A stretch of 30,890 nucleotides of DNA from a virus, in the IMG/VR virus record IMGVR_UViG_3300023210_000143, positions 1-30,890 of that record; one strand, written 5' to 3'. Both the position numbers and the translations under genes were made by a program. This document shows, piece after piece, positions 1 to 30,890 of the stretch (position 1 is its first letter; each line of letters opens with the position of its first letter). The notes under the pieces are model-generated. The model was given only the letters and a program-made list of their open reading frames with translations, had not been told where the DNA came from and did not search any database.

Positions 1-2
1 AA

Positions 3-749
3 CCCGATTTCAACCAATATGACGACATGGCAGAATACAAACGTGATATTGCTACATGGTCGGAATCGCGTAAAACATCACGCCAATGGGTGTTCCATAG
101 TCGTGTGACCATCTGGAAAGACCCTGCAACCGAGATGCGACGTACTAAAAACAGTGGTTTATTACATAAGAACTTCAAATTTCACGCTGAACAATGTCGT
201 CAGGGAATGGCAGATTATCTCATCGTCTTCCGTAAATGGGGGGATATTGATGATGGAGTAGGTGTTATCCAAAAACGTGAAATAGGGCAATATGTAGGGG
301 ATGAACCTCCGACAGAAGCTGACTATCTATATAAATATAACAAGGCGCGTGGTGGTGGAACTTTGAATACTCAATCAGGTCAAGTCCGTGCTAATTCTAT
401 CCGCACATGGCAGAAGTACGCTAGTCCAGTATGGTTTGATATTGACCAAACGAATGTTTTAAATCACAAAATAGCACGTGATGTGAATGACGAAAAACAT
501 ATATGCCCGTTGCAATTAGATGTGATAGAACGTGCAATTGACCTCTGGACGAATAAGGGGGAGGTCGTGTTTAGCCCGTTTGCAGGGGTAGGTAGCGAAT
601 TGGTATCGGCTATTAAAATGGGGCGCAAAGCAATAGGAATCGAGCTTAAAGAGTCGTACTATAAGACAGCGATTACGCATCTTAAAGAAGCGGAATTGTC
701 CGGCACCCAAATGGATATGTTTGATAACCTTATCAAAGTAGAAAGTTAG
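3..749 (+). CDS. DNA methyltransferase (N4/N6-methylase family), C-terminal part
   Basis: The reading frame is open to the left edge of the window (PDFNQYDD precedes the first Met at 27), so the gene starts upstream and is 5'-partial. Counting from that Met, the C-terminal third holds HICPLQ (158-163) and VFSPFAGVGSE (181-191), the S-adenosylmethionine-binding FxGxG motif I. It is followed by the helix and GIELKESYY typical of PF01555 (N6_N4_Mtase) enzymes. Motif I lying near the C-terminus indicates a circularly permuted (beta-like) methylase, so the catalytic DPPY-type motif should lie upstream of the window. It probably methylates phage DNA, protecting it from host restriction or regulating it. 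Base specificity cannot be read from this fragment. Confidence 0.85.
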   Translation, partial: PDFNQYDDMAEYKRDIATWSESRKTSRQWVFHSRVTIWKDPATEMRRTKNSGLLHKNFKFHAEQCRQGMADYLIVFRKWGDIDDGVGVIQKREIGQYVGDEPPTEADYLYKYNKARGGGTLNTQSGQVRANSIRTWQKYASPVWFDIDQTNVLNHKIARDVNDEKHICPLQLDVIERAIDLWTNKGEVVFSPFAGVGSELVSAIKMGRKAIGIELKESYYKTAITHLKEAELSGTQMDMFDNLIKVES

Positions 750-780
750 TTAGAGGCTATACTTTAGGTGGACATAGATG

Positions 781-846
781 AAAACCCCGACTTGAATCGG
801 GGCATTGTGACAAACGTACACCTACTTATTTATCAAGTGAAGTATA
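781..846 (-). ncRNA. Candidate minus-strand small RNA a (with promoter and terminator)
   Basis: On the minus strand, TGATATACT (extended -10; the -10 hexamer corresponds to plus 841-846) lies just upstream of the RBS of the 865 gene. About 45 nt downstream is CCCCGA-TTCAAG-TCGGGG (802 to 785), immediately followed by TTTT (784-781), a minimal intrinsic terminator on this strand. Read on the plus strand, the hairpin has no U-run. The predicted RNA runs from about 834 to 781 (54 nt) and is antisense to the leader between the methyltransferase and the next gene. No good -35 was found. This is inferred from architecture shared with four other sites in the window. It could instead be merely a minus-strand terminator. 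Confidence 0.4.
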
Positions 847-864
847 TCATAAAAAAGGAGTGAC

Positions 865-1095
865 ATGATGCAATTAATACCTGATGACATTACAACGATT
901 GAATTTAATCACGATGGGCAAGCCTTATTATTTGCTGGGGAGGTACACACCATCACATATAGTCGCCCGCAGGTCGGATATATTCATCAGTGGGTGTTAT
1001 TCATGGAACGGCGCAACCGCTGGCAATGTGATGATTTTGGGTCACTGTGCCGAACAGGTCGCGGGACGTGGCGGAAGGTGAAAAATGATAGCTAA
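865..1095 (+). CDS. Small hypothetical protein
   Basis: 76 aa, preceded by AAAAAAGGAG 4 nt before a double ATG (865 and 868). This favours the present frame over a shorter overlapping frame at 884. No recognised domain; it has alternating aromatic/hydrophobic segments and a basic C-terminus (residues 49-73). First gene of a run of overlapping small plus-strand genes; its stop lies 11 nt inside the following gene. Function unknown; accessory phage genes of this type are often host-takeover or counter-defence proteins, but nothing in the sequence shows that. Confidence 0.6.
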   Translation: MMQLIPDDITTIEFNHDGQALLFAGEVHTITYSRPQVGYIHQWVLFMERRNRWQCDDFGSLCRTGRGTWRKVKNDS

Positions 1096-1276
1096 ATATA
1101 TAGAGCGTCTCGTTTTTTGGTGGAATTATGGTCGGTTTTCAACTGAAGAGTTGCGAAACCGTCGGGGGTTCTGCTCATTTGCCCTTTATGTTGCCGAAAC
1201 TAGGGGCGACAGCAAATACATTGATATATTTCAAAAAGACATGGACTATATTGACCGTGCGCTAACAGAAAGGTGA
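1085..1276 (+). CDS. Small hypothetical protein
   Basis: 63 aa. The ATG is preceded by GGAAGGTG at good spacing and overlaps the end of the upstream gene, implying coupled translation. The N-terminus (IAKYIERLVFWWNYGRF) is amphipathic and aromatic but not a clear membrane span. No family recognised. Confidence 0.6.
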   Translation: MIAKYIERLVFWWNYGRFSTEELRNRRGFCSFALYVAETRGDSKYIDIFQKDMDYIDRALTER

Positions 1277-1280
1277 AAAA

Positions 1281-1661
1281 ATGATGAAACACATTGGGGA
1301 AACAATACGACATATACGTGAAGGAGAGGGGATGACCATTTCCAAGTTATCACGTTTAAGCGGTGTGTCACGGGGGTATATCCACTTAATCGAGAAGGGG
1401 GCTAATAACCCCACATGGGATAAATTACAGAGTATCGCAGATGCTCTCGGAGTACCGTTTGGGTTTGACATGCGACCCCGACGGGCATTAAGTGAGAGTC
1501 TACAGGAATTTGTAAATCAGTATAGAGTCCCTTTTGCCGATATTGACATGCTTATTCATATAAATTACAGAGGGAATCAGCCTACGTCTGTCGTGGCGTG
1601 GAAGTTGCTTTACGCTATGATAAAGTCGGCATCGACTCCCCCCGTTGGAAAGGATACCTAA
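1281..1661 (+). CDS. XRE-family helix-turn-helix regulator
   Basis: 126 aa with a Cro/C1-type HTH at about residues 5-60: IGETIRHIREGEGMTISKLS, then SGVSRGYIHLIEKG and NNPTWDKLQSIADALGVPFG, the standard five-helix XRE layout with a conserved recognition-helix region. RBS AAAGGTG lies before the ATG; an ATG-ATG pair at 1281/1284 leaves the exact start open. It is embedded in a small-gene operon rather than next to a divergent lytic gene, so it may be an accessory regulator rather than the lysis-lysogeny repressor. The C-terminal half (residues 65-126) is not recognisable. It is a candidate ligand for the dyads elsewhere in the window, which is speculation. Confidence 0.85.
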   Translation: MMKHIGETIRHIREGEGMTISKLSRLSGVSRGYIHLIEKGANNPTWDKLQSIADALGVPFGFDMRPRRALSESLQEFVNQYRVPFADIDMLIHINYRGNQPTSVVAWKLLYAMIKSASTPPVGKDT

Positions 1662-1972
1662 TGGCAAATGTACGGGTACTAACGGCACAGCGCAACCGTT
1701 TACGATGGATGGAAATGGTACTCGATATCCTAATTGAGCATGGGGAATTGACACGCCATAAAGTCCACCACTATTTCCCTGAACACTACGGGGCGCGAAC
1801 ATCTCTTGTGAGATTATACAAATTAGGGGTATTGTGTCGCTCTGACCATGCCACGCCTTTATATCGTATCAAAAACAGTTTCGCAGCCTTCAACTGTTTT
1901 TATAATATCAGTGTAGAAATAGACGCCATTGATGAGGCAATTGAGAATCATAAGAAACGGGAGGTGTCATAA
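1661..1972 (+). CDS. Hypothetical protein, possible winged-helix
   Basis: 103 aa from ATG 1661, which overlaps the TAA of the XRE gene (TAATG arrangement) and follows GGAAAGGAT; an earlier in-frame start at 1598 lies inside the regulator and lacks an RBS. Residues 15-60 (LRWMEMVLDILIEHGELTRHKVHH, then GARTSLVRLYKLGVL) look like a winged-helix fold: a helix, a short turn, a recognition-like helix and RLYKLGVL leading into a wing. It could be a small DNA-binding protein coexpressed with the XRE gene. The family is not recognised. Confidence 0.6.
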   Translation: MANVRVLTAQRNRLRWMEMVLDILIEHGELTRHKVHHYFPEHYGARTSLVRLYKLGVLCRSDHATPLYRIKNSFAAFNCFYNISVEIDAIDEAIENHKKREVS

Positions 1973-2553
1973 TGGGGTTCATATTTACAGAGGACAATAT
2001 CAAATCAATTATTCGAGGGGATAAGACTCAAACCCGACGGCCCGAAAAACCTAACGAACTGTTTATCCCGAATTATAGGGGGGAGGGCGATGCGGTTGTG
2101 ACGTGCTATGCAGATGATGCGAGGGGTGATATTAAATATCGCTTGAAATGGCAAGTCGGGCGCGATTACAAAGTTATAGCTGGCAGAACGTTGGGTTCAG
2201 CTTATTATCGGATGAATGACGATGGTAAAATTGAGTTGGCACATACGACTTGGATGTATGTTACATCAGTACTGGGGTATGCTAGACTTGAAAGTACATT
2301 AAATACGACTTGGCAAACGGTATTAGAGAATATGGGTTGGCAACCGCTATCGTATCGTATCACGAGTCTACGCTCTGAACCGTTACAAGATATTAGTAAA
2401 CAGGACGCTATTGCAGAGGGTGTTAGTCCCGCGTCCAGCCGTTCGCCAGTGCTAAACTTTATAGATACGTGGAACATGCTCCACAAGAAAACGGGGAACG
2501 GTGGGGATACGAACCCGAGCGTTTGGGTTATTGGGATTGAGAGGATTGGCTGA
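1972..2553 (+). CDS. ASCH-domain-like phage protein
   Basis: 193 aa. The N-terminus FTEDNIKSIIRGDKTQTRRP, the middle LRSEPLQDISKQDAIAEGV and the C-terminal NPSVWVIGIERI are the three hallmarks of a widespread phage protein family with an ASCH-like fold. That fold is thought to bind RNA or modified nucleotides; in cellular relatives it hydrolyses N4-acetylcytidine. The start overlaps the stop of the preceding gene by 1 nt (TAATG) with GGGAGGTG upstream. No enzymatic role is established for the phage form; an RNA-binding or nucleotide-modification role is inferred. Confidence 0.75.
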   Translation: MGFIFTEDNIKSIIRGDKTQTRRPEKPNELFIPNYRGEGDAVVTCYADDARGDIKYRLKWQVGRDYKVIAGRTLGSAYYRMNDDGKIELAHTTWMYVTSVLGYARLESTLNTTWQTVLENMGWQPLSYRITSLRSEPLQDISKQDAIAEGVSPASSRSPVLNFIDTWNMLHKKTGNGGDTNPSVWVIGIERIG

Positions 2554-2750
2554 TGACAGGCGATGAGATCAAACGGGATTATGATAAGATTGATATGGGT
2601 TTATCGCCAGAACTATTATGCACCGAATTAACCCTATTATGCAAAGAGTTGGGCATCGCGCCTGTTTATCTGCCCATGAACCGATTCGATTTTAATGCTA
2701 CTCGCGAAGCTATTGAGAAGGAATTAGAGGATGGAGGGCATATACAATGA
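2553..2750 (+). CDS. Small hypothetical protein
   Basis: 65 aa, starting at ATG 2553 overlapping the TGA of the ASCH-like gene, so translationally coupled. Acidic, predicted mainly helical (EIKRDYDKIDMGLSPELLCTE). No motif recognised. Confidence 0.6.
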   Translation: MTGDEIKRDYDKIDMGLSPELLCTELTLLCKELGIAPVYLPMNRFDFNATREAIEKELEDGGHIQ

Positions 2751-3166
2751 TTGCAAAGAATATAACATACGTGGGGATCCCACTTATTCTAATGTGCGAT
2801 GGGAACTGCAAGAAAGCATGGGGGAACGGTCGCCCTCACATTTATCTTGATGATGTCGCATCAAAAGTATATGGGATTGGATTCCCCGATCTATACCATC
2901 CTGATCCTGACCGAAACGGTATTGATGAGGACGACTGGGTATGGTTAGCTGACCACGAACTGGGAGATGCACCTGATGATAACGGTATGGTGGAAGGTGG
3001 ACATTCAAAACCAATCGTGAATGCAGATCGGTTGAATAAATGGTGCGCTAGACAATGTGAACGTAGTGTCATGGTTGAAGAAGACCAAGATTTTGAGTTA
3101 CCGAATTTAGACAGACGACTCTATAATATAATTCCACATATACGCGAAAAGACTAATCTGGGATAA
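2747..3166 (+). CDS. Hypothetical protein with paired cysteines
   Basis: 139 aa; the ATG overlaps the preceding TGA (ATGA). CDGNC (residues 18-22) near the N-terminus and WCARQC (about 98-103) after a loop rich in Asp/His/Pro could together form a zinc site. The PHIYLDD and HPDPDRNGIDEDDWVWLADHELGDAPDDNG segments are very acidic. I have seen similar short phage proteins annotated only as hypothetical. Function unknown. Confidence 0.65.
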   Translation: MIAKNITYVGIPLILMCDGNCKKAWGNGRPHIYLDDVASKVYGIGFPDLYHPDPDRNGIDEDDWVWLADHELGDAPDDNGMVEGGHSKPIVNADRLNKWCARQCERSVMVEEDQDFELPNLDRRLYNIIPHIREKTNLG

Positions 3167-3217
3167 GTTGGGATATAAATATAACGGTCAGAAACTACGA
3201 TATAAGGAGTAAAAACG

Positions 3218-3580
3218 ATGGACACAATAGCACAGTTGAACCAGACATACGGCACGGAAAACACGCATATTGGGGGCATTATGTCACCTGCACCCACGCA
3301 GATAGAGGGGGTTGTCTATGGTCACTATCTCTATTTTAGAGCGCGACATGGTGATTGGGAATTATCAGTCGGTAAGTCTCGGGATGAGGTTATGGATTTC
3401 TCGATAGGGGTCTCGTCTGATGACATAATTTATGCACGATTTGGTGACGATCCGACGCATGGTGGTATGTCGGAATCAGATTGCGTTGATTTGATCGAAT
3501 CGGCGATATTGACGATTGGTGGTTTTATTGCTGACGGAACATATACGACAGGCGATAATACTATAGGGGAGATATCATAG
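3218..3580 (+). CDS. Hypothetical protein
   Basis: 120 aa, started by ATAAGGAGTAAAAACG-ATG, an ideal RBS after a 51-nt gap. Mostly predicted beta (VVYGHYLYFRARHGDWELSVG) with an acidic C-terminal half. No family recognised. The gap holds an AT-rich stretch (GGATATAAATATAACGG) that might carry a weak promoter, but I see no matching -35. Confidence 0.6.
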   Translation: MDTIAQLNQTYGTENTHIGGIMSPAPTQIEGVVYGHYLYFRARHGDWELSVGKSRDEVMDFSIGVSSDDIIYARFGDDPTHGGMSESDCVDLIESAILTIGGFIADGTYTTGDNTIGEIS

Positions 3581-3583
3581 ACG

Positions 3584-3814
3584 ATGGATAAATTAGAGAA
3601 TGCAATGAATAATAACCCCAAACGATTCAAGCGAGGTGATGTGTTAAAACCAACTTCCTATTCTCAATTAGAGTTGTTTTGCCTTGATACAAATAATAGT
3701 GTTTGGTTCTCTCGTGGCGAATTCGTAGTAGTTGCACCGCGAACCGAGATAGAATGGGCAACAATCAAAGACAAACACGGGGTGGAGTACGTATTGCCAG
3801 AAAGTGAGGATTAA
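3584..3814 (+). CDS. Hypothetical protein
   Basis: 76 aa, 3 nt after the previous stop; GGGGAGAT lies about 10 nt before the ATG. FKRGDVLKPTSYSQLELFCLD, then WFSRGEFVVVAP, suggests a small beta-barrel (SH3-like) fold similar to small phage proteins that begin with a GDVL/GDYV strand (compare the product at 29218). No function assigned. Confidence 0.55.
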   Translation: MDKLENAMNNNPKRFKRGDVLKPTSYSQLELFCLDTNNSVWFSRGEFVVVAPRTEIEWATIKDKHGVEYVLPESED

Positions 3815-3818
3815 CACG

Positions 3819-4112
3819 ATGGGATTAGATCAAGACGCATTTGTAAAGATTGATGATAGAACCGTTAATATTGGGTGCTGGCGCAAGCATTATCCATTGC
3901 AACGGGTTTTTGTCGAATTAGCTGGGCAAGACATCAATTGCAAAGATATAGAACTAACGTTAGATATGCTAGAGGTGATCGAAACGTCACGAGATAAAGG
4001 CCATTGGTATATTGATAGTGATGAGTACCGATGGCAAGACCATGCATTCATAGTTGGAGCGAAGGGTTATTTGATGCAAGGATACGAGGTGTATTATTCT
4101 TCTAACTATTGA
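3819..4112 (+). CDS. MGLD-type conserved phage protein
   Basis: 97 aa from ATG 3819, chosen over GTG 3804 because GAGGA sits 8 nt upstream and because the family characteristically starts MGLDQ(D/Y)A. The WRKHYPLQRVFVELAG segment (about residues 21-36) matches the 'WRKH..LQ.WM..L' signature of a small, widely distributed phage protein of unknown function. These are sometimes mislabelled as an enzyme in databases. It is the last gene of the left operon; its end lies 6 nt before the consensus promoter at 4119. Confidence 0.7.
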   Translation: MGLDQDAFVKIDDRTVNIGCWRKHYPLQRVFVELAGQDINCKDIELTLDMLEVIETSRDKGHWYIDSDEYRWQDHAFIVGAKGYLMQGYEVYYSSNY

Positions 4113-4118
4113 CCTAGT

Positions 4119-4147
4119 TTGACAAGCTCCGCCCCGTTTGGTATAGT
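4119..4147 (+). promoter_or_regulatory. Consensus sigma70-type promoter
   Basis: TTGACA (4119-4124), a 17-nt spacer, then TATAGT (4142-4147). This is a near-perfect housekeeping promoter, the best -35/-10 pair in the window with exact spacing. It starts transcription about 30 nt before the RBS of the 4182 regulator. CCCCGT in the spacer and ACGGGG just before the RBS form a loose inverted repeat (spanning about 4133-4174), which may be chance. Confidence 0.85.
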
Positions 4148-4181
4148 TGTGTATATTATTGACTAACAGACGGGGTAGGCG

Positions 4182-4853
4182 ATGCAGTTTGTAGGGGATA
4201 ACCAATGGTACGAAAACCCAGAACGCTGGGTGGATGCACTCGATATTCAAGAACAGGGAAAGCATTCCATCCAATTATTGAGAGACATGATTGTAAAGCG
4301 ACCGACTGAGTTCAGCAGGTTCAGGCGACTATTCCTCAAGGCATTGAATAATCGTATGGTACTATTACCCCGCCAGAAAATCGTATTAGACCTAGCCTTA
4401 GAAGCCAAACAATTAGGGAAAACCGAGACGACCTATATTAGTGAGACATTAGGTATACATCGGCAAACCGCGTGGGAAAATCTGAGACGTGCGGAAGACC
4501 GCCAAATTATCATTAATTATCAATTAGAAACAAAAACCCTTACATTTGATACCAGCATGGCTATACGTAGTGAAGAGACAGTTAAAATAGAGCTACCAAT
4601 GACCGTTATCGACAATATGATAAAAAATGACAGGGTAGCATGTCCAACAAGCAATTATTTTGATGGGTGTTCAGGCATGGCGTATGTCAGACTTGGTTTA
4701 TGCCCAGAGTGCCACGAACATTTCAAAGATGACATGCCAGAGTGGGTTACGTTTTTACGAGATGATATGCGAACATCCGCTCGCAAAGAAGCCCGTCAAG
4801 TTCTATTTGTTAGCAAATACGGTGTGAATTCTGATATATCTGATATTATTTGA
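4182..4853 (+). CDS. Sigma-region-4-like HTH protein with Cys4 motif; putative late regulator
   Basis: 223 aa with RBS GGGGTAGG. Residues 60-112 (VLLPRQKIVLDLALEAKQLG, then TYISETLGIHRQTAWENLRRAEDR) resemble a sigma-factor region 4 or LuxR-like HTH: 'RQK.VLDL.LE...KT..YIS..LGI.R.TAWE.LRRAE'. The C-terminal domain has four cysteines (C154, C163, C174, C177; RVACP, GCSG, LCPECHEHF) that could bind zinc. It has its own strong promoter, a terminator behind it, and sits immediately before the structural module. A role as activator of late transcription is therefore inferred, not shown. It could instead be a terminase-related or host-shutoff DNA-binding protein. Confidence 0.65.
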   Translation: MQFVGDNQWYENPERWVDALDIQEQGKHSIQLLRDMIVKRPTEFSRFRRLFLKALNNRMVLLPRQKIVLDLALEAKQLGKTETTYISETLGIHRQTAWENLRRAEDRQIIINYQLETKTLTFDTSMAIRSEETVKIELPMTVIDNMIKNDRVACPTSNYFDGCSGMAYVRLGLCPECHEHFKDDMPEWVTFLRDDMRTSARKEARQVLFVSKYGVNSDISDII

Positions 4854-4916
4854 TTTTATTTCTAATGGTTAACGTTGTACGATGTTAGTCATACCTTATC
4901 CCCCTAAATTGTAAAT

Positions 4917-4944
4917 GGCTCATGTCGATTGGCGTGGGCTTTTT
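4917..4944 (+). terminator. Intrinsic terminator after the 4182 gene
   Basis: GCTCATG (4918-4924), an 8-nt loop, CGTGGGC (4933-4939), then TTTTT (4940-4944). The 7-bp stem uses two G-U pairs that would be A-C mismatches in the opposite RNA, so it works in the plus direction. Confidence 0.8.
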
Positions 4945-5082
4945 ATATACCGATACGTTTCGATCCCCGTTGGGGATTCGTTTAGCTTTACGCGGTACAT
5001 CAAGTTAGCATCTAGCTCAAATCAAGCAGCCGATCGTACCATCACGCTCGTATTAGTGAAATAACCCATTTTATTTGAAAGC

Positions 5083-5152
5083 GGGCGCGATAACCTAAAT
5101 TATCCGCCCTCCATGAGCCATACGCAATGGATCGTAGACTATGAATAGTATA
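5083..5152 (-). ncRNA. Weak candidate minus-strand small RNA f
   Basis: Minus-strand TGATATACT (-10 hexamer at plus 5152-5147) is followed about 38 nt later by a GGGCG-GATAA / TTATC-G-CGCCC hairpin (5109 to 5083). The spacing matches the other candidate units, but the tail after the hairpin (GCTTTC) is a poor U-run and no -35 is seen. It is listed because the same box-hairpin-start-codon layout recurs; on its own it would not be convincing. Confidence 0.2.
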
Positions 5153-5154
5153 TC

Positions 5155-5934
5155 ATGACTAATGACTTGACCACTAATGAGAGCATTGAACCAATGCCAG
5201 ACTTAACCGCTGTCTTTGAACAGCTCCGACAGTTAAATGATAAATTTGATGCCATCCCTAATTTGGTCAAAGATGAAATTGAAAAGTATGGTCTTATTTC
5301 TAAAACTGATATTGACCACCAATTAGAGTCCTATAGTCCAACGGTTGATATTAATGCAACGGTGGCACAAGGGTTTCAAACATTGACGACTAAGTTTGAT
5401 GCACTGTCGGGACAACTGACCAAACGCTCATTAGAACAACAGGTCTTAATTGACCATCAGGCAGGGGAATTAAAAAACCTAACCAATGGACACAATCAAC
5501 AGCAAGAACGATTGGCACGGCTGGATGCACTGTTAGAGCTAATTGAGGGACTCGTTAAGACCGACATACCCGCGATTCGCAAAGAAGCGGAAGCAGATCG
5601 TTTAGAGGTGAGTATATGGCGTGGGCGTATCTTAACAGCCGAGCGAGATATCATAGAGGTAAAAGGGTCAATCGCTGAAACCAATCTAAAAATGGTTAAC
5701 ATCCAAAAAGAGAACAATGAAGCGAAAGCCCGCCAGAAAGAACTGGATACATGGCACACGAACTATGAGAATGCCCAAGCCGAACAGCGAAAGTTACGTC
5801 TTGCGAGAAAAGAAAAACGGAATGACCTTATCGCTAATATGGTGAATAAGGGAATTTATGTGGCGTTACGCGCAGGTATCGGTGGTGGCGTTGTTACAGC
5901 GTTGGGCGGTTTATTTGAACTGGCAGGGCGGTAG
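5155..5934 (+). CDS. Coiled-coil protein with C-terminal membrane segment
   Basis: 259 aa. Residues 20-225 are charged and heptad-like with many Glu/Lys/Gln and few Pro, as in long helical or coiled-coil proteins. Residues 232-257 (IYVALRAGIGGGVVTALGGLF) form a single hydrophobic, glycine-rich segment. The ATG at 5155 has no Shine-Dalgarno; the next Met (5194) has only a weak GAGAG, so the start is uncertain. It is the first gene of the late module. It could be a structural, membrane-anchored exclusion or lysis-related (spanin/holin-like) protein. The sequence supports topology only. Confidence 0.6.
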   Translation: MTNDLTTNESIEPMPDLTAVFEQLRQLNDKFDAIPNLVKDEIEKYGLISKTDIDHQLESYSPTVDINATVAQGFQTLTTKFDALSGQLTKRSLEQQVLIDHQAGELKNLTNGHNQQQERLARLDALLELIEGLVKTDIPAIRKEAEADRLEVSIWRGRILTAERDIIEVKGSIAETNLKMVNIQKENNEAKARQKELDTWHTNYENAQAEQRKLRLARKEKRNDLIANMVNKGIYVALRAGIGGGVVTALGGLFELAGR

Positions 5935-6177
5935 ATGAGTCACATTAAGACGATACGTCACGCGATAGATACCTATTTCGGAGTTTATAAAGCCCTTGAG
6001 GTCACTGTTATGGTTGACCCCGATGATATGGACTCTAAACATACGTCGATTACGATTGTTACGGACTTGCCTGATGAAGAGTCCTATCAACAACTGAAAC
6101 ACTTTGATGCGATGTGGTGGCTTGCCCAACCGATTGACTTGAGGCAGAAGTTTGTTGTTTCGGTGGTGGGGCGATGA
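5935..6177 (+). CDS. Hypothetical protein
   Basis: 80 aa, starting directly at the previous stop (TAGATG) with GGGCGG upstream. Alternating beta/helix pattern: ALEVTVMVDPDDMDS, then SITIVTDLPDEESYQQLKHFDAMWW. The following gene has a similar pattern (LKLVVDVNPKNDVIWVEHGSF), so the two may be distant relatives. Function unknown. Confidence 0.55.
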   Translation: MSHIKTIRHAIDTYFGVYKALEVTVMVDPDDMDSKHTSITIVTDLPDEESYQQLKHFDAMWWLAQPIDLRQKFVVSVVGR

Positions 6178-6497
6178 AACACGTTAAACTATCCGACCTA
6201 TCATTAGAGGCAATCACCGACGCGGTAAAAACGGTTATTGATGGGTATACTTTACTTGACCTTAAATTGGTTGTCGATGTCAATCCTAAAAATGATGTAA
6301 TCTGGGTTGAGCATGGGTCATTCATAGCGACGATTGAGCCTAGTTGGGATTCTCCACAGGGCTACCAGATTATGATCCGCACTGACGGCATTGTTTACAC
6401 GTCGTTATCTGAGTTAAGTGGACATATCAATTATATGTATCTCATGCTAGAGGTATTGAGCGCATTAGTGGCGTTGGTGAAAGAGGGTAGTGATTAG
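6174..6497 (+). CDS. Hypothetical protein
   Basis: 107 aa, ATG overlapping the preceding TGA (ATGA) with a GGTGGGGCG RBS. Predicted alpha/beta, with a hydrophobic C-terminal helix (YMYLMLEVLSALVALVKEG, about residues 83-104) that is borderline for membrane association. Function unknown; coexpressed with the PLD-like and terminase genes. Confidence 0.55.
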   Translation: MKHVKLSDLSLEAITDAVKTVIDGYTLLDLKLVVDVNPKNDVIWVEHGSFIATIEPSWDSPQGYQIMIRTDGIVYTSLSELSGHINYMYLMLEVLSALVALVKEGSD

Positions 6498-7154
6498 ATG
6501 AGTTTATCTGATTTGCTAAAGGACGATATAGATATACATACTCGTGATAACCTAGCCAACCCCCAAACCTTTGAGCGTAAAGAGGTGAAACGGCGATTTG
6601 TTAACGGTCTTAAAAAAGAAGCAATGAATAAACTAATTCCAACATTGCCACCGATTACCACCGATTTATATATTATCGGCAACGGGTCAGGCGCAGAGAT
6701 AAAACATGGGAATATATCAGATGCGTTTGACTTCGGGACGTTTATTCCTCATTTAGTTGAGTTATTGGGGAATGTGGATATTGTCGCCTATGTCAGCACA
6801 TGGGCGATGAATCGAAACCATGCTCTCAACTTGTTAGAGATGCTTGATAACGGCAATATCAAAACGTTAACCGTTGTCACCGATCCTTATTTTACAACCC
6901 GTGAATCGGCAGTGGCGAATACATTGATTGAAGGTATCCAACGGCATAACCAAACCTTCCTGACATTTAAGAATCACGTCAAGTCGATTTGCCTACTTGC
7001 CCCTGATGGCAGAACCGTAACGGTGACAGGTAGTGCAAACCTATCATCACAACCTCGATGCGAACAATATATATTGACGACGCATCCTGATGTATATAAC
7101 TTTTTTGTGGACGATTTTTTTGAAGAAATGATAAACCGTAATGTCCAGAAATAA
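6498..7154 (+). CDS. Phospholipase D-like (single HKD) protein
   Basis: 218 aa. Residues 160-185 contain H160-V-K162 followed, after LLAPDGRTVTV, by T-G-S-A-N-L-S (177-183) and E189, the H-x-K...GSxN arrangement of PLD-like nucleases/phosphodiesterases. Only one such motif is present, so the active form would be a dimer. The N-terminal part (52-135) is a Rossmann-like alpha/beta region (DLYIIGNGSG, VDIVAYVSTW, KTLTVVTDP), as in other minimal PLD proteins. It lies directly before the terminase genes and overlaps the next gene by 14 nt. Possible roles are DNA processing during packaging or a nuclease acting on host or competitor DNA; both are inferred. Confidence 0.7.
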   Translation: MSLSDLLKDDIDIHTRDNLANPQTFERKEVKRRFVNGLKKEAMNKLIPTLPPITTDLYIIGNGSGAEIKHGNISDAFDFGTFIPHLVELLGNVDIVAYVSTWAMNRNHALNLLEMLDNGNIKTLTVVTDPYFTTRESAVANTLIEGIQRHNQTFLTFKNHVKSICLLAPDGRTVTVTGSANLSSQPRCEQYILTTHPDVYNFFVDDFFEEMINRNVQK

Positions 7155-7536
7155 GAAGGCGACAAATATAGAGATGTTGGAACGTATTAATGACGTGTAT
7201 ACATTCCTTTTGAAAGGTGCAAGTCGTCAAGAAATACTGGAATATAGCGGGCAAACATGGGGAATACAACGGTCTCAAACTGACACTTATATTGCTAGAG
7301 CGTATAAATATTTTAATGAACGAACTCAGATAAAACGTGACACGGAACTTGGACAAGCTTTAGAACGGTACGAGATGCTATTTCAGAAGGCGTTCAAAGT
7401 GCAAGACTATAAGACATGTATACAAGCGCAAACTCGCATTGATAAAATTATGGGATTAGAAATAGAGCGTAAAGAATTTACTGGCAAGGGCGGTGGTGCT
7501 ATCGTCTACAAGCTAGAGTACCCAACCGACGAATGA
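7141..7536 (+). CDS. terS: Terminase small subunit (putative)
   Basis: 131 aa, immediately upstream of and overlapping the large terminase by 4 nt. The N-terminal half has HTH character (MLERINDVYTFLLKGASRQE, then LEYSGQTWGIQRSQTDTYIARA); the centre is helical and oligomerisation-like (LGQALERYEMLFQKAFKVQD, then CIQAQTRIDKIMGLE). This is the usual small-terminase layout of a DNA-binding N-terminus and a helical ring core. The C-terminal GKGGGAIVYKLEYP could contact the large subunit. The assignment rests on position and fold pattern more than on a family signature. Confidence 0.75.
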   Translation: MSRNKKATNIEMLERINDVYTFLLKGASRQEILEYSGQTWGIQRSQTDTYIARAYKYFNERTQIKRDTELGQALERYEMLFQKAFKVQDYKTCIQAQTRIDKIMGLEIERKEFTGKGGGAIVYKLEYPTDE

Positions 7537-8720
7537 CAACCATCCCATTGACTTTACCGATTGAGCCACACGCTAATCAATTAGCGATAGTTAACCCGCC
7601 TGCACGGTTCAATGTGATAGCAGCAGGGCGACGCTTCGGCAAGACTGAGGCACAAAAGCTACGCGCCATTTATATGGTGATGCAGGGCTTAACGGTGTGG
7701 TGGGTCAATCCGACCTTTGATAATACAACCGAGACCTGGCAGGAGTTTTTGGTATTCTTTGAACAATTTGTACATCGCGATAATATCAATAAGTCAAGGC
7801 GCGAGATCATTACCCCCTCAGGTGGGAAGCTCCGAATGATCGGTGCGAATAACTTCAAGCGTGGGGCTGGTATACAGCACACCTTCATTGATGAGTCCGC
7901 CTTCTGTGCGTTAGAGGACCTATGGGATTATCAGTTGCGACCAATGCTATTAGAAAGTAAAGGTGGGGCAACGTTCCTAAGCTCAACCAATGGGCGTAAC
8001 CATTTCTGGAAGTTGTATCAACGTGGGCTTGACCCTGAATACGACAATTGGGCATCATGGCATTTCACAAGCTATGACAACCCCCTGATAGACCATGCAG
8101 AGATTGAGGACATTAAACGCAATACCCCAGAACGGGTGTTCCGACAGGAATATATGGCGGAGTTCCTTGACGATGGGGGCGCGGTCTTTCGTAACTTGCA
8201 AGCGTGTATCAACCCCCCGCCCGTCGATGCGAAACATATTGTATTCGGTGTCGATTGGGGACGTGCGAATGACTTTACGGTTATTGTTGCGATAGATGCT
8301 AATACGGGTCATATGGTGGCAATGGATCGGTTCAACCAAATTGACTGGACGATGCAACGCGATAGGCTCATTACCATGTATGAAAAATATAAGCCACGCA
8401 TGATATTGGCAGAGTCGAATAGTATCGGCTCACCGAACATTGAAGAATTACAAAAGCGTGGGATACCGGTGAGAGGGTTTACGACAACCCAGCAGAGCAA
8501 AGCTGAAATTATTAACAGCCTTGCATTAAACTTAGAGCAAGAGACCATCGGTATTTTGAATGATCCTATCTTGCTGGGGGAGCTACAAGCCTACACGATA
8601 GAAACGTTACCCAGTGGTAATTATCGGTATAACGCACCGCCTGGGTTACATGATGATATTGTTATCGCGTTGGCACTAGCAAATAAAGCGCGTGTAAAAC
8701 GTAGCCGATATTTTCTTTAG
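7533..8720 (+). CDS. terL: Terminase large subunit (packaging ATPase-nuclease)
   Basis: 395 aa, usual length for a compact TerL. ATPase: Walker A GRRFGKT (residues 32-38), Walker B TFIDE (117-121) with catalytic E121, coupling motif SSTNGRN (150-156). RNase H-like nuclease: GVDWG (D241), LAESN (E294) and HDD (373-375) supply the acidic metal-binding residues. The enzyme translocates DNA into the procapsid and cuts the concatemer. ATG overlaps the small-subunit stop by 4 nt. All key residues are present. Confidence 0.97.
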   Translation: MTTIPLTLPIEPHANQLAIVNPPARFNVIAAGRRFGKTEAQKLRAIYMVMQGLTVWWVNPTFDNTTETWQEFLVFFEQFVHRDNINKSRREIITPSGGKLRMIGANNFKRGAGIQHTFIDESAFCALEDLWDYQLRPMLLESKGGATFLSSTNGRNHFWKLYQRGLDPEYDNWASWHFTSYDNPLIDHAEIEDIKRNTPERVFRQEYMAEFLDDGGAVFRNLQACINPPPVDAKHIVFGVDWGRANDFTVIVAIDANTGHMVAMDRFNQIDWTMQRDRLITMYEKYKPRMILAESNSIGSPNIEELQKRGIPVRGFTTTQQSKAEIINSLALNLEQETIGILNDPILLGELQAYTIETLPSGNYRYNAPPGLHDDIVIALALANKARVKRSRYFL

Positions 8721-8728
8721 GATAATAC

Positions 8729-10186
8729 ATGCAAAAATCAACTAAAGCATTTCATTTCAATACCGTGAACGGGACAAAAGCGATCCCTATTAGCCAGTTC
8801 CCTGCGGAGGCATGGACCAGCGTGCTGGGGGGTGCGTCTAGGAATGATGACCGCTATAAGCTCTACCAACAAGTGCCGTGGTTATATCGTGCTGTAATGC
8901 TGATTTGTGAGGCGGTGGTCGGGTTGCCCCGCAATCAGGAAGAGCTAGACGCGATGGGGTTACGAGTTCGCTGGGCCGACTTCCTTAATTCGATTGTCGG
9001 AGATTACCTGTTTAACGCGGTGATGTATTGTGTTATCGAGCAGAACAGCCTCGGGACAAACAAAGAGATGCGCCGATTCCATCCGAAGTCGATTACCCCC
9101 AAGTTTACAGATAATGTGGGATTGGTTGGGTTTGAACGTAAACTAAACAAGGGACAACCCATTCAATATACCCGTGACGAATTGGGATATTCATGGATAC
9201 CGTCACGGTCGGATGAGTTATCCATTGGTGATGCGCCTATTGTTTCTGCATTAGCCGCTGCTGGGTTGTTACAATCAATTGATGGGTATGGCATCAAGTA
9301 TTTCAAGAGCGGCGCGGTTAACCCGACACTTGTTGAGATTGAAGACTTTGAAACCATGCCAAAAGCAGAACAGGAACGGACTCGGAATATTTTCAAGCGG
9401 ATGTTGGGAACGGGGTTATCTAAAGCCTACGAAGTATTTCCGATAGGGTCAAACACCAAAGTTCATACCATTGGCAGTCCGATGAAGGATTTAGCCGTGC
9501 CTGAGTTAACCAATTCAAAGCGCGAAGATATTGCGAATGCGCTAGGTATCCCGATGTCGAAGCTATTCAGTAATGCGGCGAATTATGCCACTGCCCATGA
9601 GGATAACAGAGCATTTTACACTGAGACGGTCTTACCGATAGCGCGACGGATTGAGGACATGCTCAACCCCTATTTCGCCATGAATAAGATACCGGGCGAA
9701 TTAAAGTTCCTTGAGCAAGAGATGGATGTATTCCAGACGGATGAGGCGGACCGGTCAAGCTCGTTAGCGAGTTTGGTTGTATCAGGTATTCCGTTGGTCA
9801 CAGCGATGGAGATACTAGGGTATGACTTGACGGATGAGCAATGGGGGGTTGTTAGGTTGTCGCTCCCGAGTCCTGAACCCGAGATGGTCATTAGCGAGAC
9901 CCCAATTGTATCGACGAATGGGGAAACGGATATGGTTGAAGTCCGCACATTTAAGTCGGTTGAGTCGATTGCAACCCATTTGGATATGTGGGAACGTAAG
10001 GCGACCAAAGCCTATCGGAGACAGGGGAATGCGGAGGTTGACTTTGAGAGTAATTTAATCCCACCAACATTAGCATCTGCGATTCGTGGGCATTTGGCGG
10101 AGGTTGATTATAAAGGCGATATCCCGACGATCTTCCAACATGCGGTCAGTCTGTCTGACCACCATCACGATAATGAGGAGTATTAA
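8729..10186 (+). CDS. Portal protein (HK97 type)
   Basis: 485 aa. The N-terminal region (VPWLYRAVMLICEAVVGLP), the middle (SIGDAPIVSALAAAGLLQSI, then YFKSGAVNPTLVEIED) and the segment SKREDIANALGIPMSKLFSN, with AHEDNRAFYTETVLPIARRIEDMLNPYF after it, are hallmarks of the SPP1/HK97 portal superfamily. The C-terminus after about residue 385 is extended and ends in HHHDNEEY. A dodecameric portal sits at one capsid vertex and docks the terminase. It lies 8 nt after TerL with a weak AGGAT RBS; its stop overlaps the next ATG. Confidence 0.93.
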   Translation: MQKSTKAFHFNTVNGTKAIPISQFPAEAWTSVLGGASRNDDRYKLYQQVPWLYRAVMLICEAVVGLPRNQEELDAMGLRVRWADFLNSIVGDYLFNAVMYCVIEQNSLGTNKEMRRFHPKSITPKFTDNVGLVGFERKLNKGQPIQYTRDELGYSWIPSRSDELSIGDAPIVSALAAAGLLQSIDGYGIKYFKSGAVNPTLVEIEDFETMPKAEQERTRNIFKRMLGTGLSKAYEVFPIGSNTKVHTIGSPMKDLAVPELTNSKREDIANALGIPMSKLFSNAANYATAHEDNRAFYTETVLPIARRIEDMLNPYFAMNKIPGELKFLEQEMDVFQTDEADRSSSLASLVVSGIPLVTAMEILGYDLTDEQWGVVRLSLPSPEPEMVISETPIVSTNGETDMVEVRTFKSVESIATHLDMWERKATKAYRRQGNAEVDFESNLIPPTLASAIRGHLAEVDYKGDIPTIFQHAVSLSDHHHDNEEY

Positions 10187-10902
10187 TGCCTGTCTTATCG
10201 AATCGTGACGCATTAGAGCAACGCATGGCGGAAGCGGTGGGCAAGCTCAATGGAAGGACACGGCGCAAACTATTGAAGCTAATTGGCGACCCCCCAGCCC
10301 TATCGAATTTTACAGACGACGTATGGCGTGAAATCCTAGTTGATTTTCAGACCACGTTAACCCCCCAACTGGAAACCGTGTTTATTGAGTCGATTGGCAA
10401 TATGGCAACGGAGGTTAATTTTACAGGGGTGTCGGTTGACTTGGCAAATGAGCGAGCGATTGAGTGGGCACGGACCTATAGTAGCCAATTATCGAATGGT
10501 CTAATTGATACCCGCAGACGGCATATGGGGAGATCCATTGGTGACTATTTAGAAAATAAGATTGACCGTGACGGGTTATTTGAGCGAGTCGGGCGCATCT
10601 ATGGACCGGCTAAAGCTGAAGAAATCGCGATCACGGAAGTAACCCGCGCCGCGGTTCAAGGTGAGAGGTTAGTTGTCGATGAATTGACCAAAGAAGGCGT
10701 GCTGTTGCGGAAGGTGTGGTTAACCGTGCGGGATGCGAATGTATGTCCTGTATGTGAACCGTTGGACGGTGTAAAAGCTGAAGGAATCGGGTTTAATGCT
10801 TATTTTGTGAACCCGTCATCAGGCAGACAATACGATAACCCGCCCGCGCATACCCGATGCCGTTGTGGAGTCAGATACGATTACGAGAACCCTATACTAT
10901 GA
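10186..10902 (+). CDS. Head morphogenesis protein (Mu gpF-like)
   Basis: 238 aa. The C-terminal domain carries VRDANVCPVCEPLDG (C187, C190), a long loop, and PPAHTRCRCGVRY (H222, C225, C227), the Phage_Mu_F (PF04233) pattern of a minor head protein. The central AEEIAITEVTRAAVQGERL is the conserved helix preceding it. It is a minor capsid component made right after the portal and thought to be injected or to guide portal/capsid assembly. The start overlaps the portal stop (TAATG). Confidence 0.9.
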   Translation: MPVLSNRDALEQRMAEAVGKLNGRTRRKLLKLIGDPPALSNFTDDVWREILVDFQTTLTPQLETVFIESIGNMATEVNFTGVSVDLANERAIEWARTYSSQLSNGLIDTRRRHMGRSIGDYLENKIDRDGLFERVGRIYGPAKAEEIAITEVTRAAVQGERLVVDELTKEGVLLRKVWLTVRDANVCPVCEPLDGVKAEGIGFNAYFVNPSSGRQYDNPPAHTRCRCGVRYDYENPIL

Positions 10903-11285
10903 AGATTAACATCAAGGCAGACATGGGAAAATCCGTAAGCATCGCACAAGCTCTGGTTAAATTAAAAGGGTTGAAGCGCGGGTTAGCAGTTGCGATTGTT
11001 TATGCAAAGGGCAAACTACAAGAATACCCGCACCAACCGTCAAGCTCTCGTTACAAACGAACCAACCGACTACGGACTGGATGGGCATCTAAAGCCAGTC
11101 ATGGTGGGCTGACTCAAACATTAGGGAATAACACCGAATATTTAGACGACGTACAAGGTAGCCAACGTGGGAATCCCTATTTTAAGCGCGTGTGGGGCAA
11201 GCATTCCATTCGGTCCGTATCAAACCGAGAACGTCGGCGGATTGGGGAGATTGTGGCTAATGAGATTAAGCGAAGTATATCATAG
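10899..11285 (+). CDS. HK97 gp10-like tail-completion/minor head-tail protein
   Basis: 128 aa from ATG 10899, which overlaps the TGA of the preceding gene (ATGA). A longer in-frame start at 10857 lies inside that gene and is less likely. The core (YKRTNRLRTGWASKASHGGL, then GNNTEYLDDVQG) matches the 'KRTG.L...W......GG..G.IGNNT.YA..VQG' pattern of small gp10-type proteins, and the C-terminus is very basic. Typical members join head and tail. The location before the capsid rather than after it is unusual for gp10, so confidence is moderate. Confidence 0.6.
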   Translation: MKINIKADMGKSVSIAQALVKLKGLKRGLAVAIVYAKGKLQEYPHQPSSSRYKRTNRLRTGWASKASHGGLTQTLGNNTEYLDDVQGSQRGNPYFKRVWGKHSIRSVSNRERRRIGEIVANEIKRSIS

Positions 11286-11298
11286 TGGAGACAAAACG

Positions 11299-13233
11299 AT
11301 GCCAAATTTAATTACACTGGGTAGTGAAGTGAAGATGCACGATGCCGTCGATGGGAAACGTGTTGTCGAGGGGCATCTTGTGCTGTTCGGGTCGCCCGAT
11401 GAGGCGGACTTCGTAGGAGACTACTTTACAAAGGCTACCGATTTTGATCTTGATGGCGGGACGGGTAAAGCCACGATGTATTTTAACCACGGGCTTGACC
11501 CTGTGTTAAAGACTCACAAACTCAACCATGGCATCAAGGCGGAATTGTCCATTAAGGATAAAAGCGTGTGGATTCAGGGCTTGCTGGATGAAGCCAACGA
11601 ATATGACGCGATGGTGATTGACTTGATGGAACAGCGTCAATCTAGGGGAAAGTCGGTGGGTTGGTCCAGCGGTGTTCCGTCTCACTTAGTGGAGAAGCAC
11701 GAAATCAAAAGCGGTATCTATGAAATTACAAAATGGAGTCTGGGGAGCGATGCAAGTTTAACTCATACCCCAGCGGATTATCGAAACAAGGCGACATATA
11801 AAACAATCGAGATGTTGCCGATTAATACGGTATTAAACGCGAGTGATGCGACGAACTTAGACGAGCCAGAGGCTGTGCAAGCGAAGGGTTCAAACGGTGA
11901 TACACACACGAGCGACGATACACATTCTACTCAAATAAGTTTTAGAGGTGATAACATGAGTGATGACACTCAAAAGAAAACGCCTGCACAGTCTGACAAC
12001 GATCAGTTAAATCAGATCATTGATGGTAAAGTGCAAGCAGGAATGAAAAGCCTTGACGGCAAACTCTCAGAATATCGAGGCGAAGTCAAGGGCATGTCGG
12101 ATGCAATCGGCAAGCTGTTGCAACAGATGGAAGACAGCCCAACGATTCGTAAAAGTGGCTATTTTACCGCCGATGGTGGCACGGCTGATAAAGATGTCAA
12201 GTCATTTGGTGACTGGCTAATGGCGGTTAAGCGCAAAGATGATGTCCGCCTTACATCGGTTTATGGGTCAACCCATATGAAAGCTCAATCAGGTGATAGC
12301 GGTGGTCTTGGGGGGTATTTGATTCCTGAAGAATTTGGGACCCAATTCCTTAACGCCATTATGCGAAGTAGCCCGATTGTAAATGGGGTGACACGTCAAC
12401 AGGTCTCAGTACGATCGGGACGTTTCCCGAGCCTTGACTTAGCAACAGCCCCAACGGCTGGGGGGGGTGAATCTGCGGAACAATCAGGTGTAGGAACTAA
12501 CGTGCGCGCTGAAGGTGGTGCATACACCGAAGAAACCGCAAATTTTGACCAAATTCTATTTAACGTTTCCGATGCTGCGAGTGGACACGTCAAAGTGAGC
12601 CGTGAATTGACTCAAGAAGTGGCTGGTATGGAGTCACTATTGCGTAACTTGATTACCCGCGGGCAAACTGAAAAAATTGAACGGTTGATCCTTCTAGGGT
12701 CCGGCGCATCGCAACCTCTCGGGATTTTGAATGGAGATTGTTTGATTAGCCTCACGGTTGATACCTCCGATTCGTTTGTATTGGCTGATATGTCTGAAAT
12801 GATAAGTCGATTTAAACCCATGTTTGCCCAAACTGATGACAATCAGATTAGCGGTGGTGCATGGTTGATGCACCGGTCTATGTTACCAGACATCTATGCG
12901 CTGGAAACAGGAACAGGGGGGTCGGTCTGGAATACGAATGTATCGCAAGGACCGACAATGGTGCTTGATGGTCGTCCAATCATCTTTAGTGAACACCTGG
13001 CACAAGCTAATTCAAGCGGTGCATTGTTACTGGCTGAATTGGCATCTTACATCCTGTTTGAACTGGGTGGAATGTACATTGACTATAGTGAGCATGCCGA
13101 CTTCACCAATGGGAATGATGTATGGCGTTATGGAGCGCGCATTGATGGAAAACCATGGCTTAATAGTGAAATTACCTTGGCTGGCCCTGGTTCAGCATAC
13201 ACCGTTTCCCCATTCGTCAAGATGGACGATTAG
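11299..13233 (+). CDS. Prohead protease-major capsid protein fusion
   Basis: 644 aa from ATG 11299 (GTGGAGACAAAACG upstream); earlier in-frame codons lie inside the previous gene and have no RBS. Residues 1-165 are an S78/U35-type prohead protease: FNHG (H64), GWSSG (S123/S124) and SLGSDASLTHTPAD supply the His-Ser type active site and the conserved C-terminal strand. Residues 220-300 are the scaffold-like delta domain (SDNDQLNQIIDGKVQAGMKS), and about 310-644 the HK97-fold capsid protein (GGYLIPEEFGTQFLNAI; TANFDQILFNVSDAASGHVK; GSGASQPLGILNG). Protease, scaffold and shell are therefore one polyprotein. An internal start at 11956 could release free capsid protein. Confidence 0.92.
   Translation: MPNLITLGSEVKMHDAVDGKRVVEGHLVLFGSPDEADFVGDYFTKATDFDLDGGTGKATMYFNHGLDPVLKTHKLNHGIKAELSIKDKSVWIQGLLDEANEYDAMVIDLMEQRQSRGKSVGWSSGVPSHLVEKHEIKSGIYEITKWSLGSDASLTHTPADYRNKATYKTIEMLPINTVLNASDATNLDEPEAVQAKGSNGDTHTSDDTHSTQISFRGDNMSDDTQKKTPAQSDNDQLNQIIDGKVQAGMKSLDGKLSEYRGEVKGMSDAIGKLLQQMEDSPTIRKSGYFTADGGTADKDVKSFGDWLMAVKRKDDVRLTSVYGSTHMKAQSGDSGGLGGYLIPEEFGTQFLNAIMRSSPIVNGVTRQQVSVRSGRFPSLDLATAPTAGGGESAEQSGVGTNVRAEGGAYTEETANFDQILFNVSDAASGHVKVSRELTQEVAGMESLLRNLITRGQTEKIERLILLGSGASQPLGILNGDCLISLTVDTSDSFVLADMSEMISRFKPMFAQTDDNQISGGAWLMHRSMLPDIYALETGTGGSVWNTNVSQGPTMVLDGRPIIFSEHLAQANSSGALLLAELASYILFELGGMYIDYSEHADFTNGNDVWRYGARIDGKPWLNSEITLAGPGSAYTVSPFVKMDD
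11956..13233 (+). CDS. Internal in-frame start: capsid protein without protease (proposed)
   Basis: ATG 11956 lies in the protease-capsid frame and is preceded by TTTAGAGGTGATAAC, a good Shine-Dalgarno with 6-nt spacing. The codons just before it form a low-complexity linker (HTSDDTHSTQISFRGDN). Initiation here would make a 425-aa delta-domain plus capsid protein in excess over the 644-aa fusion, which matches the stoichiometric need of about 415 capsid subunits to a few dozen proteases. This is analogous to nested starts in lambda C/Nu3. It is inferred from the RBS and domain boundary. Confidence 0.6.
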   Translation: MSDDTQKKTPAQSDNDQLNQIIDGKVQAGMKSLDGKLSEYRGEVKGMSDAIGKLLQQMEDSPTIRKSGYFTADGGTADKDVKSFGDWLMAVKRKDDVRLTSVYGSTHMKAQSGDSGGLGGYLIPEEFGTQFLNAIMRSSPIVNGVTRQQVSVRSGRFPSLDLATAPTAGGGESAEQSGVGTNVRAEGGAYTEETANFDQILFNVSDAASGHVKVSRELTQEVAGMESLLRNLITRGQTEKIERLILLGSGASQPLGILNGDCLISLTVDTSDSFVLADMSEMISRFKPMFAQTDDNQISGGAWLMHRSMLPDIYALETGTGGSVWNTNVSQGPTMVLDGRPIIFSEHLAQANSSGALLLAELASYILFELGGMYIDYSEHADFTNGNDVWRYGARIDGKPWLNSEITLAGPGSAYTVSPFVKMDD

Positions 13234-13249
13234 TCTAGGAGAATATGAT

Positions 13250-13699
13250 ATGACTACGAATATAAGATTATCTGAAATGCTGGGTATTGTTGCTACAATT
13301 GACCCAGATGCAAATACCGCCGCGGCACTGATTACTGATGAGATTGATATGAGTAAATGGTCGAGGGTAATGTTCATCGTGCAAACAGGCATTCTAGGAA
13401 CATCGGGAACACTTGACCTTGCTATCAAAGGTGGCGCGTCCACGAATGCAGGATCACACGCAACCGCCGTCACAGGTAAAAGTATCACGCAATTGGTGAA
13501 GGCAACCAATGACGATGACCAAGTGATCCTTGAGGTTAGCGCGGAAGAATGCGCGGCGCAGGGTCTAAACTTCATTGAGGGTACATTCACAATCGGTACA
13601 GCAACCAGTGATTGTAGTTTGGTCGCTATTGGATTGCGCAGTGATTACAGCAATGTAACAAGCCACGACCTCGCTAGTGTTGTAGAGATCGTAGCGTAA
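13250..13699 (+). CDS. Hypothetical virion-associated protein
   Basis: 149 aa, starting at ATG 13250 after TAGGAGAATATGAT; the open frame extends far upstream through the capsid gene but that part is a shadow. Composition is beta-rich, Ala/Thr/Gly/Asp-rich with no charge clusters (VMFIVQTGILGTSGTLDLAI, then EECAAQGLNFIEGTFTIGTA), similar to decoration or small structural proteins. Directly after the capsid gene and 3 nt before the connector gene. I do not recognise the family; a head decoration or head-tail role is inferred. Confidence 0.65.
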   Translation: MTTNIRLSEMLGIVATIDPDANTAAALITDEIDMSKWSRVMFIVQTGILGTSGTLDLAIKGGASTNAGSHATAVTGKSITQLVKATNDDDQVILEVSAEECAAQGLNFIEGTFTIGTATSDCSLVAIGLRSDYSNVTSHDLASVVEIVA

Positions 13700-13702
13700 C
13701 CA

Positions 13703-14257
13703 ATGGCTTACGTGACGAAGGCAGAGGTTTTACAGCACGGGGGCATGGATTCCAATGATGCGCTGGGGGCTGAAATATCTTCGCTTATCGCTCGGGCAGA
13801 GTCTGCGATTGAGTCGGACACGGGTAATGTATTTGAACTTACGAGTACATCTACCCGTAAGTTTGACGCGATTGCTAATGTCGATGGGAGCATCCTCTAT
13901 TTTGATGAGTGGCTGGCAAACACCACGTCACTCGTCATCACGAATGGGGACGCTGATGAAACGGTTATCGCGTCAACTAAATATGTAACGTTGCCCCGCA
14001 ATAGCACACCGATCTATGGGATACAGTTGAAAACGGATACAACGGACGTGTGGGAATATAGCACATCGCCCGAAGATGCAATTTCAGTTGTTGGGAATTG
14101 GGGCTATAGTGAAAATCCAAGTAGCGATGTAAAGCTGGCGTGCATCATGCTGATTTTGCATTGGTTGCGTCAAGAGGATCAAAGCGACGATAAGGATTTC
14201 CCCAGTGATGTGTGTAAACTGTTGAAACACTACACACGGGCGGTGGCGTGGTTATGA
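13703..14257 (+). CDS. Head-tail connector (gp6/gp15-like)
   Basis: 184 aa. AYVTKAEVLQHGGM, then ISSLIARAESAIESDTGNVF, at the N-terminus and SDVKLACIMLILHWLRQEDQ near the C-terminus are the conserved helices of the phage_connect_1/HK97 gp6-like head-tail adaptor family. A beta-rich insertion (about 60-130) sits between them. It forms a ring below the portal. Its stop overlaps the next ATG (ATGA). Confidence 0.82.
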   Translation: MAYVTKAEVLQHGGMDSNDALGAEISSLIARAESAIESDTGNVFELTSTSTRKFDAIANVDGSILYFDEWLANTTSLVITNGDADETVIASTKYVTLPRNSTPIYGIQLKTDTTDVWEYSTSPEDAISVVGNWGYSENPSSDVKLACIMLILHWLRQEDQSDDKDFPSDVCKLLKHYTRAVAWL

Positions 14258-14706
14258 GTCAAATCACGCAGATCATTGACGCGATCGGCAATGTAAGCGT
14301 CAATACACTGAGTAAAACCCCAAAGGTTTATAGCTTGGATAATGCAAGCAACTCCGTAAAAGGAACACCCGCGCGGGTAGTTTTCCCGATGCAAACGGGC
14401 GATAACGATGGCGATATGGTTGCTGTTACGCTCGGTGGTGTGGTGGTCGTGCGGTGGGAATTAGCGGACTTGATGCTATTTGCACCTATCAAAAATGGAT
14501 CAACGTTACAAGCATCGTTGCCTGAGTTGGTGACATATGTCGGGAATTATATAACGCAATTCAAAGCACAACTAAAATTAGGGCTGAAACAGGTAACGAT
14601 TGAGTCGATTGACTATGAATGGAATCAGTTTGTGTTTCCTGAAGGCACTAAAAATGAATACTACGGTGTTCTAATGATGTTAACCGTAAAGGAAATTGTG
14701 GAATGA
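14254..14706 (+). CDS. Neck/tail-completion protein (putative)
   Basis: 150 aa from ATG 14254, coupled to the connector stop; a GTG two codons earlier is an alternative. An N-terminal helix (QITQIIDAIGNVSV) is followed by beta strands with VVVVRWELADLMLF and a final YYGVLMMLTVKEIVE. The layout and place between connector and tail tube match tail-terminator/neck proteins. The family is not firmly recognised. Confidence 0.65.
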   Translation: MSQITQIIDAIGNVSVNTLSKTPKVYSLDNASNSVKGTPARVVFPMQTGDNDGDMVAVTLGGVVVVRWELADLMLFAPIKNGSTLQASLPELVTYVGNYITQFKAQLKLGLKQVTIESIDYEWNQFVFPEGTKNEYYGVLMMLTVKEIVE

Positions 14707-15053
14707 CAATTTATAAAGTAATTACAAACCTTGTTCACAGTGGGTCACAAGAACGAGTGCCTGCAGGAGCGTTTGTCTCTAATGAGGGGACATACAATGC
14801 GGATGAGGGGATTCAAGAAATCAGTACGGGTGACGCACAAGCCAATCTACGGCAAGCTCCCCCCCCGATTTTGTTGAGACCGTCCTACCTTGCTGGCAAG
14901 ACCCAACGCGAGATTAATTCCTTGCTAGGGTATGCGCTAGAGTCTGTGGACAACGAGCATGATGATTACGCACGTCTGGTTGAGTTTGGCGTAATCAAAA
15001 CCAAAAAGAAGAAAATAGCGTTGCCTAAAACGGCGACGGAAGGGATTGACTAA
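14703..15053 (+). CDS. Hypothetical protein in the head-tail module
   Basis: 116 aa, overlapping both neighbours by 4 nt and 1 nt, so tightly coupled. The N-terminus resembles short beta-domain proteins that begin YKVITNLVHSG...VPAG; the C-terminal part has an acidic stretch then a basic KTKKKKIALPK. Similar small proteins occur between neck and tail-tube genes in other phages, usually without assigned function. Confidence 0.6.
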   Translation: MTIYKVITNLVHSGSQERVPAGAFVSNEGTYNADEGIQEISTGDAQANLRQAPPPILLRPSYLAGKTQREINSLLGYALESVDNEHDDYARLVEFGVIKTKKKKIALPKTATEGID

Positions 15054-15499
15054 TGGCTGTTGTCGTAGCTGATGAAGGCGTTATTCAAATTGACAATGCA
15101 AGCGATGCGTTACAAGACTATTCAACAGATGTTGATAGCTGGCAATTAGCTCTCAATATCAATGGGTCAACCTATCACACGATGAGCAACCGCTGGGCGA
15201 AAGCCCTTGAAGGTGGCGTGGGTGGCACGTTGACATTATCGTATCTCAACGATACAACCGCCACCGAATTGGCGGGAATTGTTCGGGCGTGGATGTTACA
15301 TGCCACGGCAAAGGGTGGAGCGCGGTCTGTTCGGCTTCAAGTTCCTGATGCCACCAGTGGGTCAACGCAATATGACTTTGAGGTTCGGCTTGGCGGGAAT
15401 GCTGATTTGAACCAAAAAACGGCGGGGGCAGGTGATCCTGAAAAACTATCCCTGACCTTGAACGTAGACGGCGCAATTACAGCGTCTACGATTGCGTAG
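15053..15499 (+). CDS. Major tail (tube) protein
   Basis: 148 aa. VVVADEGVIQIDNASDALQD starts a compact beta-sandwich, followed by GGVGGTLTLSYLNDTTATEL, VRLQVPDATSGSTQYDFEVR and EKLSLTLNVDGAITAST. A short all-beta protein with terminal GDPEKLSLTLNVDG strands is typical of siphovirus tail-tube proteins. It lies between the neck genes and the tail chaperones/tape measure, the expected place. No C-terminal Ig domain is present. Confidence 0.8.
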   Translation: MAVVVADEGVIQIDNASDALQDYSTDVDSWQLALNINGSTYHTMSNRWAKALEGGVGGTLTLSYLNDTTATELAGIVRAWMLHATAKGGARSVRLQVPDATSGSTQYDFEVRLGGNADLNQKTAGAGDPEKLSLTLNVDGAITASTIA

Positions 15500-15508
15500 G
15501 GGGACGAT

Positions 15509-15916
15509 ATGGCTGATATAACATTCAGTGGCGTATCGACACCGGACAGCAAGGCAAAGACCATCACCGAAGTTGCGGGGGGGACGATTGCCAAACATGA
15601 TTGGGTGTACCGTGACACGGCGGATAATAACAAGGTCAAAGCAGCGGACAACGATGCTGTTGCGAGTGCAGTTGTGCTGGGGATGGCATTACATGCGGCC
15701 GCCAGCGGTGAATTTGTGCTTATTGCGGTAGATGGAGCGACGGTAACGGTTGGAGGCGGTCTGACTGCCAAAACGACCTACTACCTGAGCGGCACGGCTG
15801 GGGCAACTGCTCCATTAGCAGATGTAACCAGCGGTAAATATATCAGTCGGGTGGGAATTGCCACAGCGACAACCACGCTATTGATTGATATTAACAATAC
15901 CGGTTTGACAACTTAA
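15509..15916 (+). CDS. Capsid decoration/cement-like protein (DUF2190-like)
   Basis: 135 aa, Gly/Ala/Thr-rich all-beta. 'GGTIAKHDWVYRDTADNNKV' and 'LGMALHAAASGEFVLIAVDG' match the 'G..V..GD.V..D...G.V..A...A......GVAL.AA..GE.V.V...G' pattern of DUF2190 capsid cement or tail-decorating proteins. It is encoded right after the tail tube, so it may decorate the tail or the capsid. A strong hairpin follows (15924-15955), consistent with high expression and separate regulation of the next gene. Confidence 0.7.
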   Translation: MADITFSGVSTPDSKAKTITEVAGGTIAKHDWVYRDTADNNKVKAADNDAVASAVVLGMALHAAASGEFVLIAVDGATVTVGGGLTAKTTYYLSGTAGATAPLADVTSGKYISRVGIATATTTLLIDINNTGLTT

Positions 15917-15923
15917 CATAACT

Positions 15924-15955
15924 AGAGGTGGTGCGGTATAGATTGTACCGCCTCT
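15924..15955 (+). promoter_or_regulatory. Strong intergenic hairpin between tail genes
   Basis: AGAGGTGGT (15924-15932) pairs over 9 bp, with one G-U, with ACCGCCTCT (15947-15955). An alternative inner stem GCGGTA/TACCGC is mutually exclusive with the outer part of this pairing. No U-run follows, so it is not a normal terminator. It is more likely a processing or stability element, or a partial attenuator, that lowers expression of the downstream chaperone and tape-measure genes. Confidence 0.55.
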
Positions 15956-15975
15956 GCAACCCAAAAGGGGGCAAG

Positions 15976-16467
15976 ATGGCATTTAAAGTTAACGATTACA
16001 CGGATAATACCTTTCACCTAGACATTTTAGGTGACGACGGTGCAATGATAGCGACGTATGAATTGAAAGCATTGACCTATACGGAGTGGAATGAAATTGG
16101 ATTAACAGTCGTGGCAGATGAAGCCCCGAAGATTAAAGACCCCGACAACCCCAAAAAGTTGATCCATGATTTGGCGGGTCAGCGGTTAATTGACGCGCAA
16201 GCTGAAATAACACGAAATGTTATGCGTGTCGTCGTGTCGTTAGAAGGCGGTGAGGGGATTGAGTGGGGCGGGAAAACACCGTCTACATTAGAAGCTAAAG
16301 CAGAAATCCTTTTGAATATTGATTCGTCGATGGTGTGGACGCTATTAAATGGGATTCGAACGCGCGCCTTTGGTAAGAAAGTGAGTTCTGAGGAAGCGAC
16401 TGCCCGATTTCAACGCATGGAAGCTGAAGCTATTACGGGTAGTTCATCAGAAACAGATGACGATTAG
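15976..16467 (+). CDS. Tail assembly chaperone, first ORF
   Basis: 163 aa from ATG 15976 after GGGGGCAAG. An in-frame GTG at 15928 lies in the hairpin and is not used. Residues 1-160 (FKVNDYTDNTFHLDILGDDG, then YELKALTYTEWNEIGLTV) and the helical C-terminus ending EAITGSSSETDDD resemble gpG-type tail chaperones that coat the tape measure during tail assembly. The gene sits immediately before the tape measure, followed by a second short ORF in a different frame, the classical G/GT arrangement. Confidence 0.75.
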   Translation: MAFKVNDYTDNTFHLDILGDDGAMIATYELKALTYTEWNEIGLTVVADEAPKIKDPDNPKKLIHDLAGQRLIDAQAEITRNVMRVVVSLEGGEGIEWGGKTPSTLEAKAEILLNIDSSMVWTLLNGIRTRAFGKKVSSEEATARFQRMEAEAITGSSSETDDD

Positions 16468-16630
16468 CGACTTTCTAGCGTTGCCTGAGTGGGAAAAAAA
16501 GGTCCTATTCCAGTACGAGCAAGAGCGGGTCAAGACGCTAAAAGGTATATTAGACTCGATGGTTGACAAAGAAAAATTAAGCCCTGAAGCCTACGCAACC
16601 ATTATGCAGTCACTCTATGGCATCGAATGA
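16457..16630 (+). CDS. Tail assembly chaperone, second ORF (gpT-like)
   Basis: 57 aa (MTISDFLALPEWEKKVLFQY, then EQERVKTLKGILDSM) in the frame +1 (or -2) relative to the first chaperone ORF, overlapping it by 11 nt and the tape measure by 14 nt. The frame is already open from 16385, so it could be reached by ribosomal frameshifting as in other siphoviruses. The lambda case is -1, which would not fit here; a -2 shift as in Mu, a +1 shift or plain reinitiation at ATG 16457 would. No strong Shine-Dalgarno precedes the ATG, which slightly favours frameshifting or coupling. Confidence 0.7.
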   Translation: MTISDFLALPEWEKKVLFQYEQERVKTLKGILDSMVDKEKLSPEAYATIMQSLYGIE

Positions 16631-18767
16631 ACGGCTCACCTTTACAATATCGGCAAATGATGCGGCGACCCCTGCGTTTAAAAAGTTAAACACGGAACTT
16701 CTCAAGACCCAAAAAAGGTCTAAAGAGATGCAGGGCAACTCAGGCGCAATGGGGAGTCTTAAGGGTTTAGGAGACAATATACAGGCCCTTGGTACAGCCT
16801 TTGCCGGATTTAAAATCATCCAGTATGCCGGGCAACTTAACGCGCTGGGGGTTGAAGCGCGTGGGACTGGGTTAATCTTCCAGAATTTGGCGACTGACTT
16901 TGGCGGGGCGAACCAGTTATTAAGCCAATTGAGGGAAACCACGGGTAAAGTGGTTGACGATATGACCTTGCAAAGTGGTGCTAACCAGATGATGAAAATG
17001 GGGTTAGCGGACTCTGCAGATGAGATGAACCGATTAATGGAATTGGCAATCAAACTCAAAAAGCCCACCGATAGTGCAACGGATGCCATAGATAACTTCT
17101 CAATGATGCTTGCGAATAATAGTGTCTTGAGGCTCGATTCGTTTGGCATGTCTTCGGGCAAAGCCAAAACCCGAATGGATGAGTTATTAGCATCAGGCGA
17201 AGCCCTAAATAGATCGGAAGCCTTCAAAATGACGGTGCTTGAACAGGGTGCTGATACGTTGGAACGGTTGGGTGATGCAGCGGATGTTAGTGAAACCTCA
17301 ATGAATCGTTTGGGGACACGGCTGGATAACTTGATAACTAAGTTAGCCGACGTAACATCAGCTGCGTTTGAAGCAGGGGCGCAACTTGCGGAGATGTTCA
17401 TTATCGCGGTAGAGTCACCTGCAGAATTTGGCGAAGCCCTAGAGACTGCTGTTGACCATGAGATTGAAACCTCGATGCTGGGGCGCGCCTTTGAATTACA
17501 GATGGAAGCTGAACGTCTCAAAATGGGATTGCCCCCTATGCTTGGGGAAACATCGACTGCGATGAATATTCAACCGGGTATCTCTAGTACATCAACGGGG
17601 ACATTTGCGTTTGATTTAGCCGCGTCTCAACAGGCTATCGCACAACAACAAACAGATTTATCTTATGGTCAGTTCGGTGGGGTCTATAGTGATATCCAGT
17701 CATCCTCATATTTAGGACAAGGGAATTTAGGGTGGATGCAACCTGACTCCATTAATGAAGCTATCAATGGCTATGAAAAACTTAAATTATTAGCTGAAGA
17801 CCTCAAAGAAGATCCGTTTATTCGTGAAGTCCAAGTGGAACGTATGGACGCAATGTTAGAGGGTGCAAAAGGTATCGCTGAACAAGCGGAACGTGCGAAA
17901 GAAGCCTTTGATAACATGAGCCTATCAGGCATGTTGGGGCAAACATCAGGTGGGCGACTCGGTGAAGCTGGGGATATGTTCCTGGGCGGATTCGAGGAGG
18001 GCGATACGAGAGACAAGTTCAAAGAAGCTATGGACCGAAAAAGTGGGCGCACAACTGATTTGTCATCAGCCTTTGAGAATGAATTTACCCCATTGATTGC
18101 CGATATTGCCGAACAGTATGGCGAAGATGTTGCGGTGTCTGCTGCGGAAGGTATCCTGAAAGCGGTTGAGTCAGGACAGCAAGCAGGGCTATCGGAGCAA
18201 GAGATATTAGAAAATGCACGGCGGGATGCTGGGTTCGCTCAAACAGGTGGTGGTGGCTCAGGTATTGAAATTATGCCGGGCGATAATAATTATACACTCG
18301 CTGGGCGGTATGGTGGCAAGTGGCAGGATTACAATTATCTACGCGATGACAACGGCTATTTGCAACCGGGCAGTTATGCCGGTGGCGGTGGAGGTGGGCT
18401 AATTGGAACAGGTGTTGCACCCCCAATGAATGAAATGGGAATGTATGGGGGGGGCGGGCAAGGGACAGACCTTACGCAAACGCTTAGTGATTCTCAAGGG
18501 ATCCTTACCGAGATGGACACTTCCGTCCAAACAATTAGCGGGAACCTTGATGTGATGAGTATGGATCGGTTTAACTCAACCGTTTACGATGGGATTGAGT
18601 TAACCGACGAATTAGGTGGGATGCTGGATGAAGTGGCAGGAAAAGATTACAGCGGGCAGATTAATATCAGAGTGAAGTTGGTCTATGATAGTCCAGAAGC
18701 TAAAAAACTATTGCAGGACGATATGACTGAGATTGTCAATAATAACGGGGGGTCACAACCCGAATAA
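16617..18767 (+). CDS. Tape measure protein
   Basis: 716 aa, long and helical with Ala/Gln/Glu/Lys-rich segments (FTISANDAATPAFKKLNTEL, then LKTQKRSKEMQG; FDLAASQQAIAQQQTDLSYG). It starts with the short N-terminal domain typical of TMPs and has hydrophobic stretches near 60-80. At roughly 1.5 angstrom per residue (known relation) it would set a tail of about 107 nm. Residues about 548-583 (MPGDNNYTLAGRYGGKWQDY, then NYLRDDNGYLQPG) resemble a LysM motif, suggesting peptidoglycan contact. The C-terminus contains glycine-rich linkers. ATG overlaps the second chaperone ORF; TAA overlaps the next ATG. Confidence 0.9.
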   Translation: MASNERLTFTISANDAATPAFKKLNTELLKTQKRSKEMQGNSGAMGSLKGLGDNIQALGTAFAGFKIIQYAGQLNALGVEARGTGLIFQNLATDFGGANQLLSQLRETTGKVVDDMTLQSGANQMMKMGLADSADEMNRLMELAIKLKKPTDSATDAIDNFSMMLANNSVLRLDSFGMSSGKAKTRMDELLASGEALNRSEAFKMTVLEQGADTLERLGDAADVSETSMNRLGTRLDNLITKLADVTSAAFEAGAQLAEMFIIAVESPAEFGEALETAVDHEIETSMLGRAFELQMEAERLKMGLPPMLGETSTAMNIQPGISSTSTGTFAFDLAASQQAIAQQQTDLSYGQFGGVYSDIQSSSYLGQGNLGWMQPDSINEAINGYEKLKLLAEDLKEDPFIREVQVERMDAMLEGAKGIAEQAERAKEAFDNMSLSGMLGQTSGGRLGEAGDMFLGGFEEGDTRDKFKEAMDRKSGRTTDLSSAFENEFTPLIADIAEQYGEDVAVSAAEGILKAVESGQQAGLSEQEILENARRDAGFAQTGGGGSGIEIMPGDNNYTLAGRYGGKWQDYNYLRDDNGYLQPGSYAGGGGGGLIGTGVAPPMNEMGMYGGGGQGTDLTQTLSDSQGILTEMDTSVQTISGNLDVMSMDRFNSTVYDGIELTDELGGMLDEVAGKDYSGQINIRVKLVYDSPEAKKLLQDDMTEIVNNNGGSQPE

Positions 18768-20356
18768 TGAATATTCAGGTATTGATTGACTTAAACCGTG
18801 ATGAGCTATTTAGTCATCCACTCTCCGATGTGACCGCGCGCGTCCGCGATTCATGGGCATTTACGTCAGGCTGGACAAATGTCGGGCAAGTAGAAAGCAA
18901 TGTCGCGGCACATGTTGCCCCTGTGAACCAGATGCAACTCGTATTGGATAATAAAGACGGGCAATTGGCATTTGAGAATACAACGGCACAATTTTATAAC
19001 TTGATCCATAGCGGAATTATGGTTCGGATCACCGTGTCGGATAATGGGTTGTCGTATAACTTCACCTATTTTGCGAAGTCGATCAAAGAAGCTCTCGGTG
19101 AATTTGGTCAACAAGTCGTTGTAATTTCGTGTGTCTGCGCGATGCCACGGGTGCAACGGCTGAATTATGAGCCTGATGTAGCTGAGTCAGTTACGGCTGA
19201 TGTGGCACTGACAACGATGATGGGAACTGGGCATTTAGTATTGCCGTATACCTCGGGTTTTTTCTTCATTGATGGTCATGATATAGATAGCACGGTTAAT
19301 ATATTCGACCCGTCAACGGATGTAAGTGGGTTAATTGACTTCGAGACGGGGTACAGCACATTAGCTTATGTTGGGGATGTTTTACATGAGGATCGTAAGG
19401 GTTTGAGTGTTCAGAAGGCACAACTGTTCATTGCTGGGATGTGCATGGCTGAGGCGTTTGGTCGATTCTTCTATCAACCGCGTGATGTTAAGTTTCATTT
19501 TCATAATCGGTATCATGACAGGTTACAGACGGTGGCATTATCGCTATCAGGTGGGGATTATGTGAGTGCGCCACCTGTATCTACGCCTGTCTATAATGAA
19601 GCGCGGTTGCACTATTCACCTCGTAGCATAGGGGATTCTGATGCGTTGCTGTTTTCGTCTGACGGTGTGCCGATTACAATTGCAAATGGAAGAAAAAAAG
19701 AATTGGGAATTCGGTATACAGACCCCGATAACCCAGCTACAAAAATCACAGCCTTGACGGTCGTTGAACCATTGGTAACGACTGATATTTTAGTTGAGGA
19801 TGCGAATAGTGTAAATATAACGACACAAGTGTATAAATCGGCTGATTTAAACGCATCAGGTGGGACGCTCTTCTTTAATAACAGTACAGGTGGCAATGTG
19901 ACAATCGAACGGGCAAAAGTTCGGGGTGTTCCCATTACAACATATCAACCCGAAATAGCCACAGCACAAAATGGTACAAGCATGATTACCTACAATTGGC
20001 TTCCCTTGCCTGATTTGCGGGGTGACTATATCACCGATGGGGATTTTGCTCAGAGTGTCGTCGATTTTCTGGTTTTACGCCATAAGACGATGCGCCGGGT
20101 GATAGAGTCGGTGACGGTGATTGTCACGGATGATAATTTTATTGATGTGATGGGGATCACGATTGGCGATGTTATCAATATTGAGGACTCATGGTCAGTT
20201 CACAATACCGAATATGTGGTGTTGGGGGAGTTCCATCAATATGACATTGCCTATGATCGGTATAGCATTACATGGTATCTACGCTCAAATGATACCACCC
20301 CTTACGTGATTATAGATAGTAGTTCAATTGATAGTGAAGACATTATCGGATATTAG
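18767..20356 (+). CDS. Distal tail/baseplate protein
   Basis: 529 aa directly after the tape measure, the position of Dit/Tal baseplate proteins. The N-terminus (VLIDLNRDELFSHPLSDVTA, then WTNVGQVESNVAAHVAP) and LVLDNKDGQLAFENT (about 45-65) match the N-terminal domain of tail proteins in which a 'L.LDN.DG.FSPEN' segment precedes a long beta-rich region. The remainder is all-beta with no recognised enzymatic motif. It may combine hub and distal tail functions. Confidence 0.75.
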   Translation: MNIQVLIDLNRDELFSHPLSDVTARVRDSWAFTSGWTNVGQVESNVAAHVAPVNQMQLVLDNKDGQLAFENTTAQFYNLIHSGIMVRITVSDNGLSYNFTYFAKSIKEALGEFGQQVVVISCVCAMPRVQRLNYEPDVAESVTADVALTTMMGTGHLVLPYTSGFFFIDGHDIDSTVNIFDPSTDVSGLIDFETGYSTLAYVGDVLHEDRKGLSVQKAQLFIAGMCMAEAFGRFFYQPRDVKFHFHNRYHDRLQTVALSLSGGDYVSAPPVSTPVYNEARLHYSPRSIGDSDALLFSSDGVPITIANGRKKELGIRYTDPDNPATKITALTVVEPLVTTDILVEDANSVNITTQVYKSADLNASGGTLFFNNSTGGNVTIERAKVRGVPITTYQPEIATAQNGTSMITYNWLPLPDLRGDYITDGDFAQSVVDFLVLRHKTMRRVIESVTVIVTDDNFIDVMGITIGDVINIEDSWSVHNTEYVVLGEFHQYDIAYDRYSITWYLRSNDTTPYVIIDSSSIDSEDIIGY

Positions 20357-20367
20357 GAGAATATTAT

Positions 20368-20901
20368 ATGGCATGGACAACGCCTAAGACATGGGCAAGT
20401 GAGCCGTTAACTTCGACGGACTTAAATACCTATATTCGGGATAATCAGGATTTTCTAATGACTCGGATGGAGAACAACGCGGAACACACTGCTGATGAAT
20501 CAAGCGATTATACTACGACTACACAGTCTTTTGTTGATGTAGATGCTACGAACTTTGCATTAACCATTACTACAAACGGCGGTAATGTGTTGGTCGGATT
20601 CAACGGATTAACATCTACCCACAGAACGACATCAGAGGGACCCAGTTTTAATGTTGCGGTGGATAGTGTTGATTATTTTGCTGATGACGGAATAACGATG
20701 GGCGGGACTTTTGGTTCATCTTCACATCAATCGCCAGTGACATTTGTTGTTCTAATTACGGGATTATCCGCAGGGGTACATGTATTTAAATTGAGATGGC
20801 GTTCGTTTAATAACGGGGGGTCTACAACATGCACGCTATTCGCGGGATCAGGGACAACTAATGCAGATGTTCATCCACAATTCTGGGTACAGGAGCTTTA
20901 A
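20368..20901 (+). CDS. Tail fibre/receptor-binding-type protein
   Basis: 177 aa. The N-terminus WTTPKTWASEPLTSTDLNTY, then IRDNQDFL, is the attachment segment found at the start of many phage minor tail and fibre proteins ('W..G..LTA.DLN.YIRDN...L'). The rest is Ser/Thr/Gly-rich beta (SSDYTTTTQSFVDVDATNFA, then VHVFKLRWRS), resembling a jelly-roll head domain. The RBS TAGGAGAAT precedes the ATG. It is likely the adhesin or part of it. Confidence 0.75.
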   Translation: MAWTTPKTWASEPLTSTDLNTYIRDNQDFLMTRMENNAEHTADESSDYTTTTQSFVDVDATNFALTITTNGGNVLVGFNGLTSTHRTTSEGPSFNVAVDSVDYFADDGITMGGTFGSSSHQSPVTFVVLITGLSAGVHVFKLRWRSFNNGGSTTCTLFAGSGTTNADVHPQFWVQEL

Positions 20902-21351
20902 ATGATTAATATTGAACAGAAGACTCGATTAAATTCATTGGTGTTTGACCGCATTATTCGAGTTGGTATTCCCGCGGTATTGGGTGTGTCTACGGGTGGA
21001 TACGGGACAATTGTTCATCTACCCGATGATACAGTGGATCAGGGATTGACAACGGATATTATGGACGCATTTGATACGCTAGTGGTGACGGCAGATAAAA
21101 CCGCGATGGCAGAAGGCGATGCTGACCCAGTTGTGAGTTGCAATGATGTGCTGATTGCTAGTGATTCGGATGTTGGGTATATCGTCTTGCTGGATGGTGT
21201 TGAGTATGCTTCTGGCACAGACGCGGTGTCGGCTGGGGTGGCTGATTTGACATTAGCGAGTCCGGTTGCGGGTGTATATGAGATATTCATTTATCGTCGG
21301 TTGGGTAATTATGCCAGTGGGTCAATAACAATTACAGTCAGCGAGGTGTAA
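20902..21351 (+). CDS. Hypothetical tail-tip protein with Ig/cadherin-like repeat
   Basis: 149 aa, starting immediately after the fibre gene with GGAG upstream. The C-terminal half (DVGYIVLLDGVEYASGTDAV, then AVYE-type strand and RLGNYASGSITITVSEV) is a small beta-sandwich. The N-terminal QKTRLNSLVFDRIIRVGIPAV may be a docking segment. The gene order implies a virion tip component; not further identified. Confidence 0.55.
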   Translation: MINIEQKTRLNSLVFDRIIRVGIPAVLGVSTGGYGTIVHLPDDTVDQGLTTDIMDAFDTLVVTADKTAMAEGDADPVVSCNDVLIASDSDVGYIVLLDGVEYASGTDAVSAGVADLTLASPVAGVYEIFIYRRLGNYASGSITITVSEV

Positions 21352-21353
21352 CG

Positions 21354-21548
21354 ATGGCAATGATACAACCGAATACAAATGGGGAAGAGTTGCAAGCCTA
21401 TCGACGGTTGAGAAAACAACAGCAGTGGATAAAACAACAATGGGATAGTGCCACGGCTAGCGAGCGGAAAGCATTCCAAAAACGGTTGAACTTAACGCTC
21501 ATCCATATTGCGATGATACAATCCAAGCAAAAAGATAAAATAGAATAA
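21354..21548 (+). CDS. Small hypothetical protein
   Basis: 64 aa, 2 nt after the previous stop, RBS GAGGTG. Predicted helical and Gln/Lys-rich (LRKQQQWIKQQWDSATASER). Its place between tail-tip genes and the holin-like gene is often occupied by small linker proteins such as a XkdX-like product. No function assigned. Confidence 0.55.
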   Translation: MAMIQPNTNGEELQAYRRLRKQQQWIKQQWDSATASERKAFQKRLNLTLIHIAMIQSKQKDKIE

Positions 21549-21563
21549 TAGGAGCGTAACGGT

Positions 21564-21815
21564 ATGACTGATTATAGCGGTGTAATTGAAAACTTTGACA
21601 AGATCATGCAGGTGATTTACCTATTAGTTGTTATCATTGCGGGCTTGAAGGTTGAGCGACATGTGACCGTGAAAGAAGCGAACCACGTGATTGACCTGTT
21701 GGATAGTCTGGCAAAGAAAACAAAGACGAAGCTGGATGATAGCTTGGTGGGACTGGCGCGCCTAATTAATAGCTATCGTGCCGATACCGTAACCAAAGTT
21801 ACGCCTCCCAATTGA
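21564..21815 (+). CDS. Holin-like small membrane protein
   Basis: 83 aa with one hydrophobic segment at about residues 13-28 (KIMQVIYLLVVIIAGL) after a short acidic N-terminus, then an amphipathic basic tail. RBS TAGGAGCG. It is the last gene before the late terminator, where holins are common. A single-span, class III-like holin or antiholin is plausible, but no endolysin partner is visible in the window, so the function is tentative. Confidence 0.55.
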   Translation: MTDYSGVIENFDKIMQVIYLLVVIIAGLKVERHVTVKEANHVIDLLDSLAKKTKTKLDDSLVGLARLINSYRADTVTKVTPPN

Positions 21816-21866
21816 CTAGCGGTGGACCTGTTACATGGGTTGAGCCGTGACACCATCCCCAGCAAC

Positions 21867-21895
21867 TTGACAGATGATCGTCAATCGCATAAACT
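21867..21895 (+). promoter_or_regulatory. Sigma70-type promoter just before the late terminator
   Basis: TTGACA (21867-21872), a 17-nt spacer, TAAACT (21890-21895). The -35 is inside TTGAC-AGATGATC-GTCAA (21867-21884), an inverted repeat that could be an operator. Transcription from here would end after about 57 nt at the 21919-21959 terminator, giving a tiny RNA, or would read through into the control region if anti-terminated. Confidence 0.45.
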
Positions 21896-21918
21896 AACAT
21901 AGAACTAAGTATCTTATC

Positions 21919-21959
21919 AAAAAGAGTCGCTCCTAGGATGTGTGGGGTGGCTCTTTTTT
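21919..21959 (+). terminator. Strong intrinsic terminator of the late operon
   Basis: AAAAAGAGTCGCTCC pairs over 15 positions with GGGGTGGCTCTTTTT, including several G-U pairs that only form in the plus-strand RNA, with a 10-nt loop and a final run of six T. It is placed 100 nt after the holin-like gene. Confidence 0.9.
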
Positions 21960-21977
21960 GAGTTAGGCTATAAATAG

Positions 21978-22041
21978 AAAACGCCCCGAGTTACCGAGGC
22001 GATTCTAAAACAAGGAGGACTGCATGAATAAACTTAGTATA
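21978..22041 (-). ncRNA. Candidate minus-strand small RNA b (anti-SD loop)
   Basis: The minus-strand promoter is TTGCCT-18 nt-TATACT with extended TGC before the -10 (plus 22036-22041). The predicted start is near 22029. The terminator hairpin CGCCTCGGTAACTCGGGGCG (22001 to 21982, 8-bp stem with two G-U pairs, loop TAAC) is followed by TTTT. The RNA is about 52 nt. Its unpaired 5' part contains UCCUCCUU, complementary to Shine-Dalgarno sequences, and covers the RBS and ATG of the 17-aa ORF at 22024. The G-U pairs would be A-C mismatches in plus RNA, so the hairpin is designed for the minus strand. Confidence 0.5.
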
Positions 22042-22077
22042 GCACAGAACTGCACAATGAGGCAAACCGTGGTATAA
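22024..22077 (+). CDS. 17-aa small ORF with strong RBS
   Basis: MNKLSIAQNCTMRQTVV, preceded by CAAGGAGGACTGC, an excellent Shine-Dalgarno. Too short to be judged from composition. The plus promoter at 22050-22078 lies inside it and therefore cannot express it, and no good promoter is seen upstream. It may be a leader peptide expressed by read-through, or the SD-like sequence may instead reflect the anti-SD loop of minus-strand RNA b. Confidence 0.3.
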   Translation: MNKLSIAQNCTMRQTVV

Positions 22078-22078
22078 T
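22050..22078 (+). promoter_or_regulatory. Promoter of the MT-A70 operon
   Basis: CTGCAC (22050-22055), 17 nt, TATAAT (22073-22078), with extended TGG directly before the -10. The start would lie near 22085, giving a leader of about 100 nt that is fully complementary to minus-strand RNA c. Confidence 0.75.
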
Positions 22079-22095
22079 AAGGTATCGCAAAAAGC

Positions 22096-22170
22096 AAAAC
22101 GCCCCGAGTTACCGAGGCGATAAGTTGAAAACTTTCCATCAAGATAATTAGACTTGATGAGATAAGTATA
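22096..22170 (-). ncRNA. Candidate minus-strand small RNA c (antisense to MT-A70 leader)
   Basis: Minus-strand TTGTAT-18 nt-TATACT with extended TGG (-10 at plus 22165-22170); the -35/spacer overlaps the RBS and start of the MT-A70 gene. From about 22159 the RNA begins with the perfect hairpin CATCAAG-N9-CTTGATG (22159 to 22137). A small AAGTT-TTC-AACTT stem follows, then the same terminator as RNA b (22119 to 22100) and TTTT (22099-22096). The length is about 64 nt. A 5' hairpin starting at the first base, a linker and a terminator are the normal layout of a stable regulatory RNA. Confidence 0.55.
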
Positions 22171-22185
22171 CCACAGGAGGGTACG

Positions 22186-23325
22186 ATGATACAAATTGAT
22201 AATGAATTTAGAGACTTATTACCGCCATTGTCCGAAGAGGAACGCGCTATTTTAGAAGCGAGCCTTATTGCTGACGGCTGTCGAGACTCGTTAGTATTAT
22301 GGAATGACATATTGATAGACGGGCACAACCGTTATACCATATGCTCCGCGCATAATATCCCATTTGAGACAGTATTATACGACTTTGCAGACCGTGACGC
22401 AGTGAAGCTGTGGATGATACGAAACCAATTCTCACGACGTAACCTAAACGCCTATCAACGCTCAGAATTAGCCTTGCTGATGGAGGGGATATTTCAGGCT
22501 AAGGCTAAAGAGAATTTAGTGACTAGCACGGGCGGAAATGATCCCCGGCCTTTGCCAACATTGGCAAAGGCGGGGATCATCGACACTCGTAAAGAAACAG
22601 CAAAAATTGCAGGGGTATCTAAAGGGACTTTACACAAAGCAAAAACAATTAAAGCGAAAGCTGACGATGATACAAAGGAACAATTGAGACGTGGTGAGGT
22701 GAGCATTAATCAGGTGTATCAGCAGGTGCAACGTGATGAAAAGAAAGAAGTGCGAGCCAAGCAACTTGAGACACACATAGATAATTTAGATGTCGAGTCT
22801 AAAAAATATCGTATTATCTACGCTGACCCACCGTGGAAATATAACGAGGAACAGCATACAACGCTTGGCGATGTTCACACGGTAACGTTAGGAGCGCATT
22901 ATCCGAGTATGAGTATATCCGAGTTATGCGAATTGCCTGTCAGAGACTTAGCGAATGATAACGCGGTTTTGTTTTTATGGGTAACTTCCCCATTGCTGGC
23001 AGAGTGCTTTGAGCTCATAGATGCGTGGGGCTTCAAGTATAAAACTTCAATGATATGGGATAAAGTCAAGCACAATGTTGGTAATTATGTATCGGTTCGC
23101 CATGAATTGCTTTTGATATGTACACGGGGCAGTTGCACACCTGACAACCGAAAATTATATGATAGCGTTCAAGAGTCACCACGAACCGCGCATAGTGTAA
23201 AACCTGAGTTATTTAGACATATCATTGATGATATATATCCACATGGGAATAGGATAGAATTATTCAGGCGTGGTGATCCAATCAGCAATTGGGATATATG
23301 GGGCAATGAAGCAAATGAACGGTAA
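22186..23325 (+). CDS. ParB-like/MT-A70 adenine methyltransferase fusion
   Basis: 379 aa with RBS ACAGGAGGGTACG. Residues 1-100 are a ParB/Srx-like domain (LIADGCRDSLVLWNDILIDG, then HNRY at 47-50; FADRDAVKLWMIRNQFSRRN). About 136-180 is an HTH (TAKIAGVSKGTLHKAKTIKA). Residues 205-375 are an MT-A70 N6-adenine methylase with ADPPW (213-217), TLGAHYPSMSISEL, and SP..AE...DAWGFKYKT as SAM- and base-binding elements. Such fusions are common in phages, where they methylate DNA and sometimes mimic ParB binding. A 20-bp-stem palindrome (22538-22580) lies in the linker between the first two domains. The next gene overlaps its 3' end. Confidence 0.92.
   Translation: MIQIDNEFRDLLPPLSEEERAILEASLIADGCRDSLVLWNDILIDGHNRYTICSAHNIPFETVLYDFADRDAVKLWMIRNQFSRRNLNAYQRSELALLMEGIFQAKAKENLVTSTGGNDPRPLPTLAKAGIIDTRKETAKIAGVSKGTLHKAKTIKAKADDDTKEQLRRGEVSINQVYQQVQRDEKKEVRAKQLETHIDNLDVESKKYRIIYADPPWKYNEEQHTTLGDVHTVTLGAHYPSMSISELCELPVRDLANDNAVLFLWVTSPLLAECFELIDAWGFKYKTSMIWDKVKHNVGNYVSVRHELLLICTRGSCTPDNRKLYDSVQESPRTAHSVKPELFRHIIDDIYPHGNRIELFRRGDPISNWDIWGNEANER
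22538..22580. repeat. Near-perfect 20-bp-stem palindrome inside the MT-A70 gene
   Basis: Left arm 22538-22558 and right arm 22561-22580 are reverse complements over 20 bp except for one extra G (47/48) in the left arm; the loop is CA. It encodes NDPRPLPTLAKAGII in the linker between the ParB-like and HTH parts. Such a long dyad is not expected by chance in coding DNA; it could be an in-frame palindromic insert, an mRNA attenuation hairpin, or a protein-binding site. Confidence 0.85.
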
Positions 23326-23791
23326 AACCGAATACTATAACCGTATGTTGAAATTAGGGGAAGAGTATCAGGACTTTATCGCGAAGATATTGTTTCAACA
23401 GTGTGCGCTTTCGATCATCCCCAACTTCTCGCAGACGTATCAAATCACTGTTGGCGAAAATCTGCAGGGAATAGAAATTAAATACGACCAACGATTTAGA
23501 GACACTCAAAATTTCTATATCGAAATGGCGGAAAAAACGAACGCACGAAACAGGAACTATATACCCAGTGGTATCAACCGAATAGATAATACATGGCTAT
23601 TCTTGATTGGTGACTATGACGGCTTTTATATCTTTAGCAAACGGCTACTCATTTATCTGGAGTCTATAAAGCCGTATCGACATGTCGAAACAGCAACATC
23701 TCAAGGGTTCTTATTACCTATTGAACCAGATTCAGAATTGTATTATGCGCGTAAATTGACATTGAATGGTGATATATGGCATATCAGTTGA
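23306..23791 (+). CDS. Predicted PD-(D/E)xK nuclease-like protein
   Basis: 161 aa from ATG 23306, overlapping the methylase by 20 nt; the open frame extends to 23270 without an RBS. E51-N-L-Q-G-I-E57-I-K59-Y-D is followed by FYIEMAEK (E73), then YIPSGINRIDNTWLFLIGDYDGFYIFSKRLL. I recognise this as a conserved phage/bacterial protein family with a restriction-nuclease-like core (ExK on a strand, flanking acidic residues). Being fused in expression with an adenine methylase it could be the endonuclease of a restriction-modification pair, or a nuclease of a different purpose. The active-site assignment is inferred from the pattern. Confidence 0.6.
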   Translation: MKQMNGKTEYYNRMLKLGEEYQDFIAKILFQQCALSIIPNFSQTYQITVGENLQGIEIKYDQRFRDTQNFYIEMAEKTNARNRNYIPSGINRIDNTWLFLIGDYDGFYIFSKRLLIYLESIKPYRHVETATSQGFLLPIEPDSELYYARKLTLNGDIWHIS

Positions 23792-23836
23792 AATACTGAA
23801 ACGAATTAACGCTTACTTCGCGTGGGTGGAGACACT

Positions 23837-24100
23837 ATGATTACAATTACACCGATCCATAGCTATCTGACATTGGGTGGCATAACTGACATCGAGGGCT
23901 TCTTTCATCACGCAAGGGTTTATCTGATGACGAAGCATCTCTATGTCGTAACCATTGACAATGACTATAGCCCCCTATACCGCGTCTTAACCACGTTTGC
24001 CATACTAGCACACCGCGAATCATCGGCACGGGCGTTATTGGGTGAATTGATTGACGCGAACTATAATATTGTGACGCTTGAGGAATACTCGATGGCATAA
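23837..24100 (+). CDS. Small hypothetical protein
   Basis: 87 aa from ATG 23837 after GGGTGGAGACACT (a GTG at 23822 is in frame but has no separate RBS). Mixed alpha/beta (YLTLGGITDIEGFFHHARVY, VVTIDNDYSPLYRVL). Third gene of the MT-A70 unit and its last before the bidirectional terminator. No family recognised. Confidence 0.6.
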   Translation: MITITPIHSYLTLGGITDIEGFFHHARVYLMTKHLYVVTIDNDYSPLYRVLTTFAILAHRESSARALLGELIDANYNIVTLEEYSMA

Positions 24101-24130
24101 AAAAAGGTATCCATCTCAGGACACCCTTTT
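24099..24130. terminator. Bidirectional terminator between convergent operons
   Basis: A7 (24099-24105), GGTATCC, loop ATCTCA, GGACACC (24119-24125), CTTTT. On the minus strand the stem GGTGTCC/GGATACC is complete with one G-U and ends in seven T, so it chiefly stops the minus operon. On the plus strand there is one A-C mismatch and four T. Confidence 0.85.
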
Positions 24131-24137
24131 AGGTTGG

Positions 24138-24329
24138 TTAGCCAGCCAATGTCAGACAGAAGTCTCTGTCGTATTCCTTCTCGATACATGCTTGAAAACG
24201 CTCATATTCATAGGCTGTTTCACCCCAATCCCCGCCCGCCATTGCGATTAAAGCAATCACAATTACTGTCGCTAGGGTCAAAAGAACGATGTACCCGATT
24301 AAACCGTAGTCACGAACAATTCCCTTCAT
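24138..24329 (-). CDS. Small single-span membrane protein
   Basis: 63 aa from ATG 24329 (overlapping the upstream TGA as TGATG; a GTG codon directly before it is possible). Residues 10-32 (IGYIVLLTLATVIVIALIAM) form a clear transmembrane helix; the C-terminal part is acidic with two cysteines (ACIEKEYDRDFCL). It is the last gene of the minus operon. Function unknown; small membrane proteins of this kind in phage accessory operons include superinfection-exclusion proteins and holins. Confidence 0.65.
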   Translation of the reverse strand: MKGIVRDYGLIGYIVLLTLATVIVIALIAMAGGDWGETAYEYERFQACIEKEYDRDFCLTLAG

Positions 24330-24442
24330 CACAGTCTCTCCTTATCAGTGCGATCATTTTGGCTGTCATCACTGTAATGAGTAACCACAATACGCTCAAA
24401 CGTAACATCATCCATGTAGTAATCGCGTTGTGTGACGGTCAT
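24329..24442 (-). CDS. 37-aa hypothetical protein
   Basis: MTVTQRDYYMDDVTFERIVV, then THYSDDSQNDRTDKERL; start at 24442 with AGGAGGATAAGTAC before it, stop TGA overlapping the next ATG. A perfect RBS and coupling to the membrane protein support translation in spite of the length. No domain recognised. Confidence 0.6.
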   Translation of the reverse strand: MTVTQRDYYMDDVTFERIVVTHYSDDSQNDRTDKERL

Positions 24443-24454
24443 GTACTTATCCTC

Positions 24455-24949
24455 CTAGTCTTCAGTATCTTCGTATCGTTTGCCCCAGTCTTTCTCTGAG
24501 AATGTGGTAACGATGGTTTGGGTTGCGGTAAATGGGAACTCAGTCAACTCACCGTATTCTTTAGCAAGTTTGGCGATTTTTGCAGGGGTGAATGTGATAG
24601 CCTCATCAAGTAGACCGCGTGACTTCCAATCACTTTTATCTATTAATAACGTCCCGAATGCGGTAATCCCATCTAAAACGTTATTCGCGATAGACCATTT
24701 CTTACGATCTTGCACACCCCAATACACTCCGAACTTTTTAGAGGTGGGATCCTTCTCGTAATCGGCTTTAGCAAGAGCCTTGCCTTGGGCTATGATGTCC
24801 GCCCGTGTTTTCTGTGAGGATGTTAAGGCTTCTTGAATTTCCCCAATCTCGGGATATTTCTCAAGTAGCCCTGCTAGAAACTCCTGAGTGAATGCAATTT
24901 CATTGTCGAATTCTTCTATCAGGCGTTGTAGTTCCATATAGTTAGTCAT
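24455..24949 (-). CDS. Hypothetical protein
   Basis: 164 aa; RBS GAGGAGACGACAGC before ATG 24949. The N-terminal half is helical (LQRLIEEFDNEIAFTQEFLA, LTSSQKTRADIIAQGKAL), the C-terminal half mixed (FGTLLIDKSDWKSRG, TATQTIVTTFSEKDWGKRYE). No recognised family. Part of the leftward operon; a 60-nt AT-rich gap upstream might hold a secondary promoter, though none is convincing. Confidence 0.65.
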   Translation of the reverse strand: MTNYMELQRLIEEFDNEIAFTQEFLAGLLEKYPEIGEIQEALTSSQKTRADIIAQGKALAKADYEKDPTSKKFGVYWGVQDRKKWSIANNVLDGITAFGTLLIDKSDWKSRGLLDEAITFTPAKIAKLAKEYGELTEFPFTATQTIVTTFSEKDWGKRYEDTED

Positions 24950-25008
24950 GCTGTCGTCTCCTCGTATAGTTTAATTAGCTTATTCCGATTGTTGTGGGTA
25001 GTGTAGAA

Positions 25009-25437
25009 TTATTTATACCATCCCCAATGGTCAATAACCTCACGCCATTTAATTAGTCGCGCATCTAATAACCAGTAGTATCGAGGAGATATCTTCTCAA
25101 ACAAATCACCAACACTGAAAAACTTCTCGCCCCGCGTCAAGTAACCCTTCATTTCCAATCTTTGGCATTGTTTAAGAGAAGGGCGAATAGTCTGCCTATT
25201 TTTACTCTCTTTGTTATAAGCGATAATCCCAAATTCACAATGGAATCTGGAGACTATCAATAGTTGTGAGGCTGTTCGTAGCTCCGCTTTTGTCAACCCT
25301 GTGAGCGTCTTAATTAATCGCAGACGTTTTCCCTTTGTTGCGATACGTGCTTCGTGGAATTCATCACCCGTCATCCCTGTTACCCATGCGGGATACTTCA
25401 ATTTCATGATTTCGTCAATAAGATGTTGTTCACCCAT
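25009..25437 (-). CDS. Hypothetical protein, possible winged-helix
   Basis: 142 aa; a G7 run directly before ATG 25437 serves as RBS. Residues 60-115 (SRFHCEFGIIAYNKESKNRQ, PSLKQCQRLEMKGYLTRGEK) have the look of a winged-helix domain ('L..C..LE.KGYL'). It could be a regulator for the divergent unit, which is inference from fold pattern only. A basic protein overall. Confidence 0.6.
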   Translation of the reverse strand: MGEQHLIDEIMKLKYPAWVTGMTGDEFHEARIATKGKRLRLIKTLTGLTKAELRTASQLLIVSRFHCEFGIIAYNKESKNRQTIRPSLKQCQRLEMKGYLTRGEKFFSVGDLFEKISPRYYWLLDARLIKWREVIDHWGWYK

Positions 25438-25445
25438 ATCCCCCC

Positions 25446-25637
25446 CTAAAATGGAATTGTGTCATATTGATCACGAAGCGCGTAACATGCCTTAGTCGCG
25501 ATGTCCAGCTTACCGCCCTCTAGGGTCTCGCTTTGGGGCATGGTTTGTTTGAGCGCAAACAGTGCTTGCAGTGCTTTGTGAATTTCTTTGTTGAAGATCA
25601 CTTGCATATCGTCGGTCAATTCGATTTGTTCTGTCAT
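25446..25637 (-). CDS. Small hypothetical protein
   Basis: 63 aa; the ATG overlaps the TAA of the upstream gene (TAATG) with GGGGAAAG as RBS. Helical (FNKEIHKALQALFALKQTMP). No family recognised. In the minus operon its stop lies 8 nt before the next start. Confidence 0.6.
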   Translation of the reverse strand: MTEQIELTDDMQVIFNKEIHKALQALFALKQTMPQSETLEGGKLDIATKACYALRDQYDTIPF

Positions 25638-25843
25638 TATACTTTCCCCTTATAACTACCATTGCAAATACGTTCAATCTGTTCGTCTATTGCTACCCAC
25701 AGCATCAATGTATAGGTCGCATATCGCTCATCAGTGGAGAATGCCATTTCCATACATAGCTGTTTGATAAAGGCTTTCAATTCGGGCTGGGTTAATTTGG
25801 CAATTTCGGCGAGTCTATCTTGGACAAACTTATTAGTATCCAT
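25637..25843 (-). CDS. Small hypothetical protein
   Basis: 68 aa; RBS AAAGGAT. Predicted all-helical (TNKFVQDRLAEIAKLTQPEL, YTLMLWVAIDEQIERIC). Starts 6 nt after the previous stop and overlaps the following start by 1 nt. No function assigned. Confidence 0.6.
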   Translation of the reverse strand: MDTNKFVQDRLAEIAKLTQPELKAFIKQLCMEMAFSTDERYATYTLMLWVAIDEQIERICNGSYKGKV

Positions 25844-25849
25844 TACGTT

Positions 25850-26401
25850 TTATCCTTTACATAACCATTGGTTCGTCAAATTATTGTACTGTGCAACAGC
25901 TTCCTTCTGTAGCTTCCAAGCGTCAAATTTTTTACCGCCGACTAAATTAAACCGAAAATATCCCAAGGTATGCCTTCCTAATAAGGGGTCCCCTTCCTCA
26001 ATTACGTGTCGATAGGCTTGGCGGGTTCGGCATGTGAATGTTTTACCATCGGATACTGTTTCGTACTCTACCCATCGCCAATCTGGAAACACATCACCGA
26101 CTTCAAGATCATTCAGCTTACAATACAACGGCTTGTCGATAATCTCATAATGGATACCCTCTATGCTATCTCGCTCTAGCACCTTCTGCGGGTCATAGAT
26201 ACGGCATTCTTGCTCGGGTTTGAAGTTGTGCTTTGCTTCCATCTGTTGTTTTAATTCGCACCACGCCCGTGTTAGCGCATATTCGTCGTCATTCCCCATA
26301 TGTTCCAGATAGAAGGTTGGCATTACCTGCCGTCCCTTATCCCAAACGTTAATGTGAAAGGTCTTGTTGATATACTCAGGTTCGCGCGTTGGTTGAGTCA
26401 T
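25850..26401 (-). CDS. Hypothetical protein, first gene of the leftward operon
   Basis: 183 aa; RBS TAGGAGACTGAG at good distance and a promoter with a roughly 20-nt leader. Residues 1-60 (FHINVWDKGRQVMPTFYLEH, EYALTRAWCELKQQMEAKHN) and 90-170 (LNDLEVGDVFPDWRWVEYET, YRHVIEEGDPLLGRHTLGYF) are mixed alpha/beta, with several Trp and Cys. No family recognised. As the first gene of a seven-gene leftward unit that faces the recombination/replication operon it may belong to the phage's control or counter-defence genes. Confidence 0.65.
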   Translation of the reverse strand: MTQPTREPEYINKTFHINVWDKGRQVMPTFYLEHMGNDDEYALTRAWCELKQQMEAKHNFKPEQECRIYDPQKVLERDSIEGIHYEIIDKPLYCKLNDLEVGDVFPDWRWVEYETVSDGKTFTCRTRQAYRHVIEEGDPLLGRHTLGYFRFNLVGGKKFDAWKLQKEAVAQYNNLTNQWLCKG

Positions 26402-26422
26402 CTCAGTCTCCTAAATTAGCTA

Positions 26423-26451
26423 TTTACATTATACCATGTCTATAGTATAAT
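26423..26451 (+). promoter_or_regulatory. Promoter of the recombination/replication operon
   Basis: TTTACA (26423-26428), 17 nt, TATAAT (26446-26451). The -10 overlaps an upstream ATG at 26450, which rules that ATG out and fixes the start of the first gene at 26480. Its -35 shares bases with the leftward -10. Confidence 0.8.
26428..26436 (-). promoter_or_regulatory. Extended -10 promoter of the leftward operon
   Basis: Minus-strand TGG-TATAAT (26436 to 26428). The expected -35 position (AATTCA, plus 26451-26456) is poor, but the extended -10 compensates. Together with the rightward -10 it forms the inverted repeat CATTATAC (26427-26434) / GTATAATG (26445-26452). Confidence 0.7.
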
Positions 26452-26479
26452 GAATTTAATTAAATTTGCAAGAGGGAAT

Positions 26480-26716
26480 ATGGCAAAATCAAACAAGTTG
26501 CGTTGGAAATTGTATCTGGCACAAACTGACCAAACGCATCAAGAGGCGGTTGAGACGTTAATCAGATATACGAAGTGGGGCAAGTTATTGGATGCTATCG
26601 GTCTTCATCCATTACAAGCCAATTCAAAGAGCTTCTTTAAAGACCGCGCCCGAGAAGTCGGGTGGTTTTATAATGTAGACACTAGTCAATGGTATCAGGA
26701 AGGGGATAAGACATGA
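26480..26716 (+). CDS. Hypothetical protein
   Basis: 78 aa from ATG 26480 after AGAGGGAAT; the in-frame ATG at 26450 lies upstream of the transcription start. Highly basic, helical N-terminal half (AKSNKLRWKLYLAQTDQTHQ) and FFKDRAREVGWFYNVDTSQW at the C-terminus. First gene of the early rightward operon, overlapping the ERF gene by 4 nt. It might be a small DNA-binding or recombination accessory protein; no family recognised. Confidence 0.6.
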   Translation: MAKSNKLRWKLYLAQTDQTHQEAVETLIRYTKWGKLLDAIGLHPLQANSKSFFKDRAREVGWFYNVDTSQWYQEGDKT

Positions 26717-27411
26717 CAGAGTCAAGTATCTACCAAAAGATTGCTAAAGTAATTTTACATGATGCGACTCAGAAAATATCTAAAGGCAAACAGGGATATA
26801 CCTCCGATGATGTTTATGCCTCAGTACGAACCGCAATGGCAGAAAATGGGTTGGTATGCCTCACTCAATTCGATAGGCATTACATGCAGGACGATCAAAA
26901 CTGGGTTAGCTTTATATTCATTCTAGTTGATACCGATAGTGGGGAACGAATTGAATCGACGTGGTATCAAATCGTGCCTAAACCTAACGGTATGATGACA
27001 ATAGATAAGTGTATCGGAGCCGCGTCTACCTATGCCCACAAGTATTTTTTGATGAGAACCTTTATGTTGACATCAAGCGATGACCCGAAGATTGACGCAC
27101 CTAGCAGTAACCAACCTAACGTCAGCCGCCCAGACTTTGAGCCTAAACATGAGCCAGCCCCCCAACCGCAACTCACCGATGAGCAGGTCGCGCTCAATAA
27201 CGAAGTCAAAGCGAAAACGGAATTACTCAAAAAGTTAGGGGCAGACCCGGCATTACGATCTGAGAAATACTATCCGAATTATCAACATCTTGTAAATACA
27301 ATGAAACTGTATACGGATGAATTTGGGACTGACCCCGTAAACGATGGGTTCAAAGTTGTGACGGCTAATCTGATGAACCGCAAAGATAAGGAAGCGAAAC
27401 CACCGTTATGA
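26713..27411 (+). CDS. erf: ERF-family single-strand annealing protein
   Basis: 232 aa. The N-terminal domain has GYTSDDVYASVRTAMAENGL (28-47) and the signature GAASTYAHKYFLMRTFML with following DD (102-124), both diagnostic of ERF recombinases. These form rings on ssDNA and anneal complementary strands in recombination-dependent replication. A Pro/Gln-rich linker (about 128-160) leads to a small C-terminal domain of unknown role. ATGA overlaps with both neighbours. The adjacent DUF1064 nuclease may resolve or trim the products. Confidence 0.92.
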   Translation: MTESSIYQKIAKVILHDATQKISKGKQGYTSDDVYASVRTAMAENGLVCLTQFDRHYMQDDQNWVSFIFILVDTDSGERIESTWYQIVPKPNGMMTIDKCIGAASTYAHKYFLMRTFMLTSSDDPKIDAPSSNQPNVSRPDFEPKHEPAPQPQLTDEQVALNNEVKAKTELLKKLGADPALRSEKYYPNYQHLVNTMKLYTDEFGTDPVNDGFKVVTANLMNRKDKEAKPPL

Positions 27412-27773
27412 GTAGAGGACGAAAAGTAACATTCAACGATATCAGCTTTGATTCTCAGATTGAGGGACACCGCTATTTACAATTGTTGTCTATGGAGCAG
27501 TCTGGGGACATATCACATTTGGTATGTCACCCTAAATTTGAGTTACAGCCGTCATTCAAGCATCACGGCAAAACGATTCGCGCCATTACGTACACGGCTG
27601 ATTTCCAGTACACCGACTTAGCTAATGGTGATGTGATAGTTGAGGACGTTAAAGGGCGAAACAACCGTGCTAAACGATCTAATACAGCCTTCATTCCACC
27701 TGCAGGACGGTTACGGATAAAGCTGTTCAAGTACAAATTTCCAACCTTAAAATTTATCATCAAAGTAATGTGA
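27408..27773 (+). CDS. DUF1064-type nuclease-like protein
   Basis: 121 aa. 'FDSQIEGHRYLQLLSMEQSG', 'HPKFELQPSF', 'RAITYTADFQYTD' and 'VIVEDVKGRN' match the DUF1064 phage family whose core contains an acidic strand (D65) and E79-D80-V-K82. This is a PD-(D/E)xK-like arrangement, compared with archaeal Holliday-junction resolvases and T7 endonuclease I. The proposed role is endonuclease in recombination or replication; the catalytic assignment is based on pattern. ATG overlaps the ERF stop (ATGA). Confidence 0.8.
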   Translation: MSRGRKVTFNDISFDSQIEGHRYLQLLSMEQSGDISHLVCHPKFELQPSFKHHGKTIRAITYTADFQYTDLANGDVIVEDVKGRNNRAKRSNTAFIPPAGRLRIKLFKYKFPTLKFIIKVM

Positions 27774-27783
27774 GGAGCATTGA

Positions 27784-27870
27784 ATGTATGACTTACTATA
27801 TTGTGGCGAATATGAAAAAGAAATCCGGGAGATAGTCTTGAAAGTGGTAGAGGAGAAGAAAAACTCATGA
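27784..27870 (+). CDS. 28-aa hypothetical protein
   Basis: MYDLLYCGEYEKEIREIVLK, then VVEEKKNS; RBS TGAGGAGC 5 nt before ATG 27784; its TGA overlaps the next ATG (ATGA). The RBS and coupling make translation likely despite the length. No domain visible. Confidence 0.6.
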   Translation: MYDLLYCGEYEKEIREIVLKVVEEKKNS

Positions 27871-28094
27871 CACACATTACAGAAGAAAAAACTGGTGTCT
27901 CATTGTATGGTCAGCTGAGGGTATACGATTTGTTAGCTATTCGTGCGGTGAGCCTATTAGAGCGGACTGTCATGCTCGATAGCCAGTATCTATTTGATTC
28001 ACTCGTAGATGTGCCAGTTAAAAACACAAAATTTAAACTCACTGATGGTGAGCGAACACTTCAAGTCACAATAGAGATAGAGGAAGTCGAATGA
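27867..28094 (+). CDS. Small hypothetical protein
   Basis: 75 aa, coupled to the 28-aa gene and to the next gene by ATGA overlaps. Helical centre (YGQLRVYDLLAIRAVSLLER) with an acidic beta C-terminus. No recognised function. Confidence 0.6.
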   Translation: MTHITEEKTGVSLYGQLRVYDLLAIRAVSLLERTVMLDSQYLFDSLVDVPVKNTKFKLTDGERTLQVTIEIEEVE

Positions 28095-28690
28095 GTAACG
28101 CGCCCACACATTACACCGACATCATGACACAAATCAAATCCGCGGGCGACTTCCAACCAGAAGCAATCGAGAATGTGATAGAGCGGTTATTGTCTCAGGC
28201 GGAAATGGGGCAGTGGCTCATCGGTGATGTCATTAATTTGGTAGGCGGTGAGAGTGACCACATAGAACGACTCGCTAAAATGGTTGGGGTGCAAGTTGCC
28301 ACGCTAGAAAGTTATGCCCGCATATCGGCAATATGGGAATCAGATATTCGTTGGGATTTACTGGCAGACTACGAGTGGATAAAATATTCACACTTAAAAG
28401 CTCTAGCACCTATTGTAAATGACCCTGAGTTTGGGTTTACAGTCGCCATAGACGCGATTAAACACGCATCCGCTAATCTTATGACGGTTAAGGAGTTACG
28501 TCGCTATATTGCCGTAACGATACGCGGGAATGAGCCGAAAACGAAATGGGTTAAGGTCTTTGAATGTGATGGGTACAAGACAAACAAAGACGGTTCTTAT
28601 CCACAAATCGAGCTATCAGTATTAGCCGAACCGCTGGAAAGATGGAAAACATATAGAATTAAATTCTACGAGATTGAGGAACAATCATGA
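28091..28690 (+). CDS. Hypothetical HTH-containing protein
   Basis: 199 aa. Residues 40-80 (GQWLIGDVINLVGGESDHIE, LAKMVGVQVATLESYARISA) contain an HTH like that of ParB- or DUF3102-type phage proteins ('L...VGV...TL..Y..I...W'). A helical middle (SHLKALAPIVND), and a C-terminal beta domain (TKWVKVFECDGYKTNKDGSY, YRIKFYEIEE) follow. Could be a DNA-binding regulator or partition-like protein acting during replication. Family not firmly recognised. Confidence 0.65.
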   Translation: MSNAPTHYTDIMTQIKSAGDFQPEAIENVIERLLSQAEMGQWLIGDVINLVGGESDHIERLAKMVGVQVATLESYARISAIWESDIRWDLLADYEWIKYSHLKALAPIVNDPEFGFTVAIDAIKHASANLMTVKELRRYIAVTIRGNEPKTKWVKVFECDGYKTNKDGSYPQIELSVLAEPLERWKTYRIKFYEIEEQS

Positions 28691-28884
28691 GTAAGCAAGA
28701 AACGCTAAAATTACTAAAGTCAAAACTAAACCTGATGGACAAACGTATCTCAGCGGTCAATCACCATTTTGCATTAGGGGGAACGTTTTGCGACTATTGT
28801 AATCAAATGGTCCCGTTGGAACAAAAGCGAGACGCTATCCTTGATGAGATAGCAATGATTAACAACCATGAGTTGCTAGACTAA
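28687..28884 (+). CDS. Small hypothetical protein with CxxC
   Basis: 65 aa, coupled to the previous gene by ATGA overlap. Helical (LKLLKSKLNLMDKRISAVNH, then HFALGGTF) with CDYC at about residues 37-40 and acidic C-terminus. Possibly metal-binding but only one pair of cysteines is present. No family recognised. Confidence 0.6.
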   Translation: MSKQETLKLLKSKLNLMDKRISAVNHHFALGGTFCDYCNQMVPLEQKRDAILDEIAMINNHELLD

Positions 28885-28912
28885 ACATACCCCAACAGAA
28901 TAGGAGAATGTT

Positions 28913-29221
28913 ATGAATCATCCATTTAGTTACCTACAGAAATATGCCGACCAAGCCATAGAGGTTTTGCAAGACTTGCCAATGGGGAATTTTCAGATTC
29001 ACCAATGGAATAGAGAGAAAACGGCTGAGGGAATAGACCTAGTTGAATTATCGTTTCGTATTTTCTATTATTGCCGCTGTTGTGATGGTTGGATTGAGGG
29101 GCATATGAAAATTGAGTATGTCAATAACATCCAACCGATGGCATTAGCTGGAAGGCAAGGAACGGCACTGGTTTGCAGACGTTGCAATTACGAAATTAGT
29201 TTTAGGGGGATGGTGTCATGA
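28913..29221 (+). CDS. Zinc-ribbon-like hypothetical protein
   Basis: 102 aa; RBS TAGGAGAATGTT before ATG 28913. YYCRCCDGW (C54, C56, C57) and VCRRCNYEIS (about C88, C91) form a typical paired-cysteine zinc ribbon. The rest is helical N-terminally. No known phage homologue recalled; a nucleic-acid-binding role would be typical. Confidence 0.65.
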   Translation: MNHPFSYLQKYADQAIEVLQDLPMGNFQIHQWNREKTAEGIDLVELSFRIFYYCRCCDGWIEGHMKIEYVNNIQPMALAGRQGTALVCRRCNYEISFRGMVS

Positions 29222-29436
29222 GTAACGAAATCAATGCACGGAATCTAAACATAGCCATCCAAGATCAATACGATGCTGACGAGCATGTATTCAAAGTTGG
29301 GGATTATGTAACTATCAACAGTCACTCATCCCGTGTACCGTATCATGTCACCGAATTAATTGGTGAAGAACACGCGATGTTAGACGATAGTTACGCCTAT
29401 CCATATAAATTCAGTGAGTTAACACATATTGATTGA
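29218..29436 (+). CDS. Small beta-domain hypothetical protein
   Basis: 72 aa, ATG overlapping the preceding stop. FKVGDYVTINSHSSRVPYHV, then EEHAMLDDSYAYPYKFSELT, is a small SH3-like beta-barrel pattern (compare the 3584 product). Last gene before a 295-nt non-coding stretch. Function unknown. Confidence 0.6.
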   Translation: MSNEINARNLNIAIQDQYDADEHVFKVGDYVTINSHSSRVPYHVTELIGEEHAMLDDSYAYPYKFSELTHID

Positions 29437-29458
29437 GCCTGTCATCTAAAGTCAATGT

Positions 29459-29518
29459 ATTAGTGTCTTGCACAGTGGGGTCATCTCGTATACAATTAGA
29501 GTGTATCTAAAGAGAAAA
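29459..29518 (+). promoter_or_regulatory. 60-bp promoter repeat, copy 1
   Basis: TTGCAC (29468-29473), 17 nt, TACAAT (29491-29496), followed by TTAGA-GTGTA-TCTAA (29496-29510) at the expected start point, an operator-like dyad. The 60 bp differ from copy 2 at only four positions, including the -10. Confidence 0.8.
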
Positions 29519-29555
29519 ACCATTTTGAGATTCATATTTAGTAGAGAGGTAGCCT

Positions 29556-29570
29556 ATGCACAACATGTAA
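29556..29570 (+). CDS. Four-codon leader ORF (MHNM)
   Basis: ATG CAC AAC ATG TAA preceded by AGAGAGG at 6-nt spacing, about 50 nt after the promoter start. It may be a leader peptide with a role in attenuation or ribosome loading, or chance. Confidence 0.2.
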   Translation: MHNM

Positions 29571-29590
29571 CACGCGGTAGATGTCTATAT

Positions 29591-29675
29591 AAAAAAGTGA
29601 ATCCCTGACAAGTAACAAGCGAGTCAAGGATGGGTGGGGCAAAAACAGTTAACTGTTCATCTGCCTCCAAGTATA
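29591..29675 (-). ncRNA. Candidate minus-strand small RNA d
   Basis: Minus-strand TTGCGT-17 nt-TATACT with extended TGA (-10 at plus 29670-29675). The RNA begins near 29663 with AACAG-UUAA-CUGUU (29657 to 29644). A C-rich single strand (GCCCCACCC) follows, then ATCCTTGAC / GTCAGGGAT (29631 to 29601; 9 bp with one G-U, 13-nt loop), TCAC and T6 (29596-29591). The G-U pair is an A-C mismatch in plus RNA. Predicted length is about 73 nt; antisense to the leader of the 29732 gene. Confidence 0.55.
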
Positions 29676-29731
29676 TCAAAACCCCACCCACAACGCAACC
29701 TACGGACAATAGAATAGAATAGGAAAACATT

Positions 29732-29941
29732 ATGACGTTCCCAAAGTATATTTACCCAACAGTTTGCCCCAAATGTGGTAGTAAGAATATAGACGGATGT
29801 GAAGGCACAACCTTTGACGGTTTGGCATTGGGACATCTGGCAAATTGGTGTTACGCATGTAAAACCCCAGACGGGAAGGGGTATGCTTGGTCTACGGGAT
29901 TGATTGAAGATACAGAGGATACCGACCATAAGCAAGACTAA
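29732..29941 (+). CDS. Zinc-ribbon protein (Lar-like)
   Basis: 69 aa; RBS AATAGGAAAACATT. PTVCPKCGSKNI (C12, C15) and NWCYACKTPDG (about C40, C43) form a classical treble of CxxC pairs as in small phage zinc ribbons of the restriction-alleviation (Lar) type, with the characteristic 'CPKCGS'. An anti-restriction role is possible but not demonstrated by the sequence. It lies between the two promoter-repeat/antisense-RNA units. Confidence 0.65.
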   Translation: MTFPKYIYPTVCPKCGSKNIDGCEGTTFDGLALGHLANWCYACKTPDGKGYAWSTGLIEDTEDTDHKQD

Positions 29942-29945
29942 CGCC

Positions 29946-30005
29946 ATTAGTTTCTTGCACAGTGGGGTCATCTCGGTTACACTTAGAGTGTATCTAAAGA
30001 GAAAA
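29946..30005 (+). promoter_or_regulatory. 60-bp promoter repeat, copy 2
   Basis: TTGCAC (29955-29960), 17 nt, TACACT (29978-29983), then TTAGA-GTGTA-TCTAA. It begins 5 nt after the zinc-ribbon gene and would drive the 30129 gene and replication initiator. Confidence 0.8.
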
Positions 30006-30078
30006 GCCCACTGTTTATTGAGAACAGAAGGGCTGAGGAGTCGTAAACAGACCGTTAACGGTGTCTACCACTAGCATA
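30001..30078 (-). ncRNA. Candidate minus-strand small RNA e
   Basis: Minus-strand TTGATT (plus 30096-30101), 17 nt, TATGCT with extended TGG (plus 30073-30078). RNA from about 30066: ACCG-UUAA-CGGU hairpin (30063 to 30052), a CU-rich strand with ACUCCUC, then AGCCC-TT-CTGTT-N7-AACAG-T-GGGCT (30034 to 30005) and TTTTC. About 66 nt. The 5' hairpin with UUAA loop, linker and terminator reproduce the layout of RNA d although the sequences differ. Confidence 0.55.
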
Positions 30079-30128
30079 CCATAAGCGACCCCTCGAATCA
30101 ACCACCACAGGATAGGAGTTATAGAGTT

Positions 30129-30329
30129 ATGAGTAAGCAAACACAAGAGATTGAGAATGTTGACGATATCGACGTTGCAAAAGAACTTGCAAAAGACGGA
30201 TGGCGACTTTTTTGTATACATATGCTCCCAGAAAAATACGACTTTGCGCTGGATATTGTCATGGTACGTGATATTGTTGAGAGTGAACCAATTGAAGCCC
30301 CTCAAGCACAACCTACGCAAAAAGAATAG
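30129..30329 (+). CDS. Small hypothetical protein
   Basis: 66 aa; RBS ATAGGAGTTATAGAGTT. Acidic with a Pro/Gln-rich C-terminus (EPIEAPQAQPTQKE). The middle DGWRLFCIHMLPEKYDFALD is a compact amphipathic segment. No family recognised. Overlap-free neighbour of the initiator. Confidence 0.55.
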   Translation: MSKQTQEIENVDDIDVAKELAKDGWRLFCIHMLPEKYDFALDIVMVRDIVESEPIEAPQAQPTQKE

Positions 30330-30342
30330 GAGTCATTTTATC

Positions 30343-30890
30343 ATGAGTAAGAAACAAGACGGACAGAACATATCATCTGAGTCAGGCAATAAGTATTTTA
30401 CAATGATCGAGAATATCGCATTGCTTGAGCTAAAACCACATCAATTAGCCCTCTACGCTAATTACAAGCGGACATGTGGGGACGGTGGCACAACATTCAA
30501 ATCATTGGCGACGCTGGCAAAAGAAACTCATATGGGTAAAAGCAAAATTACATCCACGCGGAAAGAGTTAGAGGAACTTGGATACATAAAGGTAACTCAA
30601 AAGCCAGATGAGGGAGGTAATATCAACCAGCCCCCTGATGTCGTGGTGTGCGACCTAATGCCACGTAATGTTTCGCACTTCCAGACCCTACCGCAGAATA
30701 ATAGCCCCCTACCGCAGAATAATAGCCCCCTACCACGAGATGATACCAAAGAAGAACCCTTTAAGAAGAACTCTTTAATAAGAGAAAAAGAAACTACTTT
30801 GTCCGACAAATCGGACGGCGCAAATTCCACTACAGAAAAACAGGGATACACCAAAGACCATTTGCAATATGCGATAACGTTTGAGTGGAA
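30343..30890 (+). CDS. Replication initiator-type winged-helix protein (3'-partial)
   Basis: The frame runs off the right edge; 182 codons are visible from ATG 30343 (RBS AATAGGAG). Residues about 30-90 (LKPHQLALYANYKRTCGDGG, TTFKSLATLAKETHMGKSKI, STRKELEELGYIKV) are the winged-helix of phage replication proteins of the lambda O/DnaD-like/replisome organiser type. A low-complexity linker follows with three heptads LPQNNSP, LPQNNSP and LPRDDTK (about 116-136), encoded by 21-bp direct repeats. The C-terminal part begins GYTKDHLQYAITFEW and would hold the helicase-loader-interacting domain. Confidence 0.8.
   Translation, partial: MSKKQDGQNISSESGNKYFTMIENIALLELKPHQLALYANYKRTCGDGGTTFKSLATLAKETHMGKSKITSTRKELEELGYIKVTQKPDEGGNINQPPDVVVCDLMPRNVSHFQTLPQNNSPLPQNNSPLPRDDTKEEPFKKNSLIREKETTLSDKSDGANSTTEKQGYTKDHLQYAITFEW
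30686..30748 (+). repeat. 21-bp tandem repeats (iteron-like) within the initiator gene
   Basis: Two exact copies of CCCTACCGCAGAATAATAGC+C (30686-30706, 30707-30727) and a degenerate third (30728-30748, 14 of 21 identical). They lie in the coding linker of the initiator. An A-rich stretch (30748-30800) and inverted repeat GTCCGA-CAAA-TCGGAC (30801-30816) follow. This is the layout of lambdoid origins, in which iterons inside the initiator gene are bound by its own product. Confidence 0.7.
30801..30816. repeat. Dyad next to the iterons
   Basis: Perfect 6-bp inverted repeat GTCCGA / TCGGAC with CAAA between. Inside the initiator coding sequence, just after the A-rich segment. May be part of the origin. 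Confidence 0.5.

Follow-up and report, generated by a model that had tools for sequence, protein, structure and literature searches.

Candidate cis-antisense RNAs with a common plan and replaced stems in the early leaders of a phage group

Antisense control of replication genes is classical in plasmids, where antisense attenuators of the pIP501 and pT181 kind have one specificity per plasmid; the leader of the pIP501 replication initiator gene (repR) has mutually exclusive folds. In phages, the sar RNA of P22 covers the ribosome site of ant, the OOP RNA of lambda is located beside the replication gene O, and the c4 RNAs of P1/P7 and the CI RNA of P4 confer RNA-based immunity with leader pairing and are made from the leader's own strand. 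To our knowledge, the described phage antisense RNAs are each single-copy.

RNAIII of pIP501 is a convergent antisense RNA of 136 nt in the repR leader that brings about premature termination of the message (PMC4981023), and pT181 and pIP501 are both given as cases of antisense attenuation (PMC5415839). The sar RNA, encoded by the phage and 68/69 nt long, blocks synthesis of the antirepressor by pairing with ant mRNA (PMC12197685; PMC2629481); a table in the former source classes it as trans (PMC12197685). OOP is a small antisense RNA of 77 nt made from the pO promoter (PMC12197685), and it acts on cII via RNase III, with cleavage near the 3' end (PMC12197685; PMC5415839). ArrA of Bacillus subtilis, a chromosomal, DnaA-repressed antisense RNA of 267 nt, lies over the dnaA 5' untranslated region (PMC12112137). 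In the accessible portions of reviews, the phage examples appear as individual RNAs and not as a multi-copy family. Among the matches listed in the literature, which left subscription papers mostly uncovered, none was a multi-copy phage antisense family with replaced stems.

The stretch of DNA analysed here (the window) comprises the 30,890 bases of a virus record in IMG/VR. Judged from its genes, the record is that of a phage: it encodes a terminase with phage relatives, a portal protein, an Erf-like annealing protein and a replication initiator, the last two in the early region. The early promoter is duplicated as part of a 63-bp repeat (copies at 29459 and 29946, 92% identical), and two elements, E1 (29698-29591) and E2 (30101-30003), both sit in leaders built from the duplicated promoter. 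Read along the minus strand, each element begins with an extended -10 promoter, which is followed by a palindromic hairpin, then a linker rich in C, then a hairpin resembling a terminator. A preliminary description of this DNA had proposed such a layout for two minus-strand small RNAs, and all of its parts (promoter, hairpins with UUAA loops, single-stranded C-rich linker, terminator stem) are present on reading or in the predicted fold. The two leaders contain the following features.

29468-29496, plus strand: early (sense) promoter of E1, TTGCAC-17-TACAAT, by direct reading, within the 63-bp repeat
29591-29663, minus strand: predicted antisense RNA of E1, about 73 nt
29601-29631, minus strand: terminator stem of the E1 antisense RNA, 9 pairs, then TCACTTTTTT; one pair is G-U on minus and C.A on plus
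29631-29639, plus strand: sense 5' arm of E1, TGGGTGGGG, complementary to the antisense linker
29644-29657, minus strand: 5' hairpin of the E1 antisense RNA, perfect palindrome AACAGTTAACTGTT, AACAG-UUAA-CUGUU
29670-29698, minus strand: antisense promoter of E1, TTGCGT-17-TATACT, extended TG
29682-29690, plus strand: sense 3' arm of E1, CCCCACCCA, within the antisense promoter spacer
29732-29941, plus strand: 69-aa gene under E1
29955-29983, plus strand: early (sense) promoter of E2, TTGCAC-17-TACACT, by direct reading, within the 63-bp repeat
30003-30066, minus strand: predicted antisense RNA of E2, about 64 nt
30005-30034, minus strand: terminator stem of the E2 antisense RNA, AGCCC/GGGCT plus CTGTT/AACAG, then TTTCTCTTT
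30035-30043, plus strand: sense 5' arm of E2, GAGGAGTCG
30051-30062, minus strand: 5' hairpin of the E2 antisense RNA, palindrome ACCGTTAACGGT, ACCG-UUAA-CGGU
30073-30101, minus strand: antisense promoter of E2, TTGATT-17-TATGCT, extended TG
30086-30094, plus strand: sense 3' arm of E2, CGACCCCTC, again within the spacer of the antisense promoter; one position is G-U on minus and an A.C mismatch on plus
30129-30329, plus strand: 66-aa gene under E2
30295-30303, plus strand: cassette junction, with what is left of an E4-type element (AAGCCCCTC arm) now within the last part of the 66-aa gene; similarity to locus L019 of a relative resumes at 30291
30343-30888, plus strand: replication initiator gene, downstream of E2 and truncated by the window end (phrog_270, 5.7e-15; Pfam HTH_36)

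The minus promoters had been called proper, which is generous: the -35 boxes match consensus at 3/6 (E1) and 4/6 (E2) positions and the -10 boxes at 5/6 and 4/6. The pattern TTG-N17-TGnTATnnT occurs three times in the window (the minus promoters of E1 and E2 and a plus-strand site at 4119) against 0.35 expected. Simple sigma-70 and terminator scans of the window list neither the promoter nor the terminator of either element. Fold z scores for the two units are -2.09 and -2.35 on the minus strand and -1.25 and -2.16 on the plus strand; the plus strand folds nearly as well, so folding energy alone cannot decide the strand. Taken whole, the window has 7 palindromes of at least 12 nt, which is no excess over its 20 shuffles (mean 8.45). 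At gathering score, no Rfam 15 family matches the window, and none matches L019, L110 or L112, the loci that hold the further elements described below; three matches in window positions 29400-30200 are all far below threshold. Neither the 69-aa product under E1, for which 'zinc ribbon' was a label of the preliminary description, nor the 66-aa product under E2 has a Pfam or PHROG match. The E1 leader has about 80 extra bases (29520-29600) between the early promoter and the terminator stem, and these hold a ribosome-site-like GAGAGG and a 4-codon frame (MHNM).

Taken by analogy, the elements would be a variation on plasmid and phage antisense control, with an outline like that of plasmid antisense control. 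As in cis-encoded antisense RNAs, a promoter sequence stands on the opposite strand and the predicted RNA overlaps its target fully (6/6 elements). The likeness to pIP501 and pT181 is a convergent antisense RNA, here a predicted one, in an initiator leader; by complementarity the leaders described here have exclusive pairings, between which antisense binding may decide. Unlike in those systems, no intrinsic terminator was seen on the sense strand of these leaders; unlike pIP501, each phage record has two or three specificities, some on non-replication cassettes. ArrA is likewise antisense over the 5' untranslated region of a replication initiator, but the accessible text on ArrA describes no interchangeable stems (PMC12112137). 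OOP differs in not being antisense to its neighbour's leader, whereas the RNAs predicted here occupy the stretch from the sense start point to the gene downstream and are not antisense to the 3' end of the upstream gene, a feature of OOP. In contrast to the c4 and CI RNAs, the RNA here is convergent with the leader.

Six distinct elements were found in three records: E1 and E2 in the window, E3 and E4 in locus L019 of a near relative (G001, IMGVR_UViG_3300034774_000181; loci L002, L005, L007, L019 and others), which has E1 as well, and E7 (locus L110) and E8 (locus L112) in G005 (IMGVR_UViG_3300032259_000003), a record reached via its terminase (75% identical). The preliminary remark that the two window elements share a layout and not their stems thus extends to all six, in which the plan recurs with the stems replaced. 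In G001, E3 precedes a phosphoadenosine phosphosulfate reductase-like gene and E4 directly precedes the replication initiator gene; E7 and E8 each stand before replication genes. A replication initiation gene is directly downstream, or one small gene further, at E2, E4, E7 and E8. Within the 76,588 bases of G005, some 38.6 kb separate two related replication modules, and the record may be two joined or neighbouring phages.

For searches, the plan was specified as a minus promoter, a 9-nt spacer arm pairing with a linker 22-52 nt past the -10 box, and a palindrome of at least 10 nt between them. In 402,421 bases (the window, G001 and fetched pieces of 12 relatives) this gave seven copies, six of them distinct, and none in five dinucleotide shuffles; the E1 copies of the window and G001 are identical, and the second adds no evidence. 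With the palindrome requirement dropped, the same set gave 18 matches versus 5-10 in shuffles. A larger set of 646,328 bases of partly overlapping loci (pieces of G001 and 12 others plus 80 terminase loci) yielded only the known elements, and three mononucleotide shuffles of its first 25 loci yielded none. The terminase search had returned 236 relatives, of which 80 were kept; the promoter pattern was searched in 22 records, of which G001 and 12 others were fetched, whole or in part. A set of 20 mostly more distant records (two shared with the 22) was searched for the promoter pattern alone, with four matches. The plan search found no element in the other fetched relatives, some of them fragments, for example G004 (80% terminase identity) or G006, G011, G012, G013 and G015 (56-63%).

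Two promoter patterns and a leader pattern run over viral contigs found true elements in G001 only, and 11 matches in genome contigs included none with an element on reading. Protein searches led to G001 only (initiator and helicase), to G001 and G005 (Erf), and to G001 plus one locus, L003, without an element on reading (69-aa protein). A 36-nt match on a Nostoc plasmid was judged from its annotation to be chance. All six elements found so far come from three records of one phage group.

Each antisense linker is the reverse complement, exact or near, of its own promoter's spacer. In sense orientation the arm pairs are TGGGTGGGG/CCCCACCCA in E1 and, with one mismatch, GAGGAGTCG/CGACCCCTC in E2. 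Because the linker is complementary to the spacer of its own promoter, a helix, stem B, can form within the sense leader; the spacer (the sense 3' arm) is outside the predicted minus RNA, whose linker repeats the 3'-arm sequence, the same or nearly so. Over the six elements, 51 of 54 stem-B cells pair, with both-side changes at 9/9 pairs, and the inner hairpin pairs in 24/24 cells, with both-side changes at 4/4 pairs; these helices were counted on hand-chosen arms, which leans towards structure, and the independent control is the shuffles of the whole plan. Hand-chosen arms took the place of a covariance model because MAFFT misplaces the arms, of E4 at least (alignments A1 and A2). Arms swapped between elements form a mean of 4.7 of 9 pairs (maximum 7), versus 8-9 for cognate arms. 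Stem B together with a palindrome arose in 0/10,000 shuffles of the single E1 leader, 1/20,000 of E2, 0/20,000 of E3 and 1/20,000 of E4.

E7 and E8 lie in the two related replication modules of G005; from one to the other, both promoters and the ribosome-site block are nearly unchanged, and terminator stem, arms and palindrome have all been exchanged. For the E1 leader, the window and G001 do not differ in 29483-29839, but 29207-29464 is equally unchanged, and the comparison is uninformative on purifying selection. In E2-E4, 8-9 bp of the early promoter spacer, around ACAGTGG, could pair with the terminator stem in its 5' half; the sites of this sense-promoter spacer repeat are window 29959-30014 (E2) and L019 3764-3821 and 4825-4884. 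The linker/spacer inverted repeat, the 63-bp duplicated promoter, the relatives and two minus-strand units at 22194 and 22065 go beyond the preliminary description.

The strand on which the structure is kept can be read from wobble pairs. In the terminator stems, 6/6 wobbles (E1, E3, E4, two in E7, E8) are G-U on minus and A.C or C.A on plus, with no reverse case; three are internal (E1, one in E7, E8), and the other three (E3, E4, one in E7) are at helix ends whose inclusion was the analyst's choice. The terminator stem looks maintained for the minus RNA. Wobbles in stem B carry no strand signal, two favouring minus (E2, E7) and one favouring plus (E8). The preliminary description had attributed to both window terminators G-U pairs that fail on plus, which is so for one pair in E1 and for none in E2; it had also set against its own reading any pairing kept on the plus strand alone, and here the terminator stem speaks for minus and the linker stem is divided.

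All six elements have a minus promoter with TTG, a spacer of 17 or 18, TGn and TAnnCT; its -35 box matches consensus at 3/6 positions in five elements and at 4/6 in E2. Such a promoter is borne by 0.8-4.1% of shuffled leaders for each of E1-E4. The six predicted minus RNAs all fold as a 5' hairpin, an open linker and a terminator stem, which in E8 requires the full length (a 56-nt cut folds otherwise). Each ends in a hairpin followed by a T-rich stretch (6/6), and CAC precedes the T run in E1, E7 and E8.

Two further small-RNA-like units, A and B, stand in tandem in the interval from 21815, where a plus-strand gene ends, to the start of the methylase gene (22186).

21976-22029, minus strand: predicted RNA of unit B, its ends approximate; its 26-nt terminator is identical to that of unit A
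22036-22065, minus strand: promoter of unit B
22094-22158, minus strand: predicted RNA of unit A, its ends approximate; it is antisense to the methylase leader (gene at 22186)
22165-22194, minus strand: promoter of unit A, TATACT, extended TG, spacer 18

On reading, positions 22050-22078 hold the plus promoter of the methylase leader, CTGCAC-17-TATAAT. The 26-nt terminator is present once in G001. The promoter form with a terminator within 110 nt, a filter that misses E1, occurs three times in the window (E2 and units A and B), against a mean of 0.26 and a maximum of 2 in 100 shuffled windows, and nine times in 334,249 bases of relatives, versus 1-3 in five shuffles. Unit A has the layout of the elements, but units A and B are not counted as members because neither passes the plan search; by that test they are without the linker/spacer repeat. 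Opposite unit B, a 17-codon frame MNKLSIAQNCTMRQTVV lies at about 22024-22077 on the plus strand with a strong ribosome site, AAGGAGG. Beyond a promoter-like site, the minus strand of 21780-21920 has a predicted fold of -26.5 kcal/mol for 100 nt; the stretch is present also in G001, and this segment has no tRNA and no Rfam match. In a different setting, G005 has near-identical promoter-hairpin-terminator units on the minus strand at L109:1350 and L110:18846, with an RNA of about 64 nt.

We consider it probable that the elements encode cis-antisense RNAs, as predicted transcripts, each specific for its own leader and acting via competing leader folds. The early promoter would start a leader of about 130-230 nt, and the convergent minus promoter inside it would make an RNA of about 60-73 nt ending near the sense start point; the predicted end lies 12-14 nt inside the sense start in E2-E4 and about 90 nt inside it in E1, with its 80-nt insert. 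By complementarity, the leader's G-rich 5' arm has alternative partners, its own C-rich 3' arm or the antisense linker. The 5' arm would be made first, and the gap of about 40 nt before the 3' arm could allow capture by the antisense RNA. Antisense RNA bound to the 5' arm would free the leader's 3' side and so lower cassette expression; a leader that folded first, closing stem B, would resist the antisense RNA. With arm, hairpin and terminator-stem sequences peculiar to each cassette, each RNA would act on its own leader only, and its likely use would be to control the dosage of early and replication genes, or to give immunity to phages that share the specificity. The earlier suggestion that the RNAs regulate these leaders in cis thus gains from the comparison, through the six elements and their own-leader pairing, from which we infer the regulation itself.

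Cofolding of antisense RNA and leader gains -76 to -89 kcal/mol for cognate pairs, which is unavoidable because of their full complementarity, and -4 to -18 kcal/mol for the non-cognate pairs compared, those among E1-E4 and between E7 and E8. The non-cognate gains suggest that cross-talk between elements would be slight.

As to the last step, our first guess would be that the freed 3' side pairs with the ribosome site and closes it; RNase III or Rho would be the alternatives. From the predicted 5' end of the antisense RNA to the ribosome site there are 42-57 nt in 6/6 leaders, and the Shine-Dalgarno sequence and start codon are never covered. Since the antisense RNA stops short of the ribosome site, simple masking is out; in this the six RNAs differ from P22 sar. 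In 6/6 leaders the stretch from the 3' arm to the ribosome site has nowhere four T in a row, so an intrinsic terminator there is out and classical attenuation is unsupported; E4 has a four-T run past the ribosome site, where reading shows no hairpin immediately ahead of the T, and the simple scan lists no plus-strand terminator in either window leader. With the antisense region removed from the fold, the ribosome site and start codon become less open in 5/6 leaders, E1 being the exception. Compared with shuffled 3' segments, the access test gave 0.72 (E1), 0.18 (E2), 0.007 (E3), 0.42 (E4), 0.063 (E7) and 0.163 (E8), with a combined p of 0.015 over the six leaders for a test devised after the data were seen. 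The modelled effect on access is suggestive and far from uniform, being clear alone only for E3, with nothing in E1 and E4; translational attenuation was accordingly rejected as a uniform rule and kept as a lead.

A further pairing of the leader with the stretch before the ribosome site spans 9 bp in E4 and 8 bp in both E7 and E8, lengths reached in 5, 9 and 7 of 500 shuffles, respectively; E1 and E2 have none of at least 6 bp, and the 6 bp in E3 are at chance level. In E7 and E8 this pairing competes with the terminator stem. The freed 3' segments of E1-E4 have more C than G. We do not press the idea of a Rho site in the freed C-rich segment: a similar C-rich run (28884-28906) precedes the ribosome site of a gene that has no element.

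Other readings account for parts of these observations. If the sense leader alone mattered, for anti-termination, stability or as a riboregulator, the minus promoter and terminator would be incidental; stem B can indeed form in the sense RNA and not in the predicted antisense RNA, whose start falls inside the stem, the sense leaders fold well, and a third pairing lies upstream of the ribosome site in E4, E7 and E8. The terminator-stem wobbles, six to none for minus, and an extended -10 minus promoter at the same place in 6/6 elements, found in so small a share of shuffled E1-E4 leaders (0.8-4.1%), make this unlikely. The palindromes might instead be DNA operators through which a dimeric repressor controls the minus promoter or blocks the sense polymerase. 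Perfect palindromes of 12-14 bp stand directly past the minus start in 6/6 elements, AAGCATATGCTT is identical in E3 and E7, and a palindromic loop, unnecessary for a plain hairpin, is nevertheless present in 6/6. However, the three elements of G001 have three different palindromes, and an operator would explain neither the arms nor the terminator stem; we regard this reading as distinctly unlikely. The preliminary description also allowed action in trans through the CU-rich linker, which might pair with ribosome sites of phage or host messages. The linkers are CU-rich and single-stranded in the predicted folds, and unit B has UCCUCC in a hairpin loop. Yet the linker sequence differs from element to element and follows the 5' arm of its own leader, as expected for a cis target; trans action is unsupported and appears very improbable.

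The position of the elements beside replication initiator genes would also suit an RNA-based replication origin or primer, or an OOP-like control at the origin, and RNA-based prophage origins exist according to the accessible text of one source (PMC7157519). Against this, E1 and E3 directly precede other genes (for the 69-aa protein and the phosphoadenosine phosphosulfate reductase-like protein), there are two or three elements per record, and a gene for an initiator protein is present; we hold this the least probable of the four. An invertible promoter switch, suggested by the inverted repeats that flank the -10 box, was rejected, the repeat differing per element and the -35 box lying outside it. 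A type I toxin-antitoxin system also seems unlikely from the genes concerned, which bear on it weakly: the E1 and E2 products are without a Pfam or PHROG family, and E3 stands before an enzyme gene and E4 before the initiator.

Aligned to G001, the window loses similarity at 30044, within E2, and regains it at 30291, next to the E4 3' arm; the genes flanking E7 and E8 differ on both sides. From this break and resumption and these differing neighbours, the elements seem to mark the edges of exchangeable gene cassettes, each with its own lock. We offer tentatively, as a possibility short of an even chance, that these phages carry mutually orthogonal RNA locks, in which each early or replication cassette has its own antisense key, the 3' half of the leader is a built-in copy of that key, and the spacer of the antisense promoter doubles as the self-pairing arm; under the same proviso, the locks would diversify by replacement of whole stems, like plasmid incompatibility types, and immunity or dosage would be set cassette by cassette.

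If this is true, the elements would be a natural series of orthogonal RNA switches in which the plan is fixed and nearly every stem is swapped, and would offer ready-made parts for RNA circuits. The evolution of antisense specificity could be studied in them, as could the question whether phage immunity groups can be set by RNA alone.
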